Shown: in pieces, positions 1-64,000 of the stretch
Numbering within the stretch: the first letter of the stretch is position 1
Layout: each line of letters starts with the position of its first letter
Origin: Citrobacter gillenii
GTDB lineage: Bacteria > Pseudomonadota > Gammaproteobacteria > Enterobacterales > Enterobacteriaceae
Assembly: GCF_013337685.1 (NCBI RefSeq)
Contig: NZ_SUQN01000003.1
Coordinates: 62,001-126,000 of the forward strand
DNA: 64,000 nucleotides
Reading direction: 5' to 3'
Position numbers and translations under genes: made by a program
The notes under the pieces: generated by a model
The model's input: the letters and a program-made list of their open reading frames with translations, nothing else
Told to the model about the DNA's origin: nothing
The model's database searches: none

Positions 1-117
1 CCGTGGCAAGCGCTAAGCGTGGAAGAATTACTGCAAACTGCGGTGCAAAATTGGGTGCTTACGACGGTGCCGGGTTCAGTGAATGTAAATCCGGCATTCT
101 CAAATGCCTCTTGCTGA
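1..117 (+). CDS. gluQ: Glutamyl-Q tRNA(Asp) synthetase, C-terminal end (partial)
   Basis: Only the last 38 codons and the TGA stop (115-117) are in the window; the frame is open from base 1. The tail ([11 protein letters not shown] near the edge, ending SNASC) stands directly before pcnB, where E. coli has gluQ (yadB). That enzyme glutamylates queuosine in the anticodon of tRNA(Asp) and resembles the catalytic domain of glutamyl-tRNA synthetase. No catalytic motif is visible in this fragment, so the call rests on position and the general look of the tail. Confidence 0.72.
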
Positions 118-188
118 GCTATGATTAGCCGCTATTTTTACACAGCAACACTTGTTCTGACTGAAGTTTGACACTACCGAGGTGTACT

Positions 189-1586
189 ATTTTTACCCGA
201 GTCGCTAATTTTTGCCGCAAGGTGCTAAGCCGCGAGGAGCGCGAGGCCGAGCTTGCCGTCGCCCGTCCACATATGACGGTAATCCCGCGTGAGCAGCACT
301 CTATCTCCCGCAAAGATATCAGTGAAAATGCCCTGAAGGTAATGTACAGGCTTAATAAGGCTGGATACGAGGCATGGCTGGTCGGCGGGGGCGTACGCGA
401 TCTTTTGCTGGGCAAAAAGCCGAAAGACTTTGATGTCACGACCAACGCGACCCCCGATCAGGTTCGGAAACTGTTCCGTAACTGCCGTCTGGTAGGACGT
501 CGTTTCCGTCTGGCCCATGTGATGTTTGGCCCGGAAATTATCGAAGTGGCAACCTTTCGCGGACACCATGAAGGCAGCGAAGCCGACCGTGCAACCTCAC
601 AGCGCGGTCAAAATGGTATGCTGCTGCGTGACAACATCTTCGGTTCCATCGAAGAAGATGCGCAACGCCGCGATTTCACCATTAACAGCCTTTACTATAG
701 CGTAGCGGATTTTACCGTTCGCGATTACGTCGGCGGGATGCAGGATCTGGAAGACGGCGTCATTCGCCTGATCGGTAATCCTGAAACTCGCTATCGTGAA
801 GATCCCGTGCGTATGCTACGCGCCGTCCGCTTTGCAGCAAAACTCGACATGCGTATCAGCCCGGAAACCGCCGAGCCGATCCCACGTCTGGCAACCTTGC
901 TGAACGATATTCCGCCGGCACGCCTGTTTGAAGAAGCCCTTAAACTGTTACAGGCGGGCTACGGCTACGAAACTTATAAGAAACTGCGCGAGTACAGCCT
1001 GTTCCAGCCGCTGTTCCCGACCATTACCCGCTATTTCACCGAAGAAGGTGACAGCGCAATGGAACGCATTATTGCCCAGGTACTGAAGAACACCGATACC
1101 CGTATCCACAACGATATGCGTGTCAATCCGGCGTTCCTGTTTGCCGCCATGTTCTGGTACCCGCTGCTGGAAGCCGCGCAGAAAATTGCTCAGGAAAGCG
1201 GTCTGGCCTACTACGATGCTTTCGCTCTGGCGATGAACGACGTGCTGGACGAAGCGTGCCGCTCGCTGGCGATTCCTAAACGCCTGACATCGCTCACCCG
1301 CGATATCTGGCAGCTTCAGTTACGCATGTCCCGTCGTCAGGGAAAACGCGCCTGGAAGCTGATGGAGCATCCGAAATTCCGCGCAGCCTACGATTTACTG
1401 GCGCTGCGTGCCGAAGTGGAAAACAACGCCGAACTGCAGCGTCTGGCGCAGTGGTGGGGCGAATTCCAGGTTTCCGCGCCACCAGAGCAAAAAGGCATGC
1501 TGAACGAGCTGGATGAAGAGCCAGACGCACGCCGTCGCCATCGTCGTCCGCGTAAACGTGCGCCGCGCCGCGAGGGAAGTGCGTGA
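189..1586 (+). CDS. pcnB: Poly(A) polymerase I, predicted ATT (AUU) start
   Basis: Adds 3' poly(A) tails to RNA, which speeds decay of mRNA, of sRNAs and of ColE1-type RNA I. The nucleotidyltransferase core is clear near the N terminus: the [12 protein letters not shown] loop followed by [10 protein letters not shown] with the metal-binding DxD-like acids, then RRDFTINSL and the [19 protein letters not shown] stretch of the tRNA-NT/PAP family. The C terminus is very basic ([14 protein letters not shown]), as in the E. coli enzyme. A TTG at 168 opens the frame, but ATT at 189 gives 465 residues, the E. coli length, begins (M)FTRVANF as in E. coli, and has GAGGTG at 179-184 just upstream. E. 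coli pcnB is one of the few genes known to start at AUU, which keeps its expression low. The stop TGA overlaps a possible GTG start of folK. Confidence 0.93.
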
Positions 1587-1597
1587 CCCATCGCGTA

Positions 1598-1720
1598 TAC
1601 CCAACGGATTTCGGGTTGCATCAAGACGGCGACACAGCGAATGCCCTGGAGCGTACATCAGTACGTGACAGGGATGAGCGAGGAAAGCCAACACAGATGC
1701 AGCCAGAAAGACGACGGGTA
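1598..1720 (+). repeat. ERIC element (123 bp) inserted in the 5' end of folK
   Basis: The segment begins TACCCAACGGATTTCGGGTT and ends CGACGGGTA. These are the imperfect terminal inverted repeats of the enterobacterial repetitive intergenic consensus. The core carries the ERIC landmarks: GCGAATGCCCTGGAGCGTAC, then GTACGTGACAGGGATGAGCG, then AGCCAAC. It is flanked by TA on both sides (1596-1597 and 1721-1722), as expected for a TA target duplication. Removing it joins the folK codons before and after into one coherent start (M-T-H-R-V-Y-I-A-L-G-S-N). The insert length (123) is a multiple of three and no stop is in frame. Confidence 0.9.
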
Positions 1721-2188
1721 TATATCGCACTCGGCAGCAATTTAGCCTCTCCGCTGGAACAGGTTAATGCTGCCGTACAGGCACTGGGAGAAATCCCGGA
1801 CAGCCGGATCGTCGCCGTATCCTCCTTCTACCGCACGCCACCATTGGGTCCTCAGGATCAACCTGATTACCTGAACGCTGCCGTTGCGCTGGAAACCACG
1901 CTCGCGCCTGAAGAGTTGCTCAACCACACGCAGCGTATCGAGTTGCAGCAAGGGCGAGTACGGAAAGCCGAACGCTGGGGTCCGCGCACGTTGGATCTCG
2001 ACATCATGTTGTTTGGCAACGACGTGATTAATACCGACCGTCTGACCGTTCCGCATTACGATATGAAAAACCGGGGCTTTATGCTGTGGCCGCTGTTTGA
2101 AATCGCGCCGGAACTGACTTTCCCGGACGGTACCCGTCTGCATCAGCACCTCACCCTCCTTGGCGCAGAAAAACCTGCCCACTGGTAA
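1697..2188 (+). CDS. folK: HPPK, 6-hydroxymethyl-7,8-dihydropterin pyrophosphokinase
   Basis: Transfers pyrophosphate from ATP to 6-hydroxymethyl-dihydropterin in folate synthesis. Family signatures are the first strand VYIALGSNLASP, YRTPPLGPQDQPDYLNA, and RWGPRTLDLDIMLFG, whose two Asp bind the Mg ions. The start is unsettled. The ATG at 1697 gives 163 residues (E. coli has 159) and lies inside the ERIC element, so the first residues MQPERRR come from the repeat; a purine run, AGGAAAG, lies 9 bases before it. The older start is probably GTG 1583, which overlaps the pcnB stop and has GAGGGAAG just upstream. It stays in frame through ERIC and would give 201 residues. Both products keep the whole kinase fold, because the ERIC right end restores the strand-1 codons. 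Confidence 0.9.
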   Translation: MQPERRRVYIALGSNLASPLEQVNAAVQALGEIPDSRIVAVSSFYRTPPLGPQDQPDYLNAAVALETTLAPEELLNHTQRIELQQGRVRKAERWGPRTLDLDIMLFGNDVINTDRLTVPHYDMKNRGFMLWPLFEIAPELTFPDGTRLHQHLTLLGAEKPAHW

Positions 2189-2245
2189 ATTTTCCCCTCC
2201 CCTTTAGCGTTTACTGCTTTCGCGCCAAACGGTTGCTTAAAACCA

Positions 2246-2273
2246 TTGCCCCCCTGAATGTGACTGCTAGAAT
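2246..2273 (+). promoter_or_regulatory. Candidate promoter for panBC
   Basis: TTGCCC at 2246-2251 and TAGAAT at 2268-2273 are separated by 16 bp. The -10 is preceded by TG one base upstream (TGCTAGAAT), the extended -10 pattern. It lies about 36 bases before the panB ATG. This was found by eye only. Confidence 0.4.
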
Positions 2274-2308
2274 GCCGGTAAATATGACTTTCACACTCAG
2301 GAAATGTT

Positions 2309-3100
2309 ATGAAACCGACGACCATTTCCTTGCTGCAAAAATGCAAGCAAGAGAAAAAGCGCTTCGCGACGATTACGGCCTACGACTACAGCTTCGCTAA
2401 ACTCTTTGCCGACGAAGGCATCAATGTGATGCTGGTCGGCGACTCACTGGGAATGACAATACAAGGGCACGATTCCACCCTACCGGTCACCGTTGAAGAC
2501 ATCGCCTATCACACCCGGGCAGTGCGTCACGGTGCGCCAAATTGCCTGCTGCTTGCCGATCTACCGTTCATGGCCTACGCCACGCCGGAGCAAGCCTTTG
2601 CTAACGCGGCGGTGGTGATGCGCGCTGGCGCAAACATGGTCAAGATTGAAGGTGGCGCGTGGCTGGTTGATACGGTGAAAATGCTGACCGAACGTGCGGT
2701 CCCGGTGTGCGGCCATCTGGGCTTAACACCCCAGTCGGTGAATATCTTTGGCGGTTATAAAGTGCAGGGCCGTGGCGATGCTGGCCAAACGCTGCTCGAC
2801 GATGCGCTGGCATTAGAAGCCGCAGGTGCGCAGCTGCTGGTGCTGGAGTGTGTTCCGGTTGAGCTGGCAAAACGCGTGACCGAAGCGCTGTCCATCCCGG
2901 TCATCGGCATCGGCGCAGGCAATGTCACCGACGGTCAGATCCTGGTGATGCATGATGCGTTTGGTATTACCGGCGGTCATATTCCGAAATTTGCCAAAAA
3001 TTTCCTCAATGAAGCGGGCGACATGCGCGCCGCGGTGCGGCAGTATATTACCGAGGTTGAATCCGGCGTTTACCCGGGTGAAGAACACAGTTTCCATTAA
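2309..3100 (+). CDS. panB: 3-methyl-2-oxobutanoate hydroxymethyltransferase
   Basis: First committed step of pantothenate synthesis: ketoisovalerate plus 5,10-methylene-THF gives ketopantoate. At 263 residues it matches the E. coli enzyme (264) nearly throughout. Visible are the TIM-barrel metal site GDSLGM (Asp45) and DLPFMAY, the MVKIEGG strand with the substrate lysine, GHLGLTPQ, and the C-terminal EHSFH. The start ATG follows a weak AGGAAATGTT. panC begins 11 bases after the stop, so the two are almost certainly one transcript. The enzyme's one-carbon donor comes from folate, whose synthesis needs folK just upstream. Confidence 0.97.
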
Positions 3101-3111
3101 GGAGTCAAGGT

Positions 3112-3966
3112 GTGCTAATTATTGAAACCCTACCGCTGCTGCGCCAGCACGTTCGTCGTCTGCGTCAGGAAGGTAAGCGCGTCGCGTTAGTTCCCACCAT
3201 GGGCAACCTGCACGATGGTCATATGAAGCTGGTCGATGAAGCTCGGGCTCGAGCGGATGTAGTGATCGCCAGCATTTTCGTTAACCCGATGCAGTTTGAC
3301 CGCCCGGACGATCTGGTGCGCTACCCGCGTACGCTGCAAGAAGATTGCGAAAAGCTGAACAAACGTAAAGTCGATTACGTCTTTGCTCCAGCCGTAGAAG
3401 AAATCTACCCTCAGGGTCTGGAAGGCCACACTTTCGTTGATGTTCCCGGCCTCTCCACCATGCTGGAAGGTGCAAGTCGTCCAGGTCACTTCCGCGGTGT
3501 TGCCACCATCGTTAGCAAGCTGTTCAACCTGATCCAGCCTGATATCGCCTGCTTTGGCGAGAAAGACTTTCAGCAGCTGGCGCTAATTCGCAAAATGGTG
3601 GCCGATCTGGGTTACGACATTGAGATCGTCGGTGTGCCGATTATTCGCGCCAAAGACGGTTTAGCCCTCAGCTCACGCAACGGCTACCTGACGGCTGAGC
3701 AGCGTAAAATCGCCCCAGGCTTGTACAAAGTGATGAGCCGCATTGGGGAAAAATTACAGGCCGGTGAGCGCGATCAGGAAGAGATCATTGCCATTGCAGA
3801 GCAGGAGCTGAACGAAAAAGGCTTCCGTGCCGATGACATTCAGATTCGCGATGCCGATACTTTGCTGGCGCTAAGCGAAACCAGTAAACGTGCAGTAATT
3901 CTGGTCGCTGCATGGCTGGGCCAGGCGCGTCTCATCGACAATCAAAGCGTTACATTAGCCCAGTAG
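3112..3966 (+). CDS. panC: Pantothenate synthetase
   Basis: ATP-dependent ligation of pantoate and beta-alanine. The start is GTG, preceded by GGAG and giving [12 protein letters not shown] as in E. coli; length is 284 against 283. The nucleotidyl-transferase fold shows [10 protein letters not shown] (the HIGH-like motif), [28 protein letters not shown] and [10 protein letters not shown] (the KMSKS-like loop). It is second in the panBC pair. E. coli K-12 carries the unrelated yadD between panC and panD; here only about 95 bases separate them. Confidence 0.97.
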
Positions 3967-4061
3967 ACAGGGGCTAAAAATCGGGCAATACTGCCTAAAA
4001 ATTTCTCAAAGCAGGTCGTTTTTGCCTGCTTTGCCAAGGTAAACGACAGGGTATAGACGTT

Positions 4062-4442
4062 ATGATTCGCACCATGCTGCAAGGCAAGCTTCACCGCGTG
4101 AAGGTCACTCAGGCGGACCTGCATTACGAAGGCTCCTGCGCTATTGACCAGGACTTCCTCGATGCTTCCGGTATTCTGGAAAACGAAGCGATTGATATCT
4201 GGAACGTGACCAACGGTAAACGTTTCTCTACGTATGCCATTGCGGCTGAACGCGGCTCGAAGATCATCTCCGTGAACGGTGCTGCGGCGCATTGCGCTGA
4301 AGTTGGCGACATCGTGATTATCGCCAGCTTCGTGACGATGTCTGATGAAGAAGCGCGAACCTGGCGCCCGAAAGTTGCCTACTTCGAAGGCGATAACGAA
4401 ATGAAACGTACTGCGAAAGCGATTCCGGTACAGGTTGCCTGA
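4062..4442 (+). CDS. panD: Aspartate 1-decarboxylase, self-processing pyruvoyl enzyme
   Basis: Makes beta-alanine from L-aspartate for the panC reaction. It has 126 residues, the E. coli length. Self-cleavage is expected between Gly24 and Ser25 in HYEGSCAID, Ser25 becoming the pyruvoyl group; Lys9, Tyr22, Thr57 region and Tyr58 neighbours are conserved (GKRFSTYAI). It lies on the same strand as panBC but has its own leader of about 95 bases. A stem-loop follows at once. Confidence 0.97.
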
Positions 4443-4446
4443 TAAT

Positions 4447-4480
4447 ATAATAGCCTTGAAATATTTTTCAGGGCTATTAT
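4447..4480 (+). terminator. Stem-loop after panD
   Basis: Arms 4447-4461 and 4466-4480 pair over 15 bases with one G-U and a 4-base loop. There is no strong U-run on the plus strand, so it may end transcription weakly or protect the 3' end. It separates panD from the fimbrial operon. The 250 bases that follow (4481-4733) are very A+T-rich, hold no gene, and probably carry the fimbrial promoter and H-NS-type silencing sites (inferred from composition). Confidence 0.6.
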
Positions 4481-4733
4481 TCATAAAATATATAAAAAGC
4501 GCAGAATAATAAATATCACAAAATATATTATATTTTATTAATTAATCCTGTAAAACTTATTTTCGATTTTAACATATTCACCTAAGTCATTCAAACGCTC
4601 AATTCTACATTCATTATCAACAATTCTTAATTCCCCCTACAGTCCTTTCAAGAATAAAATGCCCAGACCTAAAATTCTTTAGGCTCCCTCCATTTATTGC
4701 CGGGAATATTTAATTTTATATGGATGTTAACAA

Positions 4734-5318
4734 ATGAATAAGTTGAGCATTGCTGCGGCAGCAATTGTTTTCGCACTGGGTTCAGCATCTGCATTCGCAG
4801 ATGATGTAGGTCTGATCACTTTTGATGGTGCCGTTACTGACACCACCTGCACCATCACCACTAACAACGGTGTTGACGCCAACAACGTCACCATCACCAT
4901 GCCAGTGGTAAAAGTCAGCGAAGTTGAAGGGGCGACCACTGACACTGGCGGCGTTGGTTCCAAAGAATTCGAACTGCATCTGAGCGGTTGCCCGACAACG
5001 CTGACCAAAGCGTCAGCCACCTTCACCTCTCAGCAGTTCGCTGAACTGTCTAACGGTACCCTGAAAACCGATCCGAGCGTTTCTGGGCATGCCGATAACG
5101 TAAGCCTGGCGCTGTATAACAACGGTTCCAGCAACACTGACCGCATCGAGGTTGGCCTGCCGGCGAACAACACTCAGACAGCAACGCTGGACGAAGGTGT
5201 TGGCGTACTGGCTTACCGCGTGGCTTACGTTCCAAGCGCAGACTGGGTGAAAGGGACGACTGATATCACCGCCGGTAAAGTCAGCAGCAACGCTACCTTT
5301 ACTATGTCCTACGAGTAA
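4734..5318 (+). CDS. Major fimbrial subunit (chaperone-usher pilin)
   Basis: Exported pilin of 194 residues. The signal peptide is cleaved after about Ala22 (ASAFA|DD). Two cysteines, Cys39 in TDTTCTITT and the later SGCPTT, form the usual pilin disulfide, and the C-terminal strand ends TFTMSYE with the penultimate Tyr recognised by the chaperone. As the first gene of a chaperone-usher operon it is the likely shaft subunit, in the place of E. coli yadN; sequence identity to YadN looks only modest. A hairpin separates it from the chaperone gene, as is common where the major subunit is made in excess. Confidence 0.85.
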   Translation: MNKLSIAAAAIVFALGSASAFADDVGLITFDGAVTDTTCTITTNNGVDANNVTITMPVVKVSEVEGATTDTGGVGSKEFELHLSGCPTTLTKASATFTSQQFAELSNGTLKTDPSVSGHADNVSLALYNNGSSNTDRIEVGLPANNTQTATLDEGVGVLAYRVAYVPSADWVKGTTDITAGKVSSNATFTMSYE

Positions 5319-5337
5319 TCACGCCGTAGTTGGATTA

Positions 5338-5362
5338 TGCGCCTGCCTTTTCCGCAGGCGCA
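5338..5362 (+). terminator. Hairpin between major pilin and chaperone genes
   Basis: Perfect 9-bp stem (TGCGCCTGC with GCAGGCGCA) and a 7-base loop, placed 20 bases after the pilin stop and 16 bases before the chaperone ATG. There is no U-run, so it is better read as a 3'-end stabiliser or partial attenuator that keeps pilin mRNA more abundant than the downstream genes. Confidence 0.6.
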
Positions 5363-5377
5363 TCGCAGGGAGCATAT

Positions 5378-6100
5378 ATGCATCGTTACACCCAATTGAC
5401 CCTCGCTGCTCTGGTATGCGCCAGCGCTGCGTTAAGCACATTTAGCGCCAGTGCGGACATCGTTATCTCCGGCACTCGCGTTGTGTATCCACAGTCATCC
5501 AAAGACGTTACCGTCAAGATGGAAAACCGTGGCAACAAACCGCTGCTGGTGCAGTCCTGGCTGGACGACGGTCGTGATACGGTTAATCCACAAGAGCTGA
5601 AATTACCGTTTATCGTCACGCCACCGGTCTCGCGCGTTGATCCGTCAAAAGGCCAGACCGTCCGTATTACGTGGACCGGGCAGGCCCTGCCTCAGGATCG
5701 GGAATCTCTGTTCTGGTTTAACGTGCTGGAAGTTCCGCCAAAGGCAAAAGACGCCAATGCCCAGAACGTCCTGCAGCTCGCGTTCCGTACTCGTATTAAG
5801 ATGTTTTTTCGCCCGGACGGTTTACAGGGCGATCCGGCCACCGCGGCGGGAAATCTGAAATGGTCACAGCAGGGCGGAACACTGGTTGCCAATAATAGCA
5901 GTCCTTATTACGTATCGATGGCAAGCGCCACTATTACGGCAAGCGGTAAGAAAATAAATGTCGATTCCCATACGATCTCACCGCTATCAAGTGAAGTTAT
6001 TCCGCTAAAAAACACGCCTAATATATCAGGTGGAAAAATAGAATATGCCGCAATTAATGATTTCGGTGGGATAGAGAAGCACCAGGCCAGCATTAATTAA
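5378..6100 (+). CDS. Periplasmic fimbrial chaperone (EcpD/YadV-like)
   Basis: PapD-type chaperone that caps pilin subunits by donor-strand complementation. The start ATG 5378 follows AGGGAG and gives 240 residues; a TTG upstream at 5330 is not a likely start. Signal peptide to about residue 27 (SASADIV). The family motifs are present: GTRVVYP, NKPLLVQSWLD, TPPVSRVDP, RESLFWFNVLEVPPK and LQLAFRTRIKMFFRP. The middle of the protein resembles E. coli EcpD closely. The second domain is more diverged and ends EYAAINDFGG. The usher gene follows 45 bases later. Confidence 0.93.
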   Translation: MHRYTQLTLAALVCASAALSTFSASADIVISGTRVVYPQSSKDVTVKMENRGNKPLLVQSWLDDGRDTVNPQELKLPFIVTPPVSRVDPSKGQTVRITWTGQALPQDRESLFWFNVLEVPPKAKDANAQNVLQLAFRTRIKMFFRPDGLQGDPATAAGNLKWSQQGGTLVANNSSPYYVSMASATITASGKKINVDSHTISPLSSEVIPLKNTPNISGGKIEYAAINDFGGIEKHQASIN

Positions 6101-6145
6101 TTACCGCGCTGAAGGATATCAGCATCCAGAAGAGATAAGGGAACT

Positions 6146-8701
6146 ATGCTTTTTCGTCGATCATTATTGTGTACAGCTATTTATATTGCACTCCAGTCTC
6201 CAGTAATGGCAGAAGAAGCATCTCCAGTTTTAGCGGATGATGTTGAATTTAACGATCAATTTCTCTTCAATACTGGCTCAAACATCGACGTAAGTCGTTA
6301 TTCAAAAGGCAACCCAGTCCCACCGGGTACCTATAAAACGCAGATCCTGCTGAATGGTCAGCGTAAATTGCTGGGCGATTTTACCTTCAACGATAATGGC
6401 ACGCCACGCGCTACGCCCTGCTTCACTAGCAAGTTATTGACGCAAATTGGCGTCAAAACAGCAGGGATGGATCTCGAGTCTGCTGAATGTGTCGATCTTG
6501 CCAAACAGTTCCCGCAGTCCTCATGGAATTATGATATCGGCACTCAGGAACTGTCACTCTCCATGCCGCAGATTTACGTCCTCAAAAACCCTAACGGATA
6601 CGTCGATCCTTCGTTATGGCAGGATGGTATTCCGGTGGCAATGTTTTCTTATGATCTCAACAGCTGGCATTCGGAAAACAGCGGTAGCAGCTCTGACTCG
6701 GCCTATGCCGGATTAAAATACGGTGCCAATTTTGGCGCATGGCATCTGCGTGCCAGAGGTAACGCGAACTGGGACAAAGACAACGGCAGCGAATACTCTA
6801 GCCAGGATATTTATCTACAGCGTGATATCACGGCATTGCGCTCGCAGTTTCTGGTTGGCGACTCCTTTACCCGCGGTGATGCCTTTGATTCCTTCAGCCT
6901 GCGCGGCGTTCGTTTTTATAACGATGACCGTATGCTCCCCGGCGGGGCGTCAACCTTCGCCCCGGAAATTCGCGGCGTGGCAAAAAGCAACGCCAAGGTC
7001 ACGATTAAGCAAAGCGGCAGTAAAATTTATGAAACCACGGTGCCGCCCGGCCCCTTCGCTATCAACGATCTCAGTACCACCGGCTATGGCAGCAATCTGG
7101 ATGTTTCTATTGAAGAAGCCGACGGCAGCGTGCGCACCTTCTCGGTGCCCTACTCCTCCGTCACACAGATGCTGCGTCCTGGCTATGGTCGCTGGGACGT
7201 TGGCGCAGGCGAACTGCACGACAATGGCTTAAAAGAGAAGCCTCGACTGGGCTACGCCAGCGGCTACTACGGCCTGAATAATACCTTCACTGTTTACACC
7301 GGTGCTCAGTACATGGACGTCGGCTATTACGCTGGCTTGCTGGGTATCGCCACCAATACGCCAGTGGGTGCCTTCGCTTTTGACGTTACGCACTCAAATA
7401 CATCGGTCGACGATCTGGACACCCTCACCGGGCAGAGCTATCGCATCACCTGGAGTAAGCTGATTGAAGATTCGCAAACGTCTTTCAACATTGCCGCCTA
7501 CCGTTTCTCGACTGAAAACTACATGTCGCTGCGCGATGCCGCCACGCTAAACGATAACGTGAAGCACAACGGATCGGATGCAAACAATGAGTTCAGCAAT
7601 TTCCAACGCATGAAAAACCAGTTCCAAATCAATATCAGCCAGCCGGTCTCTCTGTGGGATTCCAGCAGCGGGAACCTGTATGTGAACGGGAGTTGGGAGG
7701 ACTACTGGAACAAGTCGTCATCGACCTCGCAATACAGCATCGGCTACAGCGATTCCTTCTCATGGGCCAGCTACAGCCTTTCCGTTCAGCGCACCTATAA
7801 CGAATACGGTGATAAAGACGACAGCGTTTACTTAAGTCTGAGTATTCCGCTGGAAAACCTGTTCGGTCGTAACAAAAGGCCGCTCGGTTTTTCCACCGTC
7901 AACATGAGCGTCAACAGTGATCTGAAGTCGAACAATAACTTCGCCACCAGCGCCAACGGTAACACTGACGACTATCGCTTTAACTATAGCGTTAACACCA
8001 GCGCCAGCCGTAGTGACAGCGGCTCAATTAACCAGGTTGGCGGCTACGGTAGCTACAACAGCTCACTGGGGCCACTCAGCGTGTCGGCTTCCGCATCCGA
8101 CGATAACAGCCGTCAATATTCATTAAGTTACAGCGGCGGCATGTTGCTGCACTCCGGCGGCCTGACGCTGGCGCCGAACAGCATCGGCGATACCGACACG
8201 CTGGCACTGGTTCACGCTTCGGGTGCCAAAGGCGCGCGCTTAACCAATGGCGACGGCGAAATTAACCGCTTTGGCTATGCCATCCAGCCTTATCTGTCCG
8301 CTTACCGGGAAAATAATGTAGGCATCAATATCGACAAAATGGAACACGACGTCGAGGTGAAAAACACCAGCTCCGTGGTGATTCCGCGCAGCGGCGCCGT
8401 GGTACGGGTGGATTTCGAAACCGATGAAGGACGTTCACTGCTGCTGGAGTTGCAACGTACCGATAACGGCTTTATCCCGCTCGGCTCGGATGTGCAAAAC
8501 GAAAAAGGTGAATCTATCGGGACCGTCGGGCAGGCCGGTATGGCGTACGTTCGCGGTGTCGTTGACAGCGGCAAACTGCTTGTCATCTGGGGCAGCGGCA
8601 GCGACGGACGCTGCACCGTCAACTATCAGCTCGATAGCGAGAAAGCTGAACAGAAAGTTGGCCTTACCCGTCTACTGAGTAACCAACGTTGCCAGATGTA
8701 A
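6146..8701 (+). CDS. Outer-membrane fimbrial usher (HtrE-like)
   Basis: FimD/PapC-type usher, 851 residues after ATG 6146 (AAGGGAA upstream). Signal peptide to about residue 22 (SPVMAEEAS). Then the N-terminal periplasmic domain (VEFNDQFLFNTG, PPGTYKTQILLNG), the 24-strand barrel with plug region (GDSFTRGDAFDSFSLRGV, DRMLPGG, APEIRGVAKSNAKV, PPGPFAINDLSTTGYGSNLDV), and C-terminal domains with the usual paired cysteines (GRCTVNYQL and NQRCQM). It recruits chaperone-subunit complexes and extrudes the fibre. No frameshift or stop is seen. The first minor subunit gene starts 22 bases downstream. Confidence 0.96.
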   Translation: MLFRRSLLCTAIYIALQSPVMAEEASPVLADDVEFNDQFLFNTGSNIDVSRYSKGNPVPPGTYKTQILLNGQRKLLGDFTFNDNGTPRATPCFTSKLLTQIGVKTAGMDLESAECVDLAKQFPQSSWNYDIGTQELSLSMPQIYVLKNPNGYVDPSLWQDGIPVAMFSYDLNSWHSENSGSSSDSAYAGLKYGANFGAWHLRARGNANWDKDNGSEYSSQDIYLQRDITALRSQFLVGDSFTRGDAFDSFSLRGVRFYNDDRMLPGGASTFAPEIRGVAKSNAKVTIKQSGSKIYETTVPPGPFAINDLSTTGYGSNLDVSIEEADGSVRTFSVPYSSVTQMLRPGYGRWDVGAGELHDNGLKEKPRLGYASGYYGLNNTFTVYTGAQYMDVGYYAGLLGIATNTPVGAFAFDVTHSNTSVDDLDTLTGQSYRITWSKLIEDSQTSFNIAAYRFSTENYMSLRDAATLNDNVKHNGSDANNEFSNFQRMKNQFQINISQPVSLWDSSSGNLYVNGSWEDYWNKSSSTSQYSIGYSDSFSWASYSLSVQRTYNEYGDKDDSVYLSLSIPLENLFGRNKRPLGFSTVNMSVNSDLKSNNNFATSANGNTDDYRFNYSVNTSASRSDSGSINQVGGYGSYNSSLGPLSVSASASDDNSRQYSLSYSGGMLLHSGGLTLAPNSIGDTDTLALVHASGAKGARLTNGDGEINRFGYAIQPYLSAYRENNVGINIDKMEHDVEVKNTSSVVIPRSGAVVRVDFETDEGRSLLLELQRTDNGFIPLGSDVQNEKGESIGTVGQAGMAYVRGVVDSGKLLVIWGSGSDGRCTVNYQLDSEKAEQKVGLTRLLSNQRCQM

Positions 8702-8723
8702 TGGCATTATTTTTACAGGGATT

Positions 8724-9305
8724 ATGAAGATAATGAGACTGAAAAAACTCTACCTACTGGGCTGTAGCGGACTGCTGTTCGCAACCGCATACCCAACCCA
8801 GGCGACATCACTGGATGTCACCTTTACCGCAACGCTACGCGAAACCACCTGTGATATGGCTATCGAAGGCGGCAGTGGTACTGGTCTAGACAACACCATT
8901 CCCATTGGCTCGGGAGGAACCGTCAGCCTCGATAAAATCGTCAACGGCGACAGTGCAGCACAGGCAACTTTTAAGCTGAAAATCAACGAATGCCCGGACA
9001 GCTTACAAGGGCTAAAAACCACCATAACGGGCACCAAGTCTGGCTATTCCGACTACATCATAGTTAACGGAGCAGGAACGGCTGATGCCGCAAGCTACCT
9101 CGGTCTTACTATCGCCAGGGGTTCCGCAACCGATGCGCCTTTCATCATTAACGCCACTACTGATACGGGCCGGATAGTCTGGAGCAGCGCGGAAATCAGC
9201 GCTAAAGAAGTGTCGTTAGTCGCCGCATTAGCGGAAACCAGCAAAGGCAAAGGCACCACAGGTGACTTTAGCGCCGTGGCGACCTTCAACTTCACCTACG
9301 AATAA
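8724..9305 (+). CDS. Minor fimbrial subunit (YadM position)
   Basis: Pilin-like exported protein of 193 residues; a start four codons in (MRLKK) is also possible. Signal peptide ends near AYPTQA|TS. Cysteine pair RETTCDMAI and INECPDS, a beta-sandwich pattern, and a C-terminal strand AVATFNFTYE with the penultimate aromatic. It is the first of three minor subunits between usher and adhesin and occupies the place of yadM in the E. coli yad operon. Likely fibre or base/tip adaptor subunit; the exact position in the fibre cannot be told. Confidence 0.8.
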   Translation: MKIMRLKKLYLLGCSGLLFATAYPTQATSLDVTFTATLRETTCDMAIEGGSGTGLDNTIPIGSGGTVSLDKIVNGDSAAQATFKLKINECPDSLQGLKTTITGTKSGYSDYIIVNGAGTADAASYLGLTIARGSATDAPFIINATTDTGRIVWSSAEISAKEVSLVAALAETSKGKGTTGDFSAVATFNFTYE

Positions 9306-9327
9306 TCATCAGAAAAGGGATCTCTTG

Positions 9328-9885
9328 ATGAAAAAATTATCATTTCTGGGCGGCGTTGCCGGTGCAGTGCTTTTTTCTGCTCACTCTTTTGCCGCAATAA
9401 CCGGTACCGCCAGCGTTTCGGCAACCTTTACCACGACCGTCTCGGCAGGCACCTGTACGGCACAAATTCAGAACACCGGTGGTCAGGCTATCAGTACATT
9501 GGATTTCGGCGAGGTCTTTAAGTCAGATCTGGTCAATCAAAGCCGCAGCGAGCCGTTCAAAGTGGCCTTTACCGACTGCGCGGGCGTCAAAACCGCCAGC
9601 TATCAGGTCGTCTCCGGTACCGGGGGCGGGTGTTCAGGGCCAAGCACTAACGGAGATTCATTCTCTGCTGGTAACGCCACCGGTTTTGAAGTCTGGCAAG
9701 GCGTAGCCGGAACAGGAACGCTGCTAAGCTGCAATACCAAGCCCGCGCAAACGCTCACCATGAGCGGCAGTACGCTCGATGTTGCTTTTGCCTCCCGTAT
9801 TGTTATCGCCAAGGATAGAACGATTTCCAACGTCACGGCAGGCAGCGTCAGCGCGCCGGTCACGTTTGTTGTCACCTATCAGTAA
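9328..9885 (+). CDS. Minor fimbrial subunit (YadL position)
   Basis: 185 residues from ATG 9328, preceded by AAGGGATC. The frame is open upstream, but the residues there look non-coding and overlap the previous gene. Signal peptide MKKLSFLGG...HSFAA|IT. Cysteines in SAGTCTAQI and FTDCAG, with an extra pair (GGGCSG, LLSCNTK) suggesting a second disulfide. Ends VTFVVTYQ with the chaperone-binding Tyr. Likely adaptor or shaft minor subunit. Confidence 0.8.
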   Translation: MKKLSFLGGVAGAVLFSAHSFAAITGTASVSATFTTTVSAGTCTAQIQNTGGQAISTLDFGEVFKSDLVNQSRSEPFKVAFTDCAGVKTASYQVVSGTGGGCSGPSTNGDSFSAGNATGFEVWQGVAGTGTLLSCNTKPAQTLTMSGSTLDVAFASRIVIAKDRTISNVTAGSVSAPVTFVVTYQ

Positions 9886-9906
9886 ACCTAGAGGAGTAGA
9901 GCCGTC

Positions 9907-10524
9907 ATGCCATTCAACATCCAAATACTCTCTTCACTAGGGAGAGCACTACTGATAATGGGAGTGACTGGCGGACTCTACACTGCCCCCTGCTTTGCGG
10001 ATGAGGACGCGGGAGGTCTGGACGTCACTCTCACGGCTAACGTCGTGGAGAACACTTGCCAGATCTCCCTCTCAGATAACGGATTGGTTCATTTACCGAT
10101 CGTTTCACGGGGTTGGTTTTACAACGGCGACGGCACAACACGTCTGCAGCCGGGCGATGCCGACAGCGGCACGCAGTTTAGTGTCAACGTTGAAAGCTGC
10201 ACTAATGATACGGCAACGGTTAACGCAATGGTGTTCCGCTTTCAGCCGCAAAACGGCACCTGGCCTGCCGAGAGCCAGCAGGTATTTATCAACGACACAC
10301 CCGCGGCCACTGGCGGGGCGGAAAACGTCGGCATCGTGATTTTCTCCAGCAGCGATAACCGTAACGTCGTCAATAGCGACGGCAGTTCATCCGTCGCCAT
10401 TGATGTTTCAACATCAGCCAACTATCTGACCCGTTACGACTTTTACGCCCGCTACCAGAATACCGGCATCGTGAGCGCCGGAAAGATCACCAGCCATGTG
10501 CTGGTTGATGCTATTTATCAATAA
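9907..10524 (+). CDS. Minor fimbrial subunit (YadK position)
   Basis: 205 residues; ATG follows GAGGAG. The signal peptide is long, ending near PCFA|DED. Pilin fold with ENTCQISLS and VESCTND as the disulfide, and C-terminal VLVDAIYQ. It stands immediately before the tip adhesin gene (14 bases), so it is a good candidate for the adaptor that joins adhesin to fibre. Function is inferred from order only. Confidence 0.8.
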   Translation: MPFNIQILSSLGRALLIMGVTGGLYTAPCFADEDAGGLDVTLTANVVENTCQISLSDNGLVHLPIVSRGWFYNGDGTTRLQPGDADSGTQFSVNVESCTNDTATVNAMVFRFQPQNGTWPAESQQVFINDTPAATGGAENVGIVIFSSSDNRNVVNSDGSSSVAIDVSTSANYLTRYDFYARYQNTGIVSAGKITSHVLVDAIYQ

Positions 10525-10538
10525 TCAAGGAAGATGAC

Positions 10539-11624
10539 ATGATTAAATATCTACTACTCCCGGTAGCGCTATTGGCCCTGAGTTTTAATGCCAGCGCAAG
10601 CACAGAATGCCGCCTCTCACAGAGTGGCAAAAGTGGCACTATGGCGCTGAATGGCGGAGGGACAAACCCGATTTCATTTCACTATGTGAGCGACGACGTC
10701 TCAGGCTCCATCTATGAACTCACCTATTTTGATCCCTCGCTTGACCGTGATCTCTGGACCTATTGCAATAACGGAAAGGACGGCGTGGCATTTTATATGA
10801 ATACCACCGAAGCCTCGAGGGTCAATATGACCGATGGCAGAGCGCTTTATCCTACCAATGTCGACGGTATTTACTATGCGGTAAAAATGTATAGCACCGG
10901 CGGAGGCGGCGGTTATTTTCCGTCGTCTAGTGGAGGCTCGTGGGTCATGGTCGACAGCGGTAGCATAGACTACTGGGACAGCAAGCAAATGAAAGCTACC
11001 GTAACGCTATATCAGGGTAGCGGGTTTGCTGGAAATGTTAACAACGTCAGCGCGATTACACCAAAAGATTCACGCACGCTGGGGCAAATTCGCATCGGCA
11101 CCGCAGATTCTGATGATAACAACCCGTGGACCATCAACGTTACGCCGACCAGCTTTAGCGTGCCGGTTTACGCAGCAACCTGCACCGCGGTATCGGCCAA
11201 TAACGGCACCAATAACGTTGATTTTGGCGAGATCATGATGTCATCGCTCAGAGATGGCTACTGGCCATATCAGAATTTTACGTTGCAGATGAAGTACTGT
11301 ACCAACACCGTGTGGATGCGTTTTAAACTGACTTCAACGGCCAGCACCACCAATGGCACTGGTTATATGCTCCTCAAAAACACGCTGAGTGGCAGCAATG
11401 CGGCGAAAGGGATTGGCGTTTACGTGCAAACCAATGTGATAACTCGCGAGGGAGACGGAGGCTTTAAACCCGGAGCTGAAATCTGGAGTCCAATGACGAG
11501 CGTCGCGAATAGCCTCTCCCTCGACCTGCCTTTTTATGCACGTATTTACGAGCTCGATGATGGTAGTACAGTGACCGCCGGTGAATTTAAGGCCATTGGC
11601 ACCTTCACCATCGACTACTTTTGA
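10539..11624 (+). CDS. Fimbrial tip adhesin, two-domain (YadC position)
   Basis: At 361 residues it is twice the length of the pilins, as expected for a receptor-binding domain joined to a pilin domain. Signal peptide MIKYLLLPVALLALSFNASA|ST. The N-terminal part (about 21-210) has cysteines in STECRLSQ and WTYCNNGKD and a Gly/Ser-rich loop (STGGGGGYFPSSSGGS). The C-terminal pilin part has AATCTAV, MKYCTNTV, and ends TFTIDYF, with a terminal aromatic. The ligand cannot be predicted. It is the last gene of the operon and stops two bases from the convergent yadE stop. Confidence 0.82.
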   Translation: MIKYLLLPVALLALSFNASASTECRLSQSGKSGTMALNGGGTNPISFHYVSDDVSGSIYELTYFDPSLDRDLWTYCNNGKDGVAFYMNTTEASRVNMTDGRALYPTNVDGIYYAVKMYSTGGGGGYFPSSSGGSWVMVDSGSIDYWDSKQMKATVTLYQGSGFAGNVNNVSAITPKDSRTLGQIRIGTADSDDNNPWTINVTPTSFSVPVYAATCTAVSANNGTNNVDFGEIMMSSLRDGYWPYQNFTLQMKYCTNTVWMRFKLTSTASTTNGTGYMLLKNTLSGSNAAKGIGVYVQTNVITREGDGGFKPGAEIWSPMTSVANSLSLDLPFYARIYELDDGSTVTAGEFKAIGTFTIDYF

Positions 11625-11626
11625 TT

Positions 11627-12856
11627 TTACCCCTGCGGCTGGTTACTGATCAGCCGCGACATCGTCTCTAGCGAATCCGTTCTTAAAATATAAAGCCTTT
11701 TCAATAAGAACGGATTATCCCCCGGTTTCACCTTCCCTTTCACCGTCGTCACCGCTAAGTGAAACCCCGCCTCTCCTGCCGCTGTCACCGCCGTAGCGTT
11801 ATAACTGCCAAAGGGGTATGAGAGGTACAGCACATGCGGATTAAACTGCGCCAGCGCGCGCCGCGAACGGGCAAAATCAAACAGGATATTATGGTGGCTA
11901 CGACTCAGCAGGATCGGCCGACGGTAACCATCTACCCGATGTAAAAAATGGGTATGTGACTGAAAGTCAAACACATCCCTGATGCCATTCAATTCAGAGA
12001 CGCTCATAAACTGCAGCGATTTTGGATCCCACTTTTGCGGATGCCGCTTAATACGCGATGAGATAATAAACGCCGTTGCTTTCATGCCGTATTGTTTCAA
12101 CACCGGATACGCATAGCGGCTGACCGACTTCAGGCCATCGTCAAAGGTTACCACCACCGCGCGCGCGGGCAGATTAGCGCGGTTACGCACGTAGTCTTCT
12201 AACTGGTACATCGTCAGCGTGGTGTAGCCCATATCACGCAGCCAGGTCATCTGGTTGCTGAAAGCACGTACGGAAGTGGTCGTCGAGGTATGGCGAAAAC
12301 GGGTGTTCTCTTCATCACGCAGAATGTGATGGTAAGTCAGCACCGGGATCCCATTATCGGTCTGAGCATCTAAGGCGCTGATATAAGCCAGCCGGTCGCC
12401 GATACGGATTTGAAACCACGTCTGGTTCAGCCTGTCTTTCAGCTTGTTTATTATGGGATAGCGCAGATTGTCCGCCAGCACGCCAAACGGCGCACTCCCG
12501 GCGTCGGGGGCGTTATAAACCGGCGTATCTTTCCAGGTGATCAGGTTCTGATTGCTCAGGGGCTTATTGAGATCGCCCAATCCATCTTCGACCTTCTGTC
12601 GCCCCTGAACGCGCTCCAGATGGCCTTTATCGATAAATCCCTTACCGAAGCCAAAGGTAAACGCGTAATAGTCTTCGCCACCGGGAATGACCGAGAGGAT
12701 CTGGCCCGCACGAATATTCCCTACCGTCACCATTTTATTGCCAACCTGCGCCCAGACAGCAGCATCTTCAGTGGTTTGCATATAGCGCGCAGGCAACGCC
12801 GCAACCGCAAAACCAGAAAACAGGAACATCAGAATAAGCAGAGCACGCATAACCAT
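11627..12856 (-). CDS. yadE: Exported polysaccharide deacetylase family protein
   Basis: 409 residues, the remembered length of E. coli YadE. A signal peptide or anchor lies at 1-20 ([20 protein letters not shown]), then an SH3-like region ([14 protein letters not shown]). The NodB domain begins near residue 160: [33 protein letters not shown] (the Asp-Asp metal motif), [11 protein letters not shown] (the His-x3-His motif) and [13 protein letters not shown]. It probably acts on a periplasmic or surface polysaccharide; the substrate is not known. No terminator is visible between it and the convergent adhesin gene. Confidence 0.9.
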
Positions 12857-12917
12857 ATGGGATAACCGAGGCGAAAAACCTCGGTTATTGTAGCAAAAGC
12901 ATCATCAATACCAATGC

Positions 12918-13358
12918 TTAATACTCATACAAATCATGCTTCAACACAAAGGGGGGATTTTTCTGTTGCTGATGCCACAGGCTGGTGACATCAGGACCGC
13001 CGAGGGAAACAATTTGATTGCGAAACGCCGCGCTGCTCATCGATTCTCGCGACAAAAGCATTCGCTCAAGCAATGGATACGTCACGCCTGAGATCACTTC
13101 ACACTGGGAATGTTTATGGCTCATCAATGCCGCCGCGCGATAAGGCGCAGCACCTGGAATATCCGTCAGGAATATCACACCCTCGCCAGAATCTGTGTCA
13201 TGCAGGGCATCGCACATCATCCGACTTAACATATTTGAACTCAGTCCACGCCAAAACCCTACCGCCCGGCATTGCGCCTGCGAGCCGAACTTTTTTTCCA
13301 GACGATGCAGCATATCCTGTGCCGTATCGTCATGACAGGTAATCACCCAACCTAACAT
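12918..13358 (-). CDS. yadI: PTS EIIA domain protein, mannose family
   Basis: 146-residue single-domain EIIA of the Man/Sor family. The N-terminal MLGWVITCHDD holds the phosphorylated His (His9). Other conserved stretches are GEGVIFLTDIPGAAPYRAA and CEVISGVTYPLLERML. No partner EIIB/C/D is nearby, as in E. coli, so it may serve an unlinked permease or have a regulatory role. The gene starts after a clear AAGGAGG (minus strand). Confidence 0.93.
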   Translation of the reverse strand: MLGWVITCHDDTAQDMLHRLEKKFGSQAQCRAVGFWRGLSSNMLSRMMCDALHDTDSGEGVIFLTDIPGAAPYRAAALMSHKHSQCEVISGVTYPLLERMLLSRESMSSAAFRNQIVSLGGPDVTSLWHQQQKNPPFVLKHDLYEY

Positions 13359-13461
13359 TGCCTACCTCCTTAGCAGACAAGTAGTTTATCAGGGTGATAA
13401 ATACATAACGGTGATAAACATCAAAAGTCTTCCTCTCCCGGTCCGGGAGAGGAAGAAAGAA

Positions 13462-14232
13462 TCAGCTACGTAACCCACGTCCGCGTTGAATCAGATACCA
13501 GCAGAGTAAATAAAAGGCGGCAATAAACACCACCAGCACGCCAAAGGTCGTGACCAGCGGTACATCATGAATGCCGAGGAAACCGTAGCGGAAACCACTG
13601 ATCATGTAGACAATCGGGTTCAGGTGCGACAGTCCCTGCCAGAACGGCGGCAGCAGCGTTAGCGAGTAGAACACGCCGCCCAGGTAGGTCAGCGGTGTCA
13701 GCACAAAGGTCGGGATCAGACTGATATCGTCAAAGGTTTTGGCAAAAACCGCATTCAGCAATCCGGCCAGCGAGAACAGGACCGCCGTCAGGACGAGCGT
13801 AAGCGCCACAAAGACCCACGAATGTACCTGAAACGGCACAAAGAACAGGGAGATAGCGGTCACCAGAATACCTACGCACAGCCCGCGCGCCACGCCACCA
13901 CCGACAAAACCGGTAATAATGACGTGCGTCGGTACCGGCGCGACCAGCAGTTCTTCAATGTTGCGTTGAAACTTGGCGCTGAAAAATGACGACGCGACGT
14001 TGGCGTACGAATTGGTAATGACCGCCATCATAATCAGCCCCGGTACGATGAACTGCATATAGCTAAAGCCGTGCATTTCGCCGATGCGTGAGCCAATCAA
14101 ATTACCGAAGATAATAAAATACAGCGTCATGGTAATGACCGGTGGGACCAGCGTCTGGATCCAGATCCGCATAAAACGGTGGATCTCTTTCGCCCAGATG
14201 CTTTTCAGTGCGACCCAGTAAAGCTGCATCAT
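13462..14232 (-). CDS. yadH: ABC-2 type transporter permease
   Basis: 256-residue membrane protein with six predicted hydrophobic segments (TMTLYFIIFGNLIG, YMQFIVPGLIMMAVI, ILVTAISLFF, WVFVALTLVLTAVLFSLAGL, GVLVVFIAAFYLLCW among them). It is the membrane half of an exporter with YadG; the genes overlap by four bases (14229-14232), so translation is coupled. The family includes DrrB- and NodJ-like exporters; the substrate is unknown. A short hairpin-like CCTCTCCCGGTCCGGGAGAGG (13432-13452) lies just after the stop on this strand and may act as the terminator. Confidence 0.94.
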   Translation of the reverse strand: MMQLYWVALKSIWAKEIHRFMRIWIQTLVPPVITMTLYFIIFGNLIGSRIGEMHGFSYMQFIVPGLIMMAVITNSYANVASSFFSAKFQRNIEELLVAPVPTHVIITGFVGGGVARGLCVGILVTAISLFFVPFQVHSWVFVALTLVLTAVLFSLAGLLNAVFAKTFDDISLIPTFVLTPLTYLGGVFYSLTLLPPFWQGLSHLNPIVYMISGFRYGFLGIHDVPLVTTFGVLVVFIAAFYLLCWYLIQRGRGLRS

Positions 14233-15155
14233 GTGCGATCTCCTTGTTTGTCATGCACCAGAGAAACAAACAGTTCCTCCAGTCGGTTCGCCTTGTTACG
14301 CATACTCAATACCTGAACGCCCTGGGCGCTCAGCTGGGAAAACACGCTGTTTACCCCCTGCTCTCTCAGCACTTCGACTTCCAGCGTGGAAGTATCAACC
14401 AGACGGTATTGATAGCCCTCCAGTTTGGGCAACGGGCTTTTCGCTGCTAAATCGAGAATAAAGGTCTCGGATTTCAGTTTGGAAAGCAGGTTTTTCATCG
14501 ACGTATTCTCCACCAGCTCACCATGCTGAATAATACCGATATTACGGCACAGCATTTCCGCCTCTTCGAGGTAGTGGGTGGTCAGAATAATCGTCGTGCC
14601 TTTGTCGTTTAAATCTTTTAAAAATCCCCACATTGAACGACGCAGTTCGATATCAACGCCCGCCGTCGGTTCATCGAGGATCAGTAGCTTCGGCTCATGC
14701 ATCAAGGCACGGGCGATCATCAAACGTCGCTTCATACCGCCGGACAACATACGCGCCCGTTCGTTACGTTTTTCCCACAGATCGAGCTGTTTTAGATAAA
14801 TTTCGCTGCGTTTTACCGCCTCTTTATACTCAACGCCGTAATAGCCCGCCTGGTTCACCACGATCTGCTGCACGGTTTCAAACGGGTTAAAGTTAAACTC
14901 CTGCGGCACGAGCCCAAGCTGGCGTTTAGCGTTAACCGTATCTTTTTCAAGATCGTAGCCAAAGACGCTCACCCGCCCTGAGGATTTGTTCACCAGCGAG
15001 CTGATAATCCCGATGGTGGTGGACTTTCCTGCGCCGTTAGGACCTAAAAGCGCATAAAAATCACCCGCTTCGACTTGCAAATCTATGCCGCGTAGCGCCT
15101 GAACGCCACCGGGATAAGTCTTTTTAAGTTGTTGAAGTTCCAGAGCAATGGTCAT
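14229..15155 (-). CDS. yadG: ABC transporter ATP-binding protein
   Basis: 308 residues. Walker A GPNGAGKST near residue 38, Q-loop VPQEFNF, signature LSGGMKRRLMIARAL, Walker B LLILDEPTAGVD, and the switch His in TTHYLEEAE. The C-terminal 80 residues are the accessory region typical of drug or polysaccharide exporters of this type. It pairs with YadH downstream. The gene is divergent from can, with 101 bases between them. Confidence 0.95.
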   Translation of the reverse strand: MTIALELQQLKKTYPGGVQALRGIDLQVEAGDFYALLGPNGAGKSTTIGIISSLVNKSSGRVSVFGYDLEKDTVNAKRQLGLVPQEFNFNPFETVQQIVVNQAGYYGVEYKEAVKRSEIYLKQLDLWEKRNERARMLSGGMKRRLMIARALMHEPKLLILDEPTAGVDIELRRSMWGFLKDLNDKGTTIILTTHYLEEAEMLCRNIGIIQHGELVENTSMKNLLSKLKSETFILDLAAKSPLPKLEGYQYRLVDTSTLEVEVLREQGVNSVFSQLSAQGVQVLSMRNKANRLEELFVSLVHDKQGDRT

Positions 15156-15256
15156 GGTTTTTTACTTACCTTACATTCTAATACTTGATATTTGGTTTTA
15201 ATAAATCAGGAGTTACCCTATATTAGCGCAACGCAATTTACTGGGTTACAGCCTCC

Positions 15257-15919
15257 ATGAAAGACATAGATACACTTATCAGCAACAATGCACTATGGTC
15301 AAAGATGCTGATAGAAGAGGACCCCGGATTTTTTGAAACGCTGACGCATGCGCAGAATCCGCGCTTTCTATGGATTGGATGCTCCGATAGCCGCGTTCCC
15401 GCGGAACGTTTAACCGGTCTTGAACCGGGCGAATTATTTGTTCACCGTAATGTTGCCAATCTGGTAATTCATACCGATCTGAACTGCCTCTCAGTGGTTC
15501 AGTATGCGGTTGATGTGCTGGAAGTGGAACACATTATTATTTGTGGGCACTACGGTTGCGGTGGCGTACAGGCCGCCATTGAAAATACAGAATTGGGACT
15601 GATTGATAACTGGTTGCTGCATATCCGCGATATCTGGTTTAAACACAGCTCACTGCTCGGGGAAATGCCGCCGGAGCGTCGTATTGATACACTGTGCGAG
15701 CTGAATGTCATGGAGCAGGTCTACAACCTGGGCCACTCCACCATCATGCGTTCAGCCTGGAAGCGTGGTCAGAAGGTCACTATTCACGGATGGGCCTACG
15801 GTATTCATGATGGCCTACTTCGCGATCTGGACGTGACCGCCACCAGCCGTGAATCCCTGGAACAGCGCTACCGACAGGGGCTGTCGAACCTCAGCCAAAA
15901 GCACAGTAACCATAAGTAA
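15257..15919 (+). CDS. can: Beta-class carbonic anhydrase
   Basis: Interconverts CO2 and bicarbonate; essential in air for E. coli. At 220 residues it equals E. coli Can. Zinc ligands are Cys42 (GCSDSR, with Asp44), and His and Cys in [11 protein letters not shown] (about 98 and 101). Start ATG 15257 follows a poor Shine-Dalgarno. The downstream neighbour hpt is convergent and a REP sequence lies between. Confidence 0.97.
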
Positions 15920-15928
15920 CGCAACATT

Positions 15929-15960
15929 GCCGGGGGGCGGCTACGCCTTACCCGGCCTAC
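15929..15960. repeat. Single REP palindrome between can and hpt
   Basis: GCCGGGGGGCGGCTACGCCT followed by TACCCGGCCTAC matches the REP/PU consensus. It lies in the 3'-3' gap of two convergent genes, the usual place for REP, where it can stabilise mRNA ends. Confidence 0.8.
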
Positions 15961-15991
15961 AAAACGCTCACCATCAGGCACGTTCGCAGTT

Positions 15992-16528
15992 TTACTCGTC
16001 CAGCAGTACCACTTTGCCAACATACGGCAGATGGCGATAACGCTGGGCGTAGTCAATGCCATAACCGACAACAAACTCATCCGGAATGGAAAAGCCGATA
16101 AATTCGACTGGAACATTCACTTCACGACGGGAGGGTTTGTCCAGCAGCGTACAAATAGCCAGAGATTTCGGCTCGCGCAGGCTGAGGATTTCACGCACTT
16201 TTGACAGCGTGTTACCGGAGTCGATGATATCTTCGACAATCAGTACATCTTTACCACGAATGTCTTCATCCAGGTCTTTGAGGATTTTAACATCACGGGT
16301 AGTCGACATGCCGCTGCCGTAGCTTGAGGCGGTCATGAAGTCGACTTCGTGGGAGACATGCACTTCACGGCACAGGTCTGCCATAAACATAAATGAGCCG
16401 CGTAACAGACCAACCAGCACCATGTCACTGCCGCTGTCCTTGTAACGTTCGTTAATCTGACGCCCGAGTTCAGCAATGCGCGCTTTGATCTCCGCTTCCG
16501 GGATCATGACTTCTACAGTATGTTTCAT
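15992..16528 (-). CDS. hpt: Hypoxanthine phosphoribosyltransferase
   Basis: Purine salvage: hypoxanthine (and weakly guanine) plus PRPP gives IMP. The start at 16528 ([11 protein letters not shown]) gives 178 residues, as in E. coli; the frame is open 12 codons further up, but those residues have no counterpart. The PRPP-binding loop is [13 protein letters not shown], with [13 protein letters not shown] as the pyrophosphate loop and [20 protein letters not shown] in the hood. Upstream E. coli has gcd; here that gene is missing. Confidence 0.97.
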
Positions 16529-16720
16529 ATCTCTAACCATATGATTTAAAAACAAATCACTCAATGCTCACTCTTAATAAGACAGCATCTAAGCGCAAGG
16601 TACGAAGTATACCAGTAAAAGCCTTTATTCGCGGCATCTGTTGTCCTATGACGGTATCTTTACCCCACATCAGAACAGAGAACATGGGTCTTCCCTGGCC
16701 GCCCTGGGCAAGACTCAATA

Positions 16721-16750
16721 AAAATACCCGCTATTTACTGCGGGTATTTT
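16721..16750 (-). terminator. Rho-independent terminator of the small exported-protein gene
   Basis: Perfect 11-bp stem AAAATACCCGC with GCGGGTATTTT and an 8-base loop. On the minus strand the stem is followed by TTATTG. It lies 26 bases after the stop of the 174-residue gene. Confidence 0.75.
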
Positions 16751-16775
16751 ATTGCTCTCAGATTTTTGACAACAA

Positions 16776-17300
16776 TCACTTATCAAATTTAAGCGACATT
16801 AACGATGCTTTCGCCACATCCTGATATTGTTCAACCAAATCTTTGGTCATATTAAAAGCGACCTGCACGGCTTTATCTTTTTCCGACGTTACCAGCATCA
16901 TATTCAGGATTTCGGTATCCGGCGCCTGGGAGCGGAAGGTAATTAGCCAGGCTTTATGCCCATCCACGGTCACGGCTTCCGCCTGCGGTTTGAAGTTAGT
17001 CAGCATTTTTAGCATCGCATCTTTCGCTTGATCCAACTGTGATGCGGGCAACGCGCTGCGCCCGGCGGTCATCCCTAAAGAGGCCTTGCCACGCTCGTCG
17101 CCATAAATAACCTGCGGACGATTTTCCGAAGGGTATTTAATTTTCGCCATTTCGTCGGACATTGGCGTCAGCGTTTGCGGAATTTCGATACTCAAATTGA
17201 GCTGCGGGATATTCTGGCGTTGCATTTTCATTTCGGCATGCGCTGAAATCGCCACCATCATGACAAAAGATGCGGTGAGTACCTTGCGGAAAAGATCCAT
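16776..17300 (-). CDS. Exported protein of unknown function
   Basis: 174 residues, not recognised. A clear signal peptide is cleaved near Ala22 (VAISAHA|EMKMQ). The mature part of about 150 residues begins with QLNLSIEIPQTLTPMSDEM and continues with alternating polar and hydrophobic strands (KASLGMTAGRSALP, HKAWLITFRSQ, MMLVTSEKDKAVQVAFNM). The pattern of a surface-active strand followed by QLDQAKDAMLKMLTNF recalls the DcrB/PsbP-like fold, but that is a guess. It has its own AGGTTAGA ribosome site and its own terminator, so it is a single-gene unit. It occupies the place of gcd in E. coli. Confidence 0.75.
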   Translation of the reverse strand: MDLFRKVLTASFVMMVAISAHAEMKMQRQNIPQLNLSIEIPQTLTPMSDEMAKIKYPSENRPQVIYGDERGKASLGMTAGRSALPASQLDQAKDAMLKMLTNFKPQAEAVTVDGHKAWLITFRSQAPDTEILNMMLVTSEKDKAVQVAFNMTKDLVEQYQDVAKASLMSLKFDK

Positions 17301-17392
17301 TCTAACCTCATGATTTATTATTAATCATATCAGTATATCCGCCGCGCTAATGAATGGAACGGTAAATGCCCATTTTAAGAACATCCTGTTTT

Positions 17393-17418
17393 ACCGGATG
17401 GCAAAAATGCCATCCGGT
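17393..17418 (-). terminator. REP-like stem-loop after cueO
   Basis: ACCGGATGGC and GCCATCCGGT pair perfectly over 10 bases around a 6-base loop, 8 bases past the cueO stop. No U-run follows on the minus strand. The arms resemble half of a REP palindrome. Confidence 0.5.
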
Positions 17419-17425
17419 CATTTTG

Positions 17426-19036
17426 TTACACGGTAAAGCCGAGCATCATGCCGGTGTCTTCATGCTCTAACAGATGGCAGTGCGCCATATAGGCATGCTC
17501 TTTCGGTGCATCGTGATCAAACTTCACTAACACTTCGCTGACGCCGCCTTCAACACGAACAGTATCCTTCCAGCCCGCACGATGCGCGGCCGGTGCTTTA
17601 CCGTTCTCAGACAGAATGCGGAATTGGGTGCCGTGAATATGGAACGGATGCAGCATCATGTCGCCCTGCCCGGAAATCACCCAGCGTTCGTGCTGACCTT
17701 TCGTCGCGGCAAACATCGGTTTATTCATATCAAATGCCTGGCCATTAATGCGGTTGGCATTATGGAAATCGAACGTCCCGCCGTGGTCCATGCTGCCCAT
17801 ATTGCCGTGATTCATATTACCGTGATTCATGTTGCCATGATTCATTTTACCGTGGCCCATCTCGCCATTATTCATATGCCCCATCATCTGCCCATGCCCC
17901 ATGCCTGCCATGGCCTGGTCGCCATATTTCTGCATCAGCATCTGCATGCCCATCATGTCGAGCATCGGGTCCATAGACAGCTGCAGCCTGCGCACCGTCA
18001 GTCCTTCCAGTGAAGGCAAGGCTGGCAGGGTGGTCAACGTGTCCGGCAGCGTACCGGAAGCGGTGATACGCAATGGCTGGATGCGCATCACCGGATGCGG
18101 CTTATCAAAGGGTGCAATCGCCATCCCCATCTGACTCACCGGCAGCGTGACCAGATCAAAAGCTTTGCCATCGCTGATATCCACCAGCACTTCAAACCGT
18201 TCGCCCATCAGCATGGGCAGCTCGGAGACTTTCACCGGCTCTGCCAACAGTCCGCCGTCGCTGGCAATGACGTAAAGTGGACGGTTGTCGCTGGCCGCCA
18301 CGTTAAGTGAGCGGGCGTTACAGCCATTCAGCAAACGCAGACGCAGCCAACCGCGCGGCGCGGCATGCTGCGGATACATCGCCCCGTTAGTCAGCAGCGT
18401 ATCGCCAAACCACCCGACGGCGGCGGTCATCATATCCAGCTGATAGTTAATTTGTCCGTCTGCGGAGAACTGTTTGTCCTGAATAATCACCGGAACATCA
18501 TCAATGCCCCACTGTTTCGGCAACAGCAGTTTGTGGATGTCCTCATCTTCAATCAGCACCAGTCCGGCCAGCCCCATCGCCACCTGACGACCGGTTTTGC
18601 CGTGCTGATGTGGGTGGAACCAGCAGGTCGCTGCCCGTTGTTCGGGCGTGAAGGTCACAGAACGTTTCCCGCCCGCCTGAATAACCCCTTGCGGTCCGCC
18701 ATCGACGTCACCGGGAATTTCCAGGCCGTGCCAGTGCAGCGTCGTCTCTTCGGCCAGCTGATTATGGATATCAACGGTGACCGCTTTACCTTTCTGCAGT
18801 TTCAGCGCCGGTCCCAGTAAATTACCGTTATATCCCCAGGTGGTCGCGGTTTTACCGGCAAAGGTCGACTGCCCGGCTTGAACGATCAACTGTATACGAT
18901 CGGCAGCATCTGTCGTTAACAGGTCAGGGATAGGTAACGCAGGACGCTCAGCAGCGAAAACCGAACGGCTCCAGAGAGGTAACGCTGACGCGACGCCCAG
19001 CGCCACGGAGTACTTTAAAAAGTCACGACGTTGCAT
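17426..19036 (-). CDS. cueO: Multicopper oxidase, periplasmic cuprous oxidase
   Basis: Oxidises Cu(I) to Cu(II) in the periplasm and protects against copper. A Tat signal ([14 protein letters not shown]...SVFAA) begins at ATG 19036; a GTG two codons earlier is less likely because GGAAGTG is well spaced to the ATG. The copper sites are visible: [28 protein letters not shown] and [14 protein letters not shown] (type 1 Cys plus trinuclear centre). It has 536 residues against 516 in E. coli. The excess is in the Met/His-rich segment that gates the type 1 site, here enlarged by tandem NHGNM-type repeats. The upstream promoter has a CueR site. Confidence 0.96.
17802..17861 (-). repeat. 15-bp tandem repeat in the CueO Met/His-rich insert
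   Basis: Four head-to-tail 15-base units (17802, 17817, 17832, 17847). The first three differ from each other at only a few positions and the fourth is more diverged. They encode repeats of Asn-His-Gly-Asn-Met in the Met-rich loop of CueO. In-frame expansion or contraction would change copper-binding residues without breaking the enzyme. Confidence 0.85.
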
Positions 19037-19079
19037 AATCACTTCCTTATATTCAGCAGCTTAAGCAGGCTATCTTTTA

Positions 19080-19110
19080 AGCATAAGCCTTCCCCTTACG
19101 GGAAGGTCAA
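19080..19110 (-). promoter_or_regulatory. CueR-type promoter and operator of cueO
   Basis: On the minus strand TTGACC (19110-19105) and TATGCT (19085-19080) are separated by 19 bp. Inside the spacer is the palindrome CCTTCCCCTTACGGGAAGG (19088-19106 on the plus strand). A 19-bp spacer overlapped by a dyad is the hallmark of MerR-family activation, and the sequence matches the CueR boxes of copA and cueO in E. coli. Confidence 0.85.
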
Positions 19111-19189
19111 GTGAACCGCTGATAATAAAGGTCGTCGCTTCGCTCGCAGTGTGCTAACGTTTAAATTCCGTGATGCAGTGGTAGAAGCA

Positions 19190-19537
19190 ATGAAGACGTT
19201 TTTCAGAACAATTTTGTTCGGCAGCCTGATGGCCGTATGCGCAAACAGCTACGCGCTCAGCGAGTCCGAAGCCGAAGATATGGCCGATTTAACGGCAGTG
19301 TTTGTCTTTCTGAAAAATGACTGTGGATACCAGAATTTGCCCAATGGGCAGATCCGTCGCGCACTGGTCTTTTTTGCCCAGCAGAACCAGTGGGACCTCA
19401 GTAATTACGACACCTTCGACATGAAATCACTCGGTGAAGACAGCTATCGCGATTTAAGCGGTATCGGGATCCCGGTTGCCAAAAAGTGCAAAGCGCTGGC
19501 GCGTGACTCCCTGAGCCTGTTGGCCTACGTTAAATAA
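19190..19537 (+). CDS. yacC: Conserved exported protein of unknown function
   Basis: 115 residues from ATG 19190, nearly identical to my memory of E. coli YacC (MKTFFRT...LLAYVK). The frame is open 13 codons earlier, but this start fits the family. Signal peptide ends about NSYA|LSE. The mature part has two cysteines (KNDCGYQN and AKKCKAL) that may pair. It resembles pilotin-like small proteins by size and cysteine spacing, but no role is known to me. Its 3' end overlaps the 3' end of the convergent lacI-type gene by 8 bases. In E. coli speE lies next; here it does not. Confidence 0.9.
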   Translation: MKTFFRTILFGSLMAVCANSYALSESEAEDMADLTAVFVFLKNDCGYQNLPNGQIRRALVFFAQQNQWDLSNYDTFDMKSLGEDSYRDLSGIGIPVAKKCKALARDSLSLLAYVK

Positions 19538-20543
19538 TGTGATGCCGGATGGCGTTGACCGGCAGCGTCAGCAAAACCGACTTCACCGCGTTATCCCCCT
19601 GTGTCACCCGTAGTACCGCTTCGCCCAACTGTCGCCCGACCTCTTCGTGATCGACGGTAAACAGGCAGGCGGACGACATCACCCGTGACGAAAAGTCGCT
19701 GCTCGCCGTGGCGCACAGCATCGACTTTTCATCCAGACCGCAATCAGGCAATCCAGCCAGATAATGGCAGGCGCCCATCAGCAGAAAGTCGTTAATAAAA
19801 ATAATAAAGTCAGGCTTTGCATTTTGCTGCATAAACTTCTGCATGGCCTCCTCACCAGATGACTCAGCAACGGCACCAAAGAAAATCAGCCCGTCGTTCG
19901 GCGTTTGTCCACTTTCACGCATTTCCTCCAGACAGCCGTCAAGAAACTGCAGCCCATGCATGCTGTCAGCACCTAGCGTCGCAACAGCAATACGCTTTGC
20001 CCCCTGACGCAGCGCAAAACGCACGCACTGCCGCCCCATCTCTTCATGGTGGAAATCGACCCAGTTAAAATGCCCTTTCAGCACCCGACTTTGTCCCATC
20101 GTGACGAAAGGAAACCGTCGATCGTTCAGCAATAAAATCCGCTCATCATCAATACGCGTATCCGTCAGGATGACCGCATCCGCACGGTTTTGCTCAATGA
20201 TTTTTTGCAACAGTTGCTGCTCCCCCTGCCGATCTGTGGTGATGTGGATGACAGGATCGATACCGCTGGCTTTCAAGCTGGACTGTAGCCCTCTGGCAAT
20301 ACGCATAAAAAATGATGCGGTATGAACGTTGCCGCCGTCTGCGGCAGGCAGCAGCAGCGCCACGGCCCCCACCTTACCGCTGCGCAGATGCCGGGCGGAA
20401 GCATTCGGCCGATAGCCCAGTTTTTCCGCCGCCTCCAGCACTTTTTTCCGCGTATGGTTACTGATATCGCTTTTGTTATTCAACGCCTTCGAGACCGTCG
20501 CCGTAGAAAGATTCAGAAACTCAGCAAGTTCTTTAATATTCAT
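19530..20543 (-). CDS. LacI-family transcriptional regulator of the alpha-galactoside module
   Basis: 337 residues from ATG 20543. The helix-turn-helix starts at residue 1 (NIKELAEFLNLSTATVSKALN), the hinge helix follows (NASARHLRSGKVGAVAL), then a periplasmic-binding-protein-like sugar domain. It is divergent from the symporter and galactosidase genes and so is their likely repressor, with the sugar or its product as inducer. The last codons (V-N-A-I-R-H-H-I-I) read through a REP-like CGCCATCCGGCAT and overlap yacC. The specific name is not recognised. Confidence 0.88.
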   Translation of the reverse strand: MNIKELAEFLNLSTATVSKALNNKSDISNHTRKKVLEAAEKLGYRPNASARHLRSGKVGAVALLLPAADGGNVHTASFFMRIARGLQSSLKASGIDPVIHITTDRQGEQQLLQKIIEQNRADAVILTDTRIDDERILLLNDRRFPFVTMGQSRVLKGHFNWVDFHHEEMGRQCVRFALRQGAKRIAVATLGADSMHGLQFLDGCLEEMRESGQTPNDGLIFFGAVAESSGEEAMQKFMQQNAKPDFIIFINDFLLMGACHYLAGLPDCGLDEKSMLCATASSDFSSRVMSSACLFTVDHEEVGRQLGEAVLRVTQGDNAVKSVLLTLPVNAIRHHII

Positions 20544-20633
20544 TTTTCCGCATGGACTAAATTGCTTCAGACAAGGATATTTCTGCAATCTAAACCATTA
20601 ATTTCCCGATGACAATAAAAAATCATTTTAACA

Positions 20634-20649
20634 CAACATGATTATGTTG
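20634..20649. promoter_or_regulatory. Candidate operator, palindrome 1
   Basis: CAACAT-GATT-ATGTTG is a perfect 6+6 dyad with a 4-base centre, in the gap between the repressor and the symporter. It lacks the central CG usual for LacI-family sites, so another regulator is possible. Confidence 0.3.
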
Positions 20650-20719
20650 AAGAGATCACAATTACGTAGGAAAAGCCATTGCTATCGTTATTTTTCAGAT
20701 CTAGCATAAAATAATACGA

Positions 20720-20727
20720 AATCGATT
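20720..20727. promoter_or_regulatory. Candidate LacI-type operator, palindrome 2
   Basis: AATCGATT, a dyad centred on CG like the core of many LacI/GalR operators, lies about 50 bases before the symporter ATG. It is short, and chance cannot be excluded. Confidence 0.3.
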
Positions 20728-20776
20728 AAGTATTTTTTTAAGACACCTACAAACAAAACTAACAAAGGTAATCCCT

Positions 20777-22180
20777 ATGCAATTAGATAGCCCGCTTCCT
20801 GTTGCGGCATCCGTCAATAAAACACGGCCACAGGTGATTTGGATTTGTCTGTTAGCGGCTCTCGCCGGTTTGTTATTCGGCCTGGATATTGGCGTCATCT
20901 CCGGCGCACTCCCGCTTATCGCCAAAGAATATCATCTACTTGATAACCAACAAGAATGGATCGTCAGCTCAATGATGGTCGGTGCCGCAGCTGCAACCCT
21001 GTGCAGCGGCTTTCTGGCGTATCGATTAGGGCGTAAATATGCCCTGCTCATTGCCGCTGGCTCATTCTGTATCGGTGCCATTATCTGTACCTGTGCCGTC
21101 AGCGCGGATATGTTGATCGCCGGTCGCTTAATTCTCGGTGTTGGCCTCGGCGTCGCCTCTTACGCAACGCCGCTTTATCTTTCTGAAATCACGCCAAAAA
21201 ATATCCGCGGTGCGATGATTTCCGCTTATCAGTTAATGATTGCTCTCGGAATTTTAATCGTCTTTCTGACCAATACCGCCTTCAGCTACAGCGGCAACTG
21301 GCGTGGAATGCTGCTGGTTGTGGCTATCCCATCACTGGTTTTCCTGTTTGGCGCTTTGTTCCTGCCTCGTAGCCCACGCTGGCTGATGATGCATGGCAGA
21401 GAAGAGGATGCCAGAGCCGTATTGCTGCGCCTGCGCAACAGCCGCGAAGAGGTTGAAAGCGAGCTGCAGGAAATTAAAGAACAGCTTAAAGTTAAACAAC
21501 ACGGCTGGCATTTATTTAAAGAAAATAAACACTTTCGCCGTAGTGTCGGATTAGGGATCGTCCTGCAAGTCATGCAACAGTTCTCCGGCGTCAATGTGAT
21601 GATGTACTACGCGCCGCGTATCTTCCACGAAATTGGCTTTAGTTCTACAGCAGACCAAATGTGGGGAACGGTAATCGTTGGCCTGGTGATGACGGTGGCG
21701 ACCTTTATCGCCGTCGGTTTTGTCGACCGTTGGGGACGTAAGCCTATGCTGTATGTTGGTTTTATCACCATGGGCATTGCGATGAGCGTGGTAGGCTCAC
21801 TACTGGGTGGTGATGCGTTATCGGTGATGGAGAAAGGCGTCACCGTGGCGATGCTGCTACTGTTTATCGTCGGTTTTTCTATGTCAGCAGGCCCGCTAAT
21901 CTGGTTATTATGCTCCGAAATTCAGCCATTAAAAGGGCGTGAATTTGGCATTACCTGTTCCACATTTACCTGCCATATCGCCGGGATGATTGTCAGTGCA
22001 ACCTTCCTGTCGCTACTCAATACATTAGGTAGCGCCCACACGTTCTATCTATATGCCTTATTAAACCTTACTGCCATTATCATTATTTATTTCTTTGTTC
22101 CTGAAACAAAAAACATTTCACTAGAAAAAATTGAACAGAATCTAATGGCAGGAAAAAAATTACGCAACATTGGCCGATGA
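20777..22180 (+). CDS. Sugar:H+ symporter, MFS sugar porter family
   Basis: 467 residues, 12 predicted membrane spans, of the AraE/GalP/XylE type. Signatures are GLLFGLDIGVISGALP in TM1, RLGRKYAL between TM2 and TM3, GRLILGVGLGVAS, PLYLSEITPKNIRGAM, PRSPRWLMMHGRE before the central loop, QQFSGVNVMMYYAP in TM7, DRWGRKPML and VPETKN at the end. It lies 18 bases before the alpha-galactosidase gene and divergent from the regulator, so it probably imports the alpha-galactoside (melibiose- or raffinose-like) or the galactose set free. The substrate is inferred. Confidence 0.9.
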   Translation: MQLDSPLPVAASVNKTRPQVIWICLLAALAGLLFGLDIGVISGALPLIAKEYHLLDNQQEWIVSSMMVGAAAATLCSGFLAYRLGRKYALLIAAGSFCIGAIICTCAVSADMLIAGRLILGVGLGVASYATPLYLSEITPKNIRGAMISAYQLMIALGILIVFLTNTAFSYSGNWRGMLLVVAIPSLVFLFGALFLPRSPRWLMMHGREEDARAVLLRLRNSREEVESELQEIKEQLKVKQHGWHLFKENKHFRRSVGLGIVLQVMQQFSGVNVMMYYAPRIFHEIGFSSTADQMWGTVIVGLVMTVATFIAVGFVDRWGRKPMLYVGFITMGIAMSVVGSLLGGDALSVMEKGVTVAMLLLFIVGFSMSAGPLIWLLCSEIQPLKGREFGITCSTFTCHIAGMIVSATFLSLLNTLGSAHTFYLYALLNLTAIIIIYFFVPETKNISLEKIEQNLMAGKKLRNIGR

Positions 22181-22198
22181 TAAAATGGAGTATCGGAC

Positions 22199-24250
22199 AT
22201 GAGTTTTATAGAATTTACTGAAGATAATTTGTATATTTCTTTTTCGCTTAATGAAAAACAGCAAATTTATATTAGCCGGTTTTCAACAACCAGAGATTGC
22301 GCGGTGCACGGGGAGTTTCCGCTGGTACAGGTACATGCCAGCGGCTACAACCAAAACGATCACCATGCCCGCAAACATACCGGCAGCGAGCCGGGTTCAT
22401 CGTTACGCTACCAGTCCCATTGTTTTAGCGAAAATGAGCGGGGAAAGAAGCTTGAAATCAGCCTTAACGGTGATGCGATAGCCGTAAGCTGGCACCTTCA
22501 GCATTTTCGCGACACGCGTACGGTGCGAGTCTGGTGCGAGGTACGCAATGATTCCCCTGAGCACCTCGGACTGGAATATGTCAGCTCCTTAACGCTGTTT
22601 GCCATCAATAGCCAGCAATGGGAAAAAACAGCACTTCTGCACTTGCCGCATAATAACTGGTACGGCGAGGCACAGTGGAAGAGTCGCTCACTGCCGGACC
22701 TCGGACTGGATAAAGTGAACCATTTTTCACTCGATCGTCTCTCGGTTGAGAGTACCGGAACCTGGTCCAGCATTGGCTATTTGCCCTGCGCCGCTTTTGA
22801 GGATACCGCAGCTGGCACCACGCTACTATGGCAGATTGAACACAGCGGCTCATGGCAGTGGGAAATTGGCGATTTCCGCGACCATCTCTATTTGCAAGTC
22901 AGCGGCCCCACCGAGAATGAAAGTCATTGGTGGAAAAATCTCGCTCCGGGAGAAACCTTTACTTCCGTACCGGTCGCCGTTGCGCTGGTTCAGGGAGGGT
23001 TGCAAGAAGCGCTACGGGAAATTACCCGTTATCGACGAAAAATACTACGCCCGTCGGCGGATAACCAGTGGCTCCCGGTGATATTCAATGACTATATGAA
23101 CTGTCTTTCCGGCGATCCAACCACCGCGAAGCTGCTGCCACTCATTGACGCCGCCGCAAATGCGGGATGTGAGTACTTTTGTATCGACTGCGGCTGGTAC
23201 TCTGATGGTGAATGGTGGGACGGGGTCGGCGAATGGCTTCCCGCACCAACACGCTTTCCCGGAGGGATCCGTGAACCGCTCGATTATATTACCGCCAAAG
23301 GCATGAAATCGGGGTTGTGGCTGGAACTGGAAGTGATGGGGATTGCCTGCCCGCTGGCGCAATCCTTACCTGATGCGTGTTTTTTCCTGCGCCACGGCAA
23401 ACGGGTTATTGACCATCAGCGCTATCAGCTGGATTTTCGCCATCCTTTAGTGCTGGAGCATGCCGATCGGGTTATTTCCCGTCTGGTCGAGGAATATGGC
23501 ATCAGCTATATCAAAATGGATTACAACATTAATGCGGGTATCGGGACAGAGTACGCAGCCGACAGCCCCGGCGACGGATTGCTACAGCACAATAGGGCTT
23601 ATCTTAGCTGGCTGAAAAACATCATGGCTCGCTACCCGCAACTGGTGATTGAAAACTGCGGCAGTGGCGGCTTGCGCATGGACTATGCGCTTTTGCAGCA
23701 GCACAGCATTCAATCCGTTACCGATCAGACCGACTATCGCTTAATGGCCTCGATTGCCGCCGCTGCGGCCTCGGCGGTAACGCCTGAACAGGCCGCCATT
23801 TGGTCTTATCCCTTACGTGAAGGCGACCGTGAAGAAGTGGTGATGAACATGGTGAATAGCCTGCTGCTGCGGGTTCATCAAAGCGGGCATCTGGCGGAAC
23901 TGAGCGAAGAGCGTTTCGAACTGGTTCAGGAAGGGATCGCACTGTATAAATCGTTTCGCCAGCAGATCCCTCACCTCGAGCCGTTCTGGCCTCTTGGCAT
24001 TCCCTCTTTCGCGTCACCGTGGCTGGCATTTGGTCTGCGTAACGAAAATGAAGCCTGGCTGGCGGTCTGGCGTATGGAAAGTGAGCAGAGTTCAATCACG
24101 CTACCACTCGGTGGCGTCACGCAGGCAAGTTGCGTTTACCCGCACTTCGCCAAAGTGCTCTGTCAGCCAACGATCAACAAACATGAATTAATGATTTCAC
24201 TACCGGAGAAACTGACCGCCAGATTGTTTCATCTCACTTTTGCCCACTAA
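22199..24250 (+). CDS. Alpha-galactosidase, GH36
   Basis: 683 residues, cytoplasmic (no signal). An N-terminal beta-sandwich precedes a TIM barrel with FIDCGW-type motif (YFCIDCGWYSDGEWWDGVG), FPGGIREPLDYI, GLWLELEVM, IKMDYNIN with Asp441 as the likely nucleophile, IENCGSGGLRMDY, and SVTDQTDYR with Asp509/Asp512, one of which should be the acid/base. It hydrolyses terminal alpha-galactose from melibiose or raffinose-type sugars. It is cotranscribed with the symporter. GGAG lies just before ATG. It is shorter than the RafA type (about 710-740). The specific substrate is not known. Confidence 0.93.
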   Translation: MSFIEFTEDNLYISFSLNEKQQIYISRFSTTRDCAVHGEFPLVQVHASGYNQNDHHARKHTGSEPGSSLRYQSHCFSENERGKKLEISLNGDAIAVSWHLQHFRDTRTVRVWCEVRNDSPEHLGLEYVSSLTLFAINSQQWEKTALLHLPHNNWYGEAQWKSRSLPDLGLDKVNHFSLDRLSVESTGTWSSIGYLPCAAFEDTAAGTTLLWQIEHSGSWQWEIGDFRDHLYLQVSGPTENESHWWKNLAPGETFTSVPVAVALVQGGLQEALREITRYRRKILRPSADNQWLPVIFNDYMNCLSGDPTTAKLLPLIDAAANAGCEYFCIDCGWYSDGEWWDGVGEWLPAPTRFPGGIREPLDYITAKGMKSGLWLELEVMGIACPLAQSLPDACFFLRHGKRVIDHQRYQLDFRHPLVLEHADRVISRLVEEYGISYIKMDYNINAGIGTEYAADSPGDGLLQHNRAYLSWLKNIMARYPQLVIENCGSGGLRMDYALLQQHSIQSVTDQTDYRLMASIAAAAASAVTPEQAAIWSYPLREGDREEVVMNMVNSLLLRVHQSGHLAELSEERFELVQEGIALYKSFRQQIPHLEPFWPLGIPSFASPWLAFGLRNENEAWLAVWRMESEQSSITLPLGGVTQASCVYPHFAKVLCQPTINKHELMISLPEKLTARLFHLTFAH

Positions 24251-24259
24251 ATGAAAACC

Positions 24260-24277
24260 GCCTCCCGACAGGGAGGC
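24260..24277 (+). terminator. Terminator between alpha-galactosidase and yacL
   Basis: GCCTCCC-GACA-GGGAGGC forms a perfect 7-bp stem with a tetraloop, between two convergent genes. On the minus strand it is followed by GGTTTTCATTT, so it works best for yacL; on the plus strand it gives the galactosidase transcript a stem end. Confidence 0.6.
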
Positions 24278-24282
24278 AGTCA

Positions 24283-24645
24283 TTATTTCTGCTGAACAAA
24301 CTCGCGGTATGCCGCCACCACCTGCAGGAAATCTTCGACGCCGCACAGAGACAAACTCTCTTCGTCGTAGTAGTTCATCCCTTCTTCCATTTCGTCGCCC
24401 GTAAACTCCAGTTGATTGGCACGCACCATGACTTCTTCGCCATCCAGCCAGAGCGTGTACTCATGCCCTGCCCGCTGCCAGGAACGCTCACTGCCTTTTA
24501 CCGCACGCGCTGCCTGTTCCACTTCATCCAGTAAGGCCAGGTTCTCTTTCACTTCTTCATTAAACCAGTGCCCTACCACTTCGTGGCCCATGGACATTCG
24601 CACTTTTACCACTCCGGTAATATCGCGCAGAAATTCGTAATCCAT
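24283..24645 (-). CDS. yacL: Conserved UPF0231 family protein
   Basis: 120 residues from ATG 24645, as in E. coli YacL ([11 protein letters not shown]...YREFVQQK). The frame is open 15 codons more, but GAGGAACAC is placed for this start. Strongly acidic ([18 protein letters not shown]). Function unknown. It lies next to acnB on the same strand, with a terminator between. Confidence 0.94.
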
Positions 24646-24756
24646 AATGTGTTCCTCTGCTCCCGGCAGTGCGCCAATACCGCACTGCACCTTGCTGTAA
24701 TTATCGCAGCAGCGCGGCAGAAAAAAAGCGTAACGGGTATAAGGAATAGAAATAAA

Positions 24757-24788
24757 AATGCCCGAAGAAGCTGACCTCTCCGGGCATT
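24757..24788 (-). terminator. acnB terminator
   Basis: AATGCCCG (24757-24764) pairs with CGGGCATT (24781-24788). On the minus strand the stem ends in TTTTTATTTC, a U-rich tract, 32 bases past the acnB stop. Confidence 0.7.
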
Positions 24789-24819
24789 GATGCGTTTTTG
24801 TGCAAAATCCGCTAGCGAA

Positions 24820-27417
24820 TTATACCGCCGTCTGGAAAATCACGCTGTCCGCTTTCTCGGTGTACTGAGAGAGCTGGTCAAAGTTCAGATAACGGTAGGT
24901 ATCCACGGCGGTTTTATCCACCTGGGCAACATAGGTCTGATACTCTTCCGCCGTTGGCAGCTTACCAATCAGCGCCGCCACGGCCGCCAGTTCCGCAGAA
25001 GCCAGATAAACGTTCGCGCCGGTACCTAAACGGTTCGGGAAGTTACGCGTTGACGTTGACACCACGGTCGCACCGTCGGCCACACGCGCCTGGTTACCCA
25101 TGCACAGTGAACAGCCCGGGATCTCAATACGCGCCCCGCTCTTACCAAAGACGCTGTAATAGCCCTCTTCGGTCAGCTGTGCGGCATCCATACGGGTTGG
25201 CGGTGCCACCCACAGACGGGTCGGCAGCTGGCCTTTATGCGCATCCAGCAGCTTACCTGCGGCACGGAAGTGACCAATGTTGGTCATGCAGGAACCGATG
25301 AACACTTCGTCGATCTTCTCACCCTGCACGTCAGACAGCAGACGCGCGTCGTCAGGATCGTTCGGCGCACACAGGATTGGCTCTTTGATATCCGCCAGAT
25401 CGATGTCGATCACTGCCGCATAGTCTGCGTCAGCGTCGGCTTCCAGCAGCTGTGGATCCGCCAGCCATTTTTCCATGCCCTGGATACGACGTTCCAGCGT
25501 ACGGCGGTCACCGTAACCTTCGGCGATCATCCACTTCAGCAGGACGATGTTAGATGTCAGGTACTCAACGATCGGCTCTTTGTTCAGCTTAATGGTACAG
25601 CCAGCAGCAGAACGCTCAGCGGACGCATCGGTCAGTTCAAATGCCTGCTCGACTTTCAGATCCGGCAGGCCTTCGATTTCCAGGATGCGGCCGGAGAAGA
25701 TGTTTTTCTTACCTTTCTTCTCAACGGTCAGCAGGCCCTGCTTGATCGCGTACAGCGGGATCGCGTGGACCAGATCGCGCAGGGTGATACCCGGCTGCAT
25801 TTTGCCTTTGAAGCGCACCAGCACTGACTCCGGCATATCCAGTGGCATCACGCCAGTTGCAGCGGCAAACGCTACCAGACCAGAACCCGCCGGGAAGGAA
25901 ATACCGATCGGGAAACGGGTATGCGAGTCACCACCGGTACCGACGGTATCCGGCAGCAGCATGCGGTTCAGCCACGAGTGAATAACACCATCGCCCGGAC
26001 GCAGCGAGACGCCGCCACGGTTCATGATGAAGTCAGGCAGCGTGTGGTGCGTGGTCACGTCAACCGGCTTCGGATAGGCGGCGGTATGACAGAACGACTG
26101 CATCACCAGGTCTGCGGAGAAGCCCAGGCACGCCAGGTCTTTCAGTTCATCACGGGTCATTGGACCGGTGGTGTCCTGAGAACCTACAGAGGTCATTTTC
26201 GGTTCGCAGTAAGCACCCGGACGAATACCGGTAACACCGCAGGCACGCCCGACCATTTTCTGTGCCAGCGAGTAGCCGCGGTTGCTTTCCGCCACGTCTT
26301 TCGCCTGACGGAATACGTCGCTGTGCGGCAGACCCAGCGCTTCACGCGCTTTGGTGGTCAGGCCGCGACCGATGATCAGCGGAATACGGCCACCGGCGCG
26401 TACCTCGTCAATCAGCACATCGGTTTTCAGCTCAAAGGTCGCCAGCAGTTCATTGGTTTCATGGTTACGCACTTCACCTTTGAGTGGGTAAACGTCAATC
26501 ACGTCGCCCATGTTCAGGTTGTTTACGTCCACTTCAATCGGCAGCGCGCCTGCATCTTCCATGGTGTTGAAGAAGATTGGCGCAATTTTACCACCGAGGC
26601 ACAGACCACCGCCGCGCTTGTTCGGCACGTTCGGGATGTCATCGCCCATGAACCACAGTACGGAGTTGGTCGCAGATTTACGTGAAGAACCGGTGCCGAC
26701 AACGTCGCCAACGTAGGCCAGTGGGTAGCCTTTCTTCTGCAGTTCTTCAATCTGTTTGATCGGACCAACGGCACCCGGTTGATCCGGCTCAATGCCTTCG
26801 CGGGCGTTTTTCAACATCGCCAGCGCGTGCAGCGGGATATCCGGACGCGACCATGCATCCGGAGCCGGAGACAGGTCGTCGGTATTGGTTTCGCCGGTCA
26901 CTTTGAACACGGTAACGGTCATTTTCTCAGCGAGTGCTGGACGGTTCAGGAACCATTCGGCATCGGCCCAGGACTGCATTACCTGCTTCGCGTAGGCGTT
27001 GCCCGCTTTGGCTTTTTCTTCTACGTCATAGAAGTTATCGAACATCAGCAGCGTATGGGACAGTGCTTTAGCGGCAATCGGCGCCAGTTTCGCATCGTCC
27101 AGCGCGTCAATCAGCGGATGAATGTTGTATCCGCCTTGCATGGTGCCCAGCAGTTCAATGGCTTTCTCTGGTGTCACCAGCGGGGACATAGTGTCGCCTT
27201 TCGCGACGGCAGCAAGAAAACCCGCTTTAACATAAGCGGCTTCATCTACGCCAGGAGGAACGCGGTTGTTCAACAGGTCTAACAGGAATTCTTCTTCGCC
27301 CACAGGCGGGGTCTTCAGCAGCTCGACAAGTGCGGCCATTTGGGTTGCGTCTAACGGTTTTGGCACAATCCCTAAGGCGGCACGCTCAGCTACGTGCTTA
27401 CGGTATTCTTCTAGCAC
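24820..27417 (-). CDS. acnB: Aconitate hydratase B (TCA-cycle aconitase)
   Basis: Main aconitase (and 2-methylisocitrate dehydratase) of growing enterobacteria; the apo form binds mRNA. 865 residues, the same as E. coli. The [4Fe-4S] ligands are in [15 protein letters not shown] and [13 protein letters not shown], and NFPNRLG and [15 protein letters not shown] are active-site loops. The N-terminal HEAT-like domain ([16 protein letters not shown]) is intact. ATG follows GAGGAGATACC on the minus strand. It is a single gene; the divergent neighbour yacH is 433 bases away. Confidence 0.98.
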
Positions 27418-27850
27418 GACGGTATCTCCTCGCTCTCATTGTCATATGCGGTAGGCGATTCTCTTCACGCTCCTGTGAGACAGCAGTTTGTAGGGTAAAT
27501 GCCCGGTACCGCATAAGGCACAATAACAGGATTTTCACTAAGTGTTAATCCGTTTACAAAAAAGCAACATAAAAAATTGGCTGAATCGTTAAGAATGGTA
27601 TAGCAAGGAGGCGAGGCAAATTTGTGTCCCCTCCCACTCTCTTAAAGCGATTGATTTAAAACGGCCGCATCAGAATATTTCAACGCGTTTTCAGGCATCA
27701 GATATAATTGTGTAATAAATGTTCACACTCTTTTTCCGGACATACCGGGCGGTTACCCAATAAAAGTCAAAACTGTAAAACACGGGTGAATAATACTCGC
27801 GGCAACAGAAACGCCTTACGGCACAGCGCTTGTCTCGTTGGAGTCATTTT
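27418..27850. other. Intergenic region acnB-yacH (433 bp)
   Basis: Divergent promoter region; no gene seen. It is A+T-rich between 27530 and 27730 and should hold the acnB promoters (in E. coli under CRP, ArcA and Cra control) and the yacH promoter. I could not place any of these sites with confidence. Confidence 0.6.
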
Positions 27851-29455
27851 ATGAAGTTGCCCTTTAAGCCACATCTGCTCGTCCTTCTGTGCAGTGCCGG
27901 GCTGTTTGCCGCCTCTGGCGTGATGTTCGTCAAAAGCCGCACAACGGAACCCGTTGCACCGGCCCCTGTCGCACAACAACCTTCAGCACCTGCTCCAGCG
28001 CCCGTAGCTGCACCTGCCGTGCAATCCGCGCCTGCTGTCGCACCAACATACACTGCCGCACAAATCGATCAGTGGGTTGCGCCAGTCGCGCTGTACCCGG
28101 ATGCATTGCTGTCGCAAATTTTGATGGCGGCGACCTATCCGGCCAACGTTATCCAGGCCGCGCAGTGGTCTAAAGACAATCCTAAAATGCAGGGTGACGC
28201 CGCTATTCAGGCCGTTGCCGGGCAGCCCTGGGACCCTAGCGTAAAATCACTGGTCGCGTTTCCTCAGTTGATGTCACTGTTAGGTGAAAATCCTCCGTGG
28301 GTACAAAGCCTGGGGGATGCTTTCCTCGCGCAACCACAGGACGTGATGGATTCGGTTCAACGCCTGCGCGCACTGGCGCAGCAAACCGGGGCATTACAAT
28401 CCACACCACAGCAGACGGTCACAACTAGTGTGAAAAATGTGCCCCCACCTCGTACCCAAACTCAAGAAGGTGTAACAGTTCAATCGACGGCCCCACCGGC
28501 TCCAACGGTTATTAAAATTGAATCTGCCGATCCACAGGTGGTTTACGTTCCGACCTATAACCCGAATACGGTGTACGGCACCTGGCCAAATACCGCCTAT
28601 CCTCCCACCTATCTGCCGCCATCGCCCGGTGAGCAATTTGGCAGCAGCTTCGTTAACGGTTTAGGCTTCAGTCTGGGGGTAGCGACAACCTATGCCATCT
28701 TCAGCAACATCGACTGGGATGACGACGACGACTGGGACCACCACCATAATAATGATGACTGGGATAATCATGGCGGTTATAACCGCAACGGCGATAACAA
28801 CATCAATATCAACGTTGATAACTTCAATAAAATCAGTGGTCAACGGCTGACTGACGCCAACCGTACCTGGCAGCATAACCCGGCCTATCGTGAGGGTGTG
28901 CCCTATGCAAATAACCAGCTCAATAACCGCTTCCACGCCACAAACACGGCAACCGGGCTCAGTGCGACCCAGCAAAACCCGCAAAGAGCGGTCAACCGCG
29001 ATAGCCAGCGTCAGGCAGCCATGAGTCAGATGGAGAAATCGACGGGTAAAACGCTTTCTCAGACCGCGCGTCCGGGAACGAAAGATGCTCAGCGCCAGGC
29101 ATCAAATCAACAGTTGAAGCAGATTTCTCAGCGCAACAACTACCGTGGCTATGACACAAAACCACAAACCGCGAAGCGGACAAGCACGCAACAACGAGAG
29201 ACTCGCCAGACGACCGCGCAGAGACAGGAGAAACGGGTTTCGCAACCTGCACAGCAACGCAACGTGCAACAGCGAAATACTCAACAGCGCACCAGTCAGC
29301 CGCGCGCCAATGCGCTGAGCGGTAACGATAGTCGCTCAGGCAGCTGGCAAGCACAGCAGCAGCGAGGCGCTCAGAGCAGGGAAATATCCCGCAACCAACC
29401 ATCGCGCCAGGCATCCGGCGGGCGCGCTGAACACCGTGAACTCCGTCATCGTTAA
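27851..29455 (+). CDS. yacH: DUF3300 exported or membrane-anchored protein
   Basis: 534 residues from ATG 27851 (TTGGAG upstream); the frame opens seven codons earlier. An N-terminal hydrophobic signal/anchor (LLVLLCSAGLFAASGVMFV) is followed by a Pro/Ala linker (to about 65), then the DUF3300 domain (WVAPVALYPDALLSQILMAATYP, QPWDPSVKSLVAFPQ, DPQVVYVPTYNP). Next come an Asp/His/Asn-rich stretch (WDDDDDWDHHHNN) that may bind metal, and a long Gln/Arg-rich low-complexity tail. Function unknown. The DUF2950 gene follows 10 bases later. Confidence 0.88.
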   Translation: MKLPFKPHLLVLLCSAGLFAASGVMFVKSRTTEPVAPAPVAQQPSAPAPAPVAAPAVQSAPAVAPTYTAAQIDQWVAPVALYPDALLSQILMAATYPANVIQAAQWSKDNPKMQGDAAIQAVAGQPWDPSVKSLVAFPQLMSLLGENPPWVQSLGDAFLAQPQDVMDSVQRLRALAQQTGALQSTPQQTVTTSVKNVPPPRTQTQEGVTVQSTAPPAPTVIKIESADPQVVYVPTYNPNTVYGTWPNTAYPPTYLPPSPGEQFGSSFVNGLGFSLGVATTYAIFSNIDWDDDDDWDHHHNNDDWDNHGGYNRNGDNNININVDNFNKISGQRLTDANRTWQHNPAYREGVPYANNQLNNRFHATNTATGLSATQQNPQRAVNRDSQRQAAMSQMEKSTGKTLSQTARPGTKDAQRQASNQQLKQISQRNNYRGYDTKPQTAKRTSTQQRETRQTTAQRQEKRVSQPAQQRNVQQRNTQQRTSQPRANALSGNDSRSGSWQAQQQRGAQSREISRNQPSRQASGGRAEHRELRHR

Positions 29456-29465
29456 GGGAACCGAC

Positions 29466-30260
29466 ATGAAAATGAAATTACTCAGTGGAATGGTGTTGTT
29501 CATGGTTTCGGCCACCGCGATGGCACAGCAATCTTTCAGTACACCAGACCAGGCAACCGACGCACTGGCCAGCGCGATAGGTGAACAAAATGAAAGTGCG
29601 ATGAACAACCTGCTTGGAGAAGACTGGCGCGATTTTCTGCCGCCAGAAGGTGTCGATCCTGATGCCGTTGATCGCTTCTTGCGTGACTGGAAGGTCCATC
29701 ATAATACCGTCGTCGAGGGCAATACCGCGCACCTTGTTGTCGGGGACAGCGGCTGGCAGTTGCCAATCCCGGCGATCAAAACCACATCCGGCTGGCAATT
29801 TGATATGCAGCAGGCCGCCGAAGAGATCCAGACTCGCGAAATTGGCCGCAACGAACTCGCCGCCATCGAGGCATTACACGCCTATGTGGATGCTCAGCAG
29901 ACCTATTTTGCGATGAACCAGAAGTATGCGCAGAAGGTTGTCAGCACGGAAGGGAAAAAGGATGGCCTGTACTGGCCCGTTGCACCAGGCGAAGCGCCAA
30001 GCCCTCTGGGACCGGCCTTCAGCCCGCAAGAGCCTGGCACGGGTTATCACGGTTATCGTTTCCGCATCCTTCCCGACAAAACCAGCGGCTTTGCGATGGT
30101 GGCCTGGCCCGTCAGCTACGGTCATACGGGCGTGATGAGCTTTATGATTAACGGCGATGACACCGTCTACCAGGCAGATCTTGGTGAAGCATCACAAGAA
30201 AAAGCGCAGGCGTTGACCACCTACGCCCCGGATAAAAGCTGGCAACCCGTCACGCAGTAA
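29466..30260 (+). CDS. DUF2950 exported protein
   Basis: 264 residues from ATG 29466, preceded by AAGGGAA. Signal peptide MKMKLLSGMVLFMVSATAMA|QQS. The mature part has GQLNESA-like and DWRDFLPPEGVD segments, QTYFAMNQKYAQ, DGLYWPVAPGEAPSPLGP and GYHGYRFRIL, typical of DUF2950. It is paired with the DUF3300 gene; this pair is frequent in proteobacteria, but E. coli K-12 has only yacH here. Both are exported, so a shared envelope role is likely but unproved. Confidence 0.85.
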   Translation: MKMKLLSGMVLFMVSATAMAQQSFSTPDQATDALASAIGEQNESAMNNLLGEDWRDFLPPEGVDPDAVDRFLRDWKVHHNTVVEGNTAHLVVGDSGWQLPIPAIKTTSGWQFDMQQAAEEIQTREIGRNELAAIEALHAYVDAQQTYFAMNQKYAQKVVSTEGKKDGLYWPVAPGEAPSPLGPAFSPQEPGTGYHGYRFRILPDKTSGFAMVAWPVSYGHTGVMSFMINGDDTVYQADLGEASQEKAQALTTYAPDKSWQPVTQ

Positions 30261-30273
30261 AACCGAGTAAACC

Positions 30274-30304
30274 GTAGGCCGGGTCAGCGCGAGTGCTACC
30301 CGGC
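30274..30304. repeat. Single REP palindrome
   Basis: GTAGGCCGGGTCAGCGCGAG followed by TGCTACCCGGC is a REP variant lying 13 bases after the DUF2950 stop, between two convergent units. Confidence 0.7.
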
Positions 30305-30340
30305 AGGTTATCTGAAATTACAGCTCGTTACAGGCAAAAA

Positions 30341-30362
30341 AAACGCCTCCGAAGAGGCGTTT
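30341..30362 (-). terminator. lpd terminator
   Basis: AAACGCCTC and GAGGCGTTT form a perfect 9-bp stem. On the minus strand the loop is UUCG and a run of eight T follows, a textbook rho-independent terminator 17 bases past lpd. Confidence 0.9.
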
Positions 30363-30379
30363 CTTACAAAGTCAGAAGA

Positions 30380-31804
30380 TTACTTCTTCTTCGCTTTCGG
30401 GTTCGGCAGGTCGGTAATGCTACCTTCAAAGATTTCTGCCGCCAGGCCCACGGACTCGTGCAGAGTCGGGTGTGCGTGGATGGTCAGCGCGATGTCTTCC
30501 GCATCACAACCCATTTCGATCGCCAGACCGATTTCGCCCAGCAGCTCGCCGCCGTTGGTACCGACAATCGCACCACCGATAACACGGTGAGATTCTTTGT
30601 CGAAAATCAGTTTAGTCATACCGTCTGCACAGTCAGAAGCGATAGCACGGCCAGAAGCAGCCCACGGGAAGGTGGCGGTTTCGTAGCTGATGCCTTTTTC
30701 TTTCGCTTCTTTCTCGGTCAGACCGACCCAGGCAACTTCTGGTTCAGTGTAGGCAATGGACGGAATCACTTTCGGATCGAAGTAGTGTTTCTTACCAGCG
30801 ATAACTTCAGCGGCAACGTGGCCTTCATGAACACCTTTGTGCGCCAGCATCGGCTGACCGACGATATCGCCGATAGCAAAGATGTGCGGTACGTTGGTAC
30901 GCAGCTGTTTGTCCACGCGGATAAAGCCACGGTCATCAACTTCAACGCCCGCTTTGCCTGCATCGAGGTTTTTACCGTTCGGTACACGACCAATAGCAAC
31001 CAGTACGGCATCGTAACGCTGTGCTTCAGCAGGTGCTTTTTTGCCTTCCATGGAAACGTAAATACCGTCTTCTTTCGCTTCAACGGCAGTCACTTTGGTT
31101 TCCAGCATCAGGTTGAATTTCTTGCTGATACGTTTGGTGAAGACTTTTACCACGTCTTTATCGGCAGCAGGGATAACCTGGTCGAACATTTCAACCACGT
31201 CAATCTCTGAACCCAGCGCATGGTAAACGGTCCCCATTTCCAGACCGATGATACCGCCACCCATAACCAGCAGGCGTTTTGGTACGGTTTTCAGTTCCAG
31301 TGCGTCGGTGGAGTCCCACACACGCGGGTCTTCGTGCGGAATAAATGGCAGTTCAATCGGACGGGAACCCGCCGCGATGATAGCGTTGTCGAAGTTGATC
31401 ACGGTTTTACCGTTTTCGCCTTCAACTTCCAGGGTGTTAGCCCCAGTAAATTTACCCAGACCGTTTACCACTTTCACTTTACGGCCTTTAGCCATACCAG
31501 CCAGACCGCCGGTCAGTTGAGTGATAACTTTTTCTTTCCAGGTACGAATCTTGTCGATATCGGTTTTCGGCTCACCGAAGACGATACCGTGATCGGCCAG
31601 TGCTTTCGCTTCTTCGATAACTTTTGCTACGTGCAACAGCGCTTTAGAAGGGATACAGCCGACGTTCAGACAAACACCACCAAGGGTGCTGTAACGTTCT
31701 ACGATGACGGTCTCCAGACCTAAATCTGCGCAACGGAAGGCAGCAGAGTAACCTGCCGGGCCTGCCCCAAGTACCACGACTTGAGTTTTGATTTCAGTGC
31801 TCAT
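30380..31804 (-). CDS. lpd: Dihydrolipoyl dehydrogenase (E3)
   Basis: FAD enzyme that reoxidises dihydrolipoamide for pyruvate and 2-oxoglutarate dehydrogenases and the glycine cleavage system. 474 residues from the second ATG (MSTEIKTQ), as in E. coli. FAD fold VVLGAGPAGYSAAFR, redox-active disulfide GGVCLNVGCIPSK, NAD fold VMGGGIIGLEMG, FAIGDIVGQPMLAHKG, and the catalytic pair HAHPTLHE. It follows aceF but has its own promoter region of about 175 bases, which also allows separate control. Confidence 0.98.
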   Translation of the reverse strand: MSTEIKTQVVVLGAGPAGYSAAFRCADLGLETVIVERYSTLGGVCLNVGCIPSKALLHVAKVIEEAKALADHGIVFGEPKTDIDKIRTWKEKVITQLTGGLAGMAKGRKVKVVNGLGKFTGANTLEVEGENGKTVINFDNAIIAAGSRPIELPFIPHEDPRVWDSTDALELKTVPKRLLVMGGGIIGLEMGTVYHALGSEIDVVEMFDQVIPAADKDVVKVFTKRISKKFNLMLETKVTAVEAKEDGIYVSMEGKKAPAEAQRYDAVLVAIGRVPNGKNLDAGKAGVEVDDRGFIRVDKQLRTNVPHIFAIGDIVGQPMLAHKGVHEGHVAAEVIAGKKHYFDPKVIPSIAYTEPEVAWVGLTEKEAKEKGISYETATFPWAASGRAIASDCADGMTKLIFDKESHRVIGGAIVGTNGGELLGEIGLAIEMGCDAEDIALTIHAHPTLHESVGLAAEIFEGSITDLPNPKAKKK

Positions 31805-31946
31805 CATGACCTCTTAATTTATACCCGTCGTCCACCGGGTCGTTCTATCCGCCGGTATTTTACAAAATTGTTAACAATTTTGAAACAACAAACGGCAACC
31901 GATTTGTCTTTCGCACAATAACCTCACTGACTTCATGAGATTACCA

Positions 31947-31976
31947 GAAAAAAGCCGGCCGTCGGGCCGGCTTTTT
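31947..31976 (-). terminator. Bidirectional terminator after aceF
   Basis: AAAAAAGCCGGCC and GGCCGGCTTTTT flank a short loop. Either strand gives a G+C stem followed by a U-run. It lies three bases after the aceF stop, so lpd transcription from the aceEF promoter must read through it. Confidence 0.85.
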
Positions 31977-31979
31977 CGC

Positions 31980-33869
31980 TTACATCACCAGACGGCGAAT
32001 GTCAGACAGCGTGTTGTTGATGATGGTAATGAAACGAGCACCATCAGCACCGTCAATCACGCGGTGGTCAAAGGAGAGAGAAATCGGCATCATCAGACGC
32101 GGAGTAAACTCTTTACCATTCCACACCGGTTCAATAGCCGACTTGGACACGCCAAGGATAGCCACTTCAGGCGCGTTCACAATCGGTGCGAAGTGGGTAG
32201 TCCCCAGGCCGCCGATGCTGGAGATAGTGAAGCAACCGCCCTGCATTTCGCCAGCCGTCAGCTTACCATCACGCGCTTTCTTAGAGATCACCGTCAGTTC
32301 ACGAGACAGCTCGGTAATGCTCTTCTTGTTCACATCTTTAAAGACCGGAACAACCAGACCATTTGGCGTATCGACCGCAACACCGATGTTGATGTATTTC
32401 TTCAGCGTCAGCTTCTGCCCATCTTCGGACAGGGAGCTGTTGAAGCGTGGCATCTGCTCAAGAGCCGCTGCGACCGCTTTCATGATGAAGACTACTGGGG
32501 TGAATTTCACATCCAGTTTACGCTTCTCAGCTTCGGCGTTCTGCTGTTTACGGAACGCTTCCAGATCGGTGATATCGGTTTTATCGAAGTGGGTAACGTG
32601 CGGGATCATCACCCAGTTACGGCTCAGGTTAGCGCCAGAGATTTTCTGGATGCGACCCAGTTCCACTTCTTCGATTTCACCAAACTTGCTGAAGTCCACT
32701 TTCGGCCAAGGCAGCATGCCCGGGATACCGCCGCCAGCCGCAGCTGCCGGTGCAGATTCAGCGCGTTTAACCGCGTCTTTCACGTAAGCCTGAACGTCTT
32801 CGCGCAGGATACGACCTTTACGGCCAGACCCTTTCACTTTCGCCAGATTCACACCGAATTCGCGCGCCAGGCGACGAATCAGCGGCGTTGCATGGACGTA
32901 AGCGTCGTTTTCTGCGAAGTCAGATTTGCCTTCAGCTTTTGCGGCCTGAGCCGGAGCTGCGGCAGGTGCAGGTGCTGCGGCCTGAGCCGGAGCAGCCGCT
33001 TGCGCAGGGGCAGCAGCCGGTGCCGCGCCTTCAACTTCGAAGACCATAATCAGAGAACCGGTTTTCACTTTATCGCCGGTGCTGATTTTGATTTCTTTCA
33101 CGGTACCCGCGAACGGTGCCGGCACTTCCATCGACGCTTTGTCACCTTCAACGGTGATCAGTGACTGCTCAGCGGCAATTTTATCGCCCACTTTGACCAT
33201 CACTTCAGTGACTTCAACTTCATCACCACCGATGTCCGGTACGTTAACTTCTTTAGAGCCAGACGCTGCCGGAGCCGCTGCGGCTGCCGGTGCAGCAGCC
33301 TGAGCTGGTGCCGCGGCTGGCGCGCTACCAGCGACTTCGAAGACCATAATCAGGGAGCCAGTAGACACTTTGTCGCCGGTGTTGATTTTGATCTCTTTCA
33401 CGGTACCCGCGAACGGTGCCGGGACTTCCATAGAGGCTTTGTCGCCTTCTACGGTGATCAGAGACTGCTCAGCCGCAACGGTGTCGCCGACTTTGACCAT
33501 AATCTCGGTGACTTCAACTTCGTCGCCGCCGATGTCCGGTACGTGTACGTCTTTCGCTGCTGCCGCAGCAGGTGCAGCTGCCGGAGCGGCTGCTTGCTTC
33601 TCTTCTGCCGGAGCAGGTGCAGCAGCTGCTGCACCGTCGGCGGAATCGAAAATCATGATCAGTTTGCCGGTCTCAGTTTTGTCGCCAACAGAGACTTTGA
33701 TCTCTTTAACGATACCCGCATGAGGGGACGGAACTTCCATAGAGGCTTTATCGCCTTCTACGGTGATCAGCGACTGTTCAGCTTCAACTTTGTCGCCTAC
33801 TTTGACCAGGATCTCGGTGATTTCAACTTCATCAGCCCCGATGTCCGGTACATTGATTTCGATAGCCAT
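31980..33869 (-). CDS. aceF: Dihydrolipoyl acetyltransferase (E2 of pyruvate dehydrogenase)
   Basis: 629 residues. Three lipoyl domains in tandem, each with a GDKASMEVP lipoylation motif (the first Lys is 41), are joined by Ala/Pro linkers. The peripheral-subunit binding domain follows ([29 protein letters not shown] split over this stretch), then the catalytic domain with [14 protein letters not shown] near the C terminus. The repeated lipoyl coding sequences are close at the DNA level too, spaced about 300 bases (centres near 33140, 33440, 33750). It lies 14 bases after aceE. Confidence 0.97.
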
Positions 33870-33883
33870 GTTTCTTTTACCTC

Positions 33884-36547
33884 TTACGCCAGACGCGGGT
33901 TAACTTTATCTGCATCGATATTGAATTTGGTGATAGCGTCAGCAACCACTTTCTTATCGATTTCGCCACGTTTAGCCAGTTCGCCCAGTGCCGCTACAAC
34001 CACATAGGAAGCATCAACTTCGAAGTGGTGACGCAGGTTTTCACGGCTGTCAGAGCGACCGAAGCCGTCAGTACCCAGTACGCGATAATCATCAGCCGGT
34101 ACATAAGTACGAACCTGTTCGGCAAACAGTTTCATATAGTCAGTAGATGCTACAGCCGGTGCGTCGTTCATCACCTGAGCGATGTACGGAACGCGCGGAG
34201 TTTCCAGCGGATGCAGCATGTTCCAGCGCTCACAATCCTGGCCATCACGCGCCAGTTCAGTGAAGGACGTGACGCTATACACGTCAGAACCTACGCCGTA
34301 GTCGTTCGCCAGGATCTGCGCTGCTTCACGGACGTGACGCAGGATAGAACCAGAGCCCAACAGCTGAACTTTACCTTTCTTACCTTCGAGGGTTTCGAGT
34401 TTGTAGATACCTTTACGGATACCTTCCTCAGCACCTTCCGGCATTGCCGGCATGTGGTAGTTTTCGTTCAGCGTGGTGATGTAGTAGTAAACGTTCTCTT
34501 GTTTCTCACCGTACATACGCTCCAGACCATCGTGCATGATGACCGCAACTTCGTACGCGTAAGACGGATCGTAAGAGATACAGTTCGGAATAGTCAGAGA
34601 CTGAATATGGCTGTGACCATCTTCGTGCTGCAGACCCTCACCGTTCAGCGTCGTACGACCAGAAGTCCCGCCGATCAGGAAGCCGCGCGCCTGCTGGTCA
34701 CCCGCCTGCCAGCACAGGTCACCGATACGCTGGAACCCGAACATGGAGTAGTAGATGTAGAACGGGATCATCGGCAGATCGTTGGTGCTGTAAGAGGTCG
34801 CAGCCGCCAGCCAGGATGCACCAGCACCCAGTTCGTTGATACCTTCCTGCAGGATCTGACCTTTTTCGTCTTCTTTATAGTAAGCAACCTGCTCACGGTC
34901 CTGCGGGGTGTACTGCTGGCCGTTCGGGCTGTAGATACCAATCTGACGGAACAGACCTTCCATACCGAAAGTACGTGCTTCATCGGCGATGATCGGCACC
35001 AGACGATCTTTGATCGACTTGTTCTTCAGCATCACGTTCAGGGCACGAACGAAAGCGATAGTGGTGGAGATTTCTTTGTTCTGCTCTTCCAGCAGCGCAC
35101 CGAAGTCTTCCAGCGCCGGCAGCTCCAGCTTCTCAGTGAAGTTAGGCTGACGAGCCGGCAGGTAGCCGTGCAGTTTCTGACGCTGAGCGTGCAGATAGGT
35201 ATGCTCTTCAGAACCTTCCGGGAAGGTAATGTAAGACAGGTTTTCAACCTGCTCATCGGTAACTGGAACGTTGAAACGGTCGCGGATGTAACGCACGCCG
35301 TCCATGTTCATTTTCTTAACCTGGTGAGCGATGTTTTTACCTTCGGCGGTGTCACCCATGCCGTAACCTTTGATGGTATGGGCGAGGATTACAGTTGCTT
35401 TGCCTTTGGTTTCCTGCGCTTTTTTCAGTGCAGCGTAAACTTTCTTCGGATCGTGACCGCCACGGTTCAGCGCCCAAATCTGCTCGTCAGTCCAGTCAGC
35501 AACCAGTGCTGCGGTTTCCGGGTATTTACCGAAGAAGTGCTCACGAACATACGCGCCGTCTTTGGATTTGAAGGTCTGGTAGTCGCCGTCAACGGTTTCG
35601 TTCATCAGCTGGATCAGTTTACCGCTTGTGTCTTTACGCAGCAGCTCATCCCAACGACCGCCCCACATGACTTTGATAACGTTCCAGCCAGCACCTGCGA
35701 AGATGCCTTCCAGTTCGTTAACTATCTTGCCGTTACCGGTGACCGGGCCGTCAAGACGCTGCAGGTTACAGTTGATAACAAAGACCAGGTTGTCCAGTTT
35801 TTCACGGGTCGCGATGGTGATAGCGCCTTTAGATTCTGGCTCATCCATCTCGCCATCGCCCAGGAAGGCATAAACGGTCTGCTTAGAGGTATCTTTCAGG
35901 CCACGGTGTTCCAGATACTTCAGGAATTTAGCCTGGTAGATAGCACCGATTGGACCCAGACCCATGGATACGGTCGGGAACTGCCAGAATTCCGGCATCA
36001 GTTTCGGGTGCGGATAGGAAGACAGGCCTTTGCCATGAACTTCCTGACGGAAGTTGTTCATCTGCTCTTCAGTCAGACGACCTTCCAGGAATGCACGTGC
36101 ATAGATGCCCGGAGAGATGTGGCCCTGGAAGTAAATCAGGTCGCCGCCATCCTGCTCGTTGCGTGCACGGAAGAAATGGTTGAAGCACACATCATATACC
36201 GTTGCGGAGGACTGGAAGGATGCCATGTGGCCACCCAGCTCGAGGTCCTTTTTAGACGCACGCAGTACGGTCATGATGGCGTTCCAGCGGATAGCAGAAC
36301 GAATACGACGTTCCAGCTCCAGATTGCCCGGGTATTCCGGCTCATCTTCAACGGCAATAGTGTTTACATAATTGCTGGCCCCTGTACCTGCCGCTACTTT
36401 CACGCCGCCTTTGCGGGCTTCTGAAAGCAGTTGGTCGATCAGATACTGAGCACGCTCAACACCTTCTTCACGGATGACCGATTCGATCGCCTGTAGCCAG
36501 TCGCGAGTTTCGATCGGATCCACGTCATTTGGGAAACGTTCTGACAT
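33884..36547 (-). CDS. aceE: Pyruvate dehydrogenase E1 component
   Basis: Thiamine-diphosphate-dependent decarboxylase of the complex; 887 residues, the E. coli length. The ThDP motif [12 protein letters not shown] ends in NCNLQRLDG; the N-terminal [17 protein letters not shown] binds E2; HNDGLERMY-type and [18 protein letters not shown] segments of the C-terminal domain are present. ATG follows AAGGAATACC. It lies downstream of pdhR and is repressed by it. Confidence 0.98.
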
Positions 36548-36586
36548 GGGGGTATTCCTTATCTATCTAATACGTTGAGTTATCTG

Positions 36587-36634
36587 GAACCTGTCCCATT
36601 ACGTTCTCGCCAGAGAGCGTAATAAGACAGGTTC
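36587..36634 (-). other. Long stem-loop in the pdhR-aceE gap
   Basis: Arms 36587-36603 and 36618-36634 pair over 17 bases; in minus-strand RNA the odd pairs are G-U, so the stem is best there. No U-run follows. It may be an mRNA-processing or attenuation element separating low pdhR from high aceEF expression. Confidence 0.55.
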
Positions 36635-36710
36635 TGCGTTTAGTTGCCGCGCACTTTAAATGGCGCTTGATTTACAACATCTTCTGGTTAACTTGCTGCC
36701 AGAAAAATCA

Positions 36711-37475
36711 CTAATTCTTTCGTTGCTCCAGGCGGCGTAAGGCGCGTTCACGACGGCTTTCCTCACGGCTTCTGTCCAGGAGAATTTCTTCGATAAACGC
36801 CAGGTGACGGTGGGACGCTTCGCGCGCCTCTTCCGGCTTCCCGGCGATAATCGCTTCAAAAATACGCGTACGGTGACTGCTTACCAACGGCAGCATATCC
36901 CGACGCGAATACAGCAATTCAAAGTTTTGACGAACGTTCTGGGCCAGCATCGGCTCCATACAACGGAGCAAATGGAGCAGTACCACATTGTGCGCCGCTT
37001 CGGTGACAGCAATTTGATACTGGAGAACGGCATCAGATTCGCCGTCAAGATCGCCGGACTGTTGGGCAAGCTCGATCGCATGGTGGAGTTCACGGATACG
37101 CGTTTTATCTTCATCCGTGCTGCGTAGTGCGGCGTAATAAGCAGCAATACCTTCCAGCGCATGGCGCGTCTCAAGCAGGTCAAACTGGGATTCAGGATGG
37201 TCGGAGAGCAACTCTACCAGTGGGTCGCTAAAGCTCTGCCACAGGCTGCTCTGAACAAAAGTGCCACCGCCCTGACGACGAAGCAGCAAACCCTTCGCTT
37301 CGAGACGTTGGATCGCCTCGCGCAAGGAGGGACGGGAGACGTCGAACTGTTTTGCCAGTTCACGTTCCGGTGGGAGTTTTTCTCCGGGGCGAAGTGTCCC
37401 CTCAAGAATTAAAAACTCCAGCTGCTGCTCAATCACATCGGAGAGTTTTGGTTGGCGGATTTTGCTGTAGGCCAT
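36711..37475 (-). CDS. pdhR: Pyruvate-sensing repressor PdhR, GntR/FadR subfamily
   Basis: 254 residues, the E. coli length. Winged helix at 1-75 ([40 protein letters not shown] split over this stretch), then the all-helical FCD domain that binds pyruvate. It represses pdhR-aceEF-lpd and electron-transport genes; pyruvate relieves it. A perfect PdhR box lies 34 bases upstream, so it controls itself. The C-terminal end is basic ([14 protein letters not shown]). Confidence 0.97.
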
Positions 37476-37508
37476 GATTTCCTGTCTTAAGCCATTTGCC
37501 CGGAGTTA

Positions 37509-37523
37509 ATTGGTCTTACCAAT
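37509..37523. promoter_or_regulatory. PdhR operator
   Basis: ATTGGTCTTACCAAT is an exact fit to the PdhR consensus ATTGGT-N3-ACCAAT, upstream of pdhR where the autoregulatory site is in E. coli. Confidence 0.92.
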
Positions 37524-38039
37524 TTCATGTTCTTGACGCTAAAGTAACAAAGTATTCACCTTCTGTCCATACAGGTTTTGATTGAAATCAGTAAAGGAGG
37601 CATATTTTAACAACATTACAGAAATAACGTTTCAAACATGTAACTATGCACAAATGTTAAATTTACCCACCACGAGGTAGTTTTAACGTAATTGAAACGA
37701 AAAATTATCCCATCTGAACCGATTCACCTGCTTAAATATCGATTTAAAAAGCAAAATTAACGAATAAAAATTCAAAATGGAAATTTTGTGGTAGATAAAC
37801 TCGCGCTTACAAATGGTTTCTTTTTATTCAACTCGTCATCCTCCCTTCATAAAGCAGGTGCATTCGCGCTCGCATAACATTATTCTGATCAAGACAAAAG
37901 TATTTAGGCAACATTTTACTAAGCATCACCGTAAACAAATTAATACAACAAACGGAATTGCAAACTTACACACGCGTCACTGCGTGGTTCAAAATATAAG
38001 TACTCGAAAGATGAAGAGTAAAACCACACACGAGGTTTC
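37524..38039. other. Intergenic region pdhR-aroP (516 bp)
   Basis: A+T-rich divergent promoter region without a credible gene. It must hold the pdhR promoter next to the PdhR box and the aroP promoters, which in E. coli are repressed by TyrR. I looked for TGTAAA-N6-TTTACA boxes and saw only weak partial matches near 37640-37675. Confidence 0.6.
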
Positions 38040-39413
38040 ATGATGGAAAGTCAACAGCATGGCGATCAGCTAAAGCGCGGTCTTAAAAACCGCCATATAC
38101 AGCTTATCGCGCTGGGTGGCGCGATAGGCACCGGGTTATTCCTCGGTAGCGCGTCCGTTATCCAGTCTGCAGGGCCAGGGATTATCCTGGGTTACGCTAT
38201 CGCCGGTTTTATCGCCTTTTTAATTATGCGCCAGCTAGGTGAAATGGTGGTTGAAGAGCCGGTAGCCGGTTCCTTCAGCCACTTTGCCTATAAGTATTGG
38301 GGCGGGTTCGCTGGATTCTCCTCCGGCTGGAACTACTGGGTGCTGTACGTTCTGGTTGCCATGGCTGAGCTGACTGCCGTCGGAAAATACATCCAGTTCT
38401 GGTACCCGGAGATCCCTACCTGGGCCTCTGCCGCCGTCTTTTTCGTGGCCATCAACGCTATCAACCTGACCAACGTAAAAGTATTCGGTGAGATGGAGTT
38501 CTGGTTTGCCATTATTAAGGTTATTGCGGTCGTGGCGATGATCCTGTTCGGTGGCTGGCTGCTATTTAGCGGCAACGGTGGCCCGCAGGCCAGCGTCAGC
38601 AACCTGTGGGATCAAGGTGGCTTCCTGCCACATGGCTTCACCGGTCTGGTGATGATGATGGCCATTATCATGTTCTCCTTCGGCGGGCTGGAGCTGGTCG
38701 GAATCACTGCGGCTGAAGCGGATAACCCGGAGCAAAGCATTCCAAAAGCGACCAACCAGGTTATTTACCGTATCCTGATTTTCTATGTAGGTTCATTGGC
38801 CGTCCTGCTCTCCCTGATGCCGTGGACGCGCGTAACGGCAGATACCAGCCCATTTGTCCTTATCTTCCACGAACTGGGCGACACGTTTGTGGCTAACGCA
38901 CTGAACGTCGTGGTGCTGACCGCCGCCCTGTCTGTCTATAACAGCTGTGTGTATTGCAACAGTCGTATGCTGTTCGGTCTGGCTCAACAGGGCAACGCGC
39001 CAAAAGCGCTGATGAACGTGGATAAACGTGGCGTTCCGGTGAATACCATCCTCGTCTCCGCGCTGGTCACCGCCCTGTGCGTCCTGATCAACTACCTGGC
39101 ACCGGAATCTGCCTTTGGCTTACTGATGGCACTGGTGGTCTCTGCGCTGGTGATCAACTGGGCGATGATCAGCCTTGCACACATCAAGTTCCGCAAAGCG
39201 AAACAACAGCAGGGCGTCGCCAGTCGCTTTCCGGCGCTGTTCTATCCGCTGGGTAACTGGGTTTGCCTGATTTTCATGGCGGCAGTGCTGGTGATTATGC
39301 TGATGACGCCGGGCATGGCAATCTCCGTTTACCTGATCCCGGTGTGGATTGCTATTCTTGGCGTCGGTTATCTGTGTAAGCAGAAAACAGCCAGAGCGGT
39401 TAAAGCACATTAA
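38040..39413 (+). CDS. aroP: Aromatic amino acid permease
   Basis: Proton-coupled uptake of Phe, Tyr and Trp. 457 residues, 12 membrane spans, APC family amino-acid transporter signatures: IQLIALGGAIGTGLFLGSA in TM1, EMVVEEPVAGSFSHFAYKYWG, GLELVGITAAEADNPEQSIPKA, NSCVYCNSRMLFGLAQQGNAP. It has two adjacent ATGs (38040 and 38043); GAGGTTTC precedes them. It is followed by a strong stem-loop. Confidence 0.97.
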   Translation: MMESQQHGDQLKRGLKNRHIQLIALGGAIGTGLFLGSASVIQSAGPGIILGYAIAGFIAFLIMRQLGEMVVEEPVAGSFSHFAYKYWGGFAGFSSGWNYWVLYVLVAMAELTAVGKYIQFWYPEIPTWASAAVFFVAINAINLTNVKVFGEMEFWFAIIKVIAVVAMILFGGWLLFSGNGGPQASVSNLWDQGGFLPHGFTGLVMMMAIIMFSFGGLELVGITAAEADNPEQSIPKATNQVIYRILIFYVGSLAVLLSLMPWTRVTADTSPFVLIFHELGDTFVANALNVVVLTAALSVYNSCVYCNSRMLFGLAQQGNAPKALMNVDKRGVPVNTILVSALVTALCVLINYLAPESAFGLLMALVVSALVINWAMISLAHIKFRKAKQQQGVASRFPALFYPLGNWVCLIFMAAVLVIMLMTPGMAISVYLIPVWIAILGVGYLCKQKTARAVKAH

Positions 39414-39419
39414 TTTTCA

Positions 39420-39443
39420 CCCCCTGCCTGCAAAGGCAGGGGG
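39420..39443 (+). terminator. Stem-loop after aroP
   Basis: CCCCCTGCC and GGCAGGGGG pair perfectly over 9 bases around TGCAAA, seven bases past the aroP stop. Few U follow, so it may act more as a 3'-end block. Confidence 0.7.
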
Positions 39444-39568
39444 TGTTACCTGCCTCACACTTTCCCACAGACGACTATTTCATCCATATCAGCGGCGCTA
39501 TCCTGCAACGCAAAAACACGTTCACCAGACAATAATTCTCTCCATATCTTATTTATGGAGCGCAGTTG

Positions 39569-40975
39569 ATGGAAACCAGTAAACTGTCGGTGAAAGAAAA
39601 AATCGGCTATGGTATGGGCGATGCCGGATGCAACATCATATTTGGCGCTATCATGCTGTTTGTTAACTATTTTTATACTGACATATTTGGCCTCGCCCCT
39701 GCATTGGTCGGCGTTTTATTACTCTCAGTTCGCGTTATTGATGCCGTAACTGACCCTATAATGGGCGCAATGGCCGATCGCACACGCAGTAAATATGGTC
39801 GGTTTCGTCCATGGCTTTTATGGATGGCTTTCCCCTACGCATTATTCAGCGTACTGATGTTTACCACCCCAGAGTGGACGTACAACAGCAAAGTTATCTA
39901 TGCGTTTGTCACTTACTTCCTGCTGTCTATCACCTACACGGCGATCAATATTCCCTACTGCTCACTCGGCAGCGTCATCACCAACGACCCGAAAGAGCGT
40001 GTCGCCTGCCAATCTTATCGCTTTGTGCTGGTGGGCATTGCCACTCTGCTACTTTCTCTCACTTTGCTGCCGATGGCTGACTGGTTCGGTGGAGAAGACA
40101 AAGCGAAGGGCTATCAGATGGCGATGGCCGTGCTGGCCTTTATTGGCATGTGCATGTTCCTGTTTTGCTTTGCGACAGTACGCGAGCGCGTGCGTCCTGC
40201 CGTCCAGACCAACGACGATTTAAAAGCCGATCTGAAAGATGTCTGGAAGAACGATCAGTGGGTAAAAATCCTGTTGTTAACCCTGTGCAACGTCTGCCCG
40301 GGCTTTATTCGCATGGCTGCCACCATGTACTACGTCACCTGGGTTATGCAACAAAGCACGCACTTTGCCACCTTGTTTATTAGCCTCGGCGTTGTCGGCA
40401 TGATGATCGGCAGTATCCTGGCGAAGGTGTTAACCGACCGCTGGTGCAAACTGAAAGTGTTCTTCTGGACCAATATCGTACTGGCGATTTTCTCTGGCGC
40501 GTTTTACTTCTTCGATCCAAAAGCTACCGTGATGATTATGGTGCTCTACTTCCTGCTCAACATCCTGCATCAGATCCCTTCTCCGCTGCACTGGTCGTTG
40601 ATGGCCGATGTCGATGACTACGGCGAGTGGAAGACCGGAAAACGCATCACCGGTATCAGCTTCTCCGGCAACCTGTTCTTCCTGAAACTGGGTCTGGCGA
40701 TTGCCGGGGCAATGGTCGGATTCCTGCTCTCCTGGTACGGTTACGACGCAGGTGCTAAAGCACAAAGCGAGTCCGCCATTAACGGTATCATGCTGCTGTT
40801 CACCCTTATTCCGGGCGTGGGCTATCTGATTACTGCTGGCGTAGTTCGTCTGCTGAAAGTTGACCGCGAGTTTATGCAGCAAATCCAGTCAGACCTGGAA
40901 AAGCGTCGCGCCAACTACCGTGAATTGAATGAGTATCACGACATTAAATCTCCTGAAAATGCAAGGAAAGCCTGA
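39569..40975 (+). CDS. GPH-family sugar:cation symporter
   Basis: 468 residues from ATG 39569 (GGAG eight bases before; the TTG one codon up is unlikely). Twelve spans, of the MelB/XynT/YagG type: GYGMGDAGCNIIFGAIMLF in TM1, DAVTDPIMGAMADRTRSKYGRFRPW, the family's cation-site loop, and SLMADVDDYGEWKTGKRITG, its C-terminal signature. It overlaps the GH43 gene by one base and probably brings in its substrate, an arabinoside or xyloside oligomer. I recall a similar pair beside aroP in Salmonella. Confidence 0.9.
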   Translation: METSKLSVKEKIGYGMGDAGCNIIFGAIMLFVNYFYTDIFGLAPALVGVLLLSVRVIDAVTDPIMGAMADRTRSKYGRFRPWLLWMAFPYALFSVLMFTTPEWTYNSKVIYAFVTYFLLSITYTAINIPYCSLGSVITNDPKERVACQSYRFVLVGIATLLLSLTLLPMADWFGGEDKAKGYQMAMAVLAFIGMCMFLFCFATVRERVRPAVQTNDDLKADLKDVWKNDQWVKILLLTLCNVCPGFIRMAATMYYVTWVMQQSTHFATLFISLGVVGMMIGSILAKVLTDRWCKLKVFFWTNIVLAIFSGAFYFFDPKATVMIMVLYFLLNILHQIPSPLHWSLMADVDDYGEWKTGKRITGISFSGNLFFLKLGLAIAGAMVGFLLSWYGYDAGAKAQSESAINGIMLLFTLIPGVGYLITAGVVRLLKVDREFMQQIQSDLEKRRANYRELNEYHDIKSPENARKA

Positions 40976-41925
40976 TGAATCAGTGGCCTAACCCCTTTAT
41001 CGAACAGCGTGCCGATCCGTTTATTCTCCGTGACGGCAGCCACTATTATTTCATTGCTTCTGTACCGGAATACGATCGTCTGGAGATCCGGCGGGCTGAC
41101 TCCCTGGAAGGACTACGCACCGCCGCTGCGGTGGTTGTCTGGCGCAAACCAGACAGCGGCCCGATGAGCGAACTGATCTGGGCACCGGAGATCCATCATA
41201 TTGCTGGCAAGTGGTACATCTATTTTGCCGCTACGCACACTCAGGCACTCGACAAGCTGGGAATGTTCCAGCACCGCATGTTCGCCCTCGAGTGTGCTGA
41301 TGCCGACCCGCTAACCGGCACCTGGACAGAGAAAGGCCAGATTAAAACGCAGTTTGATACCTTCGCCCTGGACGCCACCACTTTTAACCACCAGGGAAAG
41401 CAGTGGTATCTGTGGGCGCAAAAATCCCCCGATATTGCCGGGAATTCCAATATTTATCTCGCGGAGCTGGAAAATCCGTGGACGATTAAAGGCGAGCCGG
41501 TAATGCTCAGTCATCCAGAGTACGACTGGGAGTGCCGTGGCTTTTGGGTCAACGAAGGCCCTGCCGTGATGGTGCACGGCGACAAACTGTTCATCAGCTA
41601 TTCCGCCAGCGCCACCGACGAAAACTACTGCATGGGGTTACTGTGGATTGATCTCAGTGCCGATCCACTGAACCCGGATAACTGGCACAAATCTCCGCGT
41701 CCTGTCTTTACCACCAGCTACGAGAATCGTCAGTTCGGACCGGGACATAATAGCTTTACGCAAACGCCGGAAGGGGAAGATGTACTGGTGTACCATGCGA
41801 GGAACTACACCGAGATTGAGGGCGACCCGCTATACGATCCCAACCGCCATACACGTTTGAAACTCGTACGCTGGGACGAAAACGGCATGCCGGATTTCGG
41901 CATCCCGCCTGCTGATACATTCTAA
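40975..41925 (+). CDS. GH43 family glycosidase (arabinofuranosidase/xylosidase type)
   Basis: 316 residues, no signal peptide, so the substrate must first be imported. Five-bladed propeller with the three GH43 acids: Asp14 in ADPFILRDG (base), Asp133 in FALDATTF (pKa modulator), Glu194 in VNEGPAV (acid). The ELIWAPEIHHI and GPGHNSFTQT motifs are typical of the arabinan/arabinofuranosidase branch. ATG overlaps the symporter stop (TGATG), so translation is coupled. The exact linkage split is unknown. Confidence 0.9.
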   Translation: MNQWPNPFIEQRADPFILRDGSHYYFIASVPEYDRLEIRRADSLEGLRTAAAVVVWRKPDSGPMSELIWAPEIHHIAGKWYIYFAATHTQALDKLGMFQHRMFALECADADPLTGTWTEKGQIKTQFDTFALDATTFNHQGKQWYLWAQKSPDIAGNSNIYLAELENPWTIKGEPVMLSHPEYDWECRGFWVNEGPAVMVHGDKLFISYSASATDENYCMGLLWIDLSADPLNPDNWHKSPRPVFTTSYENRQFGPGHNSFTQTPEGEDVLVYHARNYTEIEGDPLYDPNRHTRLKLVRWDENGMPDFGIPPADTF

Positions 41926-41931
41926 AACCAT

Positions 41932-42002
41932 TGCCCGGTGGCGCTGCGCTTACCGGGCCTACATATGGTGTAGGCCGGATAAGCGTTAGCGCCATCCGGC
42001 AT
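41932..42002. repeat. BIME (two inverted REPs)
   Basis: REP halves TGCCCGGTGGCGCTGCGCTT (first) and GTAGGCCGGATAAGCGTTAG (second) face each other with a short linker between convergent GH43 and ampE genes. Confidence 0.88.
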
Positions 42003-42006
42003 AACG

Positions 42007-42857
42007 CTATACTAATGTCCCATAAATGGTCAGTAACGCAATAATCACCACCACCACAAACGATGTCTTTTTCGCCAGCGCCACGGCGGCTTTTGGCGTT
42101 TCGACTTTATCGGTGTGCGGTTCGCGCGCCAACGAGAACTGCGCCAGACGTGTTAACACCTGATACTGCGAAGTATGCAAATCCGCCAGAGAAGCAAACC
42201 ACGCAGGCAGCGCCTTCTCACCATGCCCCAACAGCGCATAAACCACACCCGCCAACCGCACGGGGATCCAGTCCAGCACATGCAGGATCGCATCAATTCC
42301 TGACTGCAAACGCTGATGCGGTGTCTGATAGCGTGCCAGCCAGGACTGCCATGCACGTAAAAAGGCATAACCGACCAGCGTCACCGGACCCCACGCGCCG
42401 CCGACAATCAGCCAGAACAGCGGTGCCAGATAAAAGCGAAAGTTATTCCACAACAGCGCATTTTGCAGCTCGCGTAAATACTCACGCTCATTGCACTCCG
42501 GCGGGACGCCATGGATCAGCGTTAACTCACTGGCCATCGCCTCACGGGCATGGGCATCATTGCGCAACGCCGCATTCAGGTACGCATGATAATGCAGACG
42601 CACCTTACCCGCGCCGATGCACAGCACGCCAATTAAGATCCACACCACCAGCAGCGGAACGTTAAACAGCAGCCCGTACAGCGCACGCAGCAGCAGGAAT
42701 GTCACCCCCATCGCTATCATTGTCATGCCAAGGGTTCGGGCCATAGAAAAATGCTTAATCCGGCGAAAAAAGGCTTCCGTTCGGTGATCGAGCTGCCAGT
42801 GTTCACCCAGCTTAAACAAGCGCTCAACGATCAGCACCAGTAATGTTGTAAACAGCG

Positions 42858-42861
<4 letters not shown>
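42007..42861 (-). CDS. ampE: Inner-membrane protein of the ampDE operon
   Basis: 284 residues with hydrophobic segments near the N terminus ([16 protein letters not shown]), at 45-90 ([36 protein letters not shown]), near 145-165 and at the C terminus ([19 protein letters not shown]). Its role in beta-lactamase signalling is unclear; it resembles CobD-like membrane proteins. It overlaps ampD by four bases. Confidence 0.95.
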
Positions 42862-44402
<1,541 letters not shown>

Positions 44403-44415
44403 TTGCTCATGGTAA

Positions 44416-44485
44416 TGCCCGATGGCGCTTCGCTTATCGGGCCTACAACCCCAGCCGGATAAAGCATTTACGCTGCCATCCGGCA
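44416..44485. repeat. BIME (two inverted REPs) after nadC
   Basis: TGCCCGATGGCGCTTCGCTT begins the first REP and GCCATCCGGCA ends the second; they form inverted copies in the nadC-ppdD gap. Confidence 0.88.
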
Positions 44486-44633
44486 GTTTCTTCGCATTCC
44501 CTCGCAAATACGTTGTCTGCTTGTGTAATTTCGTAAAAACCCTCTGAACCTGCCTTCCCGTTCTATTTTTTGCCCCTCGCCTAAGTACCTTCCGGTTTGC
44601 CACAGTAGCGTCAGCTAACTCAAGGAGCGAACT

Positions 44634-45071
44634 ATGGACAAGCAACGAGGCTTCACGCTTATCGAACTGATGGTGGTCATTGGCATCATTGCCATTCTCA
44701 GCGCCATCGGTATTCCGGCTTATCAGAACTATCTACGTAAGGCGGCACTGACCGACATGCTGCAAACCTTTGTCCCCTATCGTACTGCTGTCGAGCTCTG
44801 CGCGCTGGAGCATGGTGGTACGGATACCTGTGATGCCGGGGCCAATGGTATTCCCTCTCCTGCCACCACGCGCTATGTCTCCGGCATGAGCGTCGAAAAA
44901 GGCGTCGTCAGCCTCACCGGGCAGGAAAGCCTCAACGGTCTGAGCGTCACCCTGACACCCAACTGGGACAATGCCAACGGTATTACCGGCTGGAGCCGTA
45001 ATTGCAACATCCAAAATGACGGTGCTTTGCAGCAGGCCTGTGAAGACGTTTTCCGTTTTGATGCCAACTAA
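44634..45071 (+). CDS. ppdD: Type IV major prepilin
   Basis: 145 residues. The leader peptide MDKQRG is cleaved by prepilin peptidase before the methylated Phe of FTLIELMVVIGIIAILSAIGIPAYQNYLRKA (split motif). The Glu5 of the mature protein is present. Two cysteine pairs are likely (LCALEHGGTDTC and NCNIQ...QACED). It starts the ppdD-hofB-hofC operon. The prepilin peptidase and most assembly genes are not in the window. Confidence 0.95.
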   Translation: MDKQRGFTLIELMVVIGIIAILSAIGIPAYQNYLRKAALTDMLQTFVPYRTAVELCALEHGGTDTCDAGANGIPSPATTRYVSGMSVEKGVVSLTGQESLNGLSVTLTPNWDNANGITGWSRNCNIQNDGALQQACEDVFRFDAN

Positions 45072-45080
45072 GGAACAAAG

Positions 45081-46466
45081 ATGAATACCACGCAACTGAC
45101 GGCACTATGCCAACGCTATCAAGGAATATTACTGGATGCAGACAATGACGTGGTTCACATCGCCGTCGTGGATGCGCCTTCCCACGAACTGCTGGATGCA
45201 CTGCATTTTGCCACGACCAGACGCATCGACATCGTGTGCTGGACGCGCCAGCAAATGGAAGGTCATGCGCACAAACCGCGGCAAATGCTGCCAGCGGTCA
45301 TCCCTGAAAGCAGCGCGACAGCAGCAGAATTACTCACACAGACGCTACAATCCGCGCTGGTAAAACGGGCATCTGATATTCACATTGAGCCCGCACAACA
45401 TCACTATCGGATACGGCTACGCGTAGATGGCGTGCTGCACACGTTACCGGAGGTGTTGACGGAGAGGGGTATTGCGCTTACCGCAAGGTTAAAAGTGCTG
45501 GCCAGTCTGGACATTGCCGAGCACCGACTACCGCAGGATGGGCAATTTACCGTTGAGATTTCAGGTGCCCCCATCTCATTTCGCATTGCGACACTCCCCT
45601 GTCGCTACGGAGAAAAAGTGGTGTTACGCCTGCTGCATCAGGTTGAGCAGGCGTTGGAAATTAACGCGCTGGGTATGCAGGACGCGCAGATGGTCGCCTT
45701 TGCGCAAGCCTTACAGCAGCCTCAAGGGTTGATTCTGGTCACCGGTCCGACCGGAAGTGGCAAAACGGTCACGCTTTACAGCGCGCTACAAACCCGAAAT
45801 ACCCCGGAGGTGAATCTGTGTAGTGTAGAAGATCCGGTTGAGATCCCGATTGACGGGGTAAACCAGACGCAAATTCACCCACGCGCAGGCCTGACGTTTC
45901 AGGGTGTATTACGTGCACTGCTGCGCCAGGATCCCGACATTATTATGGTGGGTGAAATCCGCGACGGTGAAACAGCAGAGATCGCCCTTAAAGCCGCGCA
46001 AACCGGTCATCTGGTTCTTTCAACGCTGCATACTAACTCCACCAGTGAAACACTGGTACGCCTGCAGCAAATGGGCGTCGCCCGATGGATGATCGCCTCC
46101 GCGCTGACGCTGGTTATCGCCCAGCGATTAGTCAGAAAGCTGTGCCCCCATTGTCGGCAGCGCCTTGATGTCCCGGTCACGCTGCCAGCATCGCTCTGGC
46201 CCACGCCGCTTCCGCGCTGGCAGGCTCCAGGCTGCGAACACTGCTATCAGGGATTTTATGGCCGCACGGCGCTGTTTGAAGTTCTGCCCATCACACCCAC
46301 AGTGCGCCAGCTCATCGCTAACGGTACCACTGCTGACATAGTGGAATCCGGCGCCCATCAGGCGGGAATGAATTCACTTTTCGAGAACGGATGTCAGGCG
46401 GTTGAAAGAGGGTTAACGACGTTTGAAGAGCTCATCCGTGTACTGGGCATGCCCCATGCCCGTTAA
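45081..46466 (+). CDS. hofB: Type IV pilus assembly ATPase (GspE/PilB family)
   Basis: 461 residues. Walker A GPTGSGKTVTLY, Asp box GVNQTQIHPRAGLTF nearby, Walker B DIIMVGEIRDGETAEIALKAAQTGH (split motif) and His box LSTLHTN. The CxxC...CxxC zinc motif is LCPHC and GCEHCYQG. The shorter N-terminal region matches E. coli HofB. Powers pilus extension; the neighbours give pilin and platform protein. Overlaps hofC by 11 bases. Confidence 0.95.
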   Translation: MNTTQLTALCQRYQGILLDADNDVVHIAVVDAPSHELLDALHFATTRRIDIVCWTRQQMEGHAHKPRQMLPAVIPESSATAAELLTQTLQSALVKRASDIHIEPAQHHYRIRLRVDGVLHTLPEVLTERGIALTARLKVLASLDIAEHRLPQDGQFTVEISGAPISFRIATLPCRYGEKVVLRLLHQVEQALEINALGMQDAQMVAFAQALQQPQGLILVTGPTGSGKTVTLYSALQTRNTPEVNLCSVEDPVEIPIDGVNQTQIHPRAGLTFQGVLRALLRQDPDIIMVGEIRDGETAEIALKAAQTGHLVLSTLHTNSTSETLVRLQQMGVARWMIASALTLVIAQRLVRKLCPHCRQRLDVPVTLPASLWPTPLPRWQAPGCEHCYQGFYGRTALFEVLPITPTVRQLIANGTTADIVESGAHQAGMNSLFENGCQAVERGLTTFEELIRVLGMPHAR

Positions 46467-47658
46467 GCAACTCTGGCGATGGCAAGGCATAAACGCTCAG
46501 GGTCAGCCAGCAGAAGGGGCGCTATGGTCGGACGATCGCCCCTCGCTGGTCTATGCGCTGCAACAACTGCACATTACGCCAACTCGTATTAAGAGTATGC
46601 GTGTTAAAACCTCGCACTGGCGTAGAGAACAAAGCACGGAAGTCATACACCAGTTAGCCACATTACTGAAAGCAGGGTTGACGCTTTGCGACGGATTAAC
46701 ACTGCTTGCCGACCAGCATCCCAGCAATCAGTGGCAGGCACTACTGCGCTCGCTGGCTTACGACATGGAACAAGGTATGTCACTGTCCGCCTCGCTGTCG
46801 CGTTGGCAACACGTTTTTCCGCCACTTTACCAGGCGATGATTCGCACCGGAGAGCTTACCGGCAAACTGGACGTCTGCTGTTTTGAACTGGCCCGCCAGC
46901 AGACACAACAGCAGCAGCTGACCGATAAAGTTAAAAAAGCACTGCGTTACCCAGTCATCATTCTCACCATGGCGGTAATGGTCGTCATCGCGATGCTGCA
47001 CTTTGTACTACCTGAATTTGCCGCCATCTATCGTACGTTCAACACCCCGCTACCGGCGTTAACGCAGGGGATTATGACCCTTGCCCATTACAGCAGTCGA
47101 TGGGGATGGATGATCGGATTACTCGGCCTGGTGCTGGGGGTGACATATAGCCTGATACAGCAAAAACCGTCCTGGCTTATTCTGCGTCAGCGTTTTTTGC
47201 TGCGCTGTCCGGTTATGGGACCGCTGGTCAGGGGCCAAAAACTCACGCAGATCTTCACCGTTCTGGCGTTGACGCAAAACGCGGGAATTCCCTTTCTACA
47301 AGGTCTGGAGAGCGTAGCGGAAACCCTCGCCTGCCCTTTCTGGTCACAACGATTAGCGCAGGTACACCGAGACATCAGTGCCGGAAAACCGGTCTGGCAA
47401 GGGCTGAAAAATGCAGGAGAATTTAGTCCACTGTGTTTACAGCTGGTGAGAACCGGTGAAGCTTCCGGCTCGCTGGATGCGATGTTGCATAATTTGGCCC
47501 GGCATCATAGCGAAAACACAATGTCTCAGGCCGAGAATCTGGCTGCGCTGCTTGAGCCTGCATTGCTTGTGATTACGGGATTAATTATCGGCACGCTGGT
47601 AGTGGCGATGTATTTACCGATTTTTCATCTGGGAGATGCGATGAGCGGAATGGGGTAA
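46456..47658 (+). CDS. hofC: Type IV pilus inner-membrane platform protein (PilC/GspF family)
   Basis: 400 residues from ATG 46456 (MPVKQLWRW), the E. coli length; an upstream start in the hofB tail is less likely. Two GspF domains (TLLKAGLTLCDGLTLLADQHPS and TQNAGIPFLQGLESVAETL) and three spans, near 166-190, 212-240, and the C terminus (LLVITGLIIGTLVVAMYLPIF). It anchors the ATPase to the pilus base. Confidence 0.95.
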   Translation: MPVKQLWRWQGINAQGQPAEGALWSDDRPSLVYALQQLHITPTRIKSMRVKTSHWRREQSTEVIHQLATLLKAGLTLCDGLTLLADQHPSNQWQALLRSLAYDMEQGMSLSASLSRWQHVFPPLYQAMIRTGELTGKLDVCCFELARQQTQQQQLTDKVKKALRYPVIILTMAVMVVIAMLHFVLPEFAAIYRTFNTPLPALTQGIMTLAHYSSRWGWMIGLLGLVLGVTYSLIQQKPSWLILRQRFLLRCPVMGPLVRGQKLTQIFTVLALTQNAGIPFLQGLESVAETLACPFWSQRLAQVHRDISAGKPVWQGLKNAGEFSPLCLQLVRTGEASGSLDAMLHNLARHHSENTMSQAENLAALLEPALLVITGLIIGTLVVAMYLPIFHLGDAMSGMG

Positions 47659-47665
47659 ATTCAGA

Positions 47666-47745
47666 TGCCGGATGGCGGCGTAAACGCCTTATCCGGCCTA
47701 CGAAAATCATGAACGTAGGCCTGATAAGCTGAGCGCCATCAGGCA
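47666..47745. repeat. BIME (two inverted REPs) between hofC and guaC
   Basis: TGCCGGATGGCGGCGTAAAC opens the first REP and GCGCCATCAGGCA closes the second. It lies between convergent genes and probably ends both transcripts. Confidence 0.9.
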
Positions 47746-47767
47746 TTTTACAGCGTGCTATGTGTTC

Positions 47768-48811
47768 TTACAGGCTATTGAAAATACGGTTTTCTTGTTC
47801 CTGCACACGAATAAAGGTTGTACGTTTGGTCAACTCTTTCAGACGAGACGCGCCGACGTAAGTGCAGGCAGAACGCAGGCCGCCGAGGATATCACGGGCG
47901 GTATTCTCAACCGGACCGCGCAGTGGCAGCTTAACGGTTTTACCTTCTGCTGCACGGTACTGGGCAACACCACCCACGTGACGCGTCATGGCGGACTCAG
48001 AGCTCATACCGTAGAACAGCATAAATTTCTCACCGTTCTCTTCCACCACTTTACCGCCGCTTTCTTCGTGACCGGCCAGCATACCACCCAGCATGACGAA
48101 GTCTGCACCGCCGCCAAACGCTTTTGCCACGTCACCCGGCATCGTGCAACCGCCATCGCTGACAATCATACCGCCCAGACCGTGTGCAGCATCCGCACAT
48201 TCGATAACCGCTGACAGCTGCGGATAGCCCACGCCGGTTTTTACTCGTGTGGTACAAACAGAACCAGGACCAATACCGACTTTGACGATATCCGCGCCAG
48301 AAAGCACCAGCTCTTCACACATTTCACCGGTCACCACATTACCGGCACAGATTGTTTTCGTCGGCCATGCTTCGCGTGCTTTCGACACAAACTGAACGAA
48401 ATGCTCTGAGTAGCCATTTGCCACATCAATGCAAATGAAGTTCAGCGCAGGATTCAGCGCCAGAATTTGTTTGGTTTTTTCGAAATCGGTGTCAGATGTC
48501 CCAGTCGAAACCATCACGTGTTTGATGACATCAGCAGATGCATTCGCAACGAAAGCAGACCAGTCTTCTACGGAATAGTGTTTATGTACAGCAGTCAGAA
48601 TGTCGAAAGAGGCAAGCGCGGTTGCCATAGCAAACGTTCCGACAGTGTCCATATTTGCGGCGATGATTGGCACGCCGGACCATTTCTGACCTGAATGTTT
48701 AAAGGTAAATTGACGTTCCAGCTCAACATCGGAACGGCTTTTGAGAGTAGAACGCTTAGGGCGGATAAGAACGTCTTTGAAACCTAACTTCAGATCTTCT
48801 TCGATACGCAT
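47768..48811 (-). CDS. guaC: GMP reductase
   Basis: NADPH-dependent deamination of GMP to IMP, which feeds guanine back to adenine nucleotides. 347 residues, the E. coli length. IMPDH-type barrel with the catalytic Cys in [11 protein letters not shown], and [21 protein letters not shown] and GMSSESAM motifs. It is divergent from coaE with 225 bases between. The gap has no gene; TTTGATAATCAAA (near 49000-49012) is a short dyad of unknown meaning. Confidence 0.97.
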
Positions 48812-49036
48812 GTGCGGATTCCTGGGGTTAATGGCGAAAAATCGAAACTCACAACTCCAGTGACGCTATCATACGCACTAATCAATACCGCGCAAGACTG
48901 CGAAATTCTCTTTTTTTACGCTACAATCCCATAAATTTACCTGGCGCAGAGTAGGTCAATCCTGCAGCAGCCTCGCCTTCGCATGCTTAACTTTTAACTG
49001 TTTGATAATCAAACTTAAACTCCAGGATCCGGATCT

Positions 49037-50400
<1,364 letters not shown>

Positions 50401-50409
50401 GGAGTAAAC

Positions 50410-50604
50410 ATGTCTGAACAAACCATCGTCAACTGCCCAACCTGTGGTAAACCCGTCGTCTGGGGGGACGTGAGTCCGTTTCGCCCATTTTGCTGTAAAC
50501 GCTGTCAGTTAATCGATTTGGGCGAATGGGCCGCAGAAGAGAAGCGTATTCCCAGCTCCGGCGACTTATCAGAAAGCGATGACTGGAGTGAAGAGCAGAA
50601 GTAA
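50410..50604 (+). CDS. yacG: DNA gyrase inhibitor YacG, zinc protein
   Basis: 64 residues. Zinc site CPTCGK and [13 protein letters not shown] (CxxC and CxxxC type), acidic tail. The E. coli protein binds GyrB and inhibits gyrase. Last of the coaE-zapD-yacG unit. Confidence 0.95.
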
Positions 50605-50616
50605 TTCTGCTAAAGC

Positions 50617-50693
50617 GTAGGCCGGATAAGGCAACGCCGCATCCGGCATTTTTATGCCATTCTGCCGGATGACGCTGCGCTTATCAGGCCTAC
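50617..50693. repeat. BIME (two inverted REPs) between yacG and mutT
   Basis: GTAGGCCGGATAAGGCAACG opens the first REP and TTATCAGGCCTAC closes the second; both lie between convergent genes. Confidence 0.9.
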
Positions 50694-50705
50694 GAATACC
50701 GTTCA

Positions 50706-51095
50706 TTATCCCGCAATCAGCTTGTTAATCACCGGTTCATTGGCCGGCGGAAAATCCTCTGCATTCAGTGCAGACTGCGCAACCCACTGCGCCGGTTGCC
50801 CCTCTTTACCCCATGGCTCACCTTCCCAGCTGTCGACCAGCCAGAACCACAGCGTGATGTGTCGGTCCGGGAACGCGTACTCCAGCTTTTCGAACAGCGT
50901 ACTATGAACGGGTGTAATCCCGACTTCTTCCTGTAGCTCTCGAATCAGCGCCTGCTCAGGGGTTTCGCCTGCTTCAATTTTGCCACCGGGGAATTCCAGC
51001 TTATTCGCCATGTGGGCATCCGCGGCACGCTGAGTAATAAAAATCTCTTTTTGCTGATTACGAATAATCCCAACGGCAATTTGCAGTATTTTCAT
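50706..51095 (-). CDS. mutT: 8-oxo-dGTP diphosphatase
   Basis: Removes oxidised dGTP and prevents A:T to C:G changes. 129 residues with the Nudix box GGKIEAGETPEQALIREL followed by QEEVGI. It lies 57 bases after secA on the same strand, across a strong palindrome. Confidence 0.96.
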   Translation of the reverse strand: MKILQIAVGIIRNQQKEIFITQRAADAHMANKLEFPGGKIEAGETPEQALIRELQEEVGITPVHSTLFEKLEYAFPDRHITLWFWLVDSWEGEPWGKEGQPAQWVAQSALNAEDFPPANEPVINKLIAG

Positions 51096-51110
51096 TTTGT
51101 TTATCCATAA

Positions 51111-51136
51111 AAAAGGCGCAGAATTCTGCGCCTTTT
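51111..51136 (-). terminator. secA-mutT terminator
   Basis: The 26 bases form a perfect palindrome, AAAAGGCGCAGAA and its complement, ending in T-run on either strand. It ends most secA transcripts; some read-through may serve mutT. Confidence 0.85.
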
Positions 51137-51151
51137 CAGTGAGTTATTTGC

Positions 51152-53857
51152 TTAGCTCAATCGACCATGGCACTGCTTGAATTTTTTACCGGAACCGCAA
51201 GGGCACGGATCGTTACGACCGACTTTACGATCGCCGGTCTGCGCAGCAAGTTCTTCTGCTACAGCAGATTCATCATCTTTGTGGCTCAGTTGCTGCATCT
51301 GCGCTAAACGCTCAGCATCTTCGCGACGCTGCTGCTCCATTGCTTCGACTTCTTCAGGCATACGCACCTGAACTTTGCTCAGAGTACTGATCACTTCATA
51401 TTTCAGCGACTCCAGCATCGATGCAAACATAGAGAAGGATTCACGCTTGTATTCCTGCTTCGGATCTTTCTGCGCATAACCACGCAGGTGAATACCCTGA
51501 CGCAGGTAGTCCATTGCTGCCAGGTGCTCTTTCCACAGGGAATCGAGGGTTTGCAGCATCACGCCTTTTTCGAAGTGGCGCATCATTTCTGCGCCCACAA
51601 CCTCTTCTTTACGCTGATACACTTCAATGGCGTTAGCCAGAATACGTTCACGCAGCGTCTCTTCATGCAGCTCAGGTTCTTTATCCAGCCACTCTGAAAT
51701 CGGCATCTCGAGGTCGAAATCGTTTTTCAAACGTTCTTGCAGGCCCGGAATATCCCACATTTCTTCCAGCGACTGAGGCGGAATATAGGCATCAATAGTG
51801 ACTTTGAAGACGTCTTCACGGATGCTGTTAATCGTTTCGCTAACGTCAGTCACATCCAGCAGTTCGTTACGCTGGGTGTAGATGGCGCGACGCTGATCGT
51901 TGGCAACGTCATCGTATTCCAGCAGCTGTTTACGAATATCGAAGTTGCGGCTTTCTACTTTACGCTGCGCGTTGGCGATGGCTTTGGTTACCCACGGGTG
52001 CTCGATCGCTTCGCCCGGCTTCATACCCAGTTTACGCATCATTCCTGACACACGGTCAGAGGCAAAAATACGCATCAACGCATCTTCCATCGACAGGTAG
52101 AAACGAGAAGAACCCGCATCCCCCTGACGGCCAGAACGACCACGCAGCTGGTTATCGATACGACGAGATTCGTGACGTTCGGTACCAATGATGTGTAAAC
52201 CACCGGAGGCTAATACCGCGTCGTGACGCACCTGCCAGTCGGCTTTAATCTGCGCGATTTGCTCTTCGGTCGGGTTCTCCAGCTCGGCAACTTCTGCCTG
52301 CCAGCTCCCGCCCAGCACGATATCCGTACCACGACCCGCCATGTTGGTGGCGATGGTCACGGCTGACGGATAACCCGCCTGTGCAACGATCGCCGCTTCG
52401 TTGGCGTGGAACTTGGCATTCAGCACGTTGTGCTTAATACCGGCTTTGGTTAGCTCGTTAGAAACCACTTCAGATTTTTCGATGGAGATAGTCCCCACCA
52501 GCACCGGCTGACCGTTAGCGGTACGCTCTTTAATATCTTCAATAATAGCCTGAATTTTTTCCGCTTCAGTCATGTACACCAGATCCGGTAAATCCTTACG
52601 GATCATCGGACGGTTGGTCGGCACGACAACGGTATCCAGTTTGTAGATAGAGCTGAACTCAAACGCTTCGGTATCCGCTGTACCGGTCATACCGGCCAGT
52701 TTTTCGTACAAACGGAAGTAGTTCTGGAAGGTGATGGATGCCAGCGTCTGGTTTTCATTCTGGATATCCACGCCTTCTTTCGCTTCAACGGCCTGGTGCA
52801 GGCCATCGGACCAGCGACGGCCCTGCATGGTACGTCCGGTGTGTTCGTCGACAATGATAACTTCGCCGTCTTTCACAATGTAATCAACATCGCGAGTAAA
52901 CAGGACGTGCGCGCGCAGCGCGGCGGTTACGTGATGCATCAGCATAATGTTGCCCGGAGAGTACAGTGACTCGCCTTCATCCATAATGCCTTCATTCACC
53001 AGCAGTTCTTCGATCAGTACCAGACCTCGTTCGGTCAGGTTCACCTGACGCGCCTTCTCATCGACAGAGAAGTGGCCTTCGCCCTGGAAGGTGTCAGAAT
53101 CGTCTTTCTCCTGACGCACCAGATGCGGGATGATTTTGTTCACTTTTTTATACATTTCCGAGCTGTCTTCAGCCGGGCCGGAAATGATCAGCGGCGTACG
53201 CGCTTCATCGATCAGGATGGAGTCAACTTCATCCACCAGCGCATAGTGCAGTTTACGTTGAACGCGCTCTTCCGGGCTAAACGCCATGTTGTCGCGCAGG
53301 TAGTCAAAACCGTATTCGTTGTTGGTACCGTAGGTGATATCGGCGGCATAGGCTTCACGCTTAGCAGGCGCGGGCAGGCCAGACATGTTGATCCCTACGG
53401 TCATACCGAGGAACTCGAACAGTGGGCGGTTATTCTCGGCATCACGCTGTGCCAGATAGTCGTTGACGGTCACCACGTGTACGCCTTTACCGCTTAACGC
53501 GTTCAGGTATGCCGGCAGCGTCGCGGTCAACGTTTTACCTTCACCGGTACGCATCTCTGCGATGCAGCGCTCGTTGAGCACCATACCGCCCAGCAGCTGC
53601 ACGTCGAAGTGGCGCATACCAAATACGCGTTTACTCGCTTCACGTACCACCGCGAATGCTTCAGGGATCAGGCTCTCAACGGTCGCGCCTTTTTCCAGAC
53701 GCGCGCGGAACTCAGCGGTCTTCGCTTTCAGTTCATCATCGGAGAGTTTTTCCATCTCCGGTTCCATGGCATTGATGACGTTGACCACTTTGCGCATACG
53801 ACGCAGTGTACGTTCGTTACGACTACCGAATACTTTTGTTAATAATTTGATTAGCAT
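51152..53857 (-). CDS. secA: Preprotein translocase ATPase SecA
   Basis: Motor that drives unfolded proteins through SecYEG. 901 residues, as in E. coli. Walker [58 protein letters not shown], and the C-terminal zinc and SecB-binding tail [14 protein letters not shown]. It lies downstream of secM, which controls its translation. Confidence 0.98.
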
Positions 53858-53917
53858 AATAAAATCTCAAACGCCCCGCAGCGCGGAGTCAAAAATTATA
53901 GTTGGAAGGTTCTTTTT

Positions 53918-54424
53918 TTAGCTGAGGCGTTGAGGACCGGCGCGGATCCCCTGCAGCTGGCTTATCCAGACAGGAACGCTAAACGCGGCTTGAGAAGTAA
54001 AATGGGCATACGTCACGCGACTTACGGTCGCCGGCGGGTTGCCTTCCTGCGTCAGCATCGCGCTGAGCGTATTCAGTAAAGCAAGATGATGCGCCTGATT
54101 CGGCAATGGATCTTCGGCAACGGGTAACGCCTGAGGAGCCATGGCAAAAGAAAGGTGGCGGATAACCGTACGAATAGCATGCTGATGCCAGTAATCGACG
54201 GTAAAATTCGGGCGACGATTGCTCGCCTCCAGCAACGCCAATTGGCTAAAATTGACCTTAGCTGATTGATCGTGATTACGGGTGGTCGCCTTGGCGGGGG
54301 TATTCGGTTCAGCGGCATTACCAATCGCGGGCAGGCCAAAACTCGCCGCGACCATCCCCAATAAGAGATGCGGCCAGAAGTACCGTCTGCCTAACTGTCG
54401 CCAGCGCGTCAGTATTCCACTCAC
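53918..54424 (-). CDS. secM: Secretion monitor SecM
   Basis: Exported regulator whose translation arrest opens the secA ribosome site when secretion is slow. The start is GTG 54424 (SGILTRWRQ follows, as in E. coli, with GGTGG ahead), giving 168 residues against 170; an ATG nine codons up is a less likely start. The signal peptide ends near GNA|AEP. The arrest motif is intact at the C terminus: [17 protein letters not shown], fitting F-x4-W-I-x4-G-I-R-A-G-P. The middle of the protein is more diverged. Confidence 0.95.
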
Positions 54425-54639
54425 GTTTTTGCCACCTGATATACCCTGCATTTGGGGTTATAAATTCAAAACGATTTTTGCGCACGGATCTTATCATTAA
54501 AGCGACCGCTCCACAGCAGTAATGACAACCCGCCATGGGAAAATATGCTCAACAAAGCAGCGATCGCACACTATTTTAACGTTACGGCAGGGAAAAGTTT
54601 GCGTTGAGAAAGGCTACGTTAGTGAGTATATAAAAAAAA

Positions 54640-54683
54640 CGACTGGCTTACCTGGCCGGAGAGAGTACCAGATTTACCAGTCG
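54640..54683 (-). terminator. lpxC terminator
   Basis: CGACTGG (54640-54646) pairs with CCAGTCG (54677-54683); on the minus strand eight T follow. It lies 22 bases after lpxC and before secM, so secM-secA also has its own promoter in the 215 bases that follow. Confidence 0.75.
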
Positions 54684-54705
54684 AATTTTGCGACAACGGG
54701 TGTCG

Positions 54706-55644
<939 letters not shown>

Positions 55645-55723
55645 CTATCCAACCGAAGTGTACTATACATTCGGTGGGCCAGTTTAGCACAAAGAGGCAC
55701 AATTCCCAAATTCCAGCTAATTC

Positions 55724-56875
55724 TTAATCAGCTTGCTTACGCAGGAATGCGGGGATATCCAGATAATCCGGCTCTTTGGTGGTCTGCGGCGTATTGTCGT
55801 TGACCACTTTTGCTACCGGTTTCTGCTCTTGCGTCAACGGCGCCATACCGTGCTGCTGGTAACGATCCATTACCGGCTGCTGTACCTGCTTGTTGGTCAC
55901 CAGAGTGATTTCCGGACGCTTGTCCATACCAATTCCAGTGGCCACCACGGTGACGCGCAGTTCGTCGTTCATATCCGGGTCCAGAGAGGTACCGATAACC
56001 ACGGTCGCGTTATCCGAAGCAAATGCACGGATGGTGTTGCCGACGGTTTCGAACTCATCCAGACGCAGGTCGAAGCCCGCAGTGATGTTGACCAGCACGC
56101 CGCGTGCGCCAGACAGATCGATGTCTTCCAGCAGCGGAGAAGAGATCGCCATTTCAGCGGCTTCTTCTGCACGGTCTTCACCGCTCGCCACGCCAGAGCC
56201 CATCATCGCGTAGCCCATTTCGGACATCACGGTGCGTACGTCTGCAAAGTCAACGTTCATCAGACCCGGACGGGTGATCAGCTCAGCGATACCCTGAACC
56301 GCGCCTTTCAGCACGTCGTTCGCTGCGCCAAACGCGTCCAGCAGTGAAATACCGCGACCCAATACTTTCAGCAGTTTGTCGTTCGGGATAGTGATCAGAG
56401 AGTCCACATGTTTGGACAGCTCGGTGATACCCTGCTCCGCGAATGCCATACGCTTCTTGCCTTCAAAGTTGAAAGGCTTAGTCACGACAGCAACGGTCAG
56501 AATACCTAAATCTTTTGCTACTTCAGCAACCACTGGCGCTGCACCGGTACCGGTACCGCCGCCCATACCTGCTGCGATGAACACCATGTCTGCGCCGTCA
56601 AGCGCTGCACGCAGAGCTTCACGATCTTCATCAGCCGCATTGCGACCGACTTCCGGGTTTGCACCCGCGCCCAGACCTTTGGTAATACCGCTACCAATCT
56701 GAATGGTCTGTCCAACCGCAGTCTTACGCAACGCCTGAGCGTCGGTATTCACCGCGAAGAATTCAACACCTTCGATGCGCTCGCGCACCATGTGTTCAAC
56801 GGCATTACCGCCGCCGCCACCGACGCCGATGACTTTAATCACCGCGTCGTTGGTTAGTTCCATAGGTTCAAACAT
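55724..56875 (-). CDS. ftsZ: Cell division GTPase FtsZ
   Basis: Tubulin homologue forming the Z ring. 383 residues from ATG 56875 ([10 protein letters not shown]), the E. coli length; the nine upstream codons fall in the ERIC region. GTP motif [11 protein letters not shown], the synergy loop [11 protein letters not shown], and the C-terminal peptide [14 protein letters not shown] that binds FtsA, ZipA and ZapD. The start follows GGAGAGA, exactly as in E. coli. The upstream gap, normally about 60 bases, is 185 here because of an ERIC element. Confidence 0.98.
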
Positions 56876-56892
56876 AGTTTCTCTCTCCGTTT

Positions 56893-57015
56893 TACACTTC
56901 ATCCTTCAAGCCGCCTCTTTGTTGGCTGCCTTCACTCACTCCCGTCACATAGTAAACTATGCTCCAGGTGATTCGCTCAGTTGCCGCCGCGATGCAACTT
57001 GAATGATGTTGTGTA
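56893..57015 (-). repeat. ERIC element (123 bp) in the ftsA-ftsZ gap
   Basis: Read on the minus strand it starts TACACAACATCATTCAAGTT, has the ERIC marks GCGGCAACTGAGCGAATC, CCTGGAGCATAG, CTATGTGACGGGAGTGAG, GGCAGCCAAC and ends GATGAAGTGTA. TA dinucleotides flank it. Without it the flanks (GACAGGCACA and ACGGAGAGA) join as in the E. coli ftsA-ftsZ gap. Same length and same orientation to transcription as the folK copy, but diverged from it. Confidence 0.88.
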
Positions 57016-57060
57016 TGTGCCTGTCGCCTGAGACCGTAATTGTTGCCGGTCTCATAAAAA

Positions 57061-58323
57061 TTAAAACTCTTTTCGCAGCCAACTGTTGAGTCGTTTGATC
57101 CACGATCCAACCGATGCTGTTACACGTTTTTCAACTTCAGCCTCACCACTCAAATGGGATTCTTTCCCGTAGTGAAGCAACCCCACTGCCGTTGAATAAT
57201 ACGGCTCTTGGGCATAATCTGTCAGACCGGTAATGTTCAGCGGTGCACCAATTCGCACCTGCGTGTGGAACACGCGTTGAGCGCAGGCCGCAAGGCCTTC
57301 AATTTGTGCCGCACCACCGGTTAATACAATCCCCGCCGCCAGATGATGTTTCACACCCTGCTGGCGAAGCTGTTCCTGTAATTGCAAAATCTCTTCGTTG
57401 ACCAGGTTGAGCAGCTCGGTATAACGCGGCTCAATCACCTCTGCCAGGGTCTGACGCTGCAGACTGCGCGGCGGACGACCGCCCACGCTTGGCACCTCAA
57501 CGCTTTCATCTTTACCGACGATAGATCCCAGCGCGCAGCCATGGCGCACTTTGATGGCTTCGGCATCGCTCGGCGGCGTACCAAAGGCATACGCGATATC
57601 GCTGGTTACCACATTCCCTGCGTAAGGGATCACTTTGGTGTGGCGCAACGCGCCGCCAGTATAAACGGCGATATCCATTGTACCACCACCAATATCGACT
57701 ACGCAGACACCCAGCTCACGTTCGTCTTCCGTCAAGACAGAATAACTGGCTGCCAACCCGGCAAATATGAGTTGGTCAACTTTCAGGCCACAACGTTCAA
57801 CAGCTTTAACAATATTCTTCGCCATGTCGTTGTGGCAGGTAATCAGATGCACTTTAGCCTGCATGCGTACGCCGGAAAGCCCTACCGGATTTTTAATGCC
57901 TTCCTGGTAGTCAATGGCGTATTCCTGCGGAATGACATGCAGAACACGATGCTCATCGCGTACGCGTACGGATTTCGCCGTATGCACCACGTTCTCTACG
58001 TCTTCCTGTGTCACTTCCTCTTCGGAAATGGGCACCATACCAATTTCATTCTGACAGCTAATATGTTTACCAGAAAGCGCCAGATACACCGAGGAAATCT
58101 GGCAATCCGCCATCAGTTCAGCCTGGTCAATGGCGCGCTGTACGCATTTCACCACTGACTCAAGGTCATTCACCCCGCCTTTATCCATACCTCGCGATGG
58201 GCAACTGCCCACGCCAATGATATTGACCATACCGTCGGGCAGAACTTCCCCTACTAAAGCGGCTACCTTCGCGGTGCCTATCTCCAGTCCAACTACCAGT
58301 TTTCTGTCCGTCGCCTTGATCAT
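57061..58323 (-). CDS. ftsA: Cell division protein FtsA
   Basis: Actin-like membrane tether of FtsZ. 420 residues. Phosphate motifs [16 protein letters not shown] and [23 protein letters not shown] in the second domain, and the amphipathic C-terminal anchor [14 protein letters not shown]. It overlaps ftsQ by four bases. Confidence 0.98.
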
Positions 58324-59156
58324 TGTTGTTCTGCCTGTGCCTGATTCTGTTGCTGATTAGATTCCTCAGGAGGCAAGGGAACCCAGCCTACTGCCGCTCC
58401 TGAGTCATAACGCAAATCAACGTAGCTAATCCTTTTGCCATCGGTTTGCGCCTGCTGCTGTAAAACCGGGTAGAGTTCCACAAAGCGAGCCAAACGTTTT
58501 ATCGTGTCGCCCCTGCCCAGATTCAGCTTAATATCGTTATTCAGCGTCAACTGCCAGGAACGACGCGCGGTCATTGCCGCTTCCTTCAGGGTGAATCTGT
58601 CCTTAGCCAGCACCTGCCCCATATCGCGGAACCCTTGCAGCACTTCACTTGCGCTACCTTCCGGGCCATACAACATCGGTAATACCTGCTTGTTGGAGCG
58701 ACCCGTCGGTATGCTGAACGTATTTCCGTCTGCATCGACCATATGCTGATCATTCCAACGCGCTATTGGCACATATTCAACCAGATGAATCTTCAATTCA
58801 TCAGGCCATTGCTTCCTGACGCTCGCCTGTTTAATCCATGGCAGGCGTTCAATCTGGCTCTGGATGATGTTGACATCCTGAGTCATAAAGGTTCCTGGTG
58901 CGCCCAGCGCCAGGATGGACTGACGAATATCATCGTTGCGCGTGTAGTGACGCTCGCCGGTCAAAACCAGTTTTGACAACGGCAAACGCTGCGCATCTTC
59001 CATCCATCCCAACACTACCCAGCCGCTGACAAACACGGTGCACAGCACTGTCAGCAGGAAAATAATTCCTGCAAGACGCGTTCCATTGTTGCGGCGTGAG
59101 GAGAGAGCTTCTTCTTCATCATCACCGTTTCGCGTGTTCAGCGCAGCCTGCGACAT
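58320..59156 (-). CDS. ftsQ: Cell division protein FtsQ
   Basis: Single-span inner membrane protein that links early and late divisome. 278 residues. Cytoplasmic N terminus, span [24 protein letters not shown] near 30-53 (split motif), POTRA domain ([18 protein letters not shown]), then the beta domain that binds FtsB/L. The C terminus is rich in Gln. It lies one base after ddlB. Confidence 0.97.
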
Positions 59157-59157
59157 A

Positions 59158-61546
<2,389 letters not shown>

Positions 61547-61597
61547 TCTTTAGCCATTAACTTCTCAGTTCATGCGATGCAAAAGGCATCGCCACAA

Positions 61598-62665
61598 TTA
61601 CGCCCGGGCAGCCCGGCTCACTGCATTTGCAACCCATTCGGTGGAATTCGGTATGGATGCATTGCGAGCACGTTCTGCCATGGTTAATAAGGTTTCTCGC
61701 GACCACCCTTCAAGGGTGCTGGCGACGGCATCCACAGTAAACTGCGGCTGCTCTAAAATTTTGGCGGCGCCCGCTTTTTCCAGCGGCAACGCATTCCAGT
61801 ACTGCTGTCGGTCTTTATGCTGGAACGGCACAAAAATCGCTGGCAGGCCCGCTGCTGCGATCTCGCTCACCGTTAGCGCGCCTGAGCGACAAACCACCAC
61901 ATCTGCCCACGCATAGGCGGCGGCCATATCATCAATAAATTCGGTGACCTTATGCTGCGCCTGTCCGGCATCAACATAGGCCTGTTCCACGGTCTGCTGT
62001 GCGCCTTTACCGCTCTGATGCCAGATAGTCACCGCGTCGCCAAGCTTTGCAGCAACCTGCGGCAGCGTTTGGTTCAGCACGCGCGCGCCCTGAGACCCCC
62101 CGACCACCAGCACGCGAACCGGACCTTCACGTCCAGCCAGGCGTTCTTCAGGTAATGGCAGCGCCAGCACATCGGTACGTACCGGGTTGCCCACCACTTC
62201 CGCATCCGGGAAGGCGCCGGGAAACGCCTGCATCACCGTCGTGGCAATCTTTGACAGCCATTTATTGGTTAAGCCTGCGATGCCGTTCTGCTCGTGCAGC
62301 ACGACCGGAATGCCTAACGACCAGGCCGCCAGACCACCGGGGCCCGAGACATAACCGCCCATCCCCAGCACCACGTCAGGTTTAAACTGCTTCATGATGG
62401 CGCGAGCCTGGCGCCAGGCATTAAAAATACGCACGGGTGCGGCCAGCAGTGCGTTGAGGCCCTTGCCACGCAAACCAGAGATACGAATAAAATCAATGTC
62501 AATGCCATGCTTCGGCACTAAGTCCGCTTCCATACGATCGGCGGTGCCCAGCCAACGAACCTGCCAGCCCTGGGCCATTAAATGGTGCGCAACCGCCAGT
62601 CCCGGGAACACATGCCCACCGGTACCGCCTGCCATCACCATTAACCGCTTCGGTTGACCACTCAT
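61598..62665 (-). CDS. murG: UDP-GlcNAc transferase MurG (makes lipid II)
   Basis: Adds GlcNAc to lipid I on the inner face of the membrane. 355 residues of the GT28 family: [75 protein letters not shown] (split motif). It overlaps ftsW by four bases. Confidence 0.98.
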
Positions 62666-63906
62666 CGTGCACCTCGTGTAAACGCCTGTGCTTTTTCCAG
62701 ACGCGTTTCATAATCAATACGTAACAAAAACATGATGGCCGTCGACATGATCAACAGACTTGAACCACCATAACTAATCAGCGGCAGCGTCAGACCTTTC
62801 GTGGGCAGCATACCTGCCGCAGCCCCAACGTTAACCAGTGCCTGAAAACTAAACCAAACCCCAATCGAGCAGGCTAAAAAGCCTGAAAAACGGTGGTCAA
62901 TTTCCAGCGCTTTACGGCCAATCGACATCGCGCGAAAAGCGACGAAGAATACCATTAAAAGTGCCAGTACCACACCGATATAACCCAGTTCTTCCCCAAT
63001 AATGGCGAAGATAAAGTCAGTGTGCGCTTCCGGCAAATACTCCAGTTTTTGTACCGAATTCCCCAGCCCCTGCCCCCAAATCTCACCACGACCAAAGGCC
63101 ATCAGGGATTGCGTCAGCTGGTAGCCGCTACCAAACGGATCCTCCCAGGGGTTCCAGAAAGAGGTTACGCGACGGATACGATACGGTTCGGCGAGGATCA
63201 GCAGCACCACCGCCGAGATCCCCATGCCGATGATAGCGATGAACTGCCACAATTTTGCACCAGCCAGAAACAGCATCGCCAGCGTGGTAACAAACAGCAC
63301 CACCACCGTACCGAGGTCAGGCTGCGCCAGCAGTAGCACCGCCAGCACCAGGATTACGCCCATCGGTTTTAAGAAGCCGCGCAGGTTGTTACGCACCTCA
63401 TCCACCTTACGTACCAGGTAGTTGGCGAGATAACAGAACAGCGACAGCTTGGTAAATTCCGCCGGCTGAATACGCAGCGGGCCCAGTGCAATCCAACGTG
63501 ATGCCCCGTTAACCGAGCTGCCTACCACCAGTACGATCAGCAACATGATGATCGAGGCGATCAACATGGTGGTGCTGTACTTTTGCCAGAATTCCATCGG
63601 CAGACGTAGCGTGACCATCGCCAGACAGAACGCCAGGAAGATATACAGCGCATCACGTTTGGCGAACAGGAAAGGATCGCCCGCCAGACGTTGCCCAACG
63701 GGCATTGACGCCGATGTCACCATCACAAAACCAATCGCTGCCAGACCAAACGTCAGCCACAGCAACATGCGGTCATACATGATCAGGCTGTCCGCGTCTT
63801 TATCACGCGACGCCATCACCCAGCCTTTAAGCGCCGCGAAGATCCACGCCAGGACACCCCATCCCGGTATGCGCGGCATTCTCAGACGAGGGAGAGATAA
63901 ACGCAT
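62662..63906 (-). CDS. ftsW: Septal peptidoglycan glycosyltransferase FtsW
   Basis: SEDS protein with about ten spans that polymerises lipid II at the septum with FtsI. 414 residues from ATG 63906 ([11 protein letters not shown]), as in E. coli; the TTG one codon earlier is inside the murD stop region and less likely. Family motifs are GQPDLGTV-like ([14 protein letters not shown]), the [17 protein letters not shown] loop, and [14 protein letters not shown]. Stop and start are shared with murD as TGATG. Confidence 0.97.
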
Positions 63907-64000
63907 CAACCCAACTCCTTCGCCAGGCGGGTAAAGACATCGCCACGCTGCTCAAAGTTTTTAAACTGGTCGAGGCTGGCGCAGGCCGGCGACAGCAACA
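63906..64000 (-). CDS. murD: UDP-MurNAc-L-Ala--D-Glu ligase, C-terminal end (partial)
   Basis: About 31 C-terminal codons are inside the window: [20 protein letters not shown] then [10 protein letters not shown] and TGA at 63908-63906. The [11 protein letters not shown] motif is the typical MurD C-terminal end, and the place before ftsW is the usual dcw order. The rest is outside the window. Confidence 0.93.

Follow-up and report, generated by a model that had tools for sequence, protein, structure and literature searches.

An ERIC repeat in the first codons of folK carries the one start codon common to occupied Citrobacter genomes

The window, a 64,000-nucleotide stretch of Citrobacter gillenii DNA, begins near the junction between pcnB, encoding poly(A) polymerase, and folK, encoding the folate enzyme HPPK. 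The features of this junction are collected in Table 1. The pcnB start at 189 was placed from the profile match: the homologous start (window 168-200) has no ATG, and the NCBIfam PcnB model picks up the TTG-started ORF from its residue 8, an Ile encoded by ATT. In E. coli, pcnB uses a rare AUU start. The HPPK domain scores above curated cut-offs with PF01288 (134.7 bits, cut-off 25.7), which matches from residue 47 of a 201-aa form of FolK, with NCBIfam NF007595 (324.5 bits, cut-off 252), which matches from residue 46, and with TIGR01498 (157 bits, cut-off 54.1). E. coli HPPK structures also align with the 201-aa FolK from residue 46 onward, and the closest named folK loci are from Citrobacter (L051-L054, 89-94% identity).

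Table 1. Features of the pcnB-folK junction, in window coordinates
Feature	Position	Strand	Evidence or remark
pcnB, poly(A) polymerase	189..1586	+	ORF; NCBIfam NF008634, 992.9 bits; Pfam PolyA_pol
CGAGGGAA, Shine-Dalgarno-like, for the old folK start	1571..1578	+	4 nt before GTG; -7.0 kcal/mol
GTG, old folK start	1583..1585	+	overlaps pcnB stop; start at the same place in 6/6 empty congeners
pcnB stop, TGA	1584-1586	+	overlaps old folK start
Left flank	1586..1595	+	one base longer than in empty relatives
ERIC element, TATACCC...GGGTATA	1596..1722	+	127 bp, counting the TA at each end
GAGGA, possible Shine-Dalgarno for the ERIC start	1680..1684	+	12 nt before ATG; wide spacing
ATG within ERIC	1697..1699	+	gives 163 aa; only folK start found in 11/11 occupied congeners
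Conserved FolK (HPPK) body, first Tyr codon to stop	1721..2188	+	Pfam and NCBIfam profiles; structure alignment

Downstream of folK, the window carries panB, while in a C. portucalensis-type genome (L139) fimbrial-operon-like ORFs lie directly 3' of folK and were read by eye as adhesin, chaperone, and usher. A tree of the downstream region places 7 of 25 rows on one very long branch. Elsewhere in the window, Rfam matches above the gathering score are tp2, STnc40, and a marginal PssrA, at 36551-36663, 51109-51176, and 56993-57081.

An ERIC element lies in the interval from the GTG overlapping the pcnB stop to the Tyr codon, the first that is conserved in FolK. To characterize it, we aligned 1596-1722 to the published ERIC/RU-1 consensus (PMC2759123 Table 1a, taken as the reverse complement, in the Wilson-Sharp orientation) and found 98 of 127 positions identical without a gap, with an alignment score of 69 as against a best of -0.5 among 2000 shuffles. 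The same genome (G000) contains 20 ERIC-like matches, including the folK element itself. As RNA, the element is predicted to fold into a hairpin of -59.8 kcal/mol (z -9.47), a value that none of 200 shuffles reached. A TA dinucleotide stands on both sides, empty sites exist in 6 of 17 congeners, and the occupied flank extends one base beyond a plain TA duplication. At its right end, the folK ERIC subfamily has an ATG followed by an open frame, where the E. coli consensus has CTG and then a TGA before the end. An earlier sequence-only reading, which had described a 123-bp ERIC lying between TA dinucleotides, is borne out by these alignments. It had also named two starts, and both stand: ORF reading confirms that the frame of the GTG at 1583 is open through ERIC into folK up to the stop at 2188, giving 201 aa, and the ATG at 1697 gives a 163-aa product beginning MQPERRR (MQPERRRVYIA). 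A hairpin separating the two starts, as had been suggested, is not what the fold shows, since the ATG at 1697 is situated within its stem.

To follow the element across genomes, we read the junctions one by one in 17 genomes of the genus, with one or two genomes representing each species. Seven carry a full copy, four carry a short copy lacking 59 bp, and six are empty. In each of the six empty congeners, the Tyr codon lies 8 nt after the pcnB stop, and FolK reads M-T-x-x-Y from the GTG that overlaps that stop. In the seven full copies, which include the window's genome and a second genome of its species, the gap between the pcnB stop and Tyr is 134 nt; in the short copies it is 75 nt, with the 59 bp missing between two ACACAG-like repeats. 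All 11 occupied congeners have 9 nt of left flank after the pcnB stop, compared with 8 nt in all six empty ones. Separate transposition of an ERIC that was already short is not favored: the 68-bp form occurs end to end only at folK in the four short-copy genomes, whose other matches to this form cover its left part only.

A set of 80 named enterobacterial loci comprises 58 with the 8-nt gap, 3 full, 2 short, and 17 with other gaps; the five occupied loci are all Citrobacter and, as they seem to duplicate five assemblies already counted among the 17 genomes, were not taken as extra cases. In a second genus, seven of eight genomes are empty. The eighth (G241) retains only the right end of ERIC with its ATG: it has lost the pcnB end and the old folK start together with the left portion of the element, and a pcnB stop lies shortly upstream of the remnant. 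G241 came from a sample of 392 family genomes searched at a strict threshold that returned a match in 14 and possibly missed other remnants. An E. coli collection of 5426 genomes had matches to folK in 1579, all of them short of 80% coverage of the query, and added nothing further on the element.

Comparison with the empty sites changes the frame arithmetic of the sequence-only reading. Its ancestor, with five codons before Tyr, retains both TA copies, whereas the empty congeners have four codons (6/6), the spacing also seen in 58 of the 80 named loci. The TA duplication and the element add up to 125 bp, not to a multiple of three; the net gain of 126 bp at occupied full sites comes from these 125 bp and one base of left flank present in all 11 occupied congeners. 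The extension amounts to 42 residues beyond the 159-aa form of the relatives rather than 41. Because the extra base carries no date of arrival, the frame need not have been intact at the time of insertion. An in-frame ERIC without a stop is a correct description of this window but not of a conserved property, as the four short copies are out of frame and one full copy contains a stop. Retention of frame across copies, as in Rickettsia palindromic elements (RPEs), is not seen: the old-start frame is open in only 6 of the 11 occupied congeners.

Loss of this frame reveals which start codons are available to FolK. In all four short copies, the old start is an ATG that is out of frame with folK and opens leaders of 21, 21, 21, and 11 codons. 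Six of the seven full copies keep the old-start frame open; in the seventh (G006), the leader ends at an in-frame TAA after 32 codons, and as this stop is two bases different from the relatives, a single sequencing error is unlikely to explain it. In these five frame-broken genomes, every ATG, GTG, or TTG able to start FolK lies within ERIC. The ERIC ATG, eight codons before Tyr, is present in all 11 occupied genomes and is the sole start common to all of them. Three of the four short copies, and thus three of the five broken genomes, have an extra in-frame GTG inside ERIC at -11 or -12 codons, and G241 has one at -10 codons, located in the pcnB end outside the repeat and accompanied by the ERIC ATG, so that the ATG is not the sole candidate in those genomes. 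In-frame ATC and ATT codons, possible rare starts, occur in the short copies as well. In G006, by contrast, the five in-frame codons from the TAA to the ATG include no ATG, GTG, or TTG and no ATT, ATC, ATA, or CTG, and the next ATG, GTG, or TTG after the ERIC ATG lies 18 codons inside FolK. In the accessible text of PMC5821084, folK is essential according to Keio and PEC and conditionally essential in TraDIS. Given this essentiality and starts found only within ERIC, the five broken genomes can hardly do without a working ERIC start; they are not independent cases, as one deletion is common to the four short copies.

We then compared the repeat-encoded leader with the FolK body. Over 37 leader codons, pN/pS is 1.01, as against 0.10 for the FolK body, in six full-copy genomes (G004 was left out as near-identical), figures to be read with the caveat that the pooled pairs are not independent and that the inserts differ little (mean pairwise divergence 0.079, six full copies). 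Counted by codon in seven genomes, variable positions with synonymous changes only and those with replacements stand at 4 to 13 in the leader and at 81 to 24 in FolK (Fisher p 3e-5). Selection on a repeat-encoded tail is rejected on both measures, and the leader behaves as neutral, unselected protein sequence, to judge from these substitutions. Taking the available codons and their variation together, what evolution has kept is the start donated by ERIC and not a selected extension, and in some Citrobacter the repeat now holds, on codon content, the only place where the reading of folK can begin. The sequence-only reading was right that an ERIC in the first folK codons offers two starts. Of its alternatives, a new start or an extension, the new start is favored as the part conserved across species, and the extension shows no selection on its amino acids. 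Empty relatives devoid of the GTG overlap, the observation it had named as speaking against it, were not found, as six of six use the overlapping start.

The translation signals at the two starts differ. The predicted cost of opening the RNA is 14.2-28.3 kcal/mol at the ERIC ATG and 10.0-18.6 kcal/mol at the old start, and it is higher at the ATG in all 11 occupied genomes. This cost suggests that the ERIC ATG would be weak without coupling and argues against simple independent initiation. Shine-Dalgarno energies, computed against a typed-in anti-SD sequence, range from -6.9 to -10.8 kcal/mol for the ERIC ATG of short copies, at a spacing of 5-7 nt; full copies have a weaker and worse-placed match, with a spacing of 12 nt (11 nt in G006). 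The leader starts with ATG in the short copies and with GTG in the seven full and six empty congeners. The better Shine-Dalgarno and the ATG leader start of the short copies may both have come down with a single haplotype. Among the five broken genomes, the leader stops lie at -18, -22, +8, +8, and +8 nt relative to the ERIC ATG. A leader stop near the downstream start is thus present in all five, a comparison that does not apply to the six in-frame congeners. By analogy with iraD, these stop positions fit the arrangement that is usual where re-initiation is coupled.

We propose that ERIC entered folK after the old start and ahead of the first conserved codon, and that its right end would have given the gene a new ATG, in frame and at a distance of eight codons from Tyr. 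Ribosomes arriving through coupling to pcnB would still enter at the old start and read the left part of ERIC as a leader, and this translation would melt the hairpin that otherwise buries the inner ATG. In the in-frame lineages (the window and five other full-length genomes), the product would be a 201-aa FolK with a neutral tail, probably together with some 163-aa FolK. In lineages whose frame was broken by the 59-bp deletion or by a stop, the leader would become a separate ORF of 11-32 codons ending between 22 nt before and 8 nt after the ERIC ATG, and FolK would start inside the repeat. Translation itself, the coupling, and the ratio of products are what we infer here. Resting as it does on the observed element, empty sites, broken frames, remaining start codons, and lack of amino-acid constraint, this explanation, an inner start donated by ERIC and reached from pcnB by a leader relay, is in our judgment a likely one.

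How the two starts are used in this particular strain bears on a closely related alternative. The 201-aa form is probably also made here, with the 163-aa form beside it, since the GTG keeps an intact signal and the hairpin buries the ERIC ATG. It is quite possible, if short of probable, that the old GTG is the main start and FolK chiefly the 201-aa form, the ERIC ATG mattering only in derived lineages. The GTG has the same Shine-Dalgarno match as the empty relative G015 (-7.0 kcal/mol at 4 nt in the window, with equal energy in G015), its frame is open in six of seven full copies, and opening the ERIC ATG here is predicted to cost 25.2 kcal/mol compared with 18.6 kcal/mol for the GTG. The leader nevertheless shows no amino-acid constraint, and one full copy (G006) is stopped, although absent constraint speaks against selection on the tail only and not against its production.

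The ERIC right end was also followed away from folK. In 392 genomes it has six exact matches at other places, and all six continue into the flanking sequence for only 8-28 codons. Within the genus, 13 non-folK matches with up to 3 mismatches were found, of which 11 read 5-18 codons and two read into folP; these two are one locus in two genomes of the window's species, and the folP start and its ribosome site are intact. With right ends outside folK seldom reading into genes, a general role of ERIC as a start donor is weak. The folP locus itself (G000:C21:369566-369758; L182, L183 in G004) holds an ERIC with extra internal sequence just 5' of the gene, which encodes dihydropteroate synthase; the ATG of this element stands 14 codons ahead of the usual folP start and in the same frame. 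The folP and folK elements are not linked, as ERIC lies 5' of folP in 3 of 17 genomes, among them G016, which has no folK ERIC.

Chance in-frame ATGs of this kind, such as the one 5' of folP in G000 and G004, which leaves the gene's normal start in place, together with the short reads at all six exact matches and a leader pN/pS near 1, agree with a neutral passenger at folK: the FolK N-terminus would tolerate additions, the ATG would be in frame by chance, and leader and hairpin would be inert. We hold this tentatively, as something short of an even prospect. In the broken lineages, FolK needs the ERIC start, so the element is not dispensable there, and the short copies pair a better Shine-Dalgarno with an ATG leader start, though possibly as one inherited haplotype. 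Alternatively, the ERIC subfamily could be a portable translation-start cassette of ATG, open exit frame, and hairpin that, once inserted among a gene's 5' codons, replaces the gene's start and works as a leader/hairpin switch under the control of ribosomes coming off the gene upstream, complete at folK in several Citrobacter. We think this improbable; if true, it would tie the output of a folate enzyme to pcnB translation via the repeat.

The 7.7-kb upstream tree and the folK tree each need at least seven changes between occupied and empty states. Grouping the 11 occupied genomes as one clade is rejected on the upstream tree (p-AU 7.7e-8) but not on the folK tree (p-AU 0.16). Between species, the folK ERIC copies are 0.90-0.96 similar, compared with 0.89-0.94 against ERIC elsewhere in the genome. 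The shared site, orientation, and extra base point to one insertion that spread between species by short-tract exchange. G012, with a full copy, and G009, with a short one, are sisters upstream in pcnB and differ near the junction, a pattern that fits expectation from local exchange. Independent ERIC insertions at the same TA, invoked to explain the patchy distribution, are unlikely: they would account for the state changes, for the rejection of one clade upstream, and for folK copies that are not clearly closer to each other than to ERIC elsewhere, yet they sit poorly with a site, an orientation, and an extra base in the flank that all 11 occupied genomes share, with a folK tree that does not reject a single clade, and with G012 and G009 being alike upstream and unlike near the junction. 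In the full-copy group, the insert divergence of 0.079 compares with 0.23-0.52 at third positions in nine folK bins; because the folK copies are about as close to ERIC elsewhere, recent spread, hairpin constraint, and conversion are not separable as its source. Across the 17 congeners, third positions of pcnB and folK are similarly divergent in most of ten bins. End branches have a median of 0.067 in the folK tree, about twice the 0.031 of pcnB, and the trees disagree on several rows, which is suggestive of local exchange around folK.

Taken as a whole, the locus offers a natural experiment in which a mobile repeat of the intergenic type appears to have become indispensable, with the site available empty, occupied in frame, occupied but out of frame or stopped after a deletion or a new stop codon, and, in a second genus, pared down to the start-bearing end. 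It also carries two warnings for annotation: choosing the longest frame yields a FolK of 201 aa with added residues on which no selection is seen, and the ancestral start in short-copy species is not a folK start.

Fusions of ERIC/RU-1 with annotated ORFs are already known (Delihas 2007, PMC2759123), whereas our searches of the open-access literature met no takeover of a housekeeping gene's start, neither by an ERIC located at folK nor by one standing in for the start of another conserved gene; subscription papers fell mostly outside this scope. The word folK is absent from the accessible text of PMC2759123. As in the cases described there, a 127-bp ERIC with a long RNA hairpin contributes codons to a chromosomal gene with which it is in frame. 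Those cases, as far as the accessible text presents them, are C-terminal additions to conserved enzymes (ECA3499, ECA0168) or short or hypothetical ORFs, with no start takeover, and its Discussion places RU fusions to conserved superfamily proteins at C-terminal regions. In contrast, the conserved housekeeping gene folK has its ERIC at the 5' end, where the repeat would supply the start.

The folK element resembles the Rickettsia palindromic elements (Ogata 2000, 2002, as cited in the available part of PMC10969869) in being a palindromic mobile repeat in frame inside a working gene. RPEs are described in that source as in-frame insertions that add a peptide, whereas five of the 11 folK copies have lost the frame, and the role of the repeat there is that of a start. 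Transcribed ERIC hairpins in Yersinia, whose mRNA stability effects (De Gregorio 2005, as cited in the accessible portions of PMC2229807 and PMC10969869) provide another precedent, can likewise be remodeled by translation; they lie at gene 3' ends and act via RNase E, while the folK ERIC lies at the 5' end. In iraD (PMC5574718, from its accessible text), a leader ORF stops at the start of the next gene and the start region is folded, as at folK. There, coupling through a short upstream ORF with a hidden Shine-Dalgarno was demonstrated experimentally and is under CsrA control, whereas coupling at folK is proposed from the arrangement of the junction, and its leader would come from a mobile repeat.
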